From Mesorhizobium sp. AR02 (GTDB lineage Bacteria > Pseudomonadota > Alphaproteobacteria > Rhizobiales > Rhizobiaceae): DNA of 64,000 bases. The notes beneath the pieces were generated by a model, which was not told the DNA's origin, did no database searches, and was given only the letters and a program-made list of their open reading frames with translations. A program made the translations under genes and the position numbers. The stretch lies in NCBI RefSeq assembly GCF_024746835.1, contig NZ_CP080531.1, forward strand, positions 4,050,001 through 4,114,000. The letters are read 5' to 3'. Of this stretch, positions 1 to 64,000 are shown one piece after another. Positions within the stretch are counted from its first letter, which is position 1. Each line of letters opens with the position of its first letter.

Positions 1-171
1 GCCTGTTGGCTGTCGGATTCCGCGATCATGCGAAACCCTTGCCAGACAGAGATTATGGAAAATTGCGGCGGATCGTTCGAATTTTAGCTGATAGGGCGGT
101 TTTATCCCGGTAGCGGCGGATTCGCCACTGGATTGGCAATCCGTCCGCTGCCCGCGACCAGCGAGGCGGGA

Positions 172-1161
172 TTACATGTCGACGACGACGCGTCCGCGGA
201 TCTTGCCGTCGACGATGTCGCGTGCCGCATCGATGATGCCGTCGAAGCCGATGGTCGTGGACAGGCTGGCGAGCTTCTGCAGGTCGAGATCGGAGCCAAT
301 GCGCCGCCAGGCCTCGAGGCGCACAGCCTTCGGTGCCATCACCGAATCGATGCCAAGCAGCGAGACGCCGCGCAGGATGAAGGGGGCGACGCTCGACGGC
401 AGATCCATGCCGCCGGCGAGGCCGCAGGCCGCGACCGCGCCACCATAGGAGGTCATCGACAGCACGTTGGCCAGCGTGTGGCTGCCGACCGAATCGATGC
501 CGCCCGCCCAGCGTTCCTTGGCCAGCGGCTTGGCGGGCTGGTTGAGCTCGTCGCGCGAGATCACCTCGGCGGCGCCGAGGTTGATCAGATAGGGGCTTTC
601 GGCATTGCGCCCGGTCGACGCAATGACGTGGTAACCGAGGCTGGACAGGATGGAGACCGCGACCGAACCGACGCCGCCGGCAGCACCCGTCACCACAACC
701 GGACCGCGGTCGGGCAGGATGCCGTGCCGCTCCAGCGCCATGACGCAGAGCATGGCGGTGTAGCCGGCGGTGCCGACTGCCATCGCGTCATGCGGGCTGA
801 TGCCTTCCGGCAGCGGCACCAGCCAGTCGCCCTTGACGCGGGCGCGCCCGGCATAGGCACCGAAATGCGTCTCGCCGACGCCCCAGCCGTTCAGGATGAC
901 CTTGTCTCCCTTGCGCCAGTCGGGATTGGAGGACGAGATGACCGTGCCGGCAAAGTCGATGCCCGGCACCAGCGGCCAGCGGCGGACCACCGGCGCCTTG
1001 CCTGTAATGGCCAGCCCATCCTTGTAGTTCACCGTCGTCGCCTCGACCGCGACGGTGACGTCGCCCTCCATCAGGTCGGCATCGGTGAGGTCCGTCACGG
1101 CGACCGACTGTTTCTTGTCGGCGTCGCGCGAGACGAGGATGGCTTTGAAGGTTTCGGACAT
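172..1161 (-). CDS. acuI: MDR-family oxidoreductase, probable acrylyl-CoA reductase (AcuI/YhdH-like)
   Basis: 329 aa, full length for the zinc-free AcuI/YhdH branch of medium-chain dehydrogenase/reductases. A GroES-like N-terminal half (about residues 10-130) precedes a Rossmann half with [14 protein letters not shown] at about 157-170. Zinc-ligand cysteines are absent. Family members use NADPH to reduce acrylyl-CoA or quinone-like double bonds in the cytoplasm; the substrate here is inferred. The ATG at 1161 has GGAG six bases upstream. It lies downstream of lspA on the same strand, with about 57 bases between them. Confidence 0.8.
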
Positions 1162-1218
1162 CTTTTTCTCCGCGAGCTGGCTTGGCGTCCTGGACTGTGC
1201 GGCGATGGCCGCGTGGGG

Positions 1219-1716
1219 TCAATCTTTGGAAGGCTTGGCGTTCGAAGGCTTGGGCTCGCGCCGCCAGCCGATGAGTTCGTCGAAGACGACCAGTGCCGCG
1301 CCCACGGAAATGAAGGCGTCGGCGAGGTTGAAGACGGCAAAGGACCAGACCGGCGTGTGGAACAGGATATAGTCGATGACATGACCGTAGACGGCGCGGT
1401 CGATCAGATTGCCCAGCGCGCCGCCGATGATCAGGGCAAATCCAGTGCGGGCGATGACGTGGGCCGATGGCGTGCGGGTGGCGAGGTAGAGCACGAAAGC
1501 GACGACCAGCACGGCGATGACCACCAGGCCGGTGTCGCCGAAGGAGGAGAACATCGAGAAGGCGATGCCGGTGTTGTAGGTGCGAAACAGCGCCAGGAAC
1601 GGCACCAGATCGAGCTTTTCCTGGAAGGGCAGGCCGGTCTCGACCAGGTGCTTTATCCACTGATCGAGCGCGATGGCCGCGACGACGAGCAGCGCGTAGG
1701 GGGACCATGATCTCAC
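1219..1716 (-). CDS. lspA: Lipoprotein signal peptidase (signal peptidase II)
   Basis: 165 aa inner-membrane aspartyl protease that cleaves the signal peptide from diacylglyceryl-prolipoproteins. Four hydrophobic segments are visible. The catalytic aspartates fit D115 in GHVIDYILF and D133 in FNLADAFISVG, both in the conserved family contexts. The start is a GTG (MRSWSPY). It sits 13 bases downstream of the TrmH-like gene, so the two are probably cotranscribed. The C-terminal KPSNAKPSKD tail is a polar cytoplasmic extension. Confidence 0.93.
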   Translation of the reverse strand: MRSWSPYALLVVAAIALDQWIKHLVETGLPFQEKLDLVPFLALFRTYNTGIAFSMFSSFGDTGLVVIAVLVVAFVLYLATRTPSAHVIARTGFALIIGGALGNLIDRAVYGHVIDYILFHTPVWSFAVFNLADAFISVGAALVVFDELIGWRREPKPSNAKPSKD

Positions 1717-1729
1717 GGGCGGGCAACCT

Positions 1730-2587
1730 TCATTGCTGGTCGGCGATTGGTTCGAGCTTCAGCGCGCCGCGCCGGATCTCGAACAGCATGATGCCGGTGG
1801 CGACGGCGAGATTGAGCGAATCGGCGCGGCCGGCTTGCGGAATCCTGAGCAACCGGTCGCAGCTCGCGGCCAGGCTTTCGGGCAGGCCCTGCTGCTCGTT
1901 GCCCATCATCAGCAGCACCGGCCCACGGGAAAAATCGACCGAGCGGTAATCGACCGCGCCCTTCAGATGCGTACCGGCGACGAGGCCTGAAAACCCGCCG
2001 CGCCAGGCAAGGAACGCCTCGGTTGTTGCCTTCGCCACCGGCACGGCGAAGATCGAACCCATTGTGGCGCGCACCGTCTCGACGGAAAACGGATCGGTGG
2101 TGTCGCCGACCAGGATGACGCCCTTGGCGCCGACGGCATCGATGGTGCGGATGACGGTGCCGAGATTGCCGGGATCGCGCACCCGGTCGAGCGCCACCCA
2201 GACATCGCCATTGTCGGCGCGGATATCCTTCAGGGCCAGGAATTTCTGCGAGAAGACGCCGACCACCATTTGCGGATTGTCGCGGCGGGTGATGGCGACA
2301 AGCACCTTTTCCGACACTTCGAGAACCGTGCCGCCGGCGGCAACCGTGCGCGCCGCGACCTTTTCCACCGCAGGATTGCCACGCCCGGCCTTGGCGAACA
2401 CAAGCGTCCTGATCTGCCAGCCGAGGTCGAGCGCATCGATGACCAGCTTCAGCCCCTCGGCCATGAAGGCGTTCTGTTGGTCGCGGAATTTCTTCAAGGC
2501 GAGCGCCTTGATGTCCTTGATCAGCGGATTGGCGAGGCTGGTGATTTCCTTCACCTGGCCGGGTGCGCCGACGTGCCGCTCGTTCAT
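1730..2587 (-). CDS. TrmH/SpoU-family RNA 2'-O-methyltransferase
   Basis: 285 aa with an N-terminal substrate-binding domain (about 15-115) and a C-terminal SPOUT knot (about 120-275). The three SpoU motifs are present: RDPGNLGTVIRTIDA, LLMMGNEQQGLPE and SLNLAVATGIMLFE. The protein should methylate the 2'-O of a tRNA or rRNA nucleotide with SAM; which nucleotide cannot be told from sequence. Its ATG abuts the stop codon of the upstream methyltransferase gene without a gap, suggesting coupling. Confidence 0.9.
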   Translation of the reverse strand: MNERHVGAPGQVKEITSLANPLIKDIKALALKKFRDQQNAFMAEGLKLVIDALDLGWQIRTLVFAKAGRGNPAVEKVAARTVAAGGTVLEVSEKVLVAITRRDNPQMVVGVFSQKFLALKDIRADNGDVWVALDRVRDPGNLGTVIRTIDAVGAKGVILVGDTTDPFSVETVRATMGSIFAVPVAKATTEAFLAWRGGFSGLVAGTHLKGAVDYRSVDFSRGPVLLMMGNEQQGLPESLAASCDRLLRIPQAGRADSLNLAVATGIMLFEIRRGALKLEPIADQQ

Positions 2588-3754
2588 TCAGGCCACCCAA
2601 CGCGAAAACAATGAGGTCGAAAGCGCCCTGCCGGCGGACTTTTCACGGATGATCAGCTCACCCGATTCAACCCTGCCGCCCATGCCGGCGAAGGTATCGC
2701 GCATCAGAGCGTGGATGGCGAAGAAGGAGGCGCGGATCGAGTAGGCGGTCAGCACCACGGCAAGCGGTTTCGGCGTCAGGATAGCCCGGCATAGGTCGGT
2801 CAATGCCGGCAGGTCCTCGAACAATTGCCAGACCTCGCCCTTGGGGCCGCGGCCATAGGCCGGCGGATCGAACAGCACGATGTCGTAGCGGCTGCCGCGG
2901 CGCTCCTCGCGCTCGGCGAATTTCACCGCGTCGTCGACGATCCAGCGGATCGGCTTGCCGCCGAGCCCGGCCATCTCCTGGTTTTCACGCGCCCAGCCGA
3001 TCGCCTTCTTCGAGGCATCGACATGGGTCACCTCGGCGCCCGCGCGGGCGGCCACCAGCGAGGCAAGGCCGGTATAGCCGAACAGGTTGAGCACCTTGAC
3101 CGGCCGTCTGGCCGCCGCGATCAGCCCGGCCATATGGTCCCAGTGCGAGGCCTGCTCGGGAAAGACGCCGACATGGCGAAACGAGGTGAAACGGCCGAGA
3201 TAATCGATGCCGTCGTGCTTCATCGGCCAGGTCTCGCCGAGCGGCGTCTTCGGGAAACGCCAGCGGCCGATGCCTTCCTCGTCGGTGTCGCCGGTGAAGA
3301 TGGCGTCGGCACGCTCCCAGTCCTTCGCCGGCAAGGCCCTCTGCCAGATCGCCTGGCCCTCGGGCCGCACGATGCGGTAGGGGCCGTATTGTTCGAGTTT
3401 TTCGCCGGCGCCGCTGTCGAGCAGGGCATAATCGGCGTTGGGCGCCACTTCGAGGATTACCGGAAGCTGCTCGGCCGGCAGCGACCCTTCGCGGCGGGCG
3501 AGGATGCGCGGTGCGGATTTTGGTTCGGGTTGGCTGTCCGGTTTCACGTCGCGCGGTTCGCGCGGCCTGGCGTCCGGCCGCCCACGCGGCTCGTGCAGAC
3601 GTGCCTCTCCGGTTCCGCCTTTTGCGGGCGGGCGGCTGTCGCGGCGTTTGTCGCGAAAAGACTTCAAGCAGGAGCATCTCCGAGCGGCGTGCCGCTTTTG
3701 GCATAGGGCAACCGGCTTCGCAACCAAGTCCGCCGCGGCCACCCTTCCATTCAT
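2588..3754 (-). CDS. Class I SAM-dependent methyltransferase, RlmI-like
   Basis: Up to 388 aa. The C-terminal two thirds form a Rossmann methyltransferase: motif I is VLNLFGYTGLASLVAARAGA and a catalytic-type LFDPPAYGRGP follows. This matches the rRNA (cytosine-C5) methyltransferase group related to RlmI. The first ~85 residues are basic, proline-rich and low complexity, so the ATG at 3754 is uncertain; no second methionine occurs before the conserved domain. It is transcribed divergently from the WYL regulator, 47 bases away. Confidence 0.8.
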   Translation of the reverse strand: MNGRVAAADLVAKPVALCQKRHAARRCSCLKSFRDKRRDSRPPAKGGTGEARLHEPRGRPDARPREPRDVKPDSQPEPKSAPRILARREGSLPAEQLPVILEVAPNADYALLDSGAGEKLEQYGPYRIVRPEGQAIWQRALPAKDWERADAIFTGDTDEEGIGRWRFPKTPLGETWPMKHDGIDYLGRFTSFRHVGVFPEQASHWDHMAGLIAAARRPVKVLNLFGYTGLASLVAARAGAEVTHVDASKKAIGWARENQEMAGLGGKPIRWIVDDAVKFAEREERRGSRYDIVLFDPPAYGRGPKGEVWQLFEDLPALTDLCRAILTPKPLAVVLTAYSIRASFFAIHALMRDTFAGMGGRVESGELIIREKSAGRALSTSLFSRWVA

Positions 3755-3801
3755 GTCGGCCAGTGATGGACCAATGTCAAAGAAACAGGCAAATCTGCTT
3801 G

Positions 3802-4491
3802 ATGTCCCGCTCCGAACGCCTGCTCGACCTCATCCAGTGCCTGCGCCGGCATCGCCGGCCGGTGAGCGGGCACACGCTGGCCGATGAGCTCGGGATTTCG
3901 ATCCGCACGCTCTACCGCGACATCGCCACGCTGCAGGGGCAAGGCGCGCCGATCGAGGGCGAGGCGGGGCTGGGCTATGTGCTCAAGCCCGGCTTCATGC
4001 TGCCGCCGCTGATGTTCAGCGACGAGGAGATCGAGGCCATCGTGCTCGGCTCGCGTTGGGTGGCCAAGCAGCCGGACCAGCGCCTGTCGGCCGCTGCCGC
4101 CAACGCGCTGGCCAAGATCGCGGCCGTGCTGCCGGATGACCTGCGCGAGGATCTCGATGCCTCGACGCTGCTGGTCGGGCCTGCCATGACGGCCATTGAA
4201 GGCATAGACCTCGGCGTCGTGCGGCAGGCCATCCGCAACGAACGCAAGCTTGGCTTTCTCTATCGCGACGCGGGGGGTGCTGCTTCGCAACGTGTCGTCT
4301 GGCCGTTCGCGCTCGGCTTCTTCGACAAGGTGCGGGTGGTGGTGGCCTGGTGCGAGACGCGGCAGGATTTCCGGCATTTTCGCGCCGATCGCATATCCGG
4401 CCTCGACGCCATCGATGCGCGCTATCCGCGCCGGCGCCAGGCGCTGCTCAAGGAATGGCGGGCGACGCTCGACAAGCCGCGTAGGTCATGA
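3802..4491 (+). CDS. YafY-family transcriptional regulator (HTH + WYL domain)
   Basis: 229 aa starting at MSRSERLLDLIQ. An N-terminal winged HTH (about 1-60, with LADELGISIRTLYRDIATL as the recognition region) is followed by a WYL domain (about 140-225). WYL regulators of this size usually control an adjacent small enzyme gene in response to a ligand. A 10-bp dyad lies directly after the stop codon and before the VOC gene, so I infer it represses or activates the following two genes. An upstream in-frame extension to 3511 exists but lies over the divergent gene and is not used. Confidence 0.88.
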   Translation: MSRSERLLDLIQCLRRHRRPVSGHTLADELGISIRTLYRDIATLQGQGAPIEGEAGLGYVLKPGFMLPPLMFSDEEIEAIVLGSRWVAKQPDQRLSAAAANALAKIAAVLPDDLREDLDASTLLVGPAMTAIEGIDLGVVRQAIRNERKLGFLYRDAGGAASQRVVWPFALGFFDKVRVVVAWCETRQDFRHFRADRISGLDAIDARYPRRRQALLKEWRATLDKPRRS

Positions 4492-4494
4492 CGG

Positions 4495-4517
4495 CTACTG
4501 CCAGAATCTGACAGTAG
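4495..4517. promoter_or_regulatory. Putative operator dyad between the WYL regulator and the VOC gene
   Basis: CTACTGCCAG (4495-4504) and CTGACAGTAG (4508-4517) are inverted around AAT with one mismatch in ten. The dyad lies 3 bases after the regulator stop and about 50 bases before the VOC start codon. No T-tract follows, which argues against a terminator. I infer a binding site for the adjacent regulator. Confidence 0.55.
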
Positions 4518-4567
4518 TGCATCTTATATCAGCCAAGTCGAAACGCTGAACATCTTGGAGAGCACAC

Positions 4568-4948
4568 ATGACCACCCCGAATTTCGTCATCCTCTATGTC
4601 GACCGGCCGCTGGAGAGCGGCGCCTTCTACAGCGCGCTGCTGGGGCGCGAGCCGGTCGAAAGCGCGCCGACCTTCGTGCTGTTCGTGCTCGACAACGGCT
4701 TCAAGCTCGGCCTCTGGTCGCGCCATACGGTCGAGCCGGCGGCGGCCGCGTCCGGTGGTGGCGCCGAGATCGTGTTTGCGCTGGAGACGCCTGACGCGGT
4801 CGACGCTACCCATGCCGACTGGTCCGGACGCGGCTTGAAGATCCTGCAGACGCCGACCGACATGGATTTCGGCCGCACTTTCGTTGCGCTCGATCCCGAC
4901 AATCACCGCCTGCGTGTCTACTGGCTGTCCAATGGGGAACAGAAATGA
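4568..4948 (+). CDS. VOC-superfamily (glyoxalase/bleomycin-resistance-like) protein
   Basis: 126 aa, one vicinal-oxygen-chelate unit with two beta-alpha-beta-beta-beta modules. It opens with [20 protein letters not shown], typical of small glyoxalase-like proteins, and ends with [14 protein letters not shown]. Metal ligands cannot be assigned with confidence. The protein may be an enzyme or a ligand-binding protein for an electrophile or antibiotic. It is the first gene after the dyad and overlaps the EVE gene by four bases (ATGA). Confidence 0.85.
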
Positions 4949-5388
4949 GCGCGTATTGGATCGCCGTGGCGTCGGCGCAGCATGTCCGGCGCGGTCGGGC
5001 CGCCGGGTTCATGCAGGTCAACCACGGCAAGGCGGCGCCTCTGCGCCGCGTCAAACCTGGCGACGGCATCATCTACTATTCGCCGACCACAATTTTGGGC
5101 GAAAAGGATGGCCTGCAGGCTTTCACGGCAATCGGCACCGTGCGGGAAGGCGAGCCCTATCAGGGCGAGATGGGCGGCGGCTTCACGCCGTTTCGCCGCG
5201 ACGTCGAGTGGATGGCGGCTGAGGAAGCGCCGATCAAGCCACTGCTCGACCAGCTGGATTTCACCGCCGGCAAGTCGAACTGGGGGTATCAGCTTCGCTT
5301 TGGTCTTTTCGAAATCAACGATCACGATTTTCGTCTGATCGCCGACGCGATGGGTGCCGCGAAGACGCTTGCAGAGGCTACGGCTTGA
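4945..5388 (+). CDS. EVE domain-containing protein
   Basis: 147 aa, the usual size of stand-alone EVE/UPF0310 proteins of the PUA-like fold. Supporting segments are [11 protein letters not shown] at the N-terminus, [12 protein letters not shown] in the middle and FRLIADAMG near the end. EVE domains bind modified bases in DNA or RNA; the ligand here is unknown. Its ATG overlaps the VOC stop codon (ATGA), so it is translationally coupled. The 3' end overlaps the convergent cyclodeaminase gene by 11 bases. Confidence 0.85.
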
Positions 5389-6343
5389 GAGCCTTGTAGA
5401 CGGCGATCCCGGCGGCAAGGTCCTCGAGTGCTGCGCCAACCGACTTGAACAGCGTGATCTCGTCGGCGCTTGCGCGACCCTTCTTCTGGCCGCGCGCCAG
5501 TTCATGCAGGTCGGCGAGGATGGCTTCCGGCTTCAGCACGCCCGACGCAAGCGGGATGACGATGTCGCCGGCCTCCTTGGTGGCGCCGGCGCGGGTGTCG
5601 ACATAGACGCTGGCGCGCCGGATCGCATCGTCGTCGCTTTCGCGCATGGTCGGCGTGAAACCACCGACCATGTCGACATGGGCCCCCGGCTTCAGCAGCG
5701 CGCCCTTGATCAGCGGCTTGGTGGCGATCGTTGCCGAAGAGATGATGTCGGCCTCGCCAAGTTCGGCATCGAGATCACTTGCAGCACTTGCCGCGAAGCC
5801 GTCGGCGCGCAGATCGGTCGCGACCTTCTCGGCATTGGCCAGCGTCCGGTTCCAGATGCGGATGGTCTTGATCGGCCGCACGGCTGCATGCGCTTTGGCG
5901 AGAAAGGGCGACAGTGCGCCGGCGCCGATCACCAGCAGCCTGGAGGCGTCCTCGCGCGCCAGATAGGAAGCCGCCAGCGCCGAGGCGCAGGCGGTGCGCC
6001 ACTGCGTCAGCCGCTGGCCGTCGATCAGGGCTTCAGGCTCGCCGGTGGCGCCGTCGAGCAAGAGATAGAGACCCATCACCGCGGGCTTGCCGATGGCGTT
6101 GTTGTCTGGTGAGACGGTGACGATCTTGACGCCGATATGGCCACCGGAAGACGTGCCGGCGGCGTTGAAATCGGTCCATGCCGGCATCAGCAGCAAGGTC
6201 GAGGCCGCACCATCAGGCCGTTCGACTGGGTGATGATGCCTGACGGGCTGCACCGCACCCTCGCGGAAAGCCGTGCGCAGCGTCTCGACCAGTCCGGGAA
6301 AAGTCAGCGCATGATCGACCTCGGCGGCCGAAATGGTCAGCAT
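5378..6343 (-). CDS. Ornithine cyclodeaminase / mu-crystallin family protein
   Basis: 321 aa with the family's N-terminal dimerisation part ([13 protein letters not shown] includes the substrate-contact lysine) and a Rossmann NAD(H) site, [20 protein letters not shown], at about 137-156. Family activities include ornithine cyclodeaminase, imine reductase and alanine dehydrogenase-type reactions, so the substrate is open. It ends 11 bases inside the convergent EVE gene and is separated by 37 bases from the lapA-like gene upstream on the same strand. Confidence 0.85.
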
Positions 6344-6380
6344 GAAAAGCTCCGTGGAAAGAAAGGCGCCGGCCGGCCGC

Positions 6381-6761
6381 TCAATTGGTCGGCTTTGGCA
6401 ATGCTGATCCTTGGGCTGATCCTTGGGCCGATCCTTGGACTGATCCTGGGACCGACCCCTGCGGTGCCGAGGGCGCGCGGCTGACTGCCTGGCGAAGGTT
6501 TTCGGCCTCGACGCCGCGCTGGCGCGCCAGCTTGCGGTAGCGGCCCTGCTTGACCCAGGTCGCCAGGCTGCCGACGATCATGCCGATGGCGAGCGCCAGG
6601 AACAGGAAGATGAACAGCGGCAAGGTGAGCGTCAGCTTCGGATTGCCGGGATTGAACGGGTCCAGCGTGAAGGCGACGAGTTCGCGGTTGGCGACGGCCA
6701 AGGCAATCAGAATGATCGCCAGGGGCACGAAGACCACGATGAGCATGAAACGATTGAGCAT
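6381..6761 (-). CDS. LapA domain-containing inner-membrane protein
   Basis: 126 aa with two membrane segments (about 5-25 and 50-70) in the LapA/YciS arrangement, followed by a cytoplasmic helix ending near REAVSRAP. In enterobacteria LapA works with LapB in LPS assembly control; that role is inference here. It follows ihfB and sppA, an order common in Rhizobiales. The tail is unusual: five degenerate copies of a 12-base unit encode GSV/GSA-Q repeats, separately listed. Confidence 0.82.
   Translation of the reverse strand: MLNRFMLIVVFVPLAIILIALAVANRELVAFTLDPFNPGNPKLTLTLPLFIFLFLALAIGMIVGSLATWVKQGRYRKLARQRGVEAENLRQAVSRAPSAPQGSVPGSVQGSAQGSAQGSALPKPTN
6404..6463. repeat. 12-bp tandem repeat in the lapA-like C-terminus
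   Basis: Five consecutive 12-base units based on CTGATCCTTGGG. The first two are identical, and the others drift by one to several bases. Because the unit is a multiple of three it stays in frame and encodes repeated Gly-Ser-Ala/Val-Gln. Confidence 0.85.
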
Positions 6762-6797
6762 TGTGTTTTCCGTCGGAAGCAGGCGCTGAAGCCGCGC

Positions 6798-7082
6798 TTA
6801 CTTGCCGCCGTTCAGCCTTTCGCGCAGTTCCTTGCCGGTCTTGAAGAACGGCACCCATTTCTCCTCGACCTCGACGGATTCGCCGGTGCGGGGGTTGCGG
6901 CCGGTGCGGGCGGGGCGGTTTTTCACCGAAAAAGCACCGAAGCCGCGCAGCTCGACCCGGTTGCCTTCGGCAAGGGCGTCGGTGATCTCGTCGAAGATCG
7001 CGCCGACAATGTTTTCGACGTCGCGCAGGAAAAGATGTGGATTGCGCGTGGCAATAATCTGCACAAGTTCGGACTTGATCAT
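6798..7082 (-). CDS. ihfB: Integration host factor subunit beta
   Basis: 94 aa DNA-bending protein of the HU/IHF family, full length. It begins [17 protein letters not shown] and contains the beta-arm sequence [20 protein letters not shown] with the conserved proline that intercalates into DNA. It pairs with IhfA to bend DNA at sigma-54 promoters and other sites, which fits the rpoN gene 3 kb away, though the link is only functional. sppA lies about 80 bases upstream. Confidence 0.95.
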
Positions 7083-7162
7083 CAGACGGGTCCCCGTGAA
7101 AGCAGTGCGGTCGAAATTATGAGGATGATTTTATTGGCTTTTTCAGCTGTCCCAAACGGCGC

Positions 7163-8119
7163 TCAAGGGTGCCAGACGGAAACGAGGCCGTCAAGAAACA
7201 AGCGGTCGGCGCCAAGTTCGTGGATGACATCGCCGCTGTAGTCCGGCAGGCCGAGCGCGCTGCCGACCGTTTTCACCATGGCTTTTGACCACAGGAAGCT
7301 GCCGCGCCGGTCAGTGTCTTTCCATTCGACCACCTTGAGCTTGGCGTCGACACCCTTGGTCGCGAGCCAGTCGATCGCCTCGGTCTCGCCACCAACGGCG
7401 TCGATCAGGCCGTTGGCGACACCCTGGCGGCCGGTGAAGATCGACCCGTCGGCAAGCGCGAGTGCCTGTTCGTGGGTCATCTTGCGGCGTTCGGCGACGA
7501 TGCCGACGAACCAGTCGTAGCTGTCGAGGATAAGCTTGCGGACCATGGCGCGCTCGTCGTCATTGGTCGGCTTGAAGGGAGAGGGCGAGGCCTTGAGCGG
7601 TGAGGATTTCACCTCCTCCAGCTTGATGCCGAGCTTGTCCATCAGGCCGCTGACGTCAGGATACTGGATGAGCACGCCGATCGAGCCGACGATCGAGGTC
7701 TTGCGGGCGACAATGTGGTCAGCCGCACTGGCAATCATGTAGCCCGCCGATGCGGCGAGCGTGCCGACTTCGGCCACGACCGGCTTGTCGGCCGCCACCT
7801 TGCGCACCTCCTCGTAGATCGATTCACCGCCGACAGTGGTGCCGCCGGGTGAATCGATCGCAAGGATCACGCCTTTCACCTTCGACGACTTGCGGATGTC
7901 CTCCAGCCGCTTGATGAGTTCCTCGTCCTCGGTGATCGTGCCTTCGATCCTGACCTTGGCGATGTGATCGACAGTCGAGCCGCCGAGATCGTCGCGATAA
8001 AACCAGGCCGACAGCGCAATCACGCCGAGTGCCACGATGCCGATGGCCGCAATACGCCAGAATGTCAGCTTGCGCCGCAAACGGCGGCGGTCGATCAGGT
8101 CGTCGGCTCTCAGTGCCAT
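7163..8119 (-). CDS. sppA: Signal peptide peptidase SppA, short form (S49)
   Basis: 318 aa from the ATG at 8119, which has GAGG about seven bases upstream; a GTG at 8131 would add four residues but has no ribosome-binding site. One membrane anchor lies at about 21-40. The serine/lysine dyad fits S124 in LAASAGYMIAS and K176 in SSPLKASPSPFK. The single S49 domain is the typical short form that degrades cleaved signal peptides and small membrane proteins on the periplasmic side. Confidence 0.92.
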   Translation of the reverse strand: MALRADDLIDRRRLRRKLTFWRIAAIGIVALGVIALSAWFYRDDLGGSTVDHIAKVRIEGTITEDEELIKRLEDIRKSSKVKGVILAIDSPGGTTVGGESIYEEVRKVAADKPVVAEVGTLAASAGYMIASAADHIVARKTSIVGSIGVLIQYPDVSGLMDKLGIKLEEVKSSPLKASPSPFKPTNDDERAMVRKLILDSYDWFVGIVAERRKMTHEQALALADGSIFTGRQGVANGLIDAVGGETEAIDWLATKGVDAKLKVVEWKDTDRRGSFLWSKAMVKTVGSALGLPDYSGDVIHELGADRLFLDGLVSVWHP

Positions 8120-8479
8120 GGTCAGCCTCACAGTCGGCGGGAAGGGACGCTTTTAGACCATGATGTCCTTATCGGGAAGCAGTTCCGTCTTCGATATTGC
8201 GCGGCAATCCGCCCAAAGCGATCCCAATACTGTCTGTTTTGTGACTGGCCTGCGCAAGGGACGCAAGGTAAGGGGGAGAAACGGCGGCGATGAAAAAACG
8301 GCGCAGGCGCGTCCATTTCTGCTATGAAGTACCGGCTGTTGTGCCGACCTCGTTTTCGTTTGTGCAACCACAGTTGTCACATTTTTGCGGTTTTCGTGGG
8401 CTTGTGCTTGCTTGAGGGCGCCGGCCCCCCACCTATAGGCGGTGCTCCCGGGCGGGCAGGGGTTTAGAAGAAAGCAGTC
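8120..8479. other. Intergenic region between divergent sppA and lptC
   Basis: About 360 bases without a convincing gene. A 79-codon minus-strand frame (8128-8367) is arginine-rich, shows no family features and has no good ribosome-binding site. The region presumably carries the promoters for sppA and for the lptC-lptA-lptB block; I could not place -10/-35 boxes with confidence. Confidence 0.6.
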
Positions 8480-9193
8480 ATGTTAGCGCGATCGAATGAA
8501 CCGACCAGCCCCGAGATGGAGTTGGCTCCCCCGGCGGATGGCTGGGAGCGGGGCGACGCGTTCGACCGCGCCCAGCGTCATTCGCGCCGCGTGCGGGTGC
8601 TCAAATTCGCCGTGCCCCTGGCCGCGGCGCTGATCGCGGTCGCCTTCCCGGTCTATTCCTATCTGGCCGCACCGATCTCCGTCGCGGTGCAGACGGAAGG
8701 CACCGCCTTTTCCAACGGCAAGCTGGTGATGGCCAATCCCAAGCTCAACGGTTTCACCAAGCAGAAGCAGCCCTATTCGATGACAGCCCTGCGGGCGATA
8801 CAGGATGTCAACACGCAAGGCATCATCGAGCTCGAAGGCATAGACGCCAAGGTGCCGGTCGGGCCGGACAATGTCGCTGCGATCAAAGCCTCGCGCGGGA
8901 CCTACGATCGCGACGGCAATACGATGAAAATGACCAGCGACGTCGTGATCACCACGACCGACGGCATGCAAGCCAAGTTCAAATCGGTCTTCCTCGACAT
9001 GGGCAAAGGCACTATGAAGACGGATGATCCCGTCGATGTCAGCCGTGGCGGGTCGCAGATCACAGCGGATTCCCTGTCGGTCCAGGACAATGGCAAGGTC
9101 CTGGTGTTCGAGAACAGGGTGCGCGTCAACATCGATCCCGCCGCTCTGAAGGCGGCTGAGGCAAAGGGCGAAGAAGCGAATGTGGCTCAATAG
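8480..9193 (+). CDS. lptC: LPS export ABC transporter periplasmic protein LptC
   Basis: 237 aa: a cytoplasmic N-terminus (1-35), one membrane anchor (about 36-55, LKFAVPLAAALIAVAFPVYS), then a beta-jellyroll LptC domain. LptC takes LPS from the LptB2FG transporter and passes it to LptA. Length is somewhat above the enterobacterial form, as usual in Rhizobiales. Its 3' end overlaps lptA by 14 bases in another frame. Confidence 0.9.
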   Translation: MLARSNEPTSPEMELAPPADGWERGDAFDRAQRHSRRVRVLKFAVPLAAALIAVAFPVYSYLAAPISVAVQTEGTAFSNGKLVMANPKLNGFTKQKQPYSMTALRAIQDVNTQGIIELEGIDAKVPVGPDNVAAIKASRGTYDRDGNTMKMTSDVVITTTDGMQAKFKSVFLDMGKGTMKTDDPVDVSRGGSQITADSLSVQDNGKVLVFENRVRVNIDPAALKAAEAKGEEANVAQ

Positions 9194-9782
9194 TTCGACA
9201 CGGCTTGTGGCCGCAACCTCGGCGCTGCTCCTGCTGGCGCTGGCGCCGTCGCTGGCACAGTCCAGTGCCAGCGGCCAGATGTCCGGGCTCAAACTGTCCG
9301 GCGACCAGCCGATACAGATCGAAAGTGACAAGCTGGAGGTCCGGCAGGCTGAGAATCTCGCCGTGTTCACCGGTAACGTCACGGTCGTCCAGGGGCCAAC
9401 CCTGCTCAAGGCCGGCAAGATGATGGTCTATTACGTCAAGGATCCCAACGCGGCGGCCAAGGGCACCGAAGCGGCGGGCGCCGCGATGACCGGCTCCGCC
9501 AACATCGACCACCTCGAAGTCAGCGGCAAGGTCTACATCAAGTCGAACGACCAGATTGCAACCGGCGACAACGGCACTTTCGACATGAAGACGCAGGTGC
9601 TGGTCCTGTCCGGCAAGGAAGTGGTGATGTCGCAAGGTCCTAATGTGCTCAAGGGTTGCAAGTTGACCGTGCAGATGAAGACTGGCCTCGCAAACGTCGA
9701 TGGTTGCGGGGGACGTGTCATCATGTCGATGACGCCCCCGCCCAAATCGGATGCGTCGAAATCGGGAGCGACGAACCCCTGA
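9180..9782 (+). CDS. lptA: LPS transport periplasmic protein LptA (OstA-like)
   Basis: 200 aa with a signal peptide (cleavage near LAPSLAQS, residue ~28) followed by an OstA/LptA beta-jellyroll starting [20 protein letters not shown]. It forms the periplasmic bridge that carries LPS to the LptDE translocon. The ATG lies inside the end of lptC, and its TGA overlaps the lptB ATG (TGATG), so all three proteins are coupled. Confidence 0.92.
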
Positions 9783-10600
9783 TGGCCAGCCTGTCATCGC
9801 TGACGGCGCGTCTTCCGGGACGAGCCGCAAGCACGATTTCGGCTCCGGCCACGATCACCGTCGACAAGGCGAAGTTCAAGGGAACCTTGATCGCCAAGGG
9901 CCTGACCAAGAGCTACAAGGGCCGCAAGGTGGTCAGTGGCGTCACGCTCGGCGTGCGTGCCGGCGAGGCCGTCGGGCTGCTCGGCCCAAACGGTGCCGGC
10001 AAGACGACGTGTTTCTACATGGTCACCGGCCTGGTGCCGGTGGATGAAGGCACGATCGAGATCGACGGCTTCGACGTCACCTCGATGCCGATGTATCGCC
10101 GTGCGCGCCTCGGCATCGGCTATCTGCCGCAGGAGGCGTCGATCTTCCGCGGCCTCAATGTCGAGCAGAATATCCGCGCCGTGCTCGAAGTGGTCGAAAA
10201 GGACCGCAAGGTGCGCGAGCGCAGTCTCGACGAACTGCTCGAGGAATTCCACATCAGCCATCTGCGCAAGGCGCCATCCATGTCGCTCTCCGGCGGCGAG
10301 CGGCGGCGCCTGGAGATTGCGCGCGCGCTGGCGACGCGCCCGGCCTACATGCTGCTCGACGAGCCCTTTGCCGGCATCGATCCGATCGCTGTCGCCGACA
10401 TCCAGCAACTGGTGCGCCATCTGACGGCACGCGGCATCGGCGTCCTCATCACCGACCACAATGTGCGCGAGACGCTCGGGCTGATCGACCGCGCCTACAT
10501 CATCCATGCCGGCCAGGTGCTGACCCATGGCCGCGCCGACGAAGTGGTGGCGAACCCGGATGTGCGGCGGCTTTACCTCGGCGAGGGTTTTACGCTCTGA
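9782..10600 (+). CDS. lptB: LPS export ABC transporter ATP-binding protein
   Basis: 272 aa cytoplasmic ATPase. Walker A is GPNGAGKTT (about 68-76), the signature is [15 protein letters not shown], Walker B is [12 protein letters not shown] and the H-loop is ITDHNVRE. The LptB-specific context [17 protein letters not shown] is present. The start overlaps the lptA stop. Relative to E. coli LptB there is an N-terminal extension of about 30 residues rich in Ser/Ala, common in this order. Confidence 0.95.
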
Positions 10601-10612
10601 CTCTTTTTTCGC

Positions 10613-10649
10613 GCAATTCCGGACCGCAACGCAGTTGTCCTGGAATTGC
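10613..10649. other. Hairpin after lptB
   Basis: GCAATTCC (10613-10620) pairs with GGAATTGC (10642-10649), and GGAC pairs with GTCC inside, with one bulged T. The T-run (CTCTTTTTTC) comes before rather than after the stem, so it is not a standard terminator in the plus direction. It lies between lptB and rpoN. Confidence 0.45.
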
Positions 10650-10850
10650 CTTAGGCGTGAAATTTGTTTCCTGACACGATTTTTTGCGTGTAACGGGATG
10701 TTTTTCCGCGATTTTGCTCCGAGATAACGCTCCGGTAAGCGGCTTTTGCTAGGCTTTGCCTTGACAAGCAAAAGCCGGGCCAGTTTCTATGGTCGGCCGC
10801 GAAATTCATTTCCGGTAAGTCTGCGTAGAGGAGGCGTTTGAAACCGAACC

Positions 10851-12377
10851 ATGGCGTTGGCGGCGAAACTACAGCTCCGACAGTCGCAGTCGCTGGTGAT
10901 GACGCCGCAGCTGATGCAGTCGATTCGGCTGCTGCAGTTCACCCATGTCGAGCTCGAGCACTTCATCGACGAGGAGATCGAGCGCAACCCGCTTCTGGAG
11001 CGCGCCGAGCCGCAGGACGACGCTGCGAGCGACCAGGCGCAGAAGACCGAGGCCGAGCCGCAAGCGGCCGCCGACGGCGACTGGTTCGAGAACGAGGCGG
11101 GATGGAGCGCCGAGGCGATCTCGGAAAAACTCGATACGTCACTGGAAAACCTGTTTCCCGACGATCCCGGCACCAGCGAGCGGCTCGGACCCGACCTGAC
11201 GGCGCAATGGAAATCGGCTTCCGGCAATGGCGGTGGCTCCTCGTCCGAGGGGCTTGACGCCGGCGACATGGCGGCGGGCGCCATCACCTTGCGCGACCAT
11301 GTCGGCGAGCAGGTCGCACTCGCCTTCGCCGATCCCGCGGCGCGGCTGATCGCGGCCGACCTCGCCGACGGGCTCGACGAGACCGGTTATTTACGCGCGG
11401 ACCTGGCCGAGGTCGCCGTGCGTCTTGGCGCCGACGCTGCCACGGTGGCCAAGGTGCTGGCGGTGTGCCAGACTTTCGAGCCGGCCGGCCTGTTCGCCCG
11501 CGATCTTGCCGAATGTCTTTCACTGCAGCTTGCGGTACGAGACCGCCTCGATCCGGCGATGAAGGCCCTGGTCGCCAATCTCGAACTTCTGGGGCGGCGC
11601 GATTTCCAGGCGCTGAAGCGGATCTGCGGCGTCGACGAGGAGGATTTGCTCGACATGCTGGCCGAGATCCGGGCGCTCGATCCGCGCCCGGGCATGGCGT
11701 TTTCGGGCGGCGCCAGCGACGCCATCGTCGCCGATGTCGAGGTGCGTGCGGCCAATGACGGCAGCTGGACCGTCGAACTCAACGCCGAAACGCTGCCGCG
11801 TGTGCTGGTCGACCATATCTATTTCGCCCAGGTCTCGCCGCATGCGAAGAACCAGGCGGAAAAGGATTTCCTGGCCGAGTGCCTGCAAAACGCCAACTGG
11901 CTGACGCGCAGCCTCGACCAGCGGGCAAAGACGATCCTCAAAGTGGCTTCGGAAATCGTGCGCCAGCAGGATGCGTTCCTGGTCCATGGCGTGCGCCAGC
12001 TGAAGCCGCTCAATTTGCGCACGGTGGCGGACGCCATCGGCATGCACGAATCGACCGTCAGCCGCGTCACCGCGAACAAATACATGCTGACCCCGCGCGG
12101 CGTGTTCGAACTGCGCTATTTCTTCACCGCTTCGATCGCCGCGTCGGGCGGCGGCGACGCGCATTCCTCTGAAGCGGTGCGGGATCGTATCAAGCAGCTG
12201 ATCGACGAGGAGAAACCCGTCGACGTGCTGTCCGACGACGCCATCGTCGACATGCTCAAGGAGAGCGGCGTCGATATTGCAAGGCGCACGGTCGCCAAGT
12301 ACCGGGAAGGCATGAATATTCCGTCTTCCGTGCAGCGCCGGCGCGAGAAGCGGGCGCTCGCCAGCGCCGGCCGTTAG
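10851..12377 (+). CDS. rpoN: RNA polymerase sigma-54 factor
   Basis: 508 aa. Region I starts LQLRQSQSLVMTPQLMQSI, the glutamine-rich activator-responsive segment. An acidic region II (about 50-115) follows, then the core-binding domain. The HTH contains IGMHESTVSRVTANKYM, and the C-terminal RpoN box reads ARRTVAKYREGMNIPSS. It directs nitrogen-fixation, nitrogen-assimilation and dicarboxylate promoters in rhizobia. lptB upstream and hpf/ptsN downstream is the conserved proteobacterial arrangement. Confidence 0.97.
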   Translation: MALAAKLQLRQSQSLVMTPQLMQSIRLLQFTHVELEHFIDEEIERNPLLERAEPQDDAASDQAQKTEAEPQAAADGDWFENEAGWSAEAISEKLDTSLENLFPDDPGTSERLGPDLTAQWKSASGNGGGSSSEGLDAGDMAAGAITLRDHVGEQVALAFADPAARLIAADLADGLDETGYLRADLAEVAVRLGADAATVAKVLAVCQTFEPAGLFARDLAECLSLQLAVRDRLDPAMKALVANLELLGRRDFQALKRICGVDEEDLLDMLAEIRALDPRPGMAFSGGASDAIVADVEVRAANDGSWTVELNAETLPRVLVDHIYFAQVSPHAKNQAEKDFLAECLQNANWLTRSLDQRAKTILKVASEIVRQQDAFLVHGVRQLKPLNLRTVADAIGMHESTVSRVTANKYMLTPRGVFELRYFFTASIAASGGGDAHSSEAVRDRIKQLIDEEKPVDVLSDDAIVDMLKESGVDIARRTVAKYREGMNIPSSVQRRREKRALASAGR

Positions 12378-12410
12378 GCGCTTGCGATTTTCCACAGCTT
12401 TCGAGCTTCA

Positions 12411-12439
12411 TTGACAAGCCGTGGGGAAGTGGCTAGAAG
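12411..12439 (+). promoter_or_regulatory. Sigma-70-type promoter candidate for hpf
   Basis: TTGACA at 12411-12416 and TAGAAG at 12434-12439 are separated by 17 bases, starting 33 bases after the rpoN stop. A start site just downstream would give the hpf mRNA a leader of about 200 bases. Confidence 0.5.
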
Positions 12440-12643
12440 CCCGCCCGCATGAGACGGGCCCGATGCCCGCTAGCGGATGGTCCGTCACGACAATGGCCTC
12501 GGGACGGTCAAAAGGGCGGCTTGTGATCAACCGGAAAGTTCGGATTTAAATCGGCGCGAGTGACGCCGCAAAGCTTGTGCGCACGGATCACGAGTATAAA
12601 CTCAGGCCAGTTTGAAGCCTGAGCAAGGAAGGTCAGTTTTCAG

Positions 12644-13228
12644 ATGAATCTGCGCATATCGGGAAAACACATGGATATCGGCGATGCGTTCCGCACACGC
12701 ATCAACGATCGTGTCGGCGAAGCGATCGGCAAATATTTCGATCGCGGTTTTGCGGGACACGTCACTGTCATCAAATCGGGCTCGCGCTATTCGGCGGATT
12801 GCATGATCCGGCTGGATTCCGGCGCCTCGCTACAGGCCACCGGTGATGCCCAGGATCCGACGCTCGCCTTCGAGGCCGCGGCCGATCGGCTGGAGACCCG
12901 GCTTCGGCGCTACAAGCGCCGTCTCAAATCGCACAATTCGGGCAATGGCAATGACGGGTTGACCGACATCGCCTATACGGTGATGGCGCCGCTTGCCGAT
13001 GACGACGAGGAGATCCCGGAGGATTTCGCGCCGGCCATCGTCGCCGAATCGACCATGACGCTGAAGACCATGTCGGTGGCCTCGGCGGTCATCGAACTCG
13101 ATACCAAGGACAGTCCGGTGTTCGTTTTCCGCAACGCCGGAACCGACCATCTCAATATCGTCTATCGCCGGCCCGACGGAAACATTGGCTGGATCGACCC
13201 GTCCACGACCAAGGTCGCACAGGGATAA
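12644..13228 (+). CDS. hpf: Ribosome hibernation promoting factor, long form
   Basis: 194 aa: an HPF/YfiA domain (about 1-105, opening MNLRISGKHMDIGDAFRTRI) and the C-terminal dimerisation domain of long HPF (about 130-190, with TDHLNIVYRRPDGNIGWIDP). Long forms join two 70S ribosomes into inactive 100S particles during starvation. It lies between rpoN and ptsN as in most proteobacteria. It is preceded by a long leader with a 7-bp hairpin shortly before the start codon. Confidence 0.93.
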   Translation: MNLRISGKHMDIGDAFRTRINDRVGEAIGKYFDRGFAGHVTVIKSGSRYSADCMIRLDSGASLQATGDAQDPTLAFEAAADRLETRLRRYKRRLKSHNSGNGNDGLTDIAYTVMAPLADDDEEIPEDFAPAIVAESTMTLKTMSVASAVIELDTKDSPVFVFRNAGTDHLNIVYRRPDGNIGWIDPSTTKVAQG

Positions 13229-13287
13229 AAGCCGGCCGCACGAGGGGTGGGGACTGGTGACGGCAGGCGAACAAGGGATTTTCAAGC

Positions 13288-13752
13288 ATGGATCTGAGCG
13301 ATCTTATCAGCGTTCCGGCGATTTTGCCGGCGTTGAAGGCGAACTCCAAGAAGCAGCTTCTGCAATTGCTGTCCGAACGGGCCGCAGGGATTTCGGGCAT
13401 TCCGGAGAGGGAAGTGTTCGACACCATCCTGCAGCGTGAGCGGCTGGGCTCGACCGGCGTCGGCAACGGCATCGCCATTCCGCATGGCAAGCTCGCCGGC
13501 GTGAAGCGCATTGCCGGTGTTTTCGCCCGGCTGGAAACGCCGGTCGATTTCGAGTCGCTGGATGACCAGCCTGTCGATCTGGTGTTTCTGCTGTTGGCGC
13601 CGGAAGGGGCTGGCGCCGATCATCTGAAGGCCCTGTCGCGCATCGCGCGGGTGCTGCGCGATGCCGACACGGTGGCCAAGATCAGGGGAACGCGCGACGC
13701 CACGGCGATCCACGCGCTGTTGTCGGACACGCAGGCCTCGCACGCGGCCTGA
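13288..13752 (+). CDS. ptsN: PTS IIA-like nitrogen regulatory protein (EIIA-Ntr)
   Basis: 154 aa, one PTS EIIA type-2 domain. The phosphorylated histidine fits H66 in GVGNGIAIPHGKLAG. It is the terminal phosphoryl acceptor of the PTS-Ntr chain (EI-Ntr, NPr) and links nitrogen and carbon status to potassium uptake and other processes; in other bacteria it controls KdpD, and a kdp operon is present at 57 kb. A strong terminator follows. Confidence 0.95.
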   Translation: MDLSDLISVPAILPALKANSKKQLLQLLSERAAGISGIPEREVFDTILQRERLGSTGVGNGIAIPHGKLAGVKRIAGVFARLETPVDFESLDDQPVDLVFLLLAPEGAGADHLKALSRIARVLRDADTVAKIRGTRDATAIHALLSDTQASHAA

Positions 13753-13775
13753 AGCCATTTTTGAATGAATTCGCC

Positions 13776-13803
13776 AAGGGCCGCCGAGAGCGGCCCTTTT
13801 CGT
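13776..13803 (+). terminator. Rho-independent terminator after ptsN
   Basis: AAGGGCCGC (13776-13784), a five-base loop, then GCGGCCCTT (13790-13798), continued by TTCGTTT. The stem is perfect and GC-rich and lies 24 bases after the ptsN stop codon. Confidence 0.8.
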
Positions 13804-13821
13804 TTCAGCCTGCCAATCGCC

Positions 13822-14076
13822 TTAATGGATGGCGACGGTGGTCAGGTCGTTTTCCATGGCGCCGGCCAGTGCGCGGTCACGCGCATCGGAAAGCAGGATC
13901 GGCTGGCCATTGGCGGCAAACAGCGCCCACAGCTCCATGCCGGGGGCGATTTCACCGAGATTGGGGAAACGTCCGAGCAACTCGTCGCTCGAGACCTTGC
14001 GCAGATAAGCGACCGAGCCCTCGCCGAGATGGGCGAATTCGCCATTGGTCATGGTGATATTTTCAGTTCTGGTCAT
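13822..14076 (-). CDS. DUF1150 family protein
   Basis: 84 aa from the ATG at 14076, which has a near-perfect AAGGAGG eight bases upstream; the longer frame to 14127 is not needed. The protein has the compact acidic sequence typical of DUF1150 (LGEGSVAYLRKVSSDELLGRF, ...GQPILLSDARDRALAGA). Function is unknown. In Rhizobiales it regularly sits next to a small heat-shock protein gene, as it does here, so cotranscription with Hsp20 is likely. Confidence 0.82.
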   Translation of the reverse strand: MTRTENITMTNGEFAHLGEGSVAYLRKVSSDELLGRFPNLGEIAPGMELWALFAANGQPILLSDARDRALAGAMENDLTTVAIH

Positions 14077-14152
14077 TTCAAGCCTCCTTGGCGCGAGGAC
14101 GCCGCCCTTTCCGGGGCAATAGGCCATCCCGCATGAGAGCCATCGGTAAAGA

Positions 14153-14578
14153 TCAGTCTTTCACCGATATGTTTATTTTCCGTACCAACCGTTCGGACTC
14201 CGGCCGATCGAGGTCGATCGACAAAAGGCCGTTTTTCAGCTCCGCCGCGATCACCCGCATGCCGTCGGCCAGCACGAAGCAGCGCTGGAACTGGCGCGCG
14301 GCGATGCCGCGATGAAGAAATTCGCGCTCGGTGTCGTCGGTCTGACGGCCGCGCACGACCAGCTGGTTTTCCTCCGTTGTCACATCGAGATCGCTTTCGG
14401 CGAAACCGGCGACGGCGAGCGTGATGCGCAGCCTTTCGGCCTTGCCGTCGGCACCGCTGAGCCGTTCGATGTTGTAGGGAGGGTAGCTGTCACCGGATTT
14501 CGCCAGGCGCTCCAGGGTCTTTTCCATGGCGTCAAAACCAAGGAGAAGCGGGCTGGAGAAAGGCGTCATTCGGCTCAT
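14153..14578 (-). CDS. Hsp20-family small heat-shock protein
   Basis: 141 aa, one alpha-crystallin domain (about 30-125) with the opening PYNIERLSGADGKAERLRIT and ending LRKINISVKD. The start MSRMTPFSS at 14578 is preceded by GAGAGGA. sHsps of this IbpA-like group hold unfolding proteins under heat stress. DUF1150 lies 76 bases downstream on the same strand. A ROSE-type thermometer leader is possible in rhizobia, but I could not demonstrate one in the short upstream region. Confidence 0.9.
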   Translation of the reverse strand: MSRMTPFSSPLLLGFDAMEKTLERLAKSGDSYPPYNIERLSGADGKAERLRITLAVAGFAESDLDVTTEENQLVVRGRQTDDTEREFLHRGIAARQFQRCFVLADGMRVIAAELKNGLLSIDLDRPESERLVRKINISVKD

Positions 14579-14881
14579 GTTACACTGTCCTCTCAAGAGC
14601 GACATAAAGTGGAAAAACCCGGATGGCATTTTTCCCGATGCTCTTGATATGGTCCGCCCCGCGACCAAGTTCAAGCCACCAGAAGACCCGCCCAAAAAGA
14701 CCCGGCCTTGGACTCACAGGAATAATCGACATGGCGCTTGAAACGACGCGCGGATGCAAGGAGAAGCGCTGGGGTCGGGGCCGTTCCCGGTCGAGCGGTT
14801 CGGCAGCCTGCAGCCGGTTCAGCGTCCTTCAGGCGTGCGATCGGCCCGGTGAGCTCACGGCCAGCCAAACAAGGAATTGAA

Positions 14882-15826
14882 ATGCCCCAAGCACGCAAGA
14901 TCATCATCGACACCGACCCCGGCCAGGACGACGCCGTCGCCATTCTGCTGGCGCTCGGCAGCAGTGAGCTGGAGATCGTCGGCATCACCGCCGTTGCCGG
15001 CAACGTGCCGCTGAAATTAACCGAAAAGAATGCCCGCAAGATCTGCGAACTGGCCGGCCGGCCGGAGATCAAGGTTTATGCCGGTGCCATCCGTCCCTTG
15101 GCGCGCACACTGGTCACCGCCGAGGAAGTGCATGGCAAGACCGGCCTCAACGGGCCGCAACTGCCCGAACCGACGATGAGGCTGCAGGAGCAGTATGCCG
15201 TCGACTTCATCGTCGAGACGCTGATGAAGGAAGAGAGCGGTACCATCACGCTCTGCCCGCTCGGGCCGCTGACCAACATCGCGCTGGCGCTGATCCGCGA
15301 ACCGCGCATCGCGCCGCGCATCAAGGAAATCGTGCTGATGGGCGGCGGCTTCTTCGAGGGCGGCAACGTCACGCCGGCAGCCGAATTCAACATCTATGTC
15401 GATCCGCAGGCCGCTGATCTGGTGTTCAAGTCCGGCATTCCGATCGTGATGATGCCGCTTGACGTCACCCACAAGGCGCTGACCACCACCAAGCGCACGC
15501 AGGCTTTCCGCAAGCTCGGCACCAAGGTCGGCATCGCGACCGCCGAGATGCTGGAATTCTTCGAGCGTTACGACGAGGGCAAATACGGCACCGATGGCGG
15601 GCCGCTGCACGACCCCTGCGTCATCGCCTATCTGCTGAAGCCGGAGCTGTTCAAGGGCCGCAACTGCAATGTCAGCGTGGAAACCGCCTCGGAACTGACC
15701 ATGGGCATGACCGTGATCGACTGGTGGGGCGTGACCAAGCGGGAAAAGAACGCCATGGTGATGCGCGACATCGACCATGACGGCTTCTTCGCGCTGTTGG
15801 TGGAGAGGCTGGGGCGGCTCAACTGA
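14882..15826 (+). CDS. Inosine/uridine-preferring nucleoside hydrolase family protein
   Basis: 314 aa, full length for the family. The calcium-binding motif DTDPGQDDAVAILLAL lies at about 10-25, and the later conserved DGGPLHDPCVIAYLL is present. These enzymes split ribonucleosides into base and ribose. The ATG at 14882 has AAGGA seven bases upstream. The ribokinase 3 kb away could phosphorylate the released ribose, but they are not in one operon. Confidence 0.92.
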   Translation: MPQARKIIIDTDPGQDDAVAILLALGSSELEIVGITAVAGNVPLKLTEKNARKICELAGRPEIKVYAGAIRPLARTLVTAEEVHGKTGLNGPQLPEPTMRLQEQYAVDFIVETLMKEESGTITLCPLGPLTNIALALIREPRIAPRIKEIVLMGGGFFEGGNVTPAAEFNIYVDPQAADLVFKSGIPIVMMPLDVTHKALTTTKRTQAFRKLGTKVGIATAEMLEFFERYDEGKYGTDGGPLHDPCVIAYLLKPELFKGRNCNVSVETASELTMGMTVIDWWGVTKREKNAMVMRDIDHDGFFALLVERLGRLN

Positions 15827-15857
15827 CGGTCAGAGCAGACCTCGTGAGCACGCGTCT

Positions 15858-16238
15858 TCACCCATTGAGCAATCGATAGGTGTCGGCGCCCTGCTTGTGG
15901 TGTTGCCGCTCAATGGGAATGAGCGAGCCGACAAGATGCGGTCGGCTGACATCGTCGTCGATCGATATCCGCGTATTGTCGTCATCAAGGCGTACATCGT
16001 AGGTGTAGTATAGGTTGTGGCCTACCATGGCATACGGATTGATAGGCTTCACTCTGATGTATTCGACCACGCCCATCACGCGTTGGGTGGCAACGACCGG
16101 ATTGGTTTGAAACTCCACCACGGCGATGGATTTCATCAGCGCGAAGGCGCAAAAGAAAGCGACGCCGATCACCGCGTCGCTGTACTCGTATTGCCAAATA
16201 AGCAAGCGATTCCGAAAGGAAACGTTTGACTTTTTCAT
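15858..16238 (-). CDS. Hypothetical protein with one membrane segment
   Basis: 126 aa from the ATG at 16238 (MKKSNVSFRNRLL); a TTG at 16286 would add 16 residues. One membrane segment (about residues 22-42, VIGVAFFCAFALMKSIAVVE) is followed by a beta-rich polar domain ending in histidine- and glutamine-containing sequence. I do not recognise a family. Base composition is lower in GC than its neighbours. The start codon lies in one arm of a long hairpin, and no clear ribosome-binding site is seen. Confidence 0.6.
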   Translation of the reverse strand: MKKSNVSFRNRLLIWQYEYSDAVIGVAFFCAFALMKSIAVVEFQTNPVVATQRVMGVVEYIRVKPINPYAMVGHNLYYTYDVRLDDDNTRISIDDDVSRPHLVGSLIPIERQHHKQGADTYRLLNG

Positions 16239-16277
16239 GTTGAAGAGTTGTGCGTTGCGGCACAACTCTTCAATATG
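16236..16277. other. Long hairpin covering the start codon of the hypothetical gene
   Basis: TTGAAGAGTTGTGC (16240-16253) and GCACAACTCTTCAA (16260-16273) form a perfect 14-bp stem with a six-base loop. CAT/ATG outside it extends the pairing by three more bases after one mismatch. No T-run follows in either direction. Confidence 0.8.
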
Positions 16278-16310
16278 TCTCTGCAAAAAAATAAAGAAGG
16301 CGCTTCGCCG

Positions 16311-16925
16311 TTACTTCGACCTTGAAAACGCCAGCCACAGGCCACCGCCGACCAGGAAGCTGCCGCTGATCCTGGACATGAGCTTGATGCGGCTGGCCGA
16401 CAGCTGGCGCCCGGCGCGGCTGGCGGCGAGCGCATAGGTCGAATCCGATAGGGCGGCGAAGATCATGGCGGTCAGGCCCATGACGACGATCTGCAGCGAG
16501 TAGTTGCCCTGCGGCGCGATGAACTGCGGAAAGAAGGCGCCGAAGAATACCAGCGTCTTGGGATTGCTCAGCGCCACCAGCAGGCCCTGCAGGAAGAAGC
16601 CGCCGCGCGGCCTTCTCGCCGTTCCATCGGCATTCAGCGTGCCCTTGGAGCGGAACATCTGTACGCCCATCCAGATCAGATAGGCGGCGCCGATCAGCCT
16701 CACCCATTCAAACCAGTGGCCCATGCCCGCGATCAGCGTGTTGAGGCCGATGCCGACGATGGCGATCATGATGGCAAGGCCTGCCTGTGTGCCGGCGACA
16801 TTGGCGAGACCGGCGCGGGCACCATGGCGAATGCTGTTGGCGATGATCAGCGTGACCGTCGGACCGGGCACAAGGATGATGACGATGCAGGCGAGGACAT
16901 AAGCGGCGTAGAGTTCCAGCGACAT
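16311..16925 (-). CDS. LysE-family amino-acid/metabolite exporter
   Basis: 204 aa inner-membrane protein with about six hydrophobic segments and the RhtB/LysE signature near the N-terminus: VPGPTVTLIIANSIRHGARA. Family members export lysine, threonine, homoserine lactone or similar compounds; the substrate is not predictable here. The gene stands alone, with a hairpin 38 bases downstream. Confidence 0.88.
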   Translation of the reverse strand: MSLELYAAYVLACIVIILVPGPTVTLIIANSIRHGARAGLANVAGTQAGLAIMIAIVGIGLNTLIAGMGHWFEWVRLIGAAYLIWMGVQMFRSKGTLNADGTARRPRGGFFLQGLLVALSNPKTLVFFGAFFPQFIAPQGNYSLQIVVMGLTAMIFAALSDSTYALAASRAGRQLSASRIKLMSRISGSFLVGGGLWLAFSRSK

Positions 16926-17031
16926 GATTTTTCCTCAAAATGCCGCCAATGCGGCGTAGTGGACGACAATCAATGCATGACGAAAGCCTCCGCGCAAGAC
17001 ATGCGCGAAGCGCTGCGCCGATGTGCTCGCG

Positions 17032-18483
17032 TCAAGCGCCAGCCTGCCACGGCAGCGTCACCTCATAGGCTGCGGCCGCCTTAAGCACTGCAAGGTCGCC
17101 GCGCGGCCGGCCGATCAGCTGCATGCCCATTGGCCGGCCCTTGCCGTCGAAGCCGACCGGCACATTGACCGCCGGGCAGCCGCCCAGCGTGGCAAAGGCT
17201 GAGACCTGCATCCAGCGGTGATAGCTGTCCATCGGTCGTCCGGCGACCTCGCTTGGCCAGTGCATTCCGATTTCGAACGGGAAGACCTGCGCGGTCGGCA
17301 GCGCGATCAGATCGAAGCGCTCGAAGATCGACAGCAGCGTGCGATGCCAGGAGGTGCGGATGACCGAGGCCGCGCGGATCTGCGGCGCCGTCAGCCGCAT
17401 GGCGTTCTCGACTTCCCAGATCGCTTCCGGCTTCAGCAGGCCGCGCCTGGAAGGGTCATCGTAATGGACTTTAAGGGCGCAGCCGCTGCTGGCCTGGCGC
17501 AGCGTCACGAAGGCCTGCCACAGCGCTTCGAAATCGAAATCCGGTAGCAAGGGTTCAACTGGGAAGGATGCACCCGCGAACCGGCCAAGTGCCGCCTCGC
17601 ATAGATCGAGGATGCCGGCTTCGACCGGCAGATGGCCGCCGAGGTCGCCGAGCCAGGCGATGCGGCCGCTGGTTGCTGGCGTTGCAAGCCCTTCGAGGAA
17701 TGAGCCTGGTTTGTCATAGGACAGGGGCGCCTGCGGATGGTAGCCCGCCTGTACGTCGAGCAGCAGCGCCATGTCGGCGACGTTGCGACCCATCGGCCCC
17801 TCGACGCCCATCTGTGCATGAAAGACCTCGAAGTCCGGCCCGCCGGGCACAAGTCCCTGCGACGGGCGGAAACCGTAGACATTGTTCCAGGCGGCCGGAT
17901 TGCGCAGCGAACCGCCGAAGTCGCTGCCGTCGGCGACGGGCACCATGTCGAGCGCCAGCGCCACCGCCGCACCGCCGCTCGAGCCGCCGGCGGTGAGCGC
18001 CGGATCGAAGGCGTTCAGCGTCGGCCCGAAGACGTTGTTGTAGGTGTTGGAGCCGAGCCCGAATTCGGGGACATTGGTCTTGCCGATGATGATGGCGCCG
18101 GCGTCGCGGATGCGCTCGACGAAGAAATCGTCTTCCTGCGGCACGAAATCGGCAAAGATCGGCGAGCCGAAGGAGGTCCTCAGCCCCGTGGTCGAGGCGA
18201 GGTCCTTGATGGCGATCGGCAAGCCGAAGAGCGAGCCGGTTTCGATACCTGCCTGCCGCCTGATATCGGCCGCATCGGCCTCGCGCAGGATATCGCCGCG
18301 GTCGCGCAACGAGACGATGGCGTTGACCAGCGGGTTGACCGTTTCGATGCGGTCGAGGAAGGCTGTCACCACCTCGCGTACGGAGAGTTTCTTGCGGCGG
18401 ATCGCGTCGGCAAGCTCGATGGCTGACAGGCGGCAGATATCGCCGGCCGGCGGCACGGCATGTTTCGTCTGGGGACGCATCAT
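17032..18483 (-). CDS. Amidase signature family protein
   Basis: 483 aa from MMRPQTKH. The Ser-Ser-Lys centre is visible: the lysine in LPIAIKDLAST and the serines in TAGGSSGGAAVALALDM and SDFGGSLRNPAA. It hydrolyses an unidentified amide or ester in the cytoplasm. Its start lies one base after the rbsK stop codon, so the two form an operon; an AGGA precedes the start. The longer frame to 18609 would run through rbsK and is rejected. Confidence 0.9.
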   Translation of the reverse strand: MMRPQTKHAVPPAGDICRLSAIELADAIRRKKLSVREVVTAFLDRIETVNPLVNAIVSLRDRGDILREADAADIRRQAGIETGSLFGLPIAIKDLASTTGLRTSFGSPIFADFVPQEDDFFVERIRDAGAIIIGKTNVPEFGLGSNTYNNVFGPTLNAFDPALTAGGSSGGAAVALALDMVPVADGSDFGGSLRNPAAWNNVYGFRPSQGLVPGGPDFEVFHAQMGVEGPMGRNVADMALLLDVQAGYHPQAPLSYDKPGSFLEGLATPATSGRIAWLGDLGGHLPVEAGILDLCEAALGRFAGASFPVEPLLPDFDFEALWQAFVTLRQASSGCALKVHYDDPSRRGLLKPEAIWEVENAMRLTAPQIRAASVIRTSWHRTLLSIFERFDLIALPTAQVFPFEIGMHWPSEVAGRPMDSYHRWMQVSAFATLGGCPAVNVPVGFDGKGRPMGMQLIGRPRGDLAVLKAAAAYEVTLPWQAGA

Positions 18484-18484
18484 T

Positions 18485-19390
18485 TCAGCGGGCTTCCTGC
18501 AAGGCCTGATCGACATCCTTGGCCAGTGGGATCGCCGGTTGAGCGCCAGGCTTGAGGCATGCGAGCGAGCCGGCCGCACCGGCGCGCGCCAGTGCCTTGT
18601 CGAGCGCAAGGCCGGACGCCAGGCCGGCAGCGAAGTAGCCGCAGAAGGTGTCGCCGGCGCCGACCGTGTCGACAGGTGTGATCTTCATGGCCGCAACGGT
18701 CAGGAAATCATTCGGTGTCGCCGCCATGACGCCGTCGCCGCCGAGCGTGACGACGATGGTGCGACCAGTTTTCGCGGCGAAGTCGCGCATGCGTGCCGCC
18801 CGGTCGCGGCCGTTCAGTGCAAGCGCCTCGCCATAGAGGTCGAACTCGGTCTCGTTGGCGACGGCATAATCGGCCTTGCCGAGGAAAGCCGCCGCATCGC
18901 CCTGGAAAGGAGCGGTGTTGAGCACGGTGATGGCGCCGGCCGCCCGTGCCTGATCGAGTGCGGCGTCTACGGTTGCCAGCGGGATCTCGTGCTGTAAAAG
19001 CACGACATCGCCCTTTTTCAGAAAGGCCTTGGAGAGGTCGCCGGGCACCACGGAAGCATTGGCGCCGGGCACCACGGCGATGATGTTCTCGCCGTCGTCG
19101 CCGACCATGATCAGCGCCGTGCCGGTCGAGGCAAAGGTTTCCCCGACGCCCGACAGGTCGACCTTGGCCTCGCGCAGCAATGCCAGCGCCTCGGCGGCGA
19201 AACTGTCCCTGCCGACGGCGCCGACCATGCGCACCGGGACACCGGCGCGCGCGGCGGCCAGCGCCTGGTTGGCGCCCTTGCCGCCCGGCGCCGTGGCGAA
19301 ACCGGAGCCGCTCACCGTCTCGCCGGGGGTCGGCAAGCGGTCGACTCTGGCGATAAGGTCGAGGTTGATCGAGCCGATGACGATAATCAA
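18485..19390 (-). CDS. rbsK: Ribokinase (PfkB family)
   Basis: 301 aa. Ribokinase signature 1 is PGGKGANQALAAARAG (about 38-53), and signature 2 with the catalytic aspartate is DTVGAGDTFCGYFAAGLA (about 245-262). It phosphorylates D-ribose to ribose-5-phosphate. It is the first gene of a two-gene operon with an amidase, an unusual pairing; no ribose transporter is adjacent. Confidence 0.93.
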   Translation of the reverse strand: MIIVIGSINLDLIARVDRLPTPGETVSGSGFATAPGGKGANQALAAARAGVPVRMVGAVGRDSFAAEALALLREAKVDLSGVGETFASTGTALIMVGDDGENIIAVVPGANASVVPGDLSKAFLKKGDVVLLQHEIPLATVDAALDQARAAGAITVLNTAPFQGDAAAFLGKADYAVANETEFDLYGEALALNGRDRAARMRDFAAKTGRTIVVTLGGDGVMAATPNDFLTVAAMKITPVDTVGAGDTFCGYFAAGLASGLALDKALARAGAAGSLACLKPGAQPAIPLAKDVDQALQEAR

Positions 19391-19542
19391 GCAAGGCCTC
19401 CTGCCGGCACAAATTCAAGGTGTTGGAACGTCCACGGAGCGTTCGGGCGAACGCAGGGCTTTCCAATCGCGCGGGAAGCTAACCTGTAAGGCTGCCGCTT
19501 GCCAGACCACGCGAATGGTCCAGCCCAATTTGTGGCGTCATG

Positions 19543-20025
19543 CTATTCACAGCGCACGGTGACGATGCCCTGATAGGTGCCGGCGGGAAAGATACCGCTC
19601 GACTTGGTGGCGGTGAGATCGACTTGCATGGGGTGGGTGCCGTTGACGACCCTTTGCGGCACGCTTCCGTTGATGTCGACCCCGGAGCCATCAAGGCGGA
19701 AGACCGAGACGAAGGTCACGTTGGTGTCGCCACCGCTCGGCGCGGACGAGAATGCGGCAGGCGGCGGCGCCGAAACCGAGTAGCAGTCCAGCAGGTTAAG
19801 CAGGGTGCACAGAAGCGAGCTTGCCACGACGGTGGCGCTGGCACTCGATCCGCCTGCCTGTTTGGATCCCAATATACTGATGGCGGGATTTGCCTTCATC
19901 GTTCCCGATGCCCCGACCATGATGGTGCACGTGCCGATGATCGCCGCTTGCACCGGAAGGCAGAAGCCGGCAAGGACTGCCCCCGCAAGCAGTGCGCGGC
20001 TATTTCTTCTTCTTTTTCTTGCCAT
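19543..20025 (-). CDS. Spore coat U (SCPU/Csu-type fimbrial) domain protein 2
   Basis: 160 aa with a basic signal peptide (MARKRRRNSRALLAGAVLAG, cleavage near VQAA) and an SCPU domain. The paired cysteine segments GTCTIMVGAS at the start and GIVTVRCE at the very end are family hallmarks. SCPU proteins are the subunits of archaic Csu-type pili and other surface structures. The start lies 26 bases inside the upstream gene. It is the last gene of the four-gene cluster. Confidence 0.85.
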   Translation of the reverse strand: MARKRRRNSRALLAGAVLAGFCLPVQAAIIGTCTIMVGASGTMKANPAISILGSKQAGGSSASATVVASSLLCTLLNLLDCYSVSAPPPAAFSSAPSGGDTNVTFVSVFRLDGSGVDINGSVPQRVVNGTHPMQVDLTATKSSGIFPAGTYQGIVTVRCE

Positions 20026-20521
20026 CGCTGTTTCCGGTCCTGATGCTCCAGCCCTCGTTGGCCCACCCCGGTGATGCGGCCGTGGTGGCGGGTGCGCTGG
20101 TGGCCACGCTCGCCGTCTGGCCGTCGCCGCCGAGATCCATTTTGAGAAGTTTCAGCTCCAGCTGCAGGCGCTGGACCTCAAGTTCGTACAGCCGGCTGCA
20201 GTCGAGACGCTTCGGCGTACGCCCGATCGGGATCACCACCCGGCCGTAGGTGGCGACGCCATTGTCCGTCTGGTTGTTGCCTCTGATAACGCCGAGATCG
20301 ACATAGGCACCGGAACCGGAGACCGCGGAACGGCAAGTGGTGCCGTCGGCGGCGTGGACCTCGTCCTGGCCCTGGGGCAAGGTGACACCGGGCAAATTGA
20401 AGCCGTTCTCGTTCTGGTTGAGATTGTAGATCTGGTCCTGGGCTTGGGTTGGAACGGTGCTTGTCACAGCAACCGCGAGTGCCAGCGTCAGGATTTGCGA
20501 TGTCCAAAGAACTTTCCGCAT
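20000..20521 (-). CDS. Secreted protein of the SCPU cluster, unknown family
   Basis: 173 aa. Residues 1-27 look like a signal peptide ending TVPTQAQD. The mature part has an N-terminal segment rich in N, Q and G (IYNLNQNENGFNLPG), a cysteine pair, a charged helix (RLYELEVQRLQLELKLLKMD) and a disordered tail ending in six lysines. I do not recognise a family. It overlaps the chaperone gene by 34 bases and the downstream SCPU gene by 26, so it belongs to the same translation unit. Confidence 0.75.
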   Translation of the reverse strand: MRKVLWTSQILTLALAVAVTSTVPTQAQDQIYNLNQNENGFNLPGVTLPQGQDEVHAADGTTCRSAVSGSGAYVDLGVIRGNNQTDNGVATYGRVVIPIGRTPKRLDCSRLYELEVQRLQLELKLLKMDLGGDGQTASVATSAPATTAASPGWANEGWSIRTGNSDGKKKKKK

Positions 20522-20880
20522 ATCTGCGCCTTTATCTGCGTCTGCTGGTTGGGAAAGGGGATGCTTTCGGTACAGATACGCACTTTACGCTCGGCGGCGC
20601 CGCCGAAAGGCACGACCACAAGGACAGGACGAGAGGCCTGGGCACCGAGCTGGAAGACAGCCGGCGATATCCTGGCGTCCACCGGCTGAAAATCCTGATC
20701 GTAGACGTGGATTTCGACCTTGATCTTCTGATCGTATGGATTGGCCGGGAATACGCGGACCGCGAAGACGTCGGTGAAACTGTTGACCTCGCCGCGCATC
20801 GGCGACATCGACTGTGCCGCCGCGGCAACAGGGATCAAGCCGACGGCCAGCGCCGTCGCCAGGGTTCCGAAAAGTGTCAA
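20488..20880 (-). CDS. Pilus chaperone, single (N-terminal PapD-like) domain
   Basis: 130 aa from a TTG at 20880 with AAGGAGG six bases upstream. A signal peptide (cleavage near VAAAAQS) precedes one immunoglobulin-like domain whose SPMRGEVNSFTDVFAVRV and PANPYDQKIKVEIHVYD match the N-terminal domain of periplasmic pilus chaperones. Such chaperones normally have two domains in 220-250 aa; here the frame ends after the first. The gene lies 20 bases after SCPU gene 1. Confidence 0.7.
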   Translation of the reverse strand: MTLFGTLATALAVGLIPVAAAAQSMSPMRGEVNSFTDVFAVRVFPANPYDQKIKVEIHVYDQDFQPVDARISPAVFQLGAQASRPVLVVVPFGGAAERKVRICTESIPFPNQQTQIKAQICGKFFGHRKS

Positions 20881-20900
20881 GGATGCCTCCTTCCCGAGCG

Positions 20901-21371
20901 CTATTCGCAGCGAAGCGTTACCGTTGCCTGATAGTTTCCGTTGGCGAAGCGGTTGCTGCCGCCCTTGGTGCCGGCGAGGTGGACCGAGACAAGGTCGGCG
21001 CCAGGTGTGCTGATGGCGGTCGCCGAGCTGGTCTCGACGATGGAGTGCGCACCCGCGGCGGAGTAGGTTGGTGTCCAGGTGGTCGATGTCGTGTCGGCCG
21101 ACGGCACCGTCGTGGTGGTGACAGGGCCGACGCTCAGCGACACGCCGCCTGTCGTCGTCAGCGTGACGGTTCCGGCCGAGCCGCCGCTGTTGTGGGAGCT
21201 GAGGGTCTGGAGGTCGGGACTGACCGTCATCGTGCCATTGGTAGCAATGACAAGGGTGCAGGTCGGGGTGATCGTGCCATTGAAAATGACATTTTGCGTC
21301 GTAGCCATTGCTGGCTGGCCCAGACATGCGATCAGCAAGGCGGCACCGAAGGCGGTGCGAAACGACTTCAT
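20901..21371 (-). CDS. Spore coat U (SCPU/Csu-type fimbrial) domain protein 1
   Basis: 156 aa with a signal peptide (cleavage near PAMATT) and an SCPU domain: NVIFNGTITPTCTLVIATNG near the N-terminus and YQATVTLRCE at the C-terminus, the same cysteine layout as SCPU protein 2. It is the first gene of the cluster. The AT-rich 220 bases upstream, unlike the rest of the region, probably hold its promoter. Confidence 0.87.
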   Translation of the reverse strand: MKSFRTAFGAALLIACLGQPAMATTQNVIFNGTITPTCTLVIATNGTMTVSPDLQTLSSHNSGGSAGTVTLTTTGGVSLSVGPVTTTTVPSADTTSTTWTPTYSAAGAHSIVETSSATAISTPGADLVSVHLAGTKGGSNRFANGNYQATVTLRCE

Positions 21372-21591
21372 CGAGACCTCCTATTAAGTCGGATAGCCGA
21401 ATTAACAGGAGTTATGATCGCTTTATCGTGGTTAAATTTAGCGTAGACTTAAATATCTCGTACAAATAATAACTATTAATAAACCGATGGTTGTCCCCGG
21501 TTGTGTCCTGAATTTCGGACAAAATTCAAGTAATACTTTCCGCATAACAATATCTGTAAATTTCTTCAGCGAAAACTGGAAAAACGATATT

Positions 21592-22467
21592 TCACGACAC
21601 TTGCCCCGCCTCCCAGCCCAGTATGGCGCGCTTGCGGGTCAGGCCCCAGTGGTAGCCGGTGAGGTCGCCGGACTTGCCGATGGCACGGTGGCAAGGCACC
21701 ACGAAGGAGAGCGGGTTGGCGCCATTGGCGGCACCGACCGCCCGGCTGGCGCTTGGCGCGCCGATGCTGGCGGCGATCGAGGAATAGGTGCGGGCCTTGC
21801 CCATCGGGATCTGCAGCAGCGCCTCCCAGACGCGGACCTGGAAGTCGGTGCCGATCATGACAACATGCAGCGGCTGGTCGGGGCGCCACAGCGTCGAATC
21901 AAAGATGCGCGCGGCATAAGGCCCGGTCGCGGCCATGTCCTCGACATAGATGGCGTTTGGCCAGCGGCTGGACATGTCGGCGAACGACGCACGTTCCTCG
22001 CCGGGGTCGCTGAAGGCGAGGCCGGCAAGCCCACGGTCGGTGGCCATGATGAGGGCGGTGCCGAACGGCGAGGGGTGGTAGCCGTAGCGGATGGTCAGCC
22101 CGGCACCGCGCGTCTTGTAGTCGCCCGGCGACATCGCCTCGTGGGTGACGAACAGGTCATGCAGCCGGCCGGGACCTGACATGCCCAGTTCGAACGAGGT
22201 TTCGAGCAGTGGCATGCCGGAATCGAGCAGCCGGCGCGCATGGTCGAGCGTCACCGCTTGCAGGAACGCCTTGGGCGACAGGCCGGCCCAGCGGGTGAAA
22301 AGTTTCTGCAGGCCGGTCGGCGTCTCGCCGACCTCTTCGGCAAGCTCCTCGAGCGAAGGCTGGTCACGATAATCGAGGCTGATCTTCTCGATGGCGCGGC
22401 GCACGATCTCGTAATCGCTGCCTTGCGGCGTGATGTCCTTTTTGAGGACTGCTGTCTGTGTGTTCAT
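21592..22467 (-). CDS. AraC-type HTH / O6-methylguanine-DNA methyltransferase fusion (Ada-like)
   Basis: 291 aa: an AraC-type HTH (about 20-115), then a methylguanine methyltransferase N-domain and the active-site domain (about 195-290) with VVPCHRAIG, where the cysteine accepts the alkyl group. The zinc-binding N-terminal methylphosphotriester domain of full Ada (about 80 residues) is missing, so self-activation by phosphotriester transfer is not expected. It repairs O6-alkylguanine and may regulate genes through the HTH. Confidence 0.88.
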   Translation of the reverse strand: MNTQTAVLKKDITPQGSDYEIVRRAIEKISLDYRDQPSLEELAEEVGETPTGLQKLFTRWAGLSPKAFLQAVTLDHARRLLDSGMPLLETSFELGMSGPGRLHDLFVTHEAMSPGDYKTRGAGLTIRYGYHPSPFGTALIMATDRGLAGLAFSDPGEERASFADMSSRWPNAIYVEDMAATGPYAARIFDSTLWRPDQPLHVVMIGTDFQVRVWEALLQIPMGKARTYSSIAASIGAPSASRAVGAANGANPLSFVVPCHRAIGKSGDLTGYHWGLTRKRAILGWEAGQVS

Positions 22468-22576
22468 CGACTGTCTCCTTGGACAGGAATATCGCCCCTT
22501 GGGGCGCCGATCGCCACCCGAAACTTGCCTTCTTGCCGCGCATGCCCAGATAGACTCGGGTTTTCGAGAGCCTGTT

Positions 22577-22598
22577 CCATCCCGATGTGTCGGGATGG
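22577..22598. other. Perfect 9-bp hairpin
   Basis: CCATCCCGA (22577-22585), loop TGTG, TCGGGATGG (22590-22598). It lies between the divergent Ada-like gene and the methyltransferase gene, next to a palindromic repeat. No T-tract follows. Confidence 0.65.
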
Positions 22599-22616
22599 GG
22601 CTCTATCTCTGTGTTC

Positions 22617-22665
22617 GAGCATGATCTTTTCCGAAAACCGGTATCCACTTTTCGGGATCATGCTC
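22617..22665. repeat. Rhizobial intergenic palindromic element
   Basis: A 49-base palindrome: outer arms GAGCATGATC and GATCATGCTC are perfect, and inner CCGAAAA pairs with TTTTCGG around ACCGG. The sequence matches my memory of a very abundant short intergenic repeat in Rhizobiales chromosomes; genome copy number cannot be seen here. It ends 16 bases before the methyltransferase start codon. Confidence 0.75.
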
Positions 22666-22681
22666 TTGCGAGGAGCCGCTC

Positions 22682-23497
22682 ATGGTTGGCGAGAAAGTGC
22701 ATTTGACCGGGGCAAAGGAAACCTTGCTGATGACGCTCTACGGCAAGGCGCTGGAGAGCCGGCTGCCGCATTCGCTGCTCAGGGATCATTTCGCCGACGA
22801 GGCGGTGCGCAAGATCGACTATGATTTTGCGAGGCTCAAGGTCGACGAGAATCTCGGCATTGGCCTGGCGATCCGGGCCAAGACACTGGACGTTCGTGTT
22901 GAGGATTTTCTGGCCAGAAATCCCGGCGCCATCGTGCTGCATCTAGGTTGCGGGCTCGACACGCGCATCTTCCGTGTCGATCCATCGCCAGGCGTGGGCT
23001 GGTTCGATGTCGACTATCCCCAGGTCATCGAACTCAGGCGCAAGCTCTACCCGTCCCGCGACCATTACCACCTCATCGCTTCGTCGGTGACCGAGCCCGG
23101 CTGGCTGGCTGACGTGCCCCGCAACCGCCCGGCCATCGTGGTGGCGGAGGGGCTGACGCCTTATCTGCCCGCCGACGAGGGGCTGCGCCTGGTTTCGCGG
23201 CTTGTCTCGCATCTTGCCGGCGGCGAGCTGATGTTCGACGCCTACAGTCGTTTCGGCCTGACGCTGCTTCGCCTCAACCCGACCATCAAGGCGACGGGCG
23301 CCGAGGTCCACTGGGCGATCGACGATCCGCACGAGCTGGAACTGGCGGTCCCGAAGCTGCGGTTCGTCGAGGATATTTCCGCCTACAAGCCTGAACATGC
23401 CGCTCGCATGGGCTGGTCCGCCAAACTGTTCGTCCGCCTTTGGAAACACATTCCGACGCTGCGCAAGGTCGGCAGGCTTTTGCGCTATCGTTTTTAG
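22682..23497 (+). CDS. Class I SAM-dependent methyltransferase (LCMT/TcmP-like)
   Basis: 271 aa. The leucine-carboxyl-methyltransferase fold is indicated by VLHLGCGLDTRIFRVDP (SAM site, about 87-103), the WFDVDYPQVIELRRKLYP acidic loop and the later VVAEGLTPYL. TcmP-type members O-methylate small molecules. Start ATG 22682 has AGGAG seven bases upstream. The gene is alone and divergent from the Ada-like gene; the substrate is unknown. Confidence 0.88.
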   Translation: MVGEKVHLTGAKETLLMTLYGKALESRLPHSLLRDHFADEAVRKIDYDFARLKVDENLGIGLAIRAKTLDVRVEDFLARNPGAIVLHLGCGLDTRIFRVDPSPGVGWFDVDYPQVIELRRKLYPSRDHYHLIASSVTEPGWLADVPRNRPAIVVAEGLTPYLPADEGLRLVSRLVSHLAGGELMFDAYSRFGLTLLRLNPTIKATGAEVHWAIDDPHELELAVPKLRFVEDISAYKPEHAARMGWSAKLFVRLWKHIPTLRKVGRLLRYRF

Positions 23498-23502
23498 CCG
23501 GT

Positions 23503-23997
23503 TCAGCGCGCCTTGGCGGTCGCCAGCGCGCGCGAAAAGGCGGTGGCAAAGCTCTCGCGGGACTCGGGATCGAGAAAACCGCCGATCGGTACGTTCTGGC
23601 CTTGCCCTTCGACCGTCATTTTGGTGATGCCGATCTCGGCGTGACGGGCGACCGAAAACCGCGCCCAGAAAGGGTTGAAGCGGTGCGCTTCCGACTTTCC
23701 CGAAGGAGCCGTCTTGCGGATGTCGAGCCTGGTGCGCGAGACCGACACTTCCTCGCGGGCGCGGGCGGCGCGATAATTGGCGCGGAAGGCGATGTAGACG
23801 GCGACCACGTCGAGGCCGAAGAAGCCGAACACCGGCCAGGCACCACGCGACAGGAAAAACGCGCCGGTCACCAACCAGCCGAACAGCAGCGCGCCCATCA
23901 GGATCAGGAAGCCCATCCTGCCCAGCGAACGGTGTGGGGTCAGCAATGCGTGAAAGAAGGGCTCGTCAGCCTGAAACGAGGCGTTTGTGTCGCTCAT
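23503..23997 (-). CDS. DUF2244 domain-containing membrane protein
   Basis: 164 aa. Two adjacent membrane segments (about 28-65) are followed by a soluble domain with the DUF2244 pattern: LDIRKTAPSGKSEAHRFNPF and a C-terminal basic helix. The function is unknown. It is divergent from nth, with its start 22 bases from the nth start codon, so the two promoters overlap. Confidence 0.83.
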   Translation of the reverse strand: MSDTNASFQADEPFFHALLTPHRSLGRMGFLILMGALLFGWLVTGAFFLSRGAWPVFGFFGLDVVAVYIAFRANYRAARAREEVSVSRTRLDIRKTAPSGKSEAHRFNPFWARFSVARHAEIGITKMTVEGQGQNVPIGGFLDPESRESFATAFSRALATAKAR

Positions 23998-24019
23998 GAC
24001 AGGATATTATAGGAGGGAA

Positions 24020-24823
24020 ATGGCGAGCCCCAAGTCCAAAGATTCTTCCATGCCCGAAAAAGAGCTGCCGCCCGGACGGCGCGATGGTTCGAATGTCAAG
24101 CCGCGTCCACGGCCGGTGCGGCGGACTTCGCGCTACAGCCCGGCAGAAGTGCATGAGATCTTCCGGCGCTTTTCGGTCCAGCGGCCGGAGCCGAAGGGCG
24201 AGCTCGAACATGTCAACGCCTTCACGCTGCTGGTGGCGGTGGTGCTTTCGGCGCAGGCGACCGATGCCGGCGTCAATAAGGCGACAAGGGCGCTGTTCAA
24301 GGTGGCTGACACGCCGCAGAAGATGCTGGCGCTTGGGGAGGCCAAGGTCGGCGATTACATCAGGACCATCGGTCTGTGGCGCAACAAGGCCAAGAACGTC
24401 ATCGCACTGTCGGAAGCGCTGATCCGCGCCCATGGCGGCGAGGTGCCCGACGACCGCGATGCGCTGGTCAAACTGCCGGGGGTCGGGCGCAAGACCGCCA
24501 ATGTCGTGCTCAACATGGCTTTCGGCCAGCACACGATGGCCGTCGACACGCATATTTTCCGCATCGGCAACCGGCTTGGGCTGGCACCCGGCAAGACGCC
24601 TGAACAGGTCGAGCAGGGGCTGCTGAAGATCATCCCCGACGAATATATGCGTCATGCGCATCACTGGCTGATCCTGCATGGCCGCTATGTCTGCAAGGCG
24701 CGCAAGCCGGATTGCCCGGCCTGCGTCATCGCCGACATCTGCAAGGCGCAGGAGAAGACAACCGACGTGCCGGCGCCCTTGGTGCCGATCGCTCCGCTGG
24801 AAACGGCGGTCTCCGGCGATTAG
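24020..24823 (+). CDS. nth: Endonuclease III
   Basis: 267 aa. The HhH-GPD domain has LPGVGRKTANVVLNMAFG with the catalytic lysine, and VDTHIFRIGNRLGL with the catalytic aspartate. The [4Fe-4S] cysteines are spaced C-X6-C-X2-C-X5-C in CKARKPDCPACVIADIC. The N-terminal ~35 residues are basic and disordered, a common rhizobial extension. AGGAGG lies just before the ATG at 24020; MPEKELPP 30 bases later is an alternative. It removes oxidised pyrimidines from DNA. Confidence 0.95.
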   Translation: MASPKSKDSSMPEKELPPGRRDGSNVKPRPRPVRRTSRYSPAEVHEIFRRFSVQRPEPKGELEHVNAFTLLVAVVLSAQATDAGVNKATRALFKVADTPQKMLALGEAKVGDYIRTIGLWRNKAKNVIALSEALIRAHGGEVPDDRDALVKLPGVGRKTANVVLNMAFGQHTMAVDTHIFRIGNRLGLAPGKTPEQVEQGLLKIIPDEYMRHAHHWLILHGRYVCKARKPDCPACVIADICKAQEKTTDVPAPLVPIAPLETAVSGD

Positions 24824-25275
24824 TAGCCGTAACCACGCGCCATCGCCGCCGCGAAGACCGGGATCAGCAGGAAGACGAAGGCTTCGGCGCGGATATAGGT
24901 CTTCACCGAGGCCAGTTCGCTCGTGGGTACAGTGAAGGAGGGATTGGCGCCGGCCTGCCTGTTCCAGGAAATGAAGCGCACGGTCGGGATGATCGACAGC
25001 AGCCCGACGATCGCAAACGCCGCCATCTTGGCCCAGAACACCCAATTGTAGACGTAGAACTCCCAGCCCTTGAGGCCCCAGAAGACACGGCCGATGCCGA
25101 CGATGATGATCAGCGCGGCGATGATGCCATAGTGACGGTCGATGCCGGCGAGCCGCTTGAGCGTCGCGGCGGGCAAGTCGCCGCGGATCAGCACGAATTC
25201 GGCGCCGATGATCCCTGCCAGGGAAAACACCAGAAGATGATGGACGATGGCAAGCACAAGGTCGGTCGTGTCCAT
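24820..25275 (-). CDS. DUF2214-family membrane protein
   Basis: 151 aa with four hydrophobic segments: about 5-27, 47-67, 78-100 and 130-148. The opening DLVLAIVHHLLVFSLAG with its paired histidines is typical of DUF2214. Function unknown. The start at 25275 has AAGGGA nearby; the open frame extends upstream to 25755 but the added sequence is not protein-like. It overlaps the end of nth by four bases (convergent). Confidence 0.82.
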   Translation of the reverse strand: MDTTDLVLAIVHHLLVFSLAGIIGAEFVLIRGDLPAATLKRLAGIDRHYGIIAALIIIVGIGRVFWGLKGWEFYVYNWVFWAKMAAFAIVGLLSIIPTVRFISWNRQAGANPSFTVPTSELASVKTYIRAEAFVFLLIPVFAAAMARGYGY

Positions 25276-25446
25276 GCTTTTTCCCTTGGGTTTGAGCACC
25301 AGCCGCGTCTGAAAGAAGGTCGCGCCGGCAGGTGCTGAATCAGCTTGCGGGGAAAGTAACACCGTCGCCCAGAATTCCCATAGCGGAGCTTGTACATGGC
25401 CACAGGCAGTGTTGACGCGAGGTCTTTGCACGTTAGGTTCGCAGAC

Positions 25447-25677
25447 ATGACCGGATTGAAACGCGCCCTGAATCCGATGCCTGACGCGGTCCGCGCCGCC
25501 TTGGCGGAGCGCAGGTTGATGACAGCCTATGAAGCCCGGCCGGATTACCAGAGGAACGACTATCTGGGTTGGATTGGCCGCGCCAAGCGCCCGGACACCA
25601 GGCGGAAGCGGCTCGACCAGATGTTGGACGAATTGCAGCGTGGTGGCGTCTACATGAATATGGTTTGGCACGGCTGA
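25447..25677 (+). CDS. YdeI/OmpD-associated (OmdA) C-terminal domain protein
   Basis: 76 aa from MTGLKRALNPMPDAV. The conserved YQRNDYLGWIGRAKRPDTRRK and MLDELQRGGVYMN identify the short YdeI/OmdA domain. These proteins have been linked to peptide resistance and outer-membrane association, but the function is not settled. Upstream in-frame methionines (25390 on) exist; the chosen start matches family length. Confidence 0.75.
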   Translation: MTGLKRALNPMPDAVRAALAERRLMTAYEARPDYQRNDYLGWIGRAKRPDTRRKRLDQMLDELQRGGVYMNMVWHG

Positions 25678-25803
25678 AATTCTGCTCCGACCGCTGCAGA
25701 CGTTGCCCGCTGCCGCTTCCCTGGATGATGGCGCATCTTCTGCTGGCCCTTGCACCGCAGGGGCGATTTGCTAAGCGCGGATAACATCAGCGAGGCAAAT
25801 CTC

Positions 25804-26343
25804 ATGAACAATCCGCAAGCGACCGTCGCCCCCGTCATCGAGACGCAGCGAACCATTCTGCGGGCGCACCGGCTGGGCGATTTCGATGCCTATGCCACGA
25901 TGTGGGCCGACCCGGTCGTCACCCGCTTCATCGGCGGCAAGCCGCGCACGCGCGAGGAAAGCTGGATGCGCTTCCTGCGTCATGCCGGCCTGTGGTCGCT
26001 GCTCGGTTACGGCTTCTGGGCGATCGAGGAGAAGGCAACGGGCCGCTTCGTCGGCGAGGCCGGGTTCCACGATCTGAAGCGCGACATGGAACCGTCGATC
26101 GAAGGCATTCCCGAGGCCGGATGGGCGCTGGCTCCGACCGTGCACGGGGCGGGCCTTGCCACAGAGGTTGTCGGCCGTGTCCTGGCATGGGGTGAAGAAA
26201 CATTCGGGCGCACGAAAACCGTCTGCATCATCGATCCCGAAAACTCCGCCTCGTTGAATGTAGCTGGCAAGGTCGGCTATCGCGAAGTGTTGCGGACCAC
26301 TTATCACGACGCCCCGACCGTCCTGCTGGAGCGGCTGTCCTAA
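25804..26343 (+). CDS. GNAT-family N-acetyltransferase (RimJ-like)
   Basis: 179 aa, one GNAT fold of the RimJ/RimL kind. It opens with IETQRTILRAHRLGDFDAYA, has EAGWALAPTVHGAGLATEVV as the acetyl-CoA loop and DPENSASLNVAGKVGYRE near the end. It should acetylate a small molecule or protein N-terminus. The ATG at 25804 is preceded by GAGG at eight bases. Confidence 0.88.
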   Translation: MNNPQATVAPVIETQRTILRAHRLGDFDAYATMWADPVVTRFIGGKPRTREESWMRFLRHAGLWSLLGYGFWAIEEKATGRFVGEAGFHDLKRDMEPSIEGIPEAGWALAPTVHGAGLATEVVGRVLAWGEETFGRTKTVCIIDPENSASLNVAGKVGYREVLRTTYHDAPTVLLERLS

Positions 26344-26359
26344 ACCGGGATGGGAGCCT

Positions 26360-28861
26360 CTAGCCAGCCTTGCGGCGCAGCTTGCGTGCCAGATCGGCCC
26401 ACGGATCGGTCGCGTCGGTCGCGGCCGCTTTAACGCTCGGGCCGAGCAGCACTGTCGAGGCATCGAACGGCTTCGGCCTGGCGATCCCATAGCCCTGGGC
26501 ATAGTCGACGCCGATCGTCTTCAGGGCGGCGATGATGCCGTCGCTTTCGACGAACTCGGCGATGGTGCGCTTGCCCATGACCTTGCCAATGTGGTGGATC
26601 ATCTCGACCATGGCGCGGTCGATGCGGTCGTCGAGCATGTCCTTGACGAAGCTGCCGTCGATCTTGAGGTAGTCGACCGGCAGGTGCTTGAGATAGGCGA
26701 AGGACGACATGCCGGAGCCGAAATCGTCGAGCGCGAAGCGGCAGCCCAGTCCGCGCAGATCGGCGATGAAGCGCATGGCGTTGGTGAGATTGGCGATGGC
26801 GCTGGTCTCGGTGATCTCCAGGCAGATCATGGCAGGCGAAATGCCATGGACGAGGAACTGCTCGCGCAGGAAGCCTAGAAAGGTCTCGTCGCCGAAAGTC
26901 GCGCCGGAAAGATTGATGGCGCATGTGGCGATCGGCGGCGTGCGCGGATCGGCTTGCCGTACGGCCAGGATGCGGAAGGTGTTGCGCACCACCCAGCGGT
27001 CGATCGACGGCATCAGGCCGTAGCGTTCGGCCGCGGGGATGAAGCTCTGCGGGGTGACGAAGCTGCCGTCTTCGTCGGTCAGCCGCAACAGGATCTCGAT
27101 ATGCGCTCCCGCCTCGGCGACGTCGTCGTTGAGCGGCCAGATTTCCTGGGCATGAAGCCTGAAACGATTTTGCTCCAATGCGGCGTGCAGGCGCTGCACC
27201 CAGGCCATCTCGCCGAAACGTTCGCGCAAGGCCGTGTCGCCGTCGCTGTGGATCTGGACGCGGTTGCGGCCCTTTTCCTTGGCCATGTAGCAGGCGACAT
27301 CGGCGGCCCGCAGCGCTTCCTCGATCGTCACTTGCGCATTGGCGATCTGCACCATGCCGATGCTGACGCTGGTGTTGAAGGGTCTGCCATCCCAGGCGAA
27401 ATGCATGTCCTGCACGGCCGCGCGCAGCCGTTCGGCGATGTCGGCTGCGTCGTTGGCTTCACAATCGACCAGCAGCACGCCGAATTCGTCGCCGCCCAAC
27501 CGTGCCAGCACGTCGCCCGGTCGCAATTCGGTGGTCAGCAGCGCGGAAATCTGGCGCAGCAACTGGTCACCCGCGGCGTGGCCACAGGTATCGTTGACCA
27601 GTTTGAACTGGTCGAAATCGAGATACATCAAGGCATGCTGCCGGGGCTGGCCCTGCAATTCGACGATCGTCCTTTCGAGCCGGCTTTCGAAATCGCGCCG
27701 GTTGGCGAGCCCGGTCAACGCGTCATGCGACGCCTGCCAAGAAAGCCGCTCGATATAGTCCTCCTCGCGCGTCATGTCGTGGAAGGCGAGCACGGCGCCG
27801 ACGACTTCACCGGAAACGAGCAGCGGCGCGCCGGTCAGCGCGACGGGAACAACAGAGCCGTCCGGCCGCTGCAGCAATTGCGGACGGGCGCTGGACCGGC
27901 GCGGCTCGCCGCCCAGCAGGCATTCAATCAGTCGGGGTTCTTCAACGCTGGTGTCTTTGTCCACCAGCCGGAACAACGAAGCGATCGGTTTGCCCTTGGC
28001 GCCGCTGAACGGGCAGGCCAACAATTTCTCTGCGACCGGGTTCATATAGTCCAGCCGTCCGTCAGCCCCGGTGCTGATCACGGCCTGGCCGATCGAAGCC
28101 AGCGTGATTTGAGCGCGCTCGCGCTCGGTATTGAGCGCCAGCTGAAAGGCTTGCCGCTGCGCCAGAAGCTTGCGGGTGCGCCACACGGCAAGCAGGATCA
28201 ACAAGGCGGCGGTGACGAGATTGGCAAAGGTGAGCAGCATCCGGATGAAGCGCGATCCCTCGCCAAGACTGTCCGAAAAAGCCTTGGAAAGAGGGCTGAT
28301 CTGACGATCTAGCTGATGGATGTCCGTCTTCCAGGCGTTGATCTCAGCCGGTGACGCCTGCCCCTTGCTCAACGTCGCGTGCATCGCGTCGCCGAGCTGC
28401 TGGATGGCGAGGATCATCGTGTCGGCGGCGGTCCAGTGGCGGATAGCTGTGTCGAGATAGATGAAGCTGCGGAAATTCTGGAACAGCCAGATCATTCCGG
28501 CAACGTCGTCCGGATGGTTTCTGCCCTGCAGAAAGCCGGCGCGCGCCGCTTCAGTGTCGGGTTCGGGCTGCTCGAGCGCCAGGCGGGCCGAGCGGTCGGC
28601 CAGCGGAACGGCGATCGCTTCGCGATACTCGCCGAAGAATTCCTCATTGCCGGTGTCGGCATAGAGGCTGAGGAAATAGATGGCGTGCTTTTGCCCCTTG
28701 GACCACTGGCTTTCGCCGCCGACATAGGCGCGAACCGCCGACAGGGTGTAGAGGCTGAGGCTGGCGACCAGCGCCTGGATGAGGACGACGGCGATGAATG
28801 GCCACACAAGCCCGAGAAGGCGGGGGCTCGCGTCCATCGATGACGGCTTCATCGAATTCAT
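26360..28861 (-). CDS. Membrane-bound PAS-GGDEF-EAL cyclic-di-GMP protein
   Basis: 833 aa. Membrane segments near residues 15-40 and 205-228 enclose a ~165-residue periplasmic sensor. A PAS domain (about 245-365) is followed by a GGDEF domain with an intact RLGGDEFGVLL and an EAL domain. In the EAL domain the signature reads EIL (HIEILLRLTDEDG), but the glutamate and the later DDFGSGMSSFAYLKHLPVD are kept. Both synthesis and hydrolysis of c-di-GMP are therefore possible. It stands alone. Confidence 0.93.
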   Translation of the reverse strand: MNSMKPSSMDASPRLLGLVWPFIAVVLIQALVASLSLYTLSAVRAYVGGESQWSKGQKHAIYFLSLYADTGNEEFFGEYREAIAVPLADRSARLALEQPEPDTEAARAGFLQGRNHPDDVAGMIWLFQNFRSFIYLDTAIRHWTAADTMILAIQQLGDAMHATLSKGQASPAEINAWKTDIHQLDRQISPLSKAFSDSLGEGSRFIRMLLTFANLVTAALLILLAVWRTRKLLAQRQAFQLALNTERERAQITLASIGQAVISTGADGRLDYMNPVAEKLLACPFSGAKGKPIASLFRLVDKDTSVEEPRLIECLLGGEPRRSSARPQLLQRPDGSVVPVALTGAPLLVSGEVVGAVLAFHDMTREEDYIERLSWQASHDALTGLANRRDFESRLERTIVELQGQPRQHALMYLDFDQFKLVNDTCGHAAGDQLLRQISALLTTELRPGDVLARLGGDEFGVLLVDCEANDAADIAERLRAAVQDMHFAWDGRPFNTSVSIGMVQIANAQVTIEEALRAADVACYMAKEKGRNRVQIHSDGDTALRERFGEMAWVQRLHAALEQNRFRLHAQEIWPLNDDVAEAGAHIEILLRLTDEDGSFVTPQSFIPAAERYGLMPSIDRWVVRNTFRILAVRQADPRTPPIATCAINLSGATFGDETFLGFLREQFLVHGISPAMICLEITETSAIANLTNAMRFIADLRGLGCRFALDDFGSGMSSFAYLKHLPVDYLKIDGSFVKDMLDDRIDRAMVEMIHHIGKVMGKRTIAEFVESDGIIAALKTIGVDYAQGYGIARPKPFDASTVLLGPSVKAAATDATDPWADLARKLRRKAG

Positions 28862-29221
28862 GGACGTGCCTGATCCTGTCAGCGCGTCTGTCCGGCTGTT
28901 TCATCCGCCGGTTGAGACGATGTTCTTCGCTCATGTCGCTCAGATGGCGACAGCAATCGGGTATCACGCCGGACTTAACAGCAAATAAATAGTTCCGTTC
29001 TTTACAAAGTCGATTCTTGCCGCGAGTTAGCCGAATATTACGTTACGTCAAGCAATTTCTTCAAGTTTGATCAATTTGTATTGGGAGCCTGATCGAGCCT
29101 TTTTCGAGTTCGCAACTGGGGAACTAGGGCGACCGGTGCCGCGCGAATGGCTGTGGGCCTATACCGGTACACCATCGCGACCGTTTCCCGAAGATGGCGA
29201 CAGCGGCGAGTGAGGGCTGCC
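28862..29221. other. Intergenic region upstream of the GGDEF-EAL gene
   Basis: About 360 bases with no convincing gene. The stretch 28980-29100 is AT-rich for this genome and probably contains the promoter of the c-di-GMP gene. I see no repeat or RNA structure that I can support. Confidence 0.6.
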
Positions 29222-29698
29222 TCAGGCAGCGTCAATCGGCGCTGGCCGGTCGATCGTCAAGGTCCTCACCAGCGTCGACAAATCGGGCTCATCGATCAGC
29301 ATCGCCGCGTCGGCTGGCGTAAGCCAGGCCCGCTGCCGCCGCTTGGCTTCCTGCCAGTTGGCCAGTTCCTCGGTCACCTCAAGCAAGTAGACGATGACGT
29401 CGACACGGACAAAGCGGTTGGTCAGCCGCTTCCAGTAGGAGTAGGTGCCGGCCGGCTGCTTCAGGGTCTTGCCGAGTACGCCGGCTTCCTCCTGCGCCTC
29501 GATGGTGGCTGCCTTGCGGCCGCTCTTGCCTTTCATCGGCCAGCCCTTGGGGACGATGAAGCGTCTCGTCGTCCGCGACGTGACCAGCATCACCTCGAAC
29601 TCGCCGCCCGCGGTCAACCGAAAGGGGATCGCCGCGACCTGACGGATCCGCTCGCCTTTCTTGGCCTTGCGCACGGCCTTTTTCTTGGTGGCTGCCAT
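29222..29698 (-). CDS. Nudix hydrolase, DIPP-like
   Basis: 158 aa from MAATKKKAVRK. The Nudix box lies in GWPMKGKSGRKAATIEAQ followed by EEAGV, with the first Arg of the REUXEE core replaced; the metal-binding glutamates remain. FIVPKGWPMK is typical of diphosphoinositol-polyphosphate/diadenosine-polyphosphate hydrolases. The N-terminus is a lysine-rich tail. The real substrate is unknown. Confidence 0.85.
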   Translation of the reverse strand: MAATKKKAVRKAKKGERIRQVAAIPFRLTAGGEFEVMLVTSRTTRRFIVPKGWPMKGKSGRKAATIEAQEEAGVLGKTLKQPAGTYSYWKRLTNRFVRVDVIVYLLEVTEELANWQEAKRRQRAWLTPADAAMLIDEPDLSTLVRTLTIDRPAPIDAA

Positions 29699-29825
29699 TC
29701 GTAACAATCCAGTCGGTGCAGTGCCCCATAGCGTGATGCGGCGCCTTTGCAAAACCCAAACTACCGCAGGGGCATCTGAAGGCCCCTATCATGTAAGTCG
29801 GCTAATTAAAAGAGTGGTCCGCCTG

Positions 29826-30146
29826 TCAGCGACAGGTGCTCACAGCAGTGCTGCCGATTATCTGTGTCTGGCAGCTCGGCCTGACCTGCGGCACCACCGG
29901 CGGCGGCTGCTGGACGATAACCCGGTCCTGGGCACGATATTGCTGCTGCTGCTGCTGAAATTGCTGCCGCTGCACCCGGTTCTGCAAGATCTGCAGATCG
30001 TTCTGCTGGATCAGCGCGTTACTTTTGGCCGCTGGATTGAGCACCTGCGCGGAAGCGGGCAGCGTTAAGCCGGCCACCAAAGCCGCGGCCAGCACGGCCG
30101 ACCGGCGCGCCGATATCGGCTCATTCCTGCGAAAAATCCTGCTCAT
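29826..30146 (-). CDS. Secreted glutamine-rich small protein, unknown
   Basis: 106 aa with a signal peptide (about 1-33, cleavage near LPASAQ). The mature part is rich in glutamine, including a run of six (QQFQQQQQQYRAQDR), with a proline segment and two C-terminal cysteines (SCQTQIIGSTAVSTC). No family is recognised. Similar small secreted proteins are common in rhizobia. It may be a periplasmic or cell-surface structural protein. Confidence 0.6.
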   Translation of the reverse strand: MSRIFRRNEPISARRSAVLAAALVAGLTLPASAQVLNPAAKSNALIQQNDLQILQNRVQRQQFQQQQQQYRAQDRVIVQQPPPVVPQVRPSCQTQIIGSTAVSTCR

Positions 30147-30261
30147 CCGTCATATATAGGGTGTTCGCCCGGCGATGCCATGGCCGGCATATCGGTCGCC
30201 TTGAAATCAATCACGCCTCCGCCCTGTCCTGGCCATCCGGCCGGTGGCCGCGTATCGCCGT

Positions 30262-30689
30262 CGGAAAGCTTTGGTCACAGTAATCCGCACCGGCACGATC
30301 ACCACGACCGGCAAGGACTCGGTCGCCATCGCCCCGTCCGTGGGCAGCGGCGCAGCGCCAACATGTACTATTCGGCGCCCCCGGCTCTGGAGATCGGCAC
30401 CGACATTGCGCTCAGCGACATTGCCAGCGTTCGCCTCCATGGAAAGGCCGGAGTGGAGTTCTCCAACAAGGAGTGGGAGATCGAAGGCCGCTTCGCGGCG
30501 GCGGAGAATCTGCCCGGCAACCCCGCATTGCACTTGACGGAAGCGATCGATTCGCCGCTCTATCGGGTCGGCGCCGGCCTCGAGCTGAATGGCGTCAACG
30601 GTGTCGGCATGTCCGTCAGGTATAACGGCGCCTTCGGGGAAACGATCAAACAGAATGCAGCCAGCGCGTCTCTCAAGGTCAGTTTCTAG
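30262..30689 (+). pseudogene. Decayed autotransporter: passenger and beta-barrel remnants
   Basis: In one frame (about 30262-30350), TVIRTGTITTTGKDSVAIA resembles a passenger-domain repeat. In another frame (30363-30689), MYYSAPPALEIGTDIALSD through RYNGAFGETIKQNAASASL and the terminal KVSF match the last strands of an autotransporter barrel, which end in phenylalanine. The two frames overlap without a shared start, so the gene has lost most of its length and suffered a frameshift. Confidence 0.55.
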
Positions 30690-30725
30690 GCTGGCTCGAG
30701 ACGGAGCCGGGCGGGAGAGGTCTTG

Positions 30726-31304
30726 ATGAGGAAATACGCGTATTTCGCAGCGATGCTGGGTGCGGCCTGCATTGTCGGGCTGCCGGCCATGGCCGCGCAG
30801 ACCAAGGGCGACAAAGTGGCCGCGCCGCCTGCTGCGGCTGATGCGCCGCAACTGCCCGGCGGGGCATCGGCTCTGTCCGAAACCCATGGCGACTGGACGG
30901 TCAATTGCCAGATATCGGGCACGAACAAGGTCTGCAGCCTGTCGCATCAGCAGTTCAACAAGCAAAGCAACCAGCGGCTGCTGGCGATCGAGCTGTCGAG
31001 CAAGACTGGCGACGACGCCACCGGGACCCTTGCCCTGCCGTTTGGCCTGGCGCTCGCCAAGGGCGTCAACCTGACCATCGACGACCAGAAGCTCGACGGC
31101 AGCCTGGCGTTCAACACCTGCCAGGTGGTCGGCTGCCTGGTGCCGGTGGCGTTCGACGCCAATGTCACGCCGCTGCTCAAGAACGGCACGACGCTGAAGA
31201 TCGATGCCTTCGCGGCCGATACCGGACAAGCGGTGAGCTTTTCCATTCCGCTCAACGGTTTCAGCGGGGCGCTCGCCCGTACGGCGGAGCTCTTGTCCAA
31301 CTGA
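30726..31304 (+). CDS. Invasion-associated locus B (IalB) family protein
   Basis: 192 aa. A signal peptide (cleavage near AMAAQ, residue ~22) precedes an IalB domain beginning ETHGDWTVNCQISGTNKVCSL, with conserved cysteines and FNTCQVVGCLVPVAFD. IalB proteins are periplasmic/outer-membrane associated and affect host-cell interaction in Bartonella; in rhizobia the role is unknown. GAGAGG precedes the ATG at 30726. Confidence 0.87.
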   Translation: MRKYAYFAAMLGAACIVGLPAMAAQTKGDKVAAPPAAADAPQLPGGASALSETHGDWTVNCQISGTNKVCSLSHQQFNKQSNQRLLAIELSSKTGDDATGTLALPFGLALAKGVNLTIDDQKLDGSLAFNTCQVVGCLVPVAFDANVTPLLKNGTTLKIDAFAADTGQAVSFSIPLNGFSGALARTAELLSN

Positions 31305-31321
31305 CGGCTGAGGTCACCGGT

Positions 31322-31354
31322 AAGTGTTGGCGGCAGACGCTTCCGCCAACACTT
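31322..31354. terminator. Hairpin between convergent ialB-like gene and coaBC
   Basis: AAGTGTTGGCGG (31322-31333) and CCGCCAACACTT (31343-31354) form a perfect 12-bp stem with a nine-base loop, ending one base before the coaBC stop codon. Its position between convergent genes suggests a bidirectional terminator; T-tracts are absent on both sides. Confidence 0.6.
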
Positions 31355-31355
31355 G

Positions 31356-32588
31356 TCAAACGACGATCGTTTTCAGCCGCTCGGCAATGAGGGCGGCGAG
31401 CCGCGCCGCCACCTCGTCCTTGGTCATTTCGGGCCATTCCTCGACGCCGGCCTTCGACACGATCCGCACCCGGTTGCGATCACCGCCCATGACACCTGAA
31501 GGGCCGATGCCGCTTTCGTGCGACACATCATTGGCGACGATGAAATCGGCACCTTTCTTCCTGAGCTTGGCCTCTGCGTTGCGCAAAAGATCCTGCGTCT
31601 CGGCGGCGAAGCCGATGACCAGGCCGGGCCGCTGGCTGTGATGGCCGACGCCGGCAAGGATGTCGGGATTCTCGACCATGCGCAGCACCGGCGGGCCTTC
31701 GCCCGCCACCTTCTTGATCTTCTCACCGGCCGAATTCTCGCTGCGCCAGTCGGCGACGGCGGCGACGAACACTGCCGCGTCCGCCGGCAGAAGCTGTTCG
31801 ACCGCATCGCGCATCTCCTGCGCACGCTCGACATGGACGGTCTTCACACCGGCCGGATCGGCAATGCTGACCGGACCGGAGACCAGCCGTACGTCAGCAC
31901 CCAGCTTCGCCAATGCTGCGGCGATAGCGTGTCCCTGCTTGCCGGACGAACGGTTGGCGATGTAGCGCACGGGGTCGATCGGCTCATGCGTCGGGCCGGA
32001 GGTGACGATGATCTTGCGCCCCGACAGTGGCTTTGGGCCGGCATCGAGCAGCGTCTCGACCGCGGCGACGATCTCCAGCGGCTCGGCCATACGGCCTTCG
32101 CCGGCCTCATTGCTTTCGGCCATCTCGCCCCTGGCCGGGCCAACGAAGCTGATGCCGTCCTTGCCCAATGTCGCGCGATTACGGCGGGTGGCCGGATGCG
32201 CCCACATTCTGGGGTTCATCGCCGGCGCCATCAGCACCGGCTTGTCGGTGGCCAGCAGCACGGTCGAGGCAAGATCGTTGGCATGGCCGTTGGCAAGCTT
32301 GGCCATCAGATCGGCGGTGGCGGGCGCGACCACCAGAAGGTCGGCCTCGCGCGACAGCCTGATGTGGCCGACATCATGCTCGTCATTGCGGTCGAACAAT
32401 TCGGTGAAGACATGGTCGGCCGAGAGCGCGCCAACAGACAGCGTGGTGACGAATTCCTGTGCCGCTGATGTCATTACCACGCGCACCGCGGCTCCGCGCT
32501 CGCGCAGCCGGCGGATCAGGTCGAGCGCCTTGTAGGCGGCAATGCCGCCGCCGATGATGAGCAGGATGCGCTTGCCGGAGAGGCTCAT
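31356..32588 (-). CDS. coaBC: Bifunctional phosphopantothenoylcysteine decarboxylase / phosphopantothenate-cysteine ligase
   Basis: 410 aa. The N-terminal flavoprotein CoaC half (1-185) has the active-site histidine in DVGHIRLSREADL and the substrate clamp APAMNPRMWAHP. The C-terminal CoaB ligase half begins PLSGRKIIVTSGPTHEPIDPV. Together they catalyse two steps of coenzyme A synthesis. The segment equivalent to E. coli ACGDIGPGRM reads ESNEAGEGRM, so the reductive cysteine of CoaC appears as serine. Confidence 0.93.
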   Translation of the reverse strand: MSLSGKRILLIIGGGIAAYKALDLIRRLRERGAAVRVVMTSAAQEFVTTLSVGALSADHVFTELFDRNDEHDVGHIRLSREADLLVVAPATADLMAKLANGHANDLASTVLLATDKPVLMAPAMNPRMWAHPATRRNRATLGKDGISFVGPARGEMAESNEAGEGRMAEPLEIVAAVETLLDAGPKPLSGRKIIVTSGPTHEPIDPVRYIANRSSGKQGHAIAAALAKLGADVRLVSGPVSIADPAGVKTVHVERAQEMRDAVEQLLPADAAVFVAAVADWRSENSAGEKIKKVAGEGPPVLRMVENPDILAGVGHHSQRPGLVIGFAAETQDLLRNAEAKLRKKGADFIVANDVSHESGIGPSGVMGGDRNRVRIVSKAGVEEWPEMTKDEVAARLAALIAERLKTIVV

Positions 32589-32613
32589 GGCTGAGACCAG
32601 TTCTTTTCCAATG

Positions 32614-33015
32614 TCATTCCGGCTTCAGCGCCGGTTCGATGTCGGTATGGATGAAATCATTGCCCTTGAAAAGCAGCGGCAGGTTCTGGGTCTTGGCGAG
32701 GGCATAGGCGAAACAATCACCCATGTTGAGTTTTGCCCGGTGGCCACTGCCGCGGCCATAGAGTGCGTAGGCTTCAATCCCAGCCTGCGCATGTTCGGCA
32801 GAGAGAGCGACAATCGTGACTTTCAGTCTTGCCAGAAGGCCTGTTAACGCTGCTGTGCCGGCCGCGCCATAGCGTCCAACAACAACCGTGCCGCACTCCA
32901 TCAGGGTCGCGGCGCTCATCAATATACGTTGATTTCCGGCGAGGCGTTGGGCGATCGCTGGTGCGTCAGGTTCCTGCTTCAGGATAGCCAGGATCGCCGA
33001 GGTGTCGACCACCAC
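32614..33015 (-). CDS. vapC: VapC-family PIN-domain toxin
   Basis: 133 aa with a GTG start at 33015 and AGGAGG in the end of the antitoxin gene. PIN acidic residues fit D4 (VVDTSAIL), the glutamate of LMECGTVV and D99/D119 in NMGDCFAYALA and GNDFIHTDI. VapC toxins are ribonucleases that cut tRNA or rRNA. It follows the antitoxin gene by two bases, in the usual antitoxin-toxin order. Confidence 0.88.
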   Translation of the reverse strand: MVVDTSAILAILKQEPDAPAIAQRLAGNQRILMSAATLMECGTVVVGRYGAAGTAALTGLLARLKVTIVALSAEHAQAGIEAYALYGRGSGHRAKLNMGDCFAYALAKTQNLPLLFKGNDFIHTDIEPALKPE

Positions 33016-33017
33016 GG

Positions 33018-33272
33018 TCAGTCCTCCTCAACGAAAGACCAGAGATCATCGGTGAGTTTCTTCTGATCGAAATCCACTTTTTGCAGTCGTCGGCCGAATT
33101 CGAGGATTTCCTCCGCCGTCACGGCACCGTCATCATGTTCGCCGGCCGGCGCCACCTCCTTGAGCAAAAGGTTTCTCGCCTCCTGCTCCATCGACACGCC
33201 ATGCCGGGCAGCTCGCTCGCGCAGCTTCTGCTTCAGATCGTCGTCGAGGTTGCGAATGGTCAGGGTGCCCAT
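33018..33272 (-). CDS. vapB: VapB/FitA-like antitoxin, cognate to the adjacent VapC
   Basis: 84 aa. A ribbon-helix-helix N-terminus (LTIRNLDDDLKQKLRERAAR, then HGVSMEQEARNLL) is followed by a toxin-binding tail ending DLWSFVEED. It is two bases downstream of a second, related antitoxin gene and two bases upstream of vapC. It should neutralise VapC and repress the operon. Confidence 0.85.
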   Translation of the reverse strand: MGTLTIRNLDDDLKQKLRERAARHGVSMEQEARNLLLKEVAPAGEHDDGAVTAEEILEFGRRLQKVDFDQKKLTDDLWSFVEED

Positions 33273-33274
33273 GA

Positions 33275-33484
33275 TTACTTTTGCATCCCTGCCGCCGGTC
33301 GAACCCCGATCTCGTCCTTGAATGTCAGGCCACGACGATCAAAGCCTTTCGTGGTCGGAAGCCCAACGGATGCCGCGAGCACATCGCGCGCCTCCTGCTC
33401 CATGGAAACGCCGCGCGCGGCGCCGCGTTCACGCAGCCGCTGCATGACATGGTCTTCCAGGTTGCGGACGGTAATCCTAGCCAT
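33275..33484 (-). CDS. Second FitA-like RHH antitoxin, no toxin of its own
   Basis: 69 aa. The RHH part (ITVRNLEDHVMQRLRERGAA, then RGVSMEQEARDVL) is clearly homologous to the following antitoxin, but the C-terminal tail (LTFKDEIGVRPAAGMQK) is different. It ends two bases before the next antitoxin. No toxin gene is found upstream, so either its toxin is lost or it is a spare or regulatory antitoxin. Confidence 0.72.
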   Translation of the reverse strand: MARITVRNLEDHVMQRLRERGAARGVSMEQEARDVLAASVGLPTTKGFDRRGLTFKDEIGVRPAAGMQK

Positions 33485-33562
33485 AGTCGCGCTCCTGCAC
33501 GCAATATAGCGATCTCGCTCGCTGACTGCAATGACAGCAGTGCTGTCATTGCCAGCATGCCG

Positions 33563-35137
33563 TCAGAGCAGCTTCCAGGCGATATAGACCAGCGTCAGCG
33601 CGATCACCCACAGCGCGACGCGGCCGGAGCGGCTGTAGCGGGCCTCGGCCTTGCCGATGGCACGCGCCGTGGTCTCGTCGAAGCGCAGCCCGTGCTCGGC
33701 CATCAGGTCGATCTCGCGCGACAGCCGGTCGGTGCGCGTGGCAAGCTCGGGCACCTGGCGAGCCAGCGTCAACAGCGCCTTGGCGCCGTCGCGCGCATCG
33801 ATCATCATGCCACGCGGGCCAAGGTTGCCGGCGATCCAGCCGCCGACCACCGGCTCGGCTGTCTTCCACATGTTGAAGGCCGGATCGAGCGTGCGCGCCA
33901 CGCCTTCGACCACCACCATGGTCTTCTGCAGCAGGATCAGTTCCGGTCGCGTCGCCATGTCGAAGAGTTCGGTCACTTCGAACAGCAGCGTCAGAAGTTT
34001 GGCCATGGAGATGGTCTCGGCCGGCTGGCCATGGATCGGCTCGCCAATGGCGCGGATCGCTTGCGCGAAGGCCGCGACATTGTGCTGGCGCGGCACGTAG
34101 CCGGCCTCGAAATGCACTTCGGCGACGCGCAGATAATCGCGCGTGATGAAGCCATAGAGGATTTCGGCGAGGAAGCGGCGCTCCTTCTTGCCGAGACGTC
34201 CGGCAATGCCGAGGTCGACGGCGACGATGGTGCCGTTCGCCTCGACGAACAAATTGCCCGGATGCATGTCGGCGTGGAAGAAGCCGTCGCGCAAAGTATG
34301 GCGCAGGAACGACTGGATAAGATTGGCGGCGATCGCCTTCAGATCATGGCCGGCCTCCTCCAGGCCTGCGATGTTGTTCATCTTGACGCCGTCGACCCAT
34401 TCCATCGTCAACACGTCGCGACCGGTGCGCTCCCAGTCGACGGATGGCACGCGGAAGCCCGGATCGTCCCTGGTGTTCTCACCAAGTTCGGAGAGTGCCG
34501 CCGCCTCGAGGCGCAAATCCATCTCGATCTTGGTGGTCTGCGCCAGCGTTTCGGTCACCTCGACAGGCCGCAGCCGGCGAGAGGAGGGGATGTATTTCTC
34601 CTGCAGGCGGGCGGCAAGGAAATAGCTTTCGAGGTCATGGAAGAAGCGGCGGCGCACGCCGGGCCGGATGACTTTCACCGCGACCTTGGTGGCAACGCCG
34701 TCATGGATGGCTTCGGCGGTATGGACCTGAGCGATGGAAGCGGCGGCGACCGGGTCGCCGAACTCGGCGTAGAGATCGCCCACCTTGCGCCCGAGCGAGG
34801 CTTCGATGGCCGCGACCGCCTCGGCCTTCGGGAAGGTGTGCATCTTGTCCTGCAGCATGGCGAGATCGAGCGCCATGTCGTTGCCGACGACGTCGGGCCG
34901 CGTCGCCAGGAACTGGCCGAGCTTGACATAGGACGGGCCGAGCCGGACGACCGCCTTGGCCAGCCGGTCGCTGCGCTCATAGGCGAGTGCGCGGCGGCGG
35001 GTAAACAGCCGCGCCAGCCGCCAGCCGAATTTCGGCAGGCCGGACAGTTCCTCGCCCGGCAGAGCGGCGATGACGCCCTCGCGCACCAGCACCCAGCCGG
35101 CCCGTGCGAGCCTGAAACCAGCGCCGACGCTGCTCAT
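33563..35137 (-). CDS. ubiB: Ubiquinone biosynthesis kinase-like protein UbiB
   Basis: 524 aa from ATG 35137 (MSSVGAGFRLA); a GTG at 35170 would add 11 residues. The ABC1/UbiB motif KxGQ appears in YVKLGQFLATRP, the ATP-site AAASIAQVHTA region follows, and DLGIAGRLGKKERRFLAE and FFHADMHPGNLFV are the catalytic-loop segments. Two C-terminal membrane helices end the protein (VALWVIALTLVYIAWKLL). It supports ubiquinone synthesis at the inner membrane and follows ubiE in the standard order. Confidence 0.93.
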   Translation of the reverse strand: MSSVGAGFRLARAGWVLVREGVIAALPGEELSGLPKFGWRLARLFTRRRALAYERSDRLAKAVVRLGPSYVKLGQFLATRPDVVGNDMALDLAMLQDKMHTFPKAEAVAAIEASLGRKVGDLYAEFGDPVAAASIAQVHTAEAIHDGVATKVAVKVIRPGVRRRFFHDLESYFLAARLQEKYIPSSRRLRPVEVTETLAQTTKIEMDLRLEAAALSELGENTRDDPGFRVPSVDWERTGRDVLTMEWVDGVKMNNIAGLEEAGHDLKAIAANLIQSFLRHTLRDGFFHADMHPGNLFVEANGTIVAVDLGIAGRLGKKERRFLAEILYGFITRDYLRVAEVHFEAGYVPRQHNVAAFAQAIRAIGEPIHGQPAETISMAKLLTLLFEVTELFDMATRPELILLQKTMVVVEGVARTLDPAFNMWKTAEPVVGGWIAGNLGPRGMMIDARDGAKALLTLARQVPELATRTDRLSREIDLMAEHGLRFDETTARAIGKAEARYSRSGRVALWVIALTLVYIAWKLL

Positions 35138-35204
35138 GGCTGCACCCAGGCCGGGCCTTGCGACCGACACGAGCTATATCGAGGATGGGAAATGCGATGC
35201 CGCC

Positions 35205-35981
35205 TCAAAGCTTCCAGCCCGAATGCAGCGCGGCAATACCGCCGGAATAGTTGCGGAAGGAAACGCGGTCGAAGCCGGCGCGGGAAATCATCGCCGCGAA
35301 ATTCTGCTGGTTGGGGAATTTGGCGATCGACTCGACCAGATAGGAATAGGGCTCGCCGTCGCCGGTGACCATCTTGCCGATCCTGGGAATGGCGTTGAAC
35401 GACCAGGCTTCATAGGCCTTGTCGAGCAGCGGCATCTCGACCTCGGAAAATTCCAGGCACAGGAACCGGCCGCCTGGCTTCAGCACGCGGAACGCTTCGC
35501 TGAGCGCGACATCGATGCGCGGCACGTTGCGGATGCCGAAAGCGATGGTGTAGGCATCGAATGTGGCGTCGGCGAAGGGCAATTCCTCGGCGTTGGCCTC
35601 GACGAAATCGGTGTTGCCGGACAGGCCTTTCTTTTGCGCCCTATCGCGGCCGACACTGAGCATCGAGCCGTTGATGTCGAGCACCGTGGCATGCGCGTTG
35701 CCATGGCTGGCATCGACGATGCGGAAGGCGATGTCGCCGGTGCCGCCGGCCACATCCAAGACCTTCCAGCCCGGCCGTTTCGGCGGATTGAGCCATGTCA
35801 CCATGGCAGCCTTCCACAGCCGGTGCAGGCCGGCCGACATCAGGTCGTTCATCAGGTCGTAGCGGTTGGCGACCTTGTGGAAAACATCGTTGACCAGGGA
35901 CTGCTTCTCGCCTTCCCCTACACGCTTGAAACCATAGGAGGTTTCCATGCCACCCGCGGCCGTGGTTCTCTCAACTGACAT
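35205..35981 (-). CDS. ubiE: Demethylmenaquinone / 2-methoxy-6-polyprenyl-benzoquinol methyltransferase
   Basis: 258 aa class I methyltransferase. [19 protein letters not shown] is the UbiE N-terminal signature, [19 protein letters not shown] is the SAM site, and [19 protein letters not shown] is the second UbiE signature. It C-methylates the ubiquinone ring. It is the first gene of ubiE-ubiB and divergent from add. Confidence 0.95.
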
Positions 35982-36115
35982 TTTTTTGATCCGTCATAAA
36001 ACCGGCGGGACCATAGCCGATCGATGCTGTGGGCGCTATTGTTTAAGGCGCGGTGTTCAGCCGCGCTTCCAGGTGGTGGGTTTTCAAGACCTGGACTGAC
36101 CGACGGGATGTTTGA

Positions 36116-37090
36116 ATGCCTTTGAAAGCGGAACTGCACTGCCACATTGAAGGGGCAGCGGCGCCCGAACTCGTCATCCGCCAGGCGCAGAAATACGGCA
36201 AGGATACCTCGCCCTATATCCAGAACGGTTCGTTTGTCTGGCACGATTTTACGTCCTTCCTCGCGGCTTACGATTTTTCCGCCGATCTGTTCCGCACCGA
36301 GGAGGATTATGCGCGGCTGGCCGACCATTATCTGACCAGCCTGGCCCGCGATGGCGCCATCTATTCCGAGGTCTTCACCTCGCCGGACCATGCGACGAAA
36401 GCCGGCCTGTCGCCCAAGGCCTATACCGACGCGCTCGGCGAAGGCATGCTCCGCGCCAAGGCCAAGACCGGCATAGAGGGCCGCATGATCGTCACCGGCG
36501 TGCGCCATGTCGGCGTCGAGTCGATCGAGCAGGCGGCGCGCTTCGCGGCACGCTGCGGGCATCCGCTGGTCACCGGCTTCGGCGTCGCCGGCGACGAGCG
36601 CATAGGCGAGATGGAGGACTATGTCAGGGCTTTCGAGATCGCCCGCGAGGCCGGGCTTGGCATCACCATCCATGCCGGCGAGTTGACGGGCTGGGAGACC
36701 GTGCAGGCGGCGCTCGACCATATCCGCCCCTCACGTATCGGCCACGGCGTGCGCGCCATCGAGAATCCGGACCTCGTCCGGCGTATCGCCGACGAGGGCA
36801 TCGTGCTGGAATGCTGCCCCGGCTCCAACATCGCGCTCAAGGTGTTCGACAGTTTTGCCGACCATCCGTTTCCCGCCCTGCAGGCAGCCGGCTGCAAGGT
36901 GACGCTCAATTCCGACGATCCGCCCTATTTCTGGACTTCGCTGAAGCGCGAATACGATATTGCAGCGGAGCATTTTGCGATGAACGAGAAGGCGCTGGCG
37001 GCCGTCACCAGAACCGCTATCGAAGCCGCCTTCGTCGACAGGAAGACCAAGACAGCGCTTCTCGCTAGGCTGAACGGCGCGGCGCGCTGA
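36116..37090 (+). CDS. add: Adenosine deaminase (or adenine deaminase-like)
   Basis: 324 aa TIM-barrel amidohydrolase. Zinc and catalytic motifs are [31 protein letters not shown] and [10 protein letters not shown]. The reaction is adenosine to inosine; the NSDDPPYF form also occurs in bacterial adenine deaminases, so the substrate should be tested. It feeds the nucleoside salvage genes downstream. Confidence 0.88.
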
Positions 37091-37239
37091 TTTTCTTCCG
37101 ACAAAACTGTGGTCGATGGCGGCCAAGCGGTTCCTTGGCCGGTACATTGTCGTTAGGGTTCGCCCAGGCAGCTTGAAGCGCGACGGATCCCCGGGGATCT
37201 ATGCGCGCAGTTTCGGGCGACACGCATCAGGAGAAAATC

Positions 37240-37869
37240 ATGAAGGGCGTCACCGTCGTCGACCATCCGCTTGTCCAGCACAAGCTGACCATCATGCGCA
37301 AGAAGGAGACTTCCACTGCCGGCTTCCGGCGGCTGCTGCGCGAGATATCGCTGCTGCTCGGCTATGAGGTTACCCGCAATCTCGAACTGACGACGACGAC
37401 GATCGAAACGCCGATGGAGACCATGGAAGCGCCGACGCTGGAGGGCAAGAAGCTGGTCTTCGCCTCGGTGCTGCGCGCCGGCAACGGTCTGCTGGAAGGC
37501 CTGCTCGACCTGGTGCCGGCGGCGCGCGTCGCCCATGTCGGTCTCTACCGCGACCACGAAACGCTGGAAGCGGTCGAGTATTTTTTCAAAGCGCCGAGCG
37601 ATCTCGCCGACCGGCTGGTCATCGTCGTCGATCCAATGCTGGCGACCGCCAATTCGGCGATCGCAGCGATCGACAAGCTGAAGCAGCGCGGCGCCACCAA
37701 CATCCGCTTCCTGTGCCTGCTGGCGGCGCCCGAAGGCATCGAGCGCTTCACCAAGGCGCATCCGGATGTCCCGGTGTTCACCGCGTCCATAGACCGCCAG
37801 CTCAATGAGAAGGGCTACATCATGCCGGGCCTCGGCGACGCCGGCGACCGCATGTACGGGACCAAGTAG
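37240..37869 (+). CDS. upp: Uracil phosphoribosyltransferase
   Basis: 209 aa from ATG 37240, with AGGAG seven bases upstream. PRTase motifs are [34 protein letters not shown] (PRPP loop) and [18 protein letters not shown] at the C-terminus, the uracil site. It converts uracil and PRPP to UMP. It lies 149 bases after add. A strong hairpin begins with its own stop codon. Confidence 0.95.
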
Positions 37870-37894
37870 TACCAGGCAAAGTTGCCTGGTACTA
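37867..37894 (+). terminator. Terminator hairpin after upp, stop codon in the stem
   Basis: TAGTACCAGGCAA (37867-37879) and TTGCCTGGTACTA (37882-37894) form a perfect 13-bp stem with a two-base gap, followed by TTTACC. The upp TAG is the first three bases of the stem. Confidence 0.7.
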
Positions 37895-37990
37895 TTTACC
37901 AAATGTTTACGCAACGGCATAGTTTCGGCGGACGTTAAAGCGGCAAACACCATACGGGGCTAAAGGATCGGCCATCACAAAGGCCGATCC

Positions 37991-38554
37991 ATGCTGCGCA
38001 AGCTTCTCATTCTCAGCTTTTTTGCCGGGACATCGGCATCGATCCCGATTGTCTACCAGTCGAATCCGCAGATATTCGAAAACCTGCTGAAATCGGCGGT
38101 GACGGCCAAACCAGAGGTCGAGACGCAGCCGGAAGTCAGCCTGGCGTCCGTTCCCGACAAGCCGGCGGCACCGCTGCCGACCGGCCGCAAGGTCGTCGTG
38201 GCCGCGGACGGCCGTGGACACTTCTCGTCGACCTTCAAACTCAACGGCCGTCAGGTCGATGGCATGATCGACACCGGCGCGACACTGGTCGCGGTCAATA
38301 CGTCGACGGCGCGCAGGATCGGGCTGTCGCTCAATCCGTCCGATTTCAGCCACGAGGTCAACACCGCCAACGGCTCGATCAAGGCGGCCGTGGTGACGAT
38401 CGATCGCCTGCAGATCGGCAGCATCAGCGTCGACGGTGTGCAGGCCATCGTGCTCGACGACAAGGCGCTGCGCACCAACCTGATCGGCATGAGCTTCCTC
38501 AACCGGCTCGGCAAATACCAGGCCGAAAACGGCACACTGCTGCTTGTTCAATAA
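37991..38554 (+). CDS. Retropepsin-like aspartic protease (TIGR02281 clan AA)
   Basis: 187 aa. A hydrophobic N-terminus (1-22) anchors or exports it. The protease domain starts near GHFSSTFKLNGRQVDGM and carries IDTGATLVAVNTSTARRIGL, the single DTG active site, so it must work as a dimer. Rhizobial homologues process or degrade periplasmic proteins by inference only. Its stop codon directly abuts the deoA stop codon on the other strand. Confidence 0.87.
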   Translation: MLRKLLILSFFAGTSASIPIVYQSNPQIFENLLKSAVTAKPEVETQPEVSLASVPDKPAAPLPTGRKVVVAADGRGHFSSTFKLNGRQVDGMIDTGATLVAVNTSTARRIGLSLNPSDFSHEVNTANGSIKAAVVTIDRLQIGSISVDGVQAIVLDDKALRTNLIGMSFLNRLGKYQAENGTLLLVQ

Positions 38555-39874
38555 TTACCCGCGCGGCAGGATCCGCCGGATGACGGTTTTGTCCGCGGCT
38601 GGTTTCGAGGCGCCGATCGCATAGGCCGAAAGCACGGCGGCGGCGGCCGCTTCGGTATCGGAGGGCGAGCGGGCGTGGATCAGCGCCAGAGCATCTCCGA
38701 CGTGTACTTCCGCGCCTATGGGCAGCAGCCTGGTGATGCCGACGCTGGGGTCGATCTTGTCGTCAGGCCTTGTGCGCCCGCCGCCCAGACCAACCACGGC
38801 AAGGCCGATGTCGCGGGTGGCGATGCCGGTGACAAAGCCATTCGCCGTCGCCTTGACCGCGAATTCCGTTGCCGCCAGGGCCAAGTATTTTTCCGGTCTC
38901 TCGATGAAATCGGTAGGGCCGCCAAGCACCGCCACCATGCGCGCGAAGGTGGCGGCGGCGCGGCCGCTGGTAAGCGTCTCCGTGGCGCGCCGCATGCCAT
39001 CCTGGTTGGACGACACCAGTCCCGCCGACTGCAGCATTTCGGCGGCCAGCGCCAGCGTCACATCCTCCAGCCGCCGGTCACGCAGACGGCCGGTGAGGAA
39101 ATCGACGGCGTTGCGGACCTCGACGGCATTGCCGGCGGCGGAGGCCAGCGGCTCGTTCATGCCGGTGATCAGCGCCGAGACCTTCAGCCCTGCGCCGCTG
39201 GCGACCTCGACGAGGCTGTTGGCGAGCGCGGTGGCGTCACGCGACTTCTCCATGAAGGCGCCGTTGCCGACCTTGACGTCGAGCACCAGCGAACCCAGGC
39301 CGGCGGCCAGCTTCTTCGACAGGATCGAGGCGGTGATCAGCGGCACCGATTCGACGGTTCCGGTGACGTCGCGGATCGCATAGAGCCGGCGGTCGGCCGG
39401 CGCCAGATCGGCGGTCTGGCCGATGATGGCGCAGCCCGTTTCCAGCACCGCCTTGTGAAACAGCGCGATATCCGGCTGGCTGGTGTATCCGGGAATCGCA
39501 TCCATCTTGTCCAGCGTGCCGCCGGTATGACCGAGGCCACGGCCGGAGATCATCGGCACATAGGCGCCGCAGGCGGCGACGATCGGCGCCAGCATCAGCG
39601 AGACATTGTCGCCGACGCCGCCGGTCGAATGCTTATCGGTGACCGGGCCGGGCAGGTCCGACCAGTCGAGCACATCGCCGGAATCTCGCATGGCCAGCGT
39701 CAACGCCACGGCCTCGTCGCGGTTCATGCCGTTGAAGAACACCGTCATGGCGAAAGCCGCGACCTGGCCATCGGTGACGGCGCCCGAGGTCACGCCGTCG
39801 ATGAAGGCGGCGATTTCACCAGCAGACAGCCTGTGGCCGTCGCGCTTGTGGCGGATGATTTCCTGCGGAAGCAT
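38555..39874 (-). CDS. deoA: Thymidine phosphorylase
   Basis: 439 aa, full length. The glycine-rich KHSTGGVGDNVSLML phosphate site and SGRGLGHTGGTLDKMDAI are family signatures. It splits thymidine and deoxyuridine to base and deoxyribose-1-phosphate. Its ATG overlaps the stop of the purine phosphorylase gene by one base (TGATG). It is the last gene of the minus-strand salvage run. Confidence 0.95.
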   Translation of the reverse strand: MLPQEIIRHKRDGHRLSAGEIAAFIDGVTSGAVTDGQVAAFAMTVFFNGMNRDEAVALTLAMRDSGDVLDWSDLPGPVTDKHSTGGVGDNVSLMLAPIVAACGAYVPMISGRGLGHTGGTLDKMDAIPGYTSQPDIALFHKAVLETGCAIIGQTADLAPADRRLYAIRDVTGTVESVPLITASILSKKLAAGLGSLVLDVKVGNGAFMEKSRDATALANSLVEVASGAGLKVSALITGMNEPLASAAGNAVEVRNAVDFLTGRLRDRRLEDVTLALAAEMLQSAGLVSSNQDGMRRATETLTSGRAAATFARMVAVLGGPTDFIERPEKYLALAATEFAVKATANGFVTGIATRDIGLAVVGLGGGRTRPDDKIDPSVGITRLLPIGAEVHVGDALALIHARSPSDTEAAAAAVLSAYAIGASKPAADKTVIRRILPRG

Positions 39875-40692
39875 CAGCTCTCCAGCAGCCCGTCACGGAA
39901 TACTCTGTGCAGGACCGTTGCCAGCCGCGACCCGCCGACCGGCGCCATATCCTTGGTCTCCTGGTGCGAGAGTTCGGCTCCGGTCATGCCGGCGGCCAAA
40001 TTGGTGATGACCGAGCAGGCGGCGACGCGCAGGCCAAGGAAGCGGGCGAGAATGACTTCCGGCACGGTCGACATGCCCACCGCATTGGCGCCCATGATGC
40101 GCGCCATGCGGATTTCGGCCGGCGTTTCGAAACAGGGGCCGGAAAACCACATATAGACGCCCTTGTGCAGCGTGGTGCCGGTTGCCTTCGCGGCGCGTTC
40201 GATCGCCTTGCGGATGCCGGCATCATAGGCTTCGGTGAGGCCGACGAAGCGGCGGTCGCTGGGCTCGCCTATCAGCGGATTGCTGCCGGAGAAGTTGATG
40301 TGGTCCGTGATCAGCATCACCGAACCCGGAGGCATGTCAGGATCGACCGAGCCAGCGGCATTGGTGAGGATCAATTTCGTGATGCCGATGCCGGCGAGCA
40401 CTTCCAGCACCGGCCTCATCGCCGCAGCATTGCCGTGCTCGTAATAGTGAGCGCGACCCGAAAGCATCAGCACCGGCACGCCGGCAAACAGCCCCGCCAC
40501 CACTTCGCCGGCATGGCCGCTGACGCCGCTCCTGGGAAAACCGGGCAGGTCGGCATAGGGGACGCGGATCGGGTGCTCGATCCGATCGACAAGCACGCCG
40601 AGGCCCGACCCCAGCACCAGTGCTGTCGATGGCGCCAGGCCGTCCAGCCTTTCGATGAGATGGTCCACCGCCTTTTCGGTCATTGCAGGCAT
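39874..40692 (-). CDS. Purine-nucleoside phosphorylase
   Basis: 272 aa from MPAMTEKAV; an ATG three codons later is equally possible, and neither has a clear ribosome-binding site. Trimeric-PNP motifs: LVLGSGLGVLVDRI, LSGRAHYYEHGNAA, TNAAGSVDPDM, FSGPCFETPAEIRM and GMSTVPEVILAR. It splits inosine and guanosine with phosphate. A 17-bp tandem repeat separates it from cdd. Confidence 0.92.
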   Translation of the reverse strand: MPAMTEKAVDHLIERLDGLAPSTALVLGSGLGVLVDRIEHPIRVPYADLPGFPRSGVSGHAGEVVAGLFAGVPVLMLSGRAHYYEHGNAAAMRPVLEVLAGIGITKLILTNAAGSVDPDMPPGSVMLITDHINFSGSNPLIGEPSDRRFVGLTEAYDAGIRKAIERAAKATGTTLHKGVYMWFSGPCFETPAEIRMARIMGANAVGMSTVPEVILARFLGLRVAACSVITNLAAGMTGAELSHQETKDMAPVGGSRLATVLHRVFRDGLLES

Positions 40693-40721
40693 CGCTTCAT
40701 TTGAGCCAATCCGTCATTCCA

Positions 40722-40770
40722 GCCAGCACTTCATTTGAGCCAGCACTTCATTTGAGCCAGCACTTCATTT
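40722..40770. repeat. 17-bp tandem repeat in the cdd/purine-phosphorylase spacer
   Basis: GCCAGCACTTCATTTGA occurs twice exactly (40722-40738, 40739-40755) and a third time almost complete (40756-40770), the third covering the cdd stop codon. A degraded copy (about 40695-40721) continues to the purine-phosphorylase start. Confidence 0.9.
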
Positions 40771-41157
40771 CAGGATGTCGCCGCGGAAGCCGTAGGGCAG
40801 CATCTCGCCCATGGTCACGGTCTCGGCGACGCCCGTGTTGTCGCAGAGGTAGAGTTTTGTGTCAGGCCGGCAGAATTCGGCCAGCCGCTGGCGGCAGCCG
40901 CCGCAAGGCGAGCATTTGGCCATGCGTTCGGCAAGCACGGCGATTTCGACGATTCTGCCGCCGCCAGCCATGATGTAGTGGCCAAGCGCGGTCGTCTCGG
41001 CGCACCAGCCCTCCGGATAGGAGGCGACCTCGATGTTGGCGCCAGTGAAGACGCGCCCGTCCTCGGTGCGCAGGGCGGCGCCCACCGGAAATTTCGAATA
41101 GGGCGCATAGGCCTTGGCCATGGCGGTCCTGGCCGCTTCGAACAGATCATGCGACAT
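40765..41157 (-). CDS. cdd: Cytidine deaminase
   Basis: 130 aa from MSHDLFEAART. Zinc and catalytic motifs are CAETTALGHYI (Cys-Ala-Glu) and SPCGGCRQRLAEF (two cysteines), the homotetrameric short form. It deaminates cytidine and deoxycytidine to uridine compounds. It follows the permease genes by 66 bases. Its stop codon lies inside the 17-bp repeat. Confidence 0.94.
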   Translation of the reverse strand: MSHDLFEAARTAMAKAYAPYSKFPVGAALRTEDGRVFTGANIEVASYPEGWCAETTALGHYIMAGGGRIVEIAVLAERMAKCSPCGGCRQRLAEFCRPDTKLYLCDNTGVAETVTMGEMLPYGFRGDILK

Positions 41158-41223
41158 TTCAGTTGTTCTCTCCGATGATCGTGTCCAAAACCCGGCGCTT
41201 GCCTCGCGCCGGGCCATCGACCC

Positions 41224-42195
41224 TCAGCGTTCCTTGACGTAGGGCACGCCGCCAGCGCGCGGCGGGATCGCCTTGCCGATGAAGCCGGCGAGCAGGATGA
41301 CGGTGAGGATATAGGGCAGCGCCTGCATGAACTGCACCGGCACCTTGCCGATGATCGGCAGCGGTGATCCCTGCAGACGGATTGCCGCCGCATCGAGGAA
41401 GCCGAACAGCAGGCAGGCGAACATGGCGTTGACCGGCTTCCACTTGGCGAAGATCAGCGCGGCCAGCGCGATATAACCCTTGCCGGCGGTCATGTCCTTC
41501 ACGAAGCCGCCATTCTGCACCATCGACAGATAGGCGCCGGCGACGCCGGTGAGGATGCCGGTGCAGATCAGGGCGCGGTAGCGCAGCCAGGCGACCGAAA
41601 TGCCGGCGGTGTCGACGGCAGCCGGATTCTCGCCGACGGCGCGCAGCCGCAGGCCGAAGCGGGTGCGGAACAGCACCCACCAGGTGAACGGCACCATCAG
41701 GAAGGCGAGGTAGACCAGCAGCGAATGCCCTGAGATCAGTTCCGCATAGATCGGCCCGATGATCGGCACGTCCCTGACCGCCTCGGCGCCGGGCCAGACA
41801 ATCGCGTCGAACCGCTCGCCCGGCTGCAGCGCCGGCGTGCGCCCGCCCTGCTGGAACCAGGCCTGGCCGAGGATGATGGTCGATCCGGCGGCGATGAAAT
41901 TGATGGCCACGCCGGACACGATCTGGTTGCCGCGGTGGGTGATCGAGGCGAAGCCATGCACCATGGCAAAGGCGACCGAGATGAGGATCGCCGTGCCAAG
42001 GCCGAGAAAGGCTGAATGGAACACGGAAGCCGCGGCGGCACCGGCGAAGGCGCCGACCAGCATCTTGCCTTCGAGGCCGATGTCGAAGATGCCGGCGCGT
42101 TCCGAATAGAGGCCTGCGAGGCAGGCGAGCAGCAATGGCACCGACAAGCGGATGGTCGAGTCCAATATCTGCACGATGGCGATAAAGACATCCAT
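41224..42195 (-). CDS. Nucleoside ABC transporter permease 2 (BmpC/NupQ-like)
   Basis: 323 aa with about nine hydrophobic segments. LYSERAGIFDIGLEGKMLVG is the conserved cytoplasmic loop of this BPD-type permease family, and FGLRLRAVGENPAAVDTAG is the second conserved motif. It pairs with the preceding permease, from which it is separated by one base. The family imports nucleosides with a BmpA lipoprotein or periplasmic binding protein. Confidence 0.9.
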   Translation of the reverse strand: MDVFIAIVQILDSTIRLSVPLLLACLAGLYSERAGIFDIGLEGKMLVGAFAGAAAASVFHSAFLGLGTAILISVAFAMVHGFASITHRGNQIVSGVAINFIAAGSTIILGQAWFQQGGRTPALQPGERFDAIVWPGAEAVRDVPIIGPIYAELISGHSLLVYLAFLMVPFTWWVLFRTRFGLRLRAVGENPAAVDTAGISVAWLRYRALICTGILTGVAGAYLSMVQNGGFVKDMTAGKGYIALAALIFAKWKPVNAMFACLLFGFLDAAAIRLQGSPLPIIGKVPVQFMQALPYILTVILLAGFIGKAIPPRAGGVPYVKER

Positions 42196-42196
42196 C

Positions 42197-43336
42197 TCAG
42201 GCGCCCTTTCCCTTGACCGCTTCCATGCCGACCGACCGCGGACTGAACGAGGCGAACAGCGCCTGGATATAAGGCCTGAACATGTGTTCCAGCGCGCCGG
42301 CGAACAGGATCACCAGACCTTGAATGATGACGATCATGTCGCGGCTGATCGCCGGCATCTCGAAGGCGAGTTCGGCGCCGCCCTGATAGAGCATGCCGAA
42401 CAGGACCGCCGCCAGCACGATGCCGACCGGATGGAGGCGCCCCATCAGCGCCACGGCGATGCCGACGAAGCCGGCGCCGGAGACGAAGTCGATCGCGACA
42501 TTGTGCTGGTCGCCCATCACCGGATTGAGCGCCATCATGCCGGCCAATGCGCCTGAGATCATCATCGCGGTGATGATGATGCGGGTTTCCGAGATGCCGG
42601 CATAGCGCGCTGCTTTCGGGCTGTGGCCATAGGTGCGCATCTCATAGCCGAGCTTGGTGCGCCAGATCAGCAGCCAGACCAGGAACGCCATGACCAGCGC
42701 CAGCAGGAAGGTGACGTTGAGCGGCGCCGAACGGATCTTGGCGCCGAACAATTCGATGATCCAGTTGAGCTTCGGCAATTCCGCGCCGGCGAAGAAGTTA
42801 CGCGTCTGCGGCGCTTGCGAGGCCGCCGGCTTCAATGGGCCGACCAGCAGGTAGACCATGATCGAGGCGGCGATGAAGTTGAACATGATGGTCGTGATGA
42901 CGATGTGCGAGCCGCGCCTGGCCTGCAGATAGGCGGGGATCAGCGCCCACAACGCGCCCACAACCGCCGAAGCGACGATGGCCAGCGGAAATGTCAGCCA
43001 CCAGGGCAGCGTGCTGTCGAAGGACAGGCAGACGATGGCGATGCCGAGGCCGGCGATATAGGCCTGCCCCTCGGTACCGATGTTGAACAGGCCGCAATGC
43101 GCCGCCACCGCCACCGAGAGCCCGGTGAATATGAAGGTGGTGGCATAGAAGAGGGTAAAGGCGATGCCTGTCCCCTTGCCGAAGGCGCCCTCGACAAGGA
43201 TGACGGCGGCGCGGAACGGGTTCTCGCCGACCAGCAGCACGACGAAGCCGGCGACGATGAAGGCCACCGACAGATTGATCAGCGGAATTAGCCCATAGTC
43301 GGCCCAGGCTGGCAATTTGGCGTAAGGCGTGCTCAT
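42197..43336 (-). CDS. Nucleoside ABC transporter permease 1 (NupP-like)
   Basis: 379 aa, about ten hydrophobic segments. AAHCGLFNIGTEGQAYIAG is the loop matching that of permease 2, and LGYEMRTYGHSPKAARYAGI is the permease motif. Its start overlaps the end of the ATPase gene by four bases, so translation is coupled. Confidence 0.9.
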   Translation of the reverse strand: MSTPYAKLPAWADYGLIPLINLSVAFIVAGFVVLLVGENPFRAAVILVEGAFGKGTGIAFTLFYATTFIFTGLSVAVAAHCGLFNIGTEGQAYIAGLGIAIVCLSFDSTLPWWLTFPLAIVASAVVGALWALIPAYLQARRGSHIVITTIMFNFIAASIMVYLLVGPLKPAASQAPQTRNFFAGAELPKLNWIIELFGAKIRSAPLNVTFLLALVMAFLVWLLIWRTKLGYEMRTYGHSPKAARYAGISETRIIITAMMISGALAGMMALNPVMGDQHNVAIDFVSGAGFVGIAVALMGRLHPVGIVLAAVLFGMLYQGGAELAFEMPAISRDMIVIIQGLVILFAGALEHMFRPYIQALFASFSPRSVGMEAVKGKGA

Positions 43337-44865
43337 TGCGCAGCCTCCTGGCGCTCGACGCCCGCCATCAGCAGGCCAAGCTCGCCCTCGGTCGCCTCCG
43401 GGCCGCGCTCGCCGACGATGCGGCCGGCAAACATCACCAGGATGCGGTCGGAGAGCGAACGGATCTCGTCGAGCTCGACCGAGACCACCAGCACCGCCTT
43501 GCCCTGGTCGCGCATGGCGATCAGGCGCTTGTGGATGAATTCGATGGCGCCGACATCGACGCCGCGCGTCGGCTGGCCGACGATCAGCACGCCGGGGTCC
43601 TGTTCCATTTCTCGCGCCAGCACGATCTTCTGCTGGTTGCCGCCGGAGAAATTCGCCGTCTTCAGGCGCGGATTGCTTGGCCGGATATCGTATTTCTCGA
43701 TCTTGTCCCTGGCGTCGGCCATGATGGCGTCGACGTTGAGGAAGGGCCCTTTGAGATAGCGGGGGTCGTCGTGATAGCCGAGGATGGAATTCTCGTTCTC
43801 CTCGAAGGCCAGCACCAGCCCGACATGATGGCGGTCCTCCGGCACATGGGCCAGCCCTCGATCGCGCAATTCGCCGGGGTCGGCCTTGCCGGTGAGATCG
43901 ATCGGCTTGCCGTCCAACATGACGGAGCCGGAAACGGCGTGCCTGATGCCGGAAATCGCCTCGAGCAGTTCGGACTGGCCGTTGCCAGCGACACCGGCGA
44001 TGCCGACGATTTCACCGGCGCGCACGTCGAAGGAGATGTCGTCGACCATGGTGACGCCGCGCGAATCCCTGACCGTCAGGTTCTTGACCGCGAGCTTGAC
44101 GGCGCCGGCTTCCGCCTCGCCCTTCTCGACCCGGAGCAGCACGCGGCGCCCGACCATCAGCTCGGCCAGTTCCTCGACAGTGGTCTTCTTCGTTTCCCGG
44201 GTCGCCACCATCGTGCCCTGGCGCATAACCGACACGGTGTCGGTGATGGCCATGATCTCGCGCAGCTTGTGGGTGATCAGCACCACCGTCTTTCCCTGAT
44301 CCTTCAGCTGCTTGAGGATGCGGAACAGATGGTCGGCCTCGGCCGGTGTGAGCACGCCCGTCGGCTCGTCGAGGATCAGGATCTCGGCGCCGCGATAGAG
44401 CGCCTTGAGGATTTCGACGCGCTGCTGCAGGCCGACCGGCAGTTCCTCGATGATGGCGTCGGGATCGACCTCAAGACCGTATTCGCGTTCCAGCCGCTCC
44501 AGCTCGGAACGCGCCTTGGCGATGCTGCGCTTCAGCAGCGCATCGCTTTCGGCGCCGAGGATGATGTTCTCCAGCACCGTGAAATTGTCGACCAGCATAA
44601 AATGCTGGTGCACCATGCCGATGCCGAGTGCGATCGCGTCGTTGGGGGTCTTGATCGATGCTGGCTTGCCGCCGACGCGGATCTCGCCGCTGTCTGCCTG
44701 GTAGAAACCGTAGAGGATCGACATCAGCGTCGACTTGCCGGCGCCGTTTTCGCCGACAATGCCGTGGATGGTGCCACGCGCGATCTCCAGATTGATGTCG
44801 CGGTTGGCGCGCACGGCGCCAAAACTCTTGTTGATGCCGATCAGTTCGATTGCGGCTTGCGCCAT
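43333..44865 (-). CDS. Nucleoside ABC transporter ATP-binding protein, two ATPase domains (NupO-like)
   Basis: 510 aa with duplicated nucleotide-binding domains. The first has VGENGAGKSTLMSILYGFYQ and ILDEPTGVLTP; the second has AGVAGNGQSELLEAISGI and FSGGNQQKIVLAREM, with a degenerate Walker A as usual in sugar/nucleoside importers of this type. It energises both permeases. The start at 44865 has no strong ribosome-binding site. Confidence 0.93.
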   Translation of the reverse strand: MAQAAIELIGINKSFGAVRANRDINLEIARGTIHGIVGENGAGKSTLMSILYGFYQADSGEIRVGGKPASIKTPNDAIALGIGMVHQHFMLVDNFTVLENIILGAESDALLKRSIAKARSELERLEREYGLEVDPDAIIEELPVGLQQRVEILKALYRGAEILILDEPTGVLTPAEADHLFRILKQLKDQGKTVVLITHKLREIMAITDTVSVMRQGTMVATRETKKTTVEELAELMVGRRVLLRVEKGEAEAGAVKLAVKNLTVRDSRGVTMVDDISFDVRAGEIVGIAGVAGNGQSELLEAISGIRHAVSGSVMLDGKPIDLTGKADPGELRDRGLAHVPEDRHHVGLVLAFEENENSILGYHDDPRYLKGPFLNVDAIMADARDKIEKYDIRPSNPRLKTANFSGGNQQKIVLAREMEQDPGVLIVGQPTRGVDVGAIEFIHKRLIAMRDQGKAVLVVSVELDEIRSLSDRILVMFAGRIVGERGPEATEGELGLLMAGVERQEAAQ

Positions 44866-45079
44866 GCAGCCAGTCCCACTCTTATTTTTTTATCGCTTGG
44901 TCAAAACGCCTAGCATGACGCTCCGCCCGTGCCAATTGGCGGAGCAGCGTCCACTCTCGGCAAATCCCAGTGCGCTTGTCAATTTCCAACGTGTCCGCAG
45001 GCTTCATATTCGCTAATATGACGAAGTCGAAATTCGCATCACAATGCAAGGCATTGGGGTGCAAGATCAGGGATTGCGA

Positions 45080-45289
45080 ATGATCATGCCCGCCGACCGG
45101 CTGACGACGCTGGAAATCCGCGCCGCCGAGCAGGAAAACACCATAGAGGAGCTGTCGGGCCAGATCGCCGAGCAGTGGACGGTGATCGAGCGCATGCAGC
45201 GCAAGCTCGACGCGCTGACCGACCGCTTCCTGGCGCTGGAGGAGCAGTCGGCACCCGAAGTGCCCGTGACCAAGCCGCCGCACTGGTGA
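45080..45289 (+). CDS. slyX: SlyX family protein
   Basis: 69 aa from MIMPADRL, with AGGGA six bases upstream. The protein is a single coiled coil, LEIRAAEQENTIEELSGQIA onward, with the SlyX tail PPHW. Function is unknown. It is on the plus strand between the ATPase gene and bmpA of the minus-strand transport genes and lies 22 bases before the RskA-like gene. Confidence 0.85.
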   Translation: MIMPADRLTTLEIRAAEQENTIEELSGQIAEQWTVIERMQRKLDALTDRFLALEEQSAPEVPVTKPPHW

Positions 45290-45311
45290 GGAAAAGGGGA
45301 GGGCGCAAATC

Positions 45312-45713
45312 ATGGCCAGTGAAAGCGATCGCATCGCACGGGCCGGCGACTATGTGCTCGGCCTGATGAATGACAAGGAACGGGAACGGGCCGAGCGCGA
45401 TCTCGAGATCGACCCTGCCTTCCGTGATGCGGTGGTGCGGCTTGCCGAGCGCATGCATGTCTTCGACCGCGCCGAAAAACCCGCCTTGCCCGCCAATCAT
45501 TGGGCGCTGGTGGCGCAACGTCTGGCCGAATTGCCGCAGATGCGCAGTGTTGGCCTGGGTGGCAATGACGCCAAGCCGCGCCCGGTGATCCGAAGCCTGT
45601 CCCGGTCACCATACGGCGTTGGCGTGCATTCGCTCGGCGGCCGGCGCGGCACTGTTATCGCCATAGTGCTGATCGCGGTCTTCGCGCTCGGCTACCTCGT
45701 CGGGAAATTGTAG
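45312..45713 (+). CDS. Small membrane protein with an RskA-like N-terminus
   Basis: 133 aa. The opening ARAGDYVLGLMNDKERERAE and the following acidic helix resemble the sigma-binding N-terminal domain of RskA-type anti-sigma factors. A single membrane segment ends the protein (TVIAIVLIAVFALGYLVG), with no periplasmic domain behind it. No sigma-factor gene is adjacent. It may be an orphan or truncated anti-sigma factor; this is inference. Confidence 0.6.
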   Translation: MASESDRIARAGDYVLGLMNDKERERAERDLEIDPAFRDAVVRLAERMHVFDRAEKPALPANHWALVAQRLAELPQMRSVGLGGNDAKPRPVIRSLSRSPYGVGVHSLGGRRGTVIAIVLIAVFALGYLVGKL

Positions 45714-45777
45714 GCCGACGCAAAACCGCCGGACTTGCGCCCGGCGGTTGCAGATCATGGCTGTATGGCGCTGCCGA

Positions 45778-46767
45778 TCAATACGGGCAGGCGTTGTCAG
45801 CCGTATAGTCGTGCACCTGGATCTTGCCGGCGATGATGTCGGCCTTGGCCTTCTCGACGGCAGCCTTCATCTCAGGGGTGACCAGCGCCTTGTTGTTGTC
45901 GTCCATGGCGTAGTCGACGCCGCCTTCCTTGAGGCCGAGATTCTCGAGGCCGCCCTTGAAGGTGCCGTTCTTGCCGTCCATGAAGGCGGTGTAGACGGCA
46001 ACGTCGACGCGCTTCATCATCGAGGTCAGAACCTTGCCGGGCTGCAGGCCGTTCTGGTTGGAATCGACGCCGATGCCGAGCTTGCCGGCATCAGCCGCCG
46101 CCTGCAGCACGCCGACGCCGGTGCCGCCGGCCGCGGCGTAGACCACGTCGGAGCCCTGGTCGATCTGCGTCTTGGCGATTTCGCCGCCCTTGGCCGGATC
46201 GTTCCAGGCGGCCGGCGTGTCGCCGGTCATGTTCTGGATGACGTCGGTCGCGCCGGCCGACTTGGCGCCGCCGACATAGCCGCATTCGAACTTGCGGATC
46301 AGCGGGATGTCCATGCCGCCAATGAAGGAGACCTTCTTCGACTTCGATGCCATCGCGGCCATGATGCCGACGAGGTAGGAGCCTTCGTTCTCCTTGAATA
46401 CAAGCGAGCGGACATTGGGCAGGTCGACGGCATCGTCGATGATGGCGAAGTTGAGATCGGGATATTCGGCCGCGACCTTCTTCAGCGCATCCTCCCAGGC
46501 AAAGCCGGCCATGACGATCGGGTTGTGACCGTCTTCGGCGAAGCGGCGCAGCGCCTGCTCGCGCTGCGAGGCGTTGGACACTTCGAACTCGACATAGGGC
46601 GTGCCGGTCTCGGTCTTGAATTTCTCGGCGCCATGGAAGGCTGCCTCGTTGAAGGATTTGTCGAATTTGCCGCCCAGATCATAGAGGATGGCCGGCTGGA
46701 CATCCGCGGCGAAAGCCGGAAGAACCATTGCGGTTGCGGCCAGGAGGCCGAGAACGATACGTTTCAT
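45778..46767 (-). CDS. BMP-family nucleoside-binding protein
   Basis: 329 aa from MKRIVLGLLAATAMVL, signal peptide cleaved near AFAAD (no lipobox). The BMP fold is shown by VQPAILYDLGGKFDKSFNEA and GVDSNQNGLQPGKVLTSM. It binds nucleosides in the periplasm for the ABC permeases. The gene is upstream of the ATPase on the same strand but separated from it by 0.9 kb with two opposite genes, so it has its own promoter. Confidence 0.9.
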   Translation of the reverse strand: MKRIVLGLLAATAMVLPAFAADVQPAILYDLGGKFDKSFNEAAFHGAEKFKTETGTPYVEFEVSNASQREQALRRFAEDGHNPIVMAGFAWEDALKKVAAEYPDLNFAIIDDAVDLPNVRSLVFKENEGSYLVGIMAAMASKSKKVSFIGGMDIPLIRKFECGYVGGAKSAGATDVIQNMTGDTPAAWNDPAKGGEIAKTQIDQGSDVVYAAAGGTGVGVLQAAADAGKLGIGVDSNQNGLQPGKVLTSMMKRVDVAVYTAFMDGKNGTFKGGLENLGLKEGGVDYAMDDNNKALVTPEMKAAVEKAKADIIAGKIQVHDYTADNACPY

Positions 46768-46979
46768 GTGATCCACACCCTGTCGGTTATTTTTTCCGTT
46801 ACGCCCCGCCTGCCTGCCCGGTTCTGCGGCAGGCATGCGACGTCAGCCAGGAGTGTATTCCCCTCCCGCTCGGCGGCAATCTGGCACGGCCCGAAACAAA
46901 ATTCACGCGGAATTTTGACCTTTTGGAAAAGCGTGCCACGGGCAAGCTGTGCCGCAGTCCTATCGTTGCGCGTGAGCCA

Positions 46980-47642
46980 TCAGGCGGTGGCGGCCGGCAT
47001 GGTGCAGGCGATGCCGGTGCCCTTGAGGTTGCAGTAGCCGTAAGGGTTCTTCGCCAGATATTGCTGGTGATCGGCCTCGGCGAAGTAGAAGGTGGGCGCC
47101 GACGCGATCTCGGTGGTGATCCGGCCGTGGCCGGCACCGCGCAGCGCGGCCTGATAGGCATCGCGAGCGGCGTTCGCCGCCTGGAATTGCGCATCGCCGG
47201 ATGTGTAGATCGCGGAGCGGTAGGTGGTGCCGACATCGTTGCCTTGGCGCATGCCTTGCGTCGGGTCATGGCTTTCCCAGAACAGCCGCAGAAGGTTGGC
47301 ATAGGAGATGATCTTGGGGTCGAAGATGACCAGCACCACTTCGGCATGGCCAGTCAGTCCCGTGCAGGTTTCCTGATAGGTCGGATTGGGCGTGATGCCG
47401 CCGGCGTAGCCGACGGCCGTGACCCAGACGCCTTCGATCTGCCAGAACAGGCGCTCGGCGCCCCAGAAGCAGCCGAGCCCGAACATCGCCGTCTCCAGCC
47501 CCTCGGGGTAGGGGCCCTTGAGCGGCCGTTTCAGGACATGGTGCTTGGACGTTGTCGGGATCGCCTTGGCACGACCCGGCAAAGCCTCGGACGGCTTTGG
47601 CAGATTGAGCTTCTTGTTCAGCATGTCGCTGAGAAAGAACAT
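46980..47642 (-). CDS. msrA: Peptide methionine-S-sulfoxide reductase A
   Basis: 220 aa. The catalytic cysteine is in [20 protein letters not shown]. Family residues are seen in [16 protein letters not shown], and a recycling cysteine is expected near [11 protein letters not shown]. It reduces methionine S-sulfoxide in proteins. It has no recognisable signal peptide, so cytoplasmic. It is followed by bmpA on the same strand but 212 bases away. Confidence 0.94.
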
Positions 47643-47680
47643 GCGCGGTCTTCCTTCCCGTCAGGATGCAAGAAAATTGA

Positions 47681-48004
47681 TCAGTTGGCGGCGAATTGGC
47701 CCGTGCGCCGCTGGCGCCTGTAGCCGATGGCGTAGAGCAGGAAAGCCAGCACGGCGAACACGGCAAAGCCCGGCTGGTTGAGCACCCAGGCAATGGCGCC
47801 ATCCCACAGCAGCGGACTGGCCTTGGCGCGGACGAAGGTTTCGAAGGCCGCCCGCGTGTACGGCGAGACCGCCAGCCAGCTGGCGTTGAGCGGGGTCAGC
47901 ACAAGCGCCGAAGCCGCCACCGTGCGCGTCGTGTCGAGCACCGCCATGATGACGGAAACCGAAAGCGCGACCATGGCGGCAAGACGAAAAATGAAGCGAA
48001 ACAT
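47681..48004 (-). CDS. Small two-helix membrane protein, unknown
   Basis: 107 aa from MFRFIFRLAAMV, GGAG eight bases upstream. Two hydrophobic segments (about 6-25 and 75-95) flank a 50-residue loop with TPLNASWLAVSPYTRAAFE. No known family. The longer frame to 48088 lacks a ribosome-binding site. It is upstream of msrA, 38 bases away, and may be cotranscribed. Confidence 0.65.
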   Translation of the reverse strand: MFRFIFRLAAMVALSVSVIMAVLDTTRTVAASALVLTPLNASWLAVSPYTRAAFETFVRAKASPLLWDGAIAWVLNQPGFAVFAVLAFLLYAIGYRRQRRTGQFAAN

Positions 48005-48121
48005 CAAGCTCTCCCCCGGCCGATCCTGGACGGGATCTCCGGCACGTGTCCCGAAACGAGAAATAGAGTGCGCACGGCTTGCCCGCAACCGCGATACTCG
48101 AATTTGAAGGGCTTCCTCTCC

Positions 48122-48841
48122 CTATGCCGCCGGCTTGCGCCTGCGCCGGTGAACGAGCCAGACGGCAAGAATGCCACCGACAACGGCGCCGACCACCAGG
48201 CCGCCCAGGCCGAAGAAGGCAGCGAAATAGCCGCAGCCGCCTTCGAAGCAGCTCACCTCTGCGACGTCGGCGATCACCGAGCCGGCGAAGAAACCGCCCA
48301 CGGCACCGATGGCTGCGCCGAGGACGATGCCGAGCAAGGCGGCGGCAATGGAAACCAGGACCGGCGGCGCCTCGGTTTCCGGTTTGGCGTAGACGGTCTC
48401 GGCGCCGGAGCCGCGGCGCAGCAGGTAGATGCAAAGCAGGCCGACGCCGATCTCGATGGCGGTGATGCCCAGGCTCCTGGCGGAGAAGACGAAATCGGGC
48501 ACGGTGAGCACATAGGCCTGTCTTGCCAGCACCCAGACGATGAGGGCGATCTGCCAGATAGTGAAATGGCGGGGGAAGCGCCCTGAGCGGCCGAAGGCGA
48601 GGCCGAGCAGGTAGAGCCCCCACAGGATGATGATGACATTGGCGACGAGCCCGCCAAGCAGGAAATAGAGGACCTTGTCCGGCAGTCCGGAATTGCCGAC
48701 CAGCCACCAGGCCGAGGCCAGGCCATAGACGGACCACGCCATGACGAAGATGAGCCAGCCCACCGGGACATAGGACAGGTCGCTGCCCGGGCGCCCGGCT
48801 GGCGCCTGTCCACTGCCCGGTTGTCCGCTGCTTGATGTCAT
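48122..48841 (-). CDS. Multi-pass membrane protein, DUF2569-like
   Basis: 239 aa from MTSSSGQPGSG. After a disordered proline/glycine-rich N-terminus, about six hydrophobic segments follow; VPVGWLIFVMAWSVYGLAS and LPDKVLYFLLGGLVANV resemble DUF2569. A glycine-rich pair of helices with two cysteines (SCFEGGCGYF) is near the C-terminus. The longer open frame to 48994 adds no conserved sequence. Function unknown. Confidence 0.6.
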   Translation of the reverse strand: MTSSSGQPGSGQAPAGRPGSDLSYVPVGWLIFVMAWSVYGLASAWWLVGNSGLPDKVLYFLLGGLVANVIIILWGLYLLGLAFGRSGRFPRHFTIWQIALIVWVLARQAYVLTVPDFVFSARSLGITAIEIGVGLLCIYLLRRGSGAETVYAKPETEAPPVLVSIAAALLGIVLGAAIGAVGGFFAGSVIADVAEVSCFEGGCGYFAAFFGLGGLVVGAVVGGILAVWLVHRRRRKPAA

Positions 48842-49211
48842 ATCGGGACGATGCCCCCGCAAAGCCTCTGCGTCACTCGACAGCTGGCCGGCGGCGAAGT
48901 CAAGCACGGCGGGTCCTGCTGCCTTGCCTGTGCACATCATTCGGGGTGCGGGCACCCCGGAAACGGGTGCGGCGGCGGCCTCGCGAAACGCCATGTGGCC
49001 GGCAAAGCGAATAGACTGCCGTTATGGCTTGGCATTCGGCGCGGGATCGACTAGATGAGCCCCGCGCCTGTTGCTTCGACGGCTCAGGTGCCGGGGAAGG
49101 ATGTCCGCTGGTTGGGCGGCGTCCATGGTTCGGAAAATCCGCGCCGCAGCCCCAAGGAGATGCATCTCCCCAACCCGCGCGGCGAAACCGGCCGGCGCGA
49201 AGGCAAGGACG
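48842..49211. other. Non-coding region before tRNA-Ser
   Basis: 370 bases in which I see no supported gene. It contains a 7-bp hairpin GGGGTGC/GCACCCC around 48950. A plus-strand frame (49055-49312) runs into the tRNA and is rejected. Confidence 0.6.
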
Positions 49212-49300
49212 GAGAGGTGGCCGAGTGGTTGAAGGCGCACGCCTGGAAAGTGTGTTTACGGGAGACCGTAACGCGGGTTCGAATCCCGCTCTCTCCGCCA
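49212..49300 (+). tRNA. tRNA-Ser (anticodon GGA)
   Basis: 89 bases with CCA encoded. The acceptor stem is GGAGAGG with TCTCTCC, the T arm is GCGGG-TTCGAAT-CCCGC, and the long variable arm (ACGGGAGACCGT region) is typical of class II serine tRNAs. The anticodon loop CTGGAAA reads GGA, decoding UCC/UCU. An integrase fragment starts 74 bases downstream. Confidence 0.95.
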
Positions 49301-49373
49301 GCCCATCCTTAAGGCATTGATTCCCAAAGAAAACCCTTGTGTTGTAAGGCTTTCAGCCCCAAATGGTGCAACT

Positions 49374-49826
49374 ATGCTTGCTACAAAAAGGCTAGCCAGC
49401 ACCATGAAATACGTCAGTTTCCAGCGCGGCCGATATGTCGTCCGCGTCACGGTGCCGCTCGACCTACGTGAGATTATCGGCAAGCGCGAACTAGTCACAC
49501 CGCTAGACGCCGACAAACGATCGGCAGAACGGGCGGCGCACGGCGTCATCAATGGTTTTCTGGCGATGATCGATGACGCCCAAGCAAAGTTTGCGGCGAC
49601 CAGACCGACCGTAACCAGCGCGGCCAAGGCGCACTATCAGGCAGAGCTAGAGGCCGACGACCGCGAACGGGCAGGTACCGGATCAAGCGCCGTTGCCGAC
49701 ACCCAGGCACTATTCGCACCGCGCCGAGCAAGCCTGCTTCGGCTGGTCGCGGCTGGTCAGATCGAAGGCGACGAAGCCGAAGCGCTGATAGGCTATGCAG
49801 CCGACGATCTCGGGGAGACCCATTGA
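49374..49826 (+). pseudogene. Truncated tyrosine-recombinase (phage-type integrase) N-terminus
   Basis: 150 codons from MLATKRLAS. The N-terminal arm MKYVSFQRGRYVVRVTVPLD and LREIIGKRELVTPLDADKRS is typical of integrases that begin beside tRNA genes (DUF6538-type). It stops before the core-binding and catalytic domains; whole proteins have 400 or more residues. An integrative element used this tRNA-Ser and was later deleted. Confidence 0.7.
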
Positions 49827-49873
49827 ACTTCCAGAACTGGCTCCAGCAGATAAGCAGGAGCGGTGGCGAGCGC

Positions 49874-50380
49874 TTAATACATGACGAAAGGGCTGCAGTA
49901 TACAGGAAATCGCTTTGTAGATTGCGCAAAGGCCGCGCAAAGCCTAGTAGTGTCTAATGTTGGCCCGAGTACCCAAAAAATAGACTGCATGTGTGTATTA
50001 TTTGGAGAAGTAGGGGCTGGACTGGAGGGAAATACTTTTGTCGGATCGCCAACTACATTATATGTTATAGCGCACGTTCCACTGCTGCTGCTCAGTCCAT
50101 CTATTATCTGATAAGGTTTTCCACCATATTCAATCTTATAGTAGACGTCTATGTTAAAAGCGCATGTCCAAGTCTTGTCAGTTGGCGCGTCGACAAAAAC
50201 AACTACCCCAATACAACCGAACCGCTCAGTCCATCGTCTTTCCCCCGGAGGGGGTGTATAATAGATACATCTCTGTGTCACCGAGTCTGCGATCGTTAGC
50301 GTTGACGCATGGCTGCTAGTTGCAAACCCGGGCAACAGTCCGACTATCATCAGGAAAACGCGAAGAGACGCGAGTTTCAT
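49874..50380 (-). CDS. Secreted cysteine-rich protein, unknown
   Basis: 168 aa from MKLASLRVFLMIVG with AGAGGG seven bases upstream. The signal peptide ends near SSHAS. The mature 140 residues contain seven cysteines (QRCIYYTPPPGERRW, FGCIGVV, TWTCAFN, GTCAITYN, RLCAAF, VYCSPF), probably in disulfides. No family recognised. Base composition is AT-rich compared with the core genes, fitting acquisition with the tRNA-Ser element. Confidence 0.6.
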   Translation of the reverse strand: MKLASLRVFLMIVGLLPGFATSSHASTLTIADSVTQRCIYYTPPPGERRWTERFGCIGVVVFVDAPTDKTWTCAFNIDVYYKIEYGGKPYQIIDGLSSSSGTCAITYNVVGDPTKVFPSSPAPTSPNNTHMQSIFWVLGPTLDTTRLCAAFAQSTKRFPVYCSPFVMY

Positions 50381-50819
50381 TGGGCACCCTCTGAACTGAT
50401 AAAAGCTCATCTTTGGCGCAGCATTTTCGAGGCGGTTTTAGTATCTTAGCATAAGGAGAGGCGGTTCAAAAATGAACATGCGGGCAGGCGGTGTTCGCGA
50501 AGCGGCGGCTTACAGGGCAAACCAATGGGCTGCCCAGCGCCTTATTGGACCTCATCTAATCCATGTGGAACAGCCACTTGGCTGTAACACTTAGAATTTT
50601 CTTATGCTTTCTAAGTAATTGAAAAATAACGAAAAAAAGGCTTGGCTGGGGAACCTGGACACTAATCCTGCGGCTGAAAGCGAGCCGGCCCCTATTTGCG
50701 CTACCGGGGTTCGCGCGCTCGGCCATTCGACAACAGCCACATGACACCGGGCGGCTTTCCTTCTGGACGCGGCAAGGGAATCGGACTCTACGTGCAGCGT
50801 CGGACGCCTGGCCGGTTGA
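50381..50819. other. Low-coding stretch in the tRNA-Ser island
   Basis: About 440 bases with only short frames lacking ribosome-binding sites. It contains AT-rich segments (50560-50640) and the 3' end of no recognised gene. Presumed remnant DNA. Confidence 0.5.
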
Positions 50820-51653
50820 TCAGTGACTAGGTGAGCGAGCCCGTTTGGCAAAGCGAGCAAGCCAGCGATTAAGCCCCGTTGCTGGGCGTGTTGGTTCGAG
50901 GGCTGTCCTGCCTCTGACGGCTGAAGCCGGCTTGGTGCAGACAATCAGATCTGTGTATTCGCCAAGGATACCATGTGTGCGATCGGCGAAGCGATACACG
51001 CGAGCGTCAAATGGTGCCCATTCCACGATCGCCAGATGCAAATCGTAGCCGTAGTCGATGGTCACGATTGAACCTTCGTTGCTAATCGGATTTCCGTGGA
51101 TTTCCGGCGCTTTCAAATGCTCTCTCGTTCCATCCGCATGCTGGATGAACCTGCGTTCCCACGCGCTGGTTTGAGACTTCCGGACCGGAAAAGTACAAAT
51201 ATAAATTCCACCGGGTCTCAGGGTTCTAAAAACCTCGGAAGTTACTTTGTCCGGATGATATACGTGCTCCATCACGTCAAGCGTTACCGTGATATCAAAG
51301 CTACAATCATCAAAAGTCAGGCTTGCGAGATTCTCGTTGCGAACCCCGTTGTGCATTGACCCGAACGGCTGATCTGGGAAGTATTGAGAGGCAATGTAGT
51401 GCCGTGCGTCACGTTTCATGACCGCGGATATGCCCCTGCCTACGGGCGAAGACTCATGGATATGCAAGCCGCGCCAGTCGGGTCTCAGCTCATTGAGGAT
51501 GAGCGCCAGCGCTCGTTCCCGAGGGATTGATCCCTGCGGGCAGGATGTACAGACCAACTGGTCACGCAGCCAGGAACCTTTTGCCAGGAACTCTGTGTTC
51601 TTCTGGCAGATGGGGCAAAACCCAGAAATTTTCCACGGCTGAAATTCGCTCAT
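50820..51653 (-). CDS. Class I SAM-dependent methyltransferase with N-terminal zinc-ribbon-like region
   Basis: 277 aa. Residues 10-45 hold paired cysteines (GFCPICQKNTEF and LVCTSCPQGSI), a possible zinc ribbon. A methyltransferase type 11 domain follows, with HIHESSPVGRG and FDITVTLDVMEHVYHPDK. Such proteins are common in cell-surface polysaccharide or accessory regions; the substrate is unknown. The C-terminal RRTALEPTRPATGLNRWLAR tail is basic. Confidence 0.75.
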   Translation of the reverse strand: MSEFQPWKISGFCPICQKNTEFLAKGSWLRDQLVCTSCPQGSIPRERALALILNELRPDWRGLHIHESSPVGRGISAVMKRDARHYIASQYFPDQPFGSMHNGVRNENLASLTFDDCSFDITVTLDVMEHVYHPDKVTSEVFRTLRPGGIYICTFPVRKSQTSAWERRFIQHADGTREHLKAPEIHGNPISNEGSIVTIDYGYDLHLAIVEWAPFDARVYRFADRTHGILGEYTDLIVCTKPASAVRGRTALEPTRPATGLNRWLARFAKRARSPSH

Positions 51654-52188
51654 GGTTATTGTCGATAGCTGATAGCTAGCGGCACCTCAACCAAGCGCGG
51701 TCTATGGGTGAGATGAATTGAGTTCGCTATCGGCGCGATTCTTGCTTATTTCTGCTGGGAAGGTTGTCGGCCTGAGCCCCCATCTTTGACTTGCTGTTGG
51801 TGCGGCGCATCGCTGACGGACCATTCAATATCTGGAAGAGACAATCTTACTCCTGACATATTCCTGACCGCAGATAACTGGCAGAGACGGTGACTGGATT
51901 GAGCCAGATCAGAAGGACCGCATGACGACAACGGTAGGGGCAACGCGCTGGCGGGCGCCAGGACGCGCAAGGTGTTCTCCGCTGTAGGGCAGCGCTTGCT
52001 GGGCCGCCATCTGGACAGTGTCTCGTCGTGGATCAGGTAAGTTGGCATTGCAATTGCAACGGCACATCAGCGGGGCGAACAAACAGCCCGGCAGGTCCCG
52101 CGATCCTCTGGGCGACTCGCCGCTGCCGTAAATGGGCGGGACGGGTTTGGTCAGACATTCCGAAGCTGCCAGATTTTAAAGGAAGGCC
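51654..52188. other. Non-coding stretch in the tRNA-Ser island
   Basis: 535 bases. The longest frame is a 100-codon minus-strand one (51746-52048) without a ribosome-binding site or domain. I see no repeat or attachment site here. Confidence 0.5.
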
Positions 52189-52386
52189 ATGGCCGACAGC
52201 AAAATCGAACCGTCTTTTCCATCTGTAGAAGTCAGCCAATCCTTAGGCGAGTGGTTTGTTCGCATAGCAGGAAGAGGCGGCAAAACATATTCCAGAGCCT
52301 TTCAACGGGAGGCAGATGCCGTTGCTTTCGCTGATAATCAGCGTGCGCGTCTGAGAACGCAAACTATGGCACAGCGAACGATGTGA
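52189..52386 (+). CDS. Small hypothetical protein (DUF2188-like)
   Basis: 65 aa with AAGGA five to six bases before the ATG at 52189. It contains WFVRIAGRGGKTYSRAFQRE, reminiscent of the small DUF2188 fold. Function unknown. It converges with the following minus-strand small gene, nine bases away. Confidence 0.55.
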   Translation: MADSKIEPSFPSVEVSQSLGEWFVRIAGRGGKTYSRAFQREADAVAFADNQRARLRTQTMAQRTM

Positions 52387-52395
52387 ATTTGTTGT

Positions 52396-52587
52396 TTATC
52401 GCTTTGCCCTCCTGGATTGGCGCGGGGTCAGGAATCCACCCATTATCAGGTCCAAGGCGTCGAGCGCCTCTTCATCCAATAAATTTGTCAAGGCCACGCC
52501 ACCCACGAGCACAACCTTGTCATTGTCTATGTCGTAGACCTCCCAGAGCCCATCTCTGACTCTTCGAATTGCGTACCGGCGTTCCAT
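52396..52587 (-). CDS. Small hypothetical protein
   Basis: 63 aa with AGGA eight bases upstream. MERRYAIRRVRDGLWEVYDI then DLIMGGFLTPRQSRRAKR; charged ends and a hydrophobic middle, no membrane segment. No family recognised. Confidence 0.5.
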   Translation of the reverse strand: MERRYAIRRVRDGLWEVYDIDNDKVVLVGGVALTNLLDEEALDALDLIMGGFLTPRQSRRAKR

Positions 52588-52946
52588 AAGGAATTCCTAA
52601 TAAGCGAGTCTCGGAAACTCCTGCAACAAAATAGGTCCGGGAGCCGGGATTAACTGTGGAGAACTATGCCTGGTTGATCCAAACCTAGCTATCGGGTCTA
52701 GCCATGCCTTACCAACGGGCCCGCTCCTCCAGGTTCCATTGCCGAACGAAAAACCCGAACGGTGGCAGGCTTTATATGAAAGCTGTTTGACCAACGTTTT
52801 GATGCCTGTTTCAGCAAAGGGCATCACGGGCGTAGAAGCAAACGCCAGGGCACCCACGGGCTGGATCATTCGACTGGCCTTGGGGATGGCGGCGGGAATA
52901 CGTGTTTAACGTTCATTAAATTTGTCTAATTTAGCATATTCTGATT

Positions 52947-53078
52947 ATGCGCTTCTCCGTTTTCCTATTTTGCTGGCTAGCATTCTTTGGTTGGGACTTC
53001 GCCGCTCACCAGGGCCAGTTCACCATCGAACTCGGGATGCGGGTCGTCCACCTGATCAACCGGTTCCGGCCTATTTAA
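52947..53078 (+). CDS. Small hydrophobic peptide gene
   Basis: 43 aa: a hydrophobic start (MRFSVFLFCWLAFFGWDFAA) that could be a signal or membrane segment, then an amphipathic basic tail (MRVVHLINRFRPI). No strong ribosome-binding site is seen. The tidy hydrophobic-to-basic pattern is the main support. Confidence 0.4.
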   Translation: MRFSVFLFCWLAFFGWDFAAHQGQFTIELGMRVVHLINRFRPI

Positions 53079-53300
53079 AGATCGAGCCAGCGAGTTGGCG
53101 CCGGCCTGTATTGAGCAAAGCATCACGCAGCCTTACGCGATCACGCAATTACGCGGCCCGGGTGAAATCCGCCAATGTTGAAGAAAGGCGAAGATTTTCC
53201 GCCTTGGCCGGCGCCTTTATCCCAACGCACCCGCCCAACCAGGCGCCGGCCATTTTCGTCGGCGCGTCCTCGGCTTCGGTGTGATCTCTTCGTTAGGGGC

Positions 53301-53504
53301 TCAAGTCAAAGCAACATCTGCGTCAATCGGAGGGAGATCGATAAGAAACATCCATCCGTCCCGGTCGACCCGCGCTAACAAGGCCCGCTCGTCTCGCGCT
53401 CCACTCTGAAATATCTGGATTAGCATTGCGGCATAGAACTCGGCGTCGATCGACAATTGATCAACATGCTCTCGTGCGCAAAGCTGGCCAAACACACGCT
53501 GCAA
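53301..53504 (-). CDS. Small hypothetical protein
   Basis: 67 codons beginning at a TTG, with no clear ribosome-binding site. AEFYAAMLIQIFQSGARDER followed by DGWMFLIDLPPIDAD looks like real protein sequence. Could also be a fragment of a longer gene. Confidence 0.35.
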   Translation of the reverse strand: MQRVFGQLCAREHVDQLSIDAEFYAAMLIQIFQSGARDERALLARVDRDGWMFLIDLPPIDADVALT

Positions 53505-53530
53505 CAGATCAACAGCCTCGGGTTCGGGTG

Positions 53531-53806
53531 ATGGCGGCCCTTCTGATCCTGCCCTTCATCTGGCGGCTCTGCATACCAGGTGGCGAATTTGCCACTCGGG
53601 GTGTCGTCTGGCTCGATATCCTCATCAATCTGGGCCTGCTTGTCGGTCTCTACGGCGCCCGCAAGGCGCTTGTGGGCACGGGTCCTGGCGACGAGCGGTG
53701 GAAGGTCGGCGCGCCGCTTTATTGGGCGGCGATGATCTCCGGCATAGGAATGCTGCTGATCCGTGTCAGCAGCAGCCATGGCTGGTGGACCGGGCATCTG
53801 ATGTAG
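53531..53806 (+). CDS. Small multi-helix membrane protein
   Basis: 91 aa with three hydrophobic segments (about 1-12, 25-45 and 62-80) linked by short charged loops (ARKALVGTGPGDERWKVG). No family recognised, but the pattern is of a genuine integral membrane protein. It lies upstream of the DUF982 gene in the same direction. Confidence 0.6.
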   Translation: MAALLILPFIWRLCIPGGEFATRGVVWLDILINLGLLVGLYGARKALVGTGPGDERWKVGAPLYWAAMISGIGMLLIRVSSSHGWWTGHLM

Positions 53807-53854
53807 TCCTGACGCGCGGTCGAGGCGTACAGCAGGAAACAAATGTGTCCATCT

Positions 53855-53879
53855 GGAACCTCCCGCCCTGCCGCGCGTT
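53855..53879 (+). promoter_or_regulatory. EcfG-type (general stress) promoter before the DUF982 gene
   Basis: GGAAC (53855-53859), 16 bases, CGTT (53876-53879): an exact match to the alphaproteobacterial EcfG consensus. The DUF982 start codon lies 69 bases further downstream. Confidence 0.65.
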
Positions 53880-53947
53880 TCACGGCGTCCCGTCCGTGGA
53901 CCAGCCCGGATATCTCTCCTGGCGCTGCGATAATCAGGAGCCGTTTC

Positions 53948-54250
53948 ATGTACGACAAGCTGTTTCATTCGCCGGTGGCGCTCACCGTCGGCCTTGGCTT
54001 CAAGCGCGAGATTGCCTCGCTGGCCGAAATGCACGATTTCCTGACCAATTGGACGACCTCGCGCCGTGGCCCGCTCCATCGCCATGCGGTCGAGGCGTGT
54101 GGCCTTGCGCTGGAAGGCTGCATCACCAGGGATGAGGCGCGCCATGCGCTCGTCGCATTCGCGAAAGCCACCGGTATCCTCTGGCCGGAGATCGAGTCGG
54201 TTATCGTGGCGCGCGCCGTCGCGCGCGGCTGTGGCGGCTACGCCGCCTGA
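53948..54250 (+). CDS. DUF982 domain-containing protein
   Basis: 100 aa, ATG 53948 with AGGAG about seven bases upstream. FHSPVALTVGLGFKREIASL and the closing ARHALVAFAKATGIL fit DUF982, a family of small proteins almost restricted to rhizobia and relatives. Function unknown. The exact EcfG promoter upstream suggests induction by the PhyR-EcfG stress response. Confidence 0.78.
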   Translation: MYDKLFHSPVALTVGLGFKREIASLAEMHDFLTNWTTSRRGPLHRHAVEACGLALEGCITRDEARHALVAFAKATGILWPEIESVIVARAVARGCGGYAA

Positions 54251-54397
54251 GTTTGAGGCCACCCGCCGTCGTGGTGGCCAATTCCGCATCGACCGCCGCT
54301 GAAAGCCCGGCCTGGCCATCCCGAGCCGGGCTTTCGCTTTGCTGCAGGAAGATCGCGTTTACCCACCGATGATGTTTGCCTGGCGCTTTTGGGGCAA

Positions 54398-54595
54398 TCA
54401 ACCTTTCGAAGGTGCGCCCCGGCGTGCCGGCTTGGGCCTCGTCGGGTCAGGCGCCTGCACTGACTGCGCGGCAAGGCGCAGCTCTCTCAGCCTGGCGGTC
54501 TTTTCCTCGCGGGCCGCCCGTTCGGCATCGATCACGATCTGCGATTCACGCTTGGCGCGCTCGTCACGCTGGGTGTCGACTTTTGCACGGTTCAT
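54398..54595 (-). CDS. Small charged hypothetical protein
   Basis: 65 aa with GGAGG upstream. A long charged helix (QRDERAKRESQIVIDAERAA and onward) followed by a proline/lysine-rich disordered tail. Function unknown; similar short proteins are common near stress genes in rhizobia. Confidence 0.55.
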   Translation of the reverse strand: MNRAKVDTQRDERAKRESQIVIDAERAAREEKTARLRELRLAAQSVQAPDPTRPKPARRGAPSKG

Positions 54596-54733
54596 GTGCT
54601 GCTACCTCCATCCCGCAGGGGGCGCGGTTCGGAACGCCGCCTCTTCCGGCCCCGCATGGTGCAGCGTTGCAGCGGGGGCGGCGATTACAAATGATGGTCG
54701 GAGAACTTTTGTCACCGATGCCGGGGAGGGCCG

Positions 54734-54970
54734 TCAGTCGCACCACCCCGAAGAGACGACGAGCGATGCCTCGAAGATACGGCGTCCGCTCTCGTCTCGC
54801 ACCTTGACGGTAATGGCTGTGCGGTCGTTCTCGATCATTTCGTCGCGGACGATGTCGGGCAGGATGCGGATCGCTTCGCGCCGCAGGCGCTCGCGGGTTT
54901 CGAAGACCTGGCCGTCATCATCGACCGTCAGACCGTCGCCATTGTACAGGTCGAGATAATATCGAGGCAT
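54734..54970 (-). CDS. DUF6894-family protein
   Basis: 78 aa from MPRYYLDLYNGDGLT. DDDGQVFETRERLRREAIRI and the closing VVSSGW fit the DUF6894 pattern (short phyto-type rhizobial protein). Function unknown. A GGAAC-type box on the minus strand lies about 70 bases upstream, divergent from the one serving the Crp/Fnr gene. Confidence 0.7.
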   Translation of the reverse strand: MPRYYLDLYNGDGLTVDDDGQVFETRERLRREAIRILPDIVRDEMIENDRTAITVKVRDESGRRIFEASLVVSSGWCD

Positions 54971-55035
54971 GATGGGCTGGACCTCAGGCTGTTGAAATGG
55001 CGAGATATTCAACCGACAATTCGCGGGCCGGGCAG

Positions 55036-55070
55036 TTGTTCCACCAGCGGTGGCATTTGCCGTGGAACAA
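55036..55070. promoter_or_regulatory. Inverted GGAAC pair between divergent genes
   Basis: TTGTTCCA (55036-55043) and TGGAACAA (55063-55070) are perfect inverted 8-mers 19 bases apart, giving one GGAAC box for each divergent gene. Confidence 0.55.
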
Positions 55071-55089
55071 GCGGGCCCTAACAAATGTT
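55064..55089 (+). promoter_or_regulatory. EcfG-type promoter candidate for the Crp/Fnr gene
   Basis: GGAAC (55064-55068), 17 bases, TGTT (55086-55089); close to the EcfG consensus. The GTG start of the regulator is about 100 bases downstream. Confidence 0.5.
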
Positions 55090-55191
55090 AATGCCTATCA
55101 GCGGCCAAAGGCCTAGTGCATCCGAAGCCGCCTTGCTTCCGACAGAAACACTTGGCGATCGGCTTCTGAAGCCCTCTCGCCGGAGGTTGCG

Positions 55192-55911
55192 GTGCTTGAA
55201 TCCCTTTACCTGAACCTGGGCCAGCACGATGCGCTGTCCGATGCCGAGAAGGCGCTGCTGGCTGGCGCCATGACCTTCGAGCGGCATTTCGCCATCGGCC
55301 AGGACATCATCGCTTCCGGATCGCGGCCGAGCTATTCGACGCTGATCCTCGATGGGCTGGCGGCGCGCTACAAGGTGCTGGAGAATGGCGGCCGGCAATT
55401 CACCTCGTTGCAGGTGCCCGGCGACTTCGTCGATCTCCACGCCTTCCTGCTGAAGACCATGGATCACGGCATTGTCGCCTTGTCGCCCTGCCATGTCATG
55501 TTCGCCGATCACGGCCGGCTTCGCGCCATCACCGAGCAAGCGCCGCATTTGACCCGGCTGTTGTGGTTGGACACGCTCGTCGATGGCGCCATTCACCGCG
55601 AATGGATCGTCGCCATGGGACGGCGCTCCAAGACCTCGCATCTGGCCCATCTCGTCTGTGAGCTTTTCGTGCGGCTGCAGGTGGTGCAGCGGACCAACGG
55701 CATGAGCTTTCATCTGCCGCTCTCGCAAGCAGAGTTGGCCGATGTGCTTGGCCTGTCGGTGGTGCACATGAACCGGGTTATCGGCGCCTTGCGCAAGGTC
55801 GGCGTCGTCAGCTGGGCAAACCACACGGTGACCATTTTAGACTGGCACCGGCTGCAGGAAATCGCCGAGTTCGATCCGACCTATCTCAGCATGATGCGGG
55901 AGCCACGCTAA
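55192..55911 (+). CDS. Crp/Fnr-family transcriptional regulator
   Basis: 239 aa with a GTG start and GGAGG six bases upstream. A cyclic-nucleotide-binding-like beta-barrel (about 25-140) is followed by an HTH (about 170-225) with LSQAELADVLGLSVVHMNRV. No cysteine cluster typical of FNR is present, so oxygen sensing through iron-sulphur is unlikely. Its ligand and targets are unknown. Confidence 0.9.
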   Translation: MLESLYLNLGQHDALSDAEKALLAGAMTFERHFAIGQDIIASGSRPSYSTLILDGLAARYKVLENGGRQFTSLQVPGDFVDLHAFLLKTMDHGIVALSPCHVMFADHGRLRAITEQAPHLTRLLWLDTLVDGAIHREWIVAMGRRSKTSHLAHLVCELFVRLQVVQRTNGMSFHLPLSQAELADVLGLSVVHMNRVIGALRKVGVVSWANHTVTILDWHRLQEIAEFDPTYLSMMREPR

Positions 55912-56051
55912 GGTGTATTGATATTCAGGTGAGGTCGGCCTGCAAACGATGGCTTTCTGCGCTTCCGGTGCTCACGTACTTAAGTACGCTCCGCTCCGGT
56001 TCTCGAAAGCCATCGTTTTCGGCGCGACCTGACCTGAATCTCAACACACCT
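55911..56051. repeat. Long palindromic intergenic element
   Basis: Outer arms (55911-55930 and 56032-56051) match at 18 of about 20 positions, the inner AACGATGGCTTTC pairs perfectly with GAAAGCCATCGTT, and the centre CGTACTTAAGTACG is a 14-bp perfect palindrome. It begins on the last base of the Crp/Fnr stop codon. I recall near-identical elements from other rhizobial genomes, so it is probably a dispersed repeat. Confidence 0.75.
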
Positions 56052-56085
56052 TCGGCCGGTCGGTACGGCCACCGATCTTGCAGAT

Positions 56086-56583
56086 TTATGCTGCTTCTGC
56101 CGCGACGTTGACCGCCGACTCCGCGATCTTGGTCAGCGCCTGGTCCGTAGCCTTCTCTTCCTTCAGCGTCGCTTCGAGGAGTGCCACGGCTTCGTTCAGG
56201 CCGAGTTCACCGGCCCAAGTCCTCAGCGTGCCATAGCGTGAGATTTCGTAGTGTTCGACCGCTTGCGCGGCGGCCAGCAGACCGGCATCGAGCGCGGGCG
56301 ATCCCTTGTACTCCTCCATGATCTCGGCGCCTTCCTCGGTGATGCCCATGATGGCTGCACAGGTCTTGCCCACCGGCTTCTTGCCGATGACACCAAAGAC
56401 CTTCTCCAGCCTTGCGACATGGCCTTCGGTTTCGGTGCGGTGCTTTTCGAAGGCGGCCTTCAGCTCGGCGCTTTGCGCGGCCTTGGCCATTTTCGGCAGC
56501 GTCGCCAATATCTTCTTTTCGGCGAAATAGATGTCCTTCAGCGTGTCGTGAAACAGGTCGTCGAGCATTTTCTGCTTTGCCAT
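56086..56583 (-). CDS. Ferritin-like DUF892 (YciE/YciF) protein
   Basis: 165 aa from MAKQKMLDDL, with AGAGG eight bases upstream (an ATG two codons earlier is too close to it). The four-helix DUF892 pattern is seen in LKDIYFAEKKILATLPKMA, the AVEHYEISRYGTLRTWA helix and a glutamate/histidine-rich core. YciF-type proteins respond to osmotic and general stress. An EcfG-like promoter lies upstream. Confidence 0.9.
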   Translation of the reverse strand: MAKQKMLDDLFHDTLKDIYFAEKKILATLPKMAKAAQSAELKAAFEKHRTETEGHVARLEKVFGVIGKKPVGKTCAAIMGITEEGAEIMEEYKGSPALDAGLLAAAQAVEHYEISRYGTLRTWAGELGLNEAVALLEATLKEEKATDQALTKIAESAVNVAAEAA

Positions 56584-56926
56584 TGTCATATCCTCTGATG
56601 CGTGAACCCTCAGGTCGACAATCTCCCGCTGGAGGATTCGTTCCATTCACGCCGCATGGCGCGGTCGCGCGGCACAACCCGGCGAATCCTCATCGAGACG
56701 CCATCTCGCCGACGGCGATGGGCCGGCAAAACCTTTATAAAATTCCTATTTCTTTCCGCCCCGCGCCGTCTCGAACCTTTATGGCGATCGGGTCCATATT
56801 CTCCAGGGAACACACAGCTCGGTCGCGATTATCTATCGTGACGGAGTGTTTCCATATGATTTCAGCCTGCCGATGGCAGGCGTACAGTGCGAAGCGCAAA
56901 TAAAACGAAGATAAGGAACATGCACG
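56584..56926. other. Divergent intergenic region between DUF892 gene and the kdp leader
   Basis: About 340 bases. It contains the EcfG-like promoter for DUF892 (minus strand), an AT-rich stretch (56735-56760) and a 7-bp hairpin GCCTGCC-GAT-GGCAGGC (56865-56881) 46 bases before the first small kdp-linked gene. No other gene is supported. Confidence 0.55.
56620..56644 (-). promoter_or_regulatory. EcfG-type promoter candidate for the DUF892 gene
   Basis: On the minus strand GGAAC (56644-56640), 16 bases, GATT (56623-56620), about 35 bases before the start codon. Three of four positions of the second box agree with the cGTT consensus. Confidence 0.4.
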
Positions 56927-57007
56927 ATGGATATCGTCGTTCTCGGGATAGGGGTTTTGTTTTTCGCCCTTTCCTTCGCCTACATCAAAGCCTGCGACAT
57001 TCTTTGA
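56927..57007 (+). CDS. 26-residue membrane peptide at the head of the kdp operon
   Basis: Starts MDIVVLGIGVLFFALSFAYI and ends KACDIL: a single membrane helix with a cysteine-aspartate tail, with AAGGA nine bases before the ATG. The size and position resemble KdpF, but a clear kdpF follows 16 bases later, so this is a separate small protein. From memory similar peptides precede kdpF in other Rhizobiales. Function unknown. Confidence 0.6.
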   Translation: MDIVVLGIGVLFFALSFAYIKACDIL

Positions 57008-57023
57008 ACAGGAGGATCGCAAC

Positions 57024-57113
57024 ATGCTTCTCGACTATATCCTCGGCGGCGGTGTGACCTTGTTCCTGCTCGCCTACCTGACATACGCCCTCGTTCGCCC
57101 AGAACGCTTCTGA
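57024..57113 (+). CDS. kdpF: K+-transporting ATPase subunit F
   Basis: 29 aa: [20 protein letters not shown] followed by YALVRPERF, the characteristic single-helix KdpF with the RPERF end. AGGAGG precedes the start. KdpF stabilises the KdpABC complex in the membrane. Confidence 0.85.
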
Positions 57114-57147
57114 CGGCAACTGGTGCAAGGCACGGAAAGCTACTTCA

Positions 57148-57461
57148 ATGACTCTCAACGGATGGATACAGATCCTCGCCTACTGCGTGGTCGTCGTTCT
57201 GCTGGTGAAGCCGCTCGGCGGCTACATGTACCGCGTTTTCAACGGCGATCGCACATTTCTCTCGCCGATTTTGGGGCCTGTCGAACGGGCCCTTTATCGC
57301 ATTTCGGGAACCAGCGAGCGCGAGGAGCAGCACTGGACCGTTTATGCGGCAGGCATCATCTTCTTCAGCCTCGCCAGCTTCCTTGTGCTTTATGTCCTGC
57401 AGCGGCTGCAGGGCGTCCTGCCCTACAATCCGGCCGGGATGGCCGCCGTTGAGCAGAACCT
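57148..57461 (+). other. N-terminal segment of KdpA with first selectivity loop approaching
   Basis: Subregion of kdpA covering the first two membrane helices. It is listed to mark the junction: the kdpA start codon lies 34 bases after kdpF and has only a weak ribosome-binding site, so coupling to kdpF translation is likely. Confidence 0.4.
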
Positions 57462-58851
57462 TTCCTTCAACACCGCCGTCAGCTTCGTGACCAACACCAA
57501 CTGGCAGAACTATGGCGGCGAAAGCACGATGTCCTACCTCGTGCAGATGGCCGGCCTGACGGTGCAGAACTTCATGTCAGCAGCGGTCGGCATCGCCATC
57601 GCGGTCGCGTTGATCCGCGGCTTTGCCCGCGCCTCGGTCAAGTCGATCGGCAATTTCTGGGTCGATATAACCCGCTGCACGCTCTACATCCTCCTGCCGG
57701 CCTGCATCGTGCTCACACTTGTCTATGTCTGGCTCGGCATGCCGCAGACGCTCGGCCCGTATGTCGACGCCACCACGCTCGAAGGCGCCAAGCAGACCAT
57801 CGCCCTCGGTCCTGTCGCCTCGCAGGTCGCCATCAAGATGCTCGGCACCAATGGTGGCGGCTTCTTCAACGCCAATGCCGCGCATCCTTTCGAAAACCCC
57901 GATGCGATCTCCAACTTCATCCAGATGGTCACGATCTTCGCGCTCGGCGCGGCGCTGACCAACGTCTTCGGCCGGATGGTCGGCAACCAGCGCCAGGGCT
58001 GGGCGATCCTGGCCACGATGGGTGTCCTGTTCATCGCCGGCGTTGCCGTCTGCTACTGGGCGGAGGCCGCGGGCAATCCGCTGGTGCACGCGCTGGGCAT
58101 CGACGGCGGCAACATGGAAGGCAAGGAGACCCGCTTCGGCATCGCCTTGTCGGCACTGTTCGCCGTCATCACGACGGCCGCCTCCTGCGGCGCGGTCAAC
58201 GCCATGCATGACAGCTTCACCGCGATCGGCGGCTTCATCCCGATGATCAACATGCAGCTCGGCGAAGTCATTGTCGGCGGCGTCGGCGCCGGTTTCTACG
58301 GCATCCTGATGTTCATCGTCGTTGCCGTCTTCGTTGCCGGCCTGATGGTCGGCCGCACGCCCGAATATCTCGGCAAGAAGATCGAGGCCAAGGAGGTCAA
58401 GATGGCAATGCTCGCCATCCTGTGCCTGCCGCTGGCGATGCTGATCTTCACCGCAATCGCCGTTGTCCTGCCGAGCGCCGTGGCCTCCATGGCCAATGGC
58501 GGACCGCACGGCTTTTCGGAGGTGCTCTATGCCTACACCTCGGCGGCGGCGAACAACGGCTCGGCCTTTGGCGGTCTCAGCGGCAACACGCCCTGGTACA
58601 ACATCACGCTCGGCATCACCATGCTGATGGGCCGCTTCCTGGTCATCATCCCGGCCCTGGCGATTGCCGGCTCGCTGGTGGCGAAGAAGACGGTTCCGGC
58701 CTCCGCCGGCACGTTCCCGACCGACGGTCCGCTGTTCGTCGGCCTGCTGGTCGGCACCATCCTGATCGTCGTCGGCCTCACCTTCTTCCCGGCGCTGGCG
58801 ATCGGCCCGATCGTCGAACACCTGGCAATGATCCATGGGCAGACATTCTGA
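57148..58851 (+). CDS. kdpA: Potassium-transporting ATPase subunit A
   Basis: 567 aa with ten membrane helices. The four selectivity-filter loops are recognisable: [38 protein letters not shown] and [17 protein letters not shown]. KdpA forms the K+ channel-like part of the high-affinity Kdp pump, made when external K+ is low. The operon is kdpF-A-(71-aa gene)-B-C-D. Confidence 0.96.
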
Positions 58852-58877
58852 GACCGCCCAGCCTTGGATAGAAAGTC

Positions 58878-59093
58878 ATGTCCTGGTTCAAAAACATGCG
58901 TCGCAACGTTGAGCGTCGGACCGACAAGGAGGGGGAGAGAATCCCCCCTCCTTTCCCGACCGTATCCACATTCCTCGGCATTGCGGCAGCCATGATCGTC
59001 ATCTGGCTGCTGGTCTATGGGCCGCCGCATCTTCCTTCGGCATCCGATCGATCGGTGCCTGCCAACAACATCGATACTGGAGCCAACAAATGA
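58878..59093 (+). CDS. 71-residue membrane protein between kdpA and kdpB
   Basis: [20 protein letters not shown] and a proline stretch form a basic cytoplasmic N-terminus; one membrane helix (about 28-48, [20 protein letters not shown]) and a short polar C-terminus follow. Its TGA overlaps the kdpB ATG (ATGA), so the two are translationally coupled. Standard kdp operons have no gene here. I do not recognise a family; an accessory or regulatory subunit of KdpABC is the natural inference. Confidence 0.75.
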
Positions 59094-61183
59094 GCCAGTC
59101 CAAATCCGCTAGCATCATGGATGCCAGCATCCTGTGGCCCGCCATCGGCGGGGCCTTCAGGAAACTGAACCCGCGCACCCTGATCAAGAACCCAGTGATG
59201 TTCGTCGTCGCCGTCGTCTCGGCGCTGACATCAGTTCTGTTCGTCAGGGATCTCATCACCGGTGGCGGTGATTTCAAGTTCACGCTGCAGATCATCATCT
59301 GGCTGTGGTTCACCGTGCTGTTCGCCAATTTCGCCGAAGCGGTCGCTGAAGGCCGTGGCAAGGCGCAGGCCGACTCGCTGCGCAAGGCGCGCACCGAGAC
59401 CCAGGCCAAGCTTCTGGCCGGCGAGGACAGGACCAAGTTCAAGCTGGTGCCCGGCACCAGCTTGAAGGTCGGCGACATCGTGCTGGTCGAAGCCGGCGAC
59501 ATCATCCCGTCGGACGGCGAGGTGATCGAAGGCGTCGCCTCGGTCAACGAAGCGGCGATCACCGGTGAGTCGGCCCCCGTCATCCGCGAATCCGGCGGCG
59601 ACCGTTCGGCGGTCACCGGCGGCACGCAGGTGCTGTCCGACTGGATCCGTTTGCGCATCACGGCCGCCTCCGGCCACACCTTCCTCGACCGCATGATCTC
59701 GCTGGTCGAAGGTGCCGAACGCCAGAAGACGCCGAACGAGATCGCGCTCAACATCCTGCTGGTCGGCATGACGCTGATCTTCGTGCTGGCCACCGCAACC
59801 ATCCCGAGCTTTGCCTCCTATTCGGGCGGCTATATCTCGGTGACCGTGCTCGTCGCCCTGTTCGTCACCCTGATCCCGACCACGATCGGCGCGCTGCTGT
59901 CGGCGATCGGCATCGCCGGCATGGACCGCCTGGTGCGGTTCAATGTGCTGGCCATGTCGGGCCGTGCCGTCGAGGCTGCCGGCGACGTCGACACGCTGCT
60001 GCTCGACAAGACCGGCACGATCACGCTCGGCAACCGCCAGGCGACGGAATTCCGTCCGGTCAAGGGCGTCACCGAACAGGAACTGGCCGACGCGGCGCAA
60101 CTGGCCTCGCTCGCCGACGAAACGCCGGAAGGCCGCTCGATCGTCGTCCTGGCCAAGGAGAAATACGGCATCCGCGCCCGTGACATGGCAACGCTGCACG
60201 CAACCTTCGTTCCCTTCACCGCACAGACCCGCATGAGCGGCGTCGATGTCGACGGCTCGTCGGTGCGCAAGGGCGCGGTCGATTCCGTGCTTGCCCATGT
60301 CAACCAGTCGACGGTCGCTGCCCACGGCACGCGCCCCAGCAGCGATTCCGTCCGGGATCTCCAGGCGGTCGCCGACGAGATTGCCAAGTCCGGCGGCACG
60401 CCGCTGGCGGTCGAGCGTGACGGGCGCCTGCTCGGCGTCGTCCATCTCAAGGACATCGTCAAGGGCGGCATCAGCGAGCGCTTCACCGAACTGCGCCGCA
60501 TGGGCATCCGCACGGTGATGATCACCGGCGACAATCCGCTGACGGCGGCCGCGATCGCGGCGGAAGCCGGCGTCGACGACTTCCTTGCCCAGGCGACGCC
60601 CGAGGACAAGCTGAAGCTGATCCGCGACGAACAGGCCAAGGGCAAGCTGGTCGCCATGTGCGGCGACGGCACCAATGACGCGCCCGCCCTTGCCCAGGCC
60701 GATGTCGGCGTCGCCATGAACACCGGCACGGTGGCCGCGCGCGAAGCCGGCAACATGATCGATCTCGACAGCGATCCGACCAAGCTCATCGAGATCGTCG
60801 AGATCGGCAAGGCGCTGCTGATGACGCGCGGCTCGCTGACGACCTTCTCCATCGCCAACGACGTGGCCAAGTACTTCGCCATCATCCCGGCCATGTTCGC
60901 AGTCTTCTACGTTGCGCCGGGGCAGACCACCGGCCCGCTGCAGGCGCTCAACATCATGCATCTGGCGACGCCGCAGAGCGCTATCCTGTCGGCGATCATC
61001 TTCAACGCGCTGATCATCATCGCGCTGATCCCGCTGTCGCTGAAAGGCGTCAAGTATCGCGCGATCGGCGCCGGCGCGCTGCTCAGCCGCAACCTGCTGG
61101 TCTACGGCCTCGGCGGCATCATCGTCCCCTTCGTCGGTATCAAGGCGATCGACATGATCGTCACCGCCCTCGGCCTCGCTTAA
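59090..61183 (+). CDS. kdpB: Potassium-transporting ATPase ATP-binding subunit
   Basis: 697 aa P-type ATPase. The phosphorylated aspartate is in [18 protein letters not shown], the actuator loop is [11 protein letters not shown], and the hinge is [20 protein letters not shown]. The serine of TGES, whose neighbour Ser162 is phosphorylated in E. coli for inhibition, lies in a conserved context. It hydrolyses ATP to drive KdpA. The start overlaps the preceding 71-aa gene. Confidence 0.97.
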
Positions 61184-61194
61184 GGAACAGTTCC

Positions 61195-61761
61195 ATGCTC
61201 ACCCAGATAAGACCCGCGATCATCATGATCGTCTTCTTCACGGTCCTGACCGGCCTGATCTATCCGATCGGCATGACCGGCATTGCCCAGGCGCTGTTTC
61301 CACGCCAGGCCAATGGCAGCCTGATCGAGAAGGGCGGCAAGGTCATCGGCTCCGAACTGATCGGCCAGGGCTTTGCCAGTGACAAGTATTTTCATGGCCG
61401 GATTTCGGCAGCCGGCAGCAACGGCTACGACGCCACCGCCTCCGGCGGCACCAATCTCGGCCCGACCAACCCCAAGCTGATCGACCGCATCAAGAGCGAT
61501 GCCGACAAGCTGAAGGCGGAGAATCCGAGCCAGCCTGTGCCGATGGATATGGTGACGTCATCGGGCAGCGGCCTTGATCCCCATATTAGCCCTGAAGCCG
61601 CCTATTTCCAGGTTCCGCGTGTCGCCAAGGCCAGGGGCATCGACGAAACCAAGATCAAGGCGCTTGTCGACGGTCAGGTCGAGAGCAGGGAACTCGGCTT
61701 CATGGGAGAGCCGGTGGTCAATGTTCTGGCTCTCAACCTGGCGCTGGACGCCGCTAAATAG
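61195..61761 (+). CDS. kdpC: Potassium-transporting ATPase subunit C
   Basis: 188 aa: one N-terminal membrane helix (about 8-30) and a periplasmic domain with the KdpC signatures [20 protein letters not shown] and [20 protein letters not shown]. It assists K+ binding by KdpA. It follows kdpB by eleven bases. Confidence 0.96.
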
Positions 61762-61818
61762 TTGATGGCGAGGGCCGGGGATCGACAGCATCCCCGGACC
61801 TCTCCATGATCGATCCTG

Positions 61819-64000
61819 ATGCCGGAAGACCGAAGCAACGAAAACAGACCTTCCCCCGACGCGCTGCTCGAGCATGCCGAGCGCGAGGGACGCGGCCGCC
61901 TGCGGATATTCCTTGGCGCGGCACCAGGTGTCGGCAAGACTTACGAAATGCTGATGTCGGGCCGGGCCAGGCTGGCCGACGGCATCGATGTGGTAATCGG
62001 CGTCGTCGAGACGCATGGCCGCAGGGAAACCCAGGCCCTGGTCGAAGGCTATGAAGTCATTCCCCGCCGCAAGGTCGACTACAAGGGGCGCATCCTCGAC
62101 GAGATGGATATCGACGCCATCCTCGCCCGGCGCCCGGCGCTGGTTCTCGTCGATGAACTCGCCCACACCAATGCGCCCGGCAGCCGCCACCCCAAGCGCT
62201 ATCTCGACGTCCAGGAAATCCTGACGCAAGGCATCGACGTCTACACGACGCTCAATGTCCAGCATGTCGAAAGCCTGAACGACGTCGTCGCCCAGATCAC
62301 CAAGGTCAGGGTCCGCGAGACGGTTCCCGACTCCATCATCGACCAGGCTGACGATGTCGAGATCATTGATCTTACCCCCGACGACCTGATCAAGCGGCTC
62401 GAGGAAGGCAAGGTCTACTTCCCCAACACCGCCCAGCGCGCCATCGAGAACTATTTTTCGCCCGGCAATCTGACGGCGCTCAGGGAACTGGCGCTGCGCC
62501 GCACCGCGCAGCGCGTCGACGAGCAGTTGCTCAATCACATGCAGTCCCATGCCATCCAAGGCCCCTGGGCTGCCGGGGAAAGGGTCCTCGTCTGCCTCGA
62601 CGCGCGCCCGGGCGGAGCGGCCCGCATCCGTTATGCGCGCCGGCTGGCCGACCGGCTCCGTGCCCCGTGGACGGCGCTGCATGTCGACAGTCCTCGCTCG
62701 GCCAGCATGCCCGAGGAGGACAAGGACCGGCTTGCAAACAATTTGCGCCTCGCCCAGCAGCTCGGTGCCGAGGTGACGACCATCCCGGGTCAGAACGTGG
62801 CGCAAGACATTGTGCGTTATGCGACGGCGAACAATTTTACCCATATCGTGGTCGGCCGGCCGACCCGCTCGCGCTGGCGCGAATTGATCGAGGGATCGCT
62901 GACCTATGATCTCATCCGCAATGCCGGCGACATCAGCGTCCACGTCATTTCAGGGACCGAACGCAACGAGGCGGCGTCGAGAAGCGTCAAGCCGGCGGAT
63001 GAGCAATGGCAGTTCGAGATCTGGCCCTATCTCAAGGCCACGGCCTTTGTCGCCGGCTCGCTCGCCTTTGCCGTCCTGCTCGATCAGTTCCTCGACGTTC
63101 GCAACCTCGCGATCATCTTCCTCATCGGGGTCTTGGCGTCGGCCGTGACCGGCGGTCTCTGGCCTGCTCTGTACGCCTGTCTCGCCAGCGCCCTTGCCTT
63201 CAACTATTTCTTCCTGGAGCCGCGCTACACGCTGACGATCCGGGATCCGGAGAGCATTGTCGCGCTCGGCGTGTTCCTGGTCGTCGCCGTCATTGCCAGC
63301 AATCTGACGGTGCGCGTGCAGCGGCAGGCAGTTGCCGCCCGCTCGCGGGCGCGGGCCACGGAAGACATCTACCTCTTTTCAAAGAAGCTCGCCGGTGCCG
63401 GCACGCTCGACGACGTGCTGTGGGCAACCGCCTTCCAGATCGCCTCGATGCTGAAGCTGCGGGTTGTGTTGCTTCTGCCCGAAGACGGCACCATCACCGT
63501 CAAAGCCGGCTATCCGCCCGACGATACGCTGGCCGAAGCCGACATCGCCGCCGCCCGCTGGGCCTGGGAGCACAACCGCGCCGCCGGGCGCGGCGCCGAC
63601 ACGCTGCCTGGCGCAAAGCGCCTCTATCTTCCGTTGCGGACAGGACGTACGGCAATCGGTGTCGTCGGCCTCGACAATGACAAGCAGGGCCCGCTGCTGA
63701 CGCCGGAGCAGCAGCGCCTGCTCGACGCGCTGGCCGACCAGGCAGCGGTCGCCATCGAGCGCATCCAGCTCGTCGCCGATGTCGACCGGGCCAAGCTTTT
63801 GGCCGAGGCCGATCGGTTGCGCTCGGCGCTGCTGACCTCCATTTCGCATGATCTGAAGACGCCGCTCGCCGCTATCATGGGCGCGGCCGGCACGCTGCGG
63901 GAATTCGCGCCGGCACTTCCCGAAGAGGACCGGGCGGAATTGCTGACGACCGTGCTTGACGAATCCGAGCGGCTGAACCGCTTCATCGCCAACCTGCTCG
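61819..64000 (+). CDS. kdpD: Osmosensitive K+ channel histidine kinase KdpD, 3' end outside window
   Basis: At least 727 residues from MPEDRSNENRPS. The KdpD N-terminal domain has a Walker A GAAPGVGKTYEML (33-45) and VDELAHTNAPGSRHPKRY. A universal-stress-protein domain (about 250-370), four membrane helices (about 400-500), a GAF domain and the start of the kinase domain with SISHDLKTPLAAIMGAAGTL (phosphorylated histidine) follow. The ATPase domain and kdpE would lie beyond 64000. It senses low K+ and activates the operon. Confidence 0.95.
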   Translation, partial: MPEDRSNENRPSPDALLEHAEREGRGRLRIFLGAAPGVGKTYEMLMSGRARLADGIDVVIGVVETHGRRETQALVEGYEVIPRRKVDYKGRILDEMDIDAILARRPALVLVDELAHTNAPGSRHPKRYLDVQEILTQGIDVYTTLNVQHVESLNDVVAQITKVRVRETVPDSIIDQADDVEIIDLTPDDLIKRLEEGKVYFPNTAQRAIENYFSPGNLTALRELALRRTAQRVDEQLLNHMQSHAIQGPWAAGERVLVCLDARPGGAARIRYARRLADRLRAPWTALHVDSPRSASMPEEDKDRLANNLRLAQQLGAEVTTIPGQNVAQDIVRYATANNFTHIVVGRPTRSRWRELIEGSLTYDLIRNAGDISVHVISGTERNEAASRSVKPADEQWQFEIWPYLKATAFVAGSLAFAVLLDQFLDVRNLAIIFLIGVLASAVTGGLWPALYACLASALAFNYFFLEPRYTLTIRDPESIVALGVFLVVAVIASNLTVRVQRQAVAARSRARATEDIYLFSKKLAGAGTLDDVLWATAFQIASMLKLRVVLLLPEDGTITVKAGYPPDDTLAEADIAAARWAWEHNRAAGRGADTLPGAKRLYLPLRTGRTAIGVVGLDNDKQGPLLTPEQQRLLDALADQAAVAIERIQLVADVDRAKLLAEADRLRSALLTSISHDLKTPLAAIMGAAGTLREFAPALPEEDRAELLTTVLDESERLNRFIANLL

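Follow-up and report, generated by a model that had tools for sequence, protein, structure and literature searches.

How might pilin-like proteins be assembled at the envelope of a Gram-negative cell by an operon that holds half a chaperone and no usher? The question is raised by four genes of the same direction, A, C, U and B, packed at positions 21371–19543 on the minus strand of a 64,000-nucleotide stretch of Mesorhizobium sp. AR02 DNA (the window). A first-pass annotation had read them as an usherless cluster, in which either an usher encoded elsewhere is used or the partner protein U replaces the missing parts. Our analysis suggests that the genes point to a mechanism, not previously described, by which pilin-like proteins are built or displayed at the envelope. 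We refer to them as the P–C–U cassette, a label coined here for its pilin-like, chaperone-like and U components.

A compact cassette conserved as a unit

Pilin-like protein A (156 aa, with a signal peptide) is encoded by the first gene (20901..21371, minus strand), with AGGAGG upstream at 21382–21377. After a spacing of 20 nt follows the one-domain chaperone-like protein C (20488..20880, minus strand; 130 aa including the signal peptide), which by eye starts at a TTG at 20880 with AAGGAGG 5 nt upstream. The frame of C overlaps that of partner protein U (20000..20521, minus strand; 173 aa, with a signal peptide) by 34 nt, and U in turn shares 26 nt (20000..20025, minus strand) with pilin-like protein B (19543..20025, minus strand; 160 aa, with a signal peptide). 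All four frames and both overlaps bear out the first-pass description of four tightly packed, partly overlapping genes in 19543..21371. Read by eye, all four products have signal-peptide-like starts, and the cassette's neighbours are unrelated, with ribokinase-like and amidase-like genes on one side and an Ada-type methyltransferase gene and others on the opposite side.

A search for U in 297 genomes of the family (a sample taken as GTDB Rhizobiaceae, the window genome counted) was positive in 36, and C used as a query across the genome collection returned 39 loci, which range from Mesorhizobium to Aureimonas, Fulvimarina and Consotaella. Within the genus the distribution is patchy (5 of 9 same-genus genomes). 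The cassette also appears rare more widely: in class and phylum scans that scored about 9–10 candidates per genome and may have missed some carriers, these numbered 2 of 385, C was found in 5 of 398, all of the same genus, and a broad U profile in 9 of 398, the window genome being counted in each figure. Outside the family, U also matched strongly in L085 (G523:C285), possibly on a stray contig, as the genome there has 10% contamination. In a Mesorhizobium plasmid copy (L131), RefSeq labels all four proteins 'hypothetical protein'. EAL-domain genes adjoin the cassette in this copy (1–2012, annotated), in L130 (7362–8084, likewise annotated) and, by eye, in L128 (2890–3603), a possible link to c-di-GMP.

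The search of relatives for gene order and co-occurring ushers that the first-pass annotation had proposed returned a conserved order in 70 loci and ushers at chance level (see below). Across these loci (L001–L070), which partly repeat the same strains and are therefore counted as records and not as independent events, C was found in 69, and U and an upstream pilin in 68 each; a pilin follows U in 65. Where C or U is absent, L002 is a chance match and L070 is cut by a contig end, as is L062. The cassette spans about 1.1–1.8 kb, sometimes with an extra pilin (for example in L017, L020 and L022) or as tandem units (L024 and L030). The C/U overlap measures 31–40 nt in 66 of 71 U frames, the other five being run-on, broken or partnerless frames or having a different start. 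When nine loci were compared, the cassette frames were the sole frames common to all nine; L066 has one extra frame of about 125 aa in common with L065 and L069, and flanks are shared throughout between near relatives, by L065 and L069 and likewise by three Mesorhizobium loci. Median dN/dS against Mesorhizobium relatives was 0.131 for A, 0.132 for C and 0.166 for B (27 pairs each) and 0.179 for U (28 pairs); these are crude NG86 estimates from pairs that share one partner and are distorted by the gene overlaps, yet the values are still far from 1. The cassette is under purifying selection.

These data bear directly on the notion of a decayed chaperone–usher operon that has lost its usher and half of its chaperone. 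C is indeed half-size, the usher is missing, and single frames are broken in three loci, where U is split (L044 and L061) or the first pilin is (L016), the pieces having been left separate. Set against this, order and overlaps are kept in 70 loci, the P–C–U core recurs in phages, and dN/dS stays at 0.13–0.18. We rejected a relic on conservation and dN/dS and give it next to no probability; the degraded cluster that the first-pass annotation had named as fatal to its proposal is not what the conserved block resembles.

The pilin-like, chaperone-like and U proteins

A and B are homologous (hhalign 99.9%) and differ at their N-termini. A carries a 14-residue stretch, TTQNVIFNGTITPT, ahead of its first Cys, which contains an FNG motif, whereas B has just 5 residues there and no donor-strand-like extension. 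By our own simple cleavage rule, the residues between the predicted cleavage site and the first Cys number a median of 14 in A-type sequences (range 12–59; 56 of 68 sequences) and of 5 in B-type sequences (range 0–31; 58 of 74). At the other end, A terminates in ...GNYQATVTLRCE and B in ...VTVRCE, the terminal Cys-Glu being invariant in B and its relatives and present in most relatives of A. In the Vibrio plasmid copy L130, a 263-aa protein with a C-terminus that looks pilin-like by eye (AGKYRTRIEVTC) lies between P and C (5793–6581); it may be a two-domain tip adhesin.

The first-pass assignment of A and B to the SCPU proteins did not hold. Neither matched PF05229 (SCPU), even at E 10 in the scan of the window genome, and the same scan was positive for three SCPU stretches of a Csu operon; by Pfam, neither is an SCPU or pilin subunit, and neither had any convincing Pfam match. 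Aligned by hhalign with six real SCPU proteins, A reached 25%, B 0.2% and the phage P described below 2.2%; by this comparison A is weakly related to SCPU, and B and phage P show no relation. Weak and scattered Pfam matches among the relatives of A (Pilin in 2 of 37 and Fimbrial_K88 in 1 of 37, at about 0.05) were set aside, as was a PDB match of A to 10ss_a (E 6e-4), which spans only the signal peptide and the first strand and whose depositor name is unrelated. PDB searches with the B profile gave no informative match.

C falls short of a two-domain PapD-like chaperone in length. Of its frames, 65 of 69 are 125–145 aa long; two run on to 177 (L014 and L068) and two are cut by contig ends. It terminates at the expected G1 strand (TQIKAQICGKF), and two Cys residues are invariant in 23 of 23 aligned members. 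Pfam and NCBIfam gave no match for the window C, and no member of the family alignment matched PapD_N. Against 23 canonical chaperones, hhalign gave 43% for the family set, 43% for the phage set alone and 81% (P 1.2e-5) for the broad C set, with the same motif order, the negative control of U against the chaperones giving 0.9%. A PDB search with the broad C profile was not significant (E 0.19–2.0); its 10 rows comprised two fimbrial chaperones (2co6 and DraB, 4djm), four VAP MSP entries, three COMMD5 entries and one Fab. The MSP domain has a PapD-like fold. We infer that C is a remotely PapD-like, half-size chaperone. The first-pass view of a chaperone cut to its N-terminal domain agrees with C in length and motif order, but Pfam stays silent and the profile comparisons lend it 43% or 81%.

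U has an extended N-terminus, a Cys-bracketed strand–loop–strand, a helix-like segment and a low-complexity linker. Its core runs in the order DGTTC, strand, variable loop, strand and DC-x2-LYxLE-x2-RL, and W-x(3,4)-GW is conserved near the C-terminus. Between Cys63 and Cys108, residues 71–100 (20222..20311, minus strand) would form two strand-like segments, GAYVDLGVI and YGRVVIPIG, around a loop of variable length, as judged from hydrophobicity by alignment column; this alternates along the segments, but not strictly, and column 96 breaks the pattern. Such an amphipathic pattern would suit a membrane strand and a soluble sheet equally. The sequence pattern C-x2-LYxLE-x2-RL suggests a helix-like segment at residues 108–129 (20135..20200, minus strand), with a possible part in oligomerisation. 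Database searches gave clear matches to phage families of unknown function only (window U against phrog_37374, E 2.7e-11), with no convincing Pfam match and no solved relative in the PDB searches. Weak and scattered Pfam matches among U members, to DUF3551 in 3 of 38 (best E 0.004) and AGA-YXIM_GBD in 6 of 38 (0.012), were discarded.

The hexa-lysine tail that the first-pass annotation had singled out in U is present in the window, but it is confined to copies with a U/B overlap of 26–29 nt, and we rejected it as a key feature of the protein. In all 33 U frames that overlap the next pilin by 26–29 nt, K or R makes up 5–7 of the last 10 residues; in six frames with overlaps of 19–23 nt the count is 0–3. 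The A-rich run in the overlap is read in two frames, encoding both the hexa-lysine tail of U and the basic signal-peptide start of B (MARKRRR), and so the tail belongs to a type of copy (mostly Mesorhizobium) and not to U generally.

If U were a Cys-locked amphipathic beta-hairpin with a variable loop and an oligomerisation helix, a U multimer could serve as outer-membrane pore or platform of an usher-independent minimal machine, spread by phages, which exports and assembles fibres across the outer membrane and with which phages change the host surface or dress their virions. We regard this stronger proposal as distinctly improbable. We also consider unlikely a reading in which subunits folded by C stay in the periplasm or leave as soluble proteins, with U as a periplasmic scaffold and no assembly at the outer membrane. 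The small size of the four products and their signal-peptide-like starts would suit it, as would the lack of an usher in the block or its examined flanks and of any extra frame common to the nine loci. However, the FNG-bearing extension of A against its lack in B resembles the difference between polymerising and tip subunits, and a chaperone-like C points to subunits of pilus type.

Ushers and canonical chaperones in carrier genomes

The usher profile PF00577 was matched in 34 of the 297 family genomes and in 5 of the 36 cluster genomes (the window genome G000, G021, G040, G200 and G255), against 4.1 expected by chance. PF00345 was found in exactly the same five, so that both profiles are absent from 31 of the 36; it was also present in 20 of 20 examined usher-bearing genomes without the cluster (29 such genomes are known). 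With the window genome's usher (843 aa) as query, tblastn matched none of the 70 cassette loci and none of 21 loci from phages and elsewhere, and was positive in 40 of the 49 loci L071–L119 (mostly on the usher side). No usher was found in or with the cassette operon, in line with the first-pass annotation.

The single usher of the window genome lies 3.9 Mb away from the window, at G000:C2 123.7 kb, and is part of a complete Csu operon (L083, G000:C2:117000-131000, positions 4617–9282) that encodes an SCPU pilin, a two-domain chaperone, the usher and a double-SCPU protein. Since this usher has a two-domain chaperone and SCPU pilins of its own within one complete operon, the missing usher and chaperone half are not simply elsewhere, and the split operon that would have overturned the first-pass proposal was not encountered.

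Could the cluster nonetheless supply an usher encoded elsewhere, the first option of that proposal, or another exporter such as curli CsgG? The window genome does have its one PF00577 usher, and outside the family PF00577 exceeded the cut-off in G732 and G986, with a sub-threshold match in G877. Yet it was matched neither in 31 of the 36 cluster genomes nor, outside the family, in G919 and G969; the five cluster genomes with an usher are about what chance would give, and in all five PF00345 accompanies the usher. CsgG exceeded the cut-off in 6 of 40 genomes, of which 4 belong to the 36 cluster genomes and none is the window genome, and the TcfC profile was matched in 0 of 40. An usher elsewhere was therefore rejected for the family, on the absence of PF00577 from 31 of 36 cluster genomes, and we consider an outside usher or exporter very improbable. 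The PapC_N profile, also matched in 0 of 40 genomes, was uninformative, since it missed the five known ushers of the clade.

Half-size chaperones are found in true usher operons as well: single-domain PF00345 chaperones stand straight before ushers in L097 (182 aa), L110 (145 aa), L112 (141 aa) and L113 (150 aa). A 208-aa chaperone frame in L106 may be a fifth one-domain case in an usher operon.

Phage copies, a tentative mechanism and known systems

Relatives of U were found on two Vibrio nigripulchritudo plasmids, on 10 IMG/VR viral contigs and in 176 Vibrio phage records. Searching 50,697 phage records by tblastn with the proteins of Vibrio phage 51E28.4 (for U, the open frame extended upstream of its annotated start) returned C in 179, P in 179 and U in 190, nearly all of Vibrio phages; the U-positive records divide into 180 of Vibrio, 6 of Klebsiella, 3 of Erwinia and 1 of Stenotrophomonas phages, all counts being of records, which include near-identical isolates, and not of independent events. 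Adjacency was read from the examined loci: P, C and U are consecutive in the Vibrio phage loci L132–L134, in the T5-like Thalassa (gp150–152) and in 8 of 10 IMG/VR loci, the other two, L126 and L129, being truncated at their beginning. A significant U match (4e-15) came from the jumbo phage Eowyn too, whose adjoining C and P were read by size and cysteines only.

U, C and P are homologous to phrog_37374, phrog_25455 and phrog_25895, respectively, all listed as of unknown function; the C and P of 51E28.4 belong to the latter two, and the C and P sets include members of these phage families. The window C and A, like the C and P of L122, were unmatched in the PHROG search, so that their link to the phage proteins is by profile comparison (window family against phage by hhalign, 96.7% for C and 99.4%, E 7e-22, for P). 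Bacterial copies also occur outside the family, in G877, G732, G969 and G986; C and U pass in all four, and the P profile gave a strong match in L144, weak ones in L145 and L146 and none in L147. In L147, a very large lipoprotein-like frame (7351–12000, >1500 aa) lies beside a pilin-like frame, divergent from the C–U pair. In a U tree of 27 chosen rows, the nine rows of the rhizobial family make up one clade (98/97), outside which viral rows intermingle with others, and the direction of transfer is not fixed by the tree. The cassette copies of the rhizobial family form one lineage.

Within the examined phage loci the cassette sits among late genes, some of them lysis or head genes. It lies between the portal and major head protein genes in L124, neighbours a major head protein gene in L132, and follows endolysin and Rz-like spanin genes in L127, with virion proteins nearby. 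In Thalassa, two large genes that look tail-fibre-like by eye precede P, C and U in that order, and after U come a lipoprotein-like gene, then a small gene, an annotated holin gene and an M15 peptidase/endolysin gene; for the large genes of L132 and L133 that were tested, the PHROG matches were confined to families of unknown function. Small lipoprotein-like genes overlap the end of U in Vibrio phages (L149, 6649–6852; L134, 9239–9424), near holin or M15 peptidase genes, in a position that is Rz1-like by eye. Since phages carry the cassette among structural or lysis genes, its probable site of action is the envelope or, at release, the particles. Carriage beside lysis genes fits roles other than a fibre too.

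One such role would be that of an envelope module which the host adopted from phages, or phages from the host. Instead of a pilus it would form a complex of the periplasm or outer membrane that blocks receptors, hinders superinfection or aids late release, the rhizobial copy being a retained anti-phage or envelope-remodelling unit. The Thalassa cassette upstream of holin and endolysin genes, the positions in L127 and L124 and the single rhizobial clade among mixed viral and other rows in the tree of chosen rows all agree with such an origin, and of the alternatives it is the one we take most seriously, though we still think it unlikely. The same tree leaves the direction of transfer unfixed, and the copies of the rhizobial family have at least two pilins, sometimes in tandem units, as expected of a fibre. 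L144–L147, moreover, lie on large contigs with no phage structural genes recognised by eye; L147 has one recombinase-like and one transposase-like frame nearby.

We tentatively prefer to see the P–C–U cassette as a self-contained, usherless envelope system that builds a short surface fibre or coat, a reading that we hold as possible and place above its rivals. It draws on the conservation of the cassette as a unit under purifying selection, the absence of PF00577 and PF00345 from 31 of 36 cluster genomes, the 81% profile comparison of C with canonical chaperones, the homology of A and B together with their difference in extension, the homology to phage proteins and the existence of one-domain chaperones in true usher operons. 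The folds of the cassette proteins and strand donation between them we infer from sequence. We envision that all four products, with their signal peptides, would be exported by the Sec pathway. In the periplasm C, taken as a lone PapD-like domain whose final two strands bear a Cys pair, would lend its last strand and cap the open groove of the pilin-like subunits. A, with its donor-strand-like N-terminal extension, would be the polymerising subunit, and B, which has no such extension, the tip or first subunit. U may receive the C–subunit complexes and act as assembly or anchoring factor at the outer membrane instead of an usher, the weakest step of the scheme; the second option of the first-pass annotation, that the partner replaces the missing parts, survives insofar as it fits the adjacent, overlapping C–U pair, while the usher role of U itself is conjectural. 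A short surface fibre or coat would result. Phage cassettes may alter the surface of the infected cell late in infection or coat the released particles.

The beginnings of abstracts from the literature on usherless systems and phage pilins contained no description of the cassette. If P–C–U builds fibres, it would represent pilin-type assembly in Gram-negative bacteria without an usher, by one chaperone domain and a small partner, and would offer a first testable role for three phage protein families that recur in cultured Vibrio phages. It ties a rhizobial envelope system to phage biology.

Among known systems, the cells that make TasA/TapA fibres and archaeal threads have no outer membrane, hence no usher and, unlike P–C–U, no such membrane to cross. 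The fibres of Bacillus and the archaeal threads are reported to be strand-complemented filaments (PMC10151520, PMC9715654), a likeness to P–C–U by description. The one-domain PapD_N chaperones of L097, L110, L112 and L113, like C, end at the G1 strand with no second domain; unlike C, they match PF00345 and stand before a true usher gene. CsgH and CsgC of curli are single Ig-like periplasmic chaperone domains to which C can be likened by description, whereas the CsgG pore, as noted, was over the cut-off in a minority of genomes. Archaic Csu pili (for example L083, G000:C2:121.7-126.3 kb) share with the cassette a compact operon, small secreted pilin-like subunits that end in a G-x-Y-x(3)-V strand and, on our reading of C, a PapD-like chaperone. 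The P–C–U pilins are set apart from them by an invariant Cys near the N-terminal strand and another near the C-terminus, and where archaic Csu has a two-domain chaperone and an 843-aa usher frame, P–C–U does without both and has U instead.
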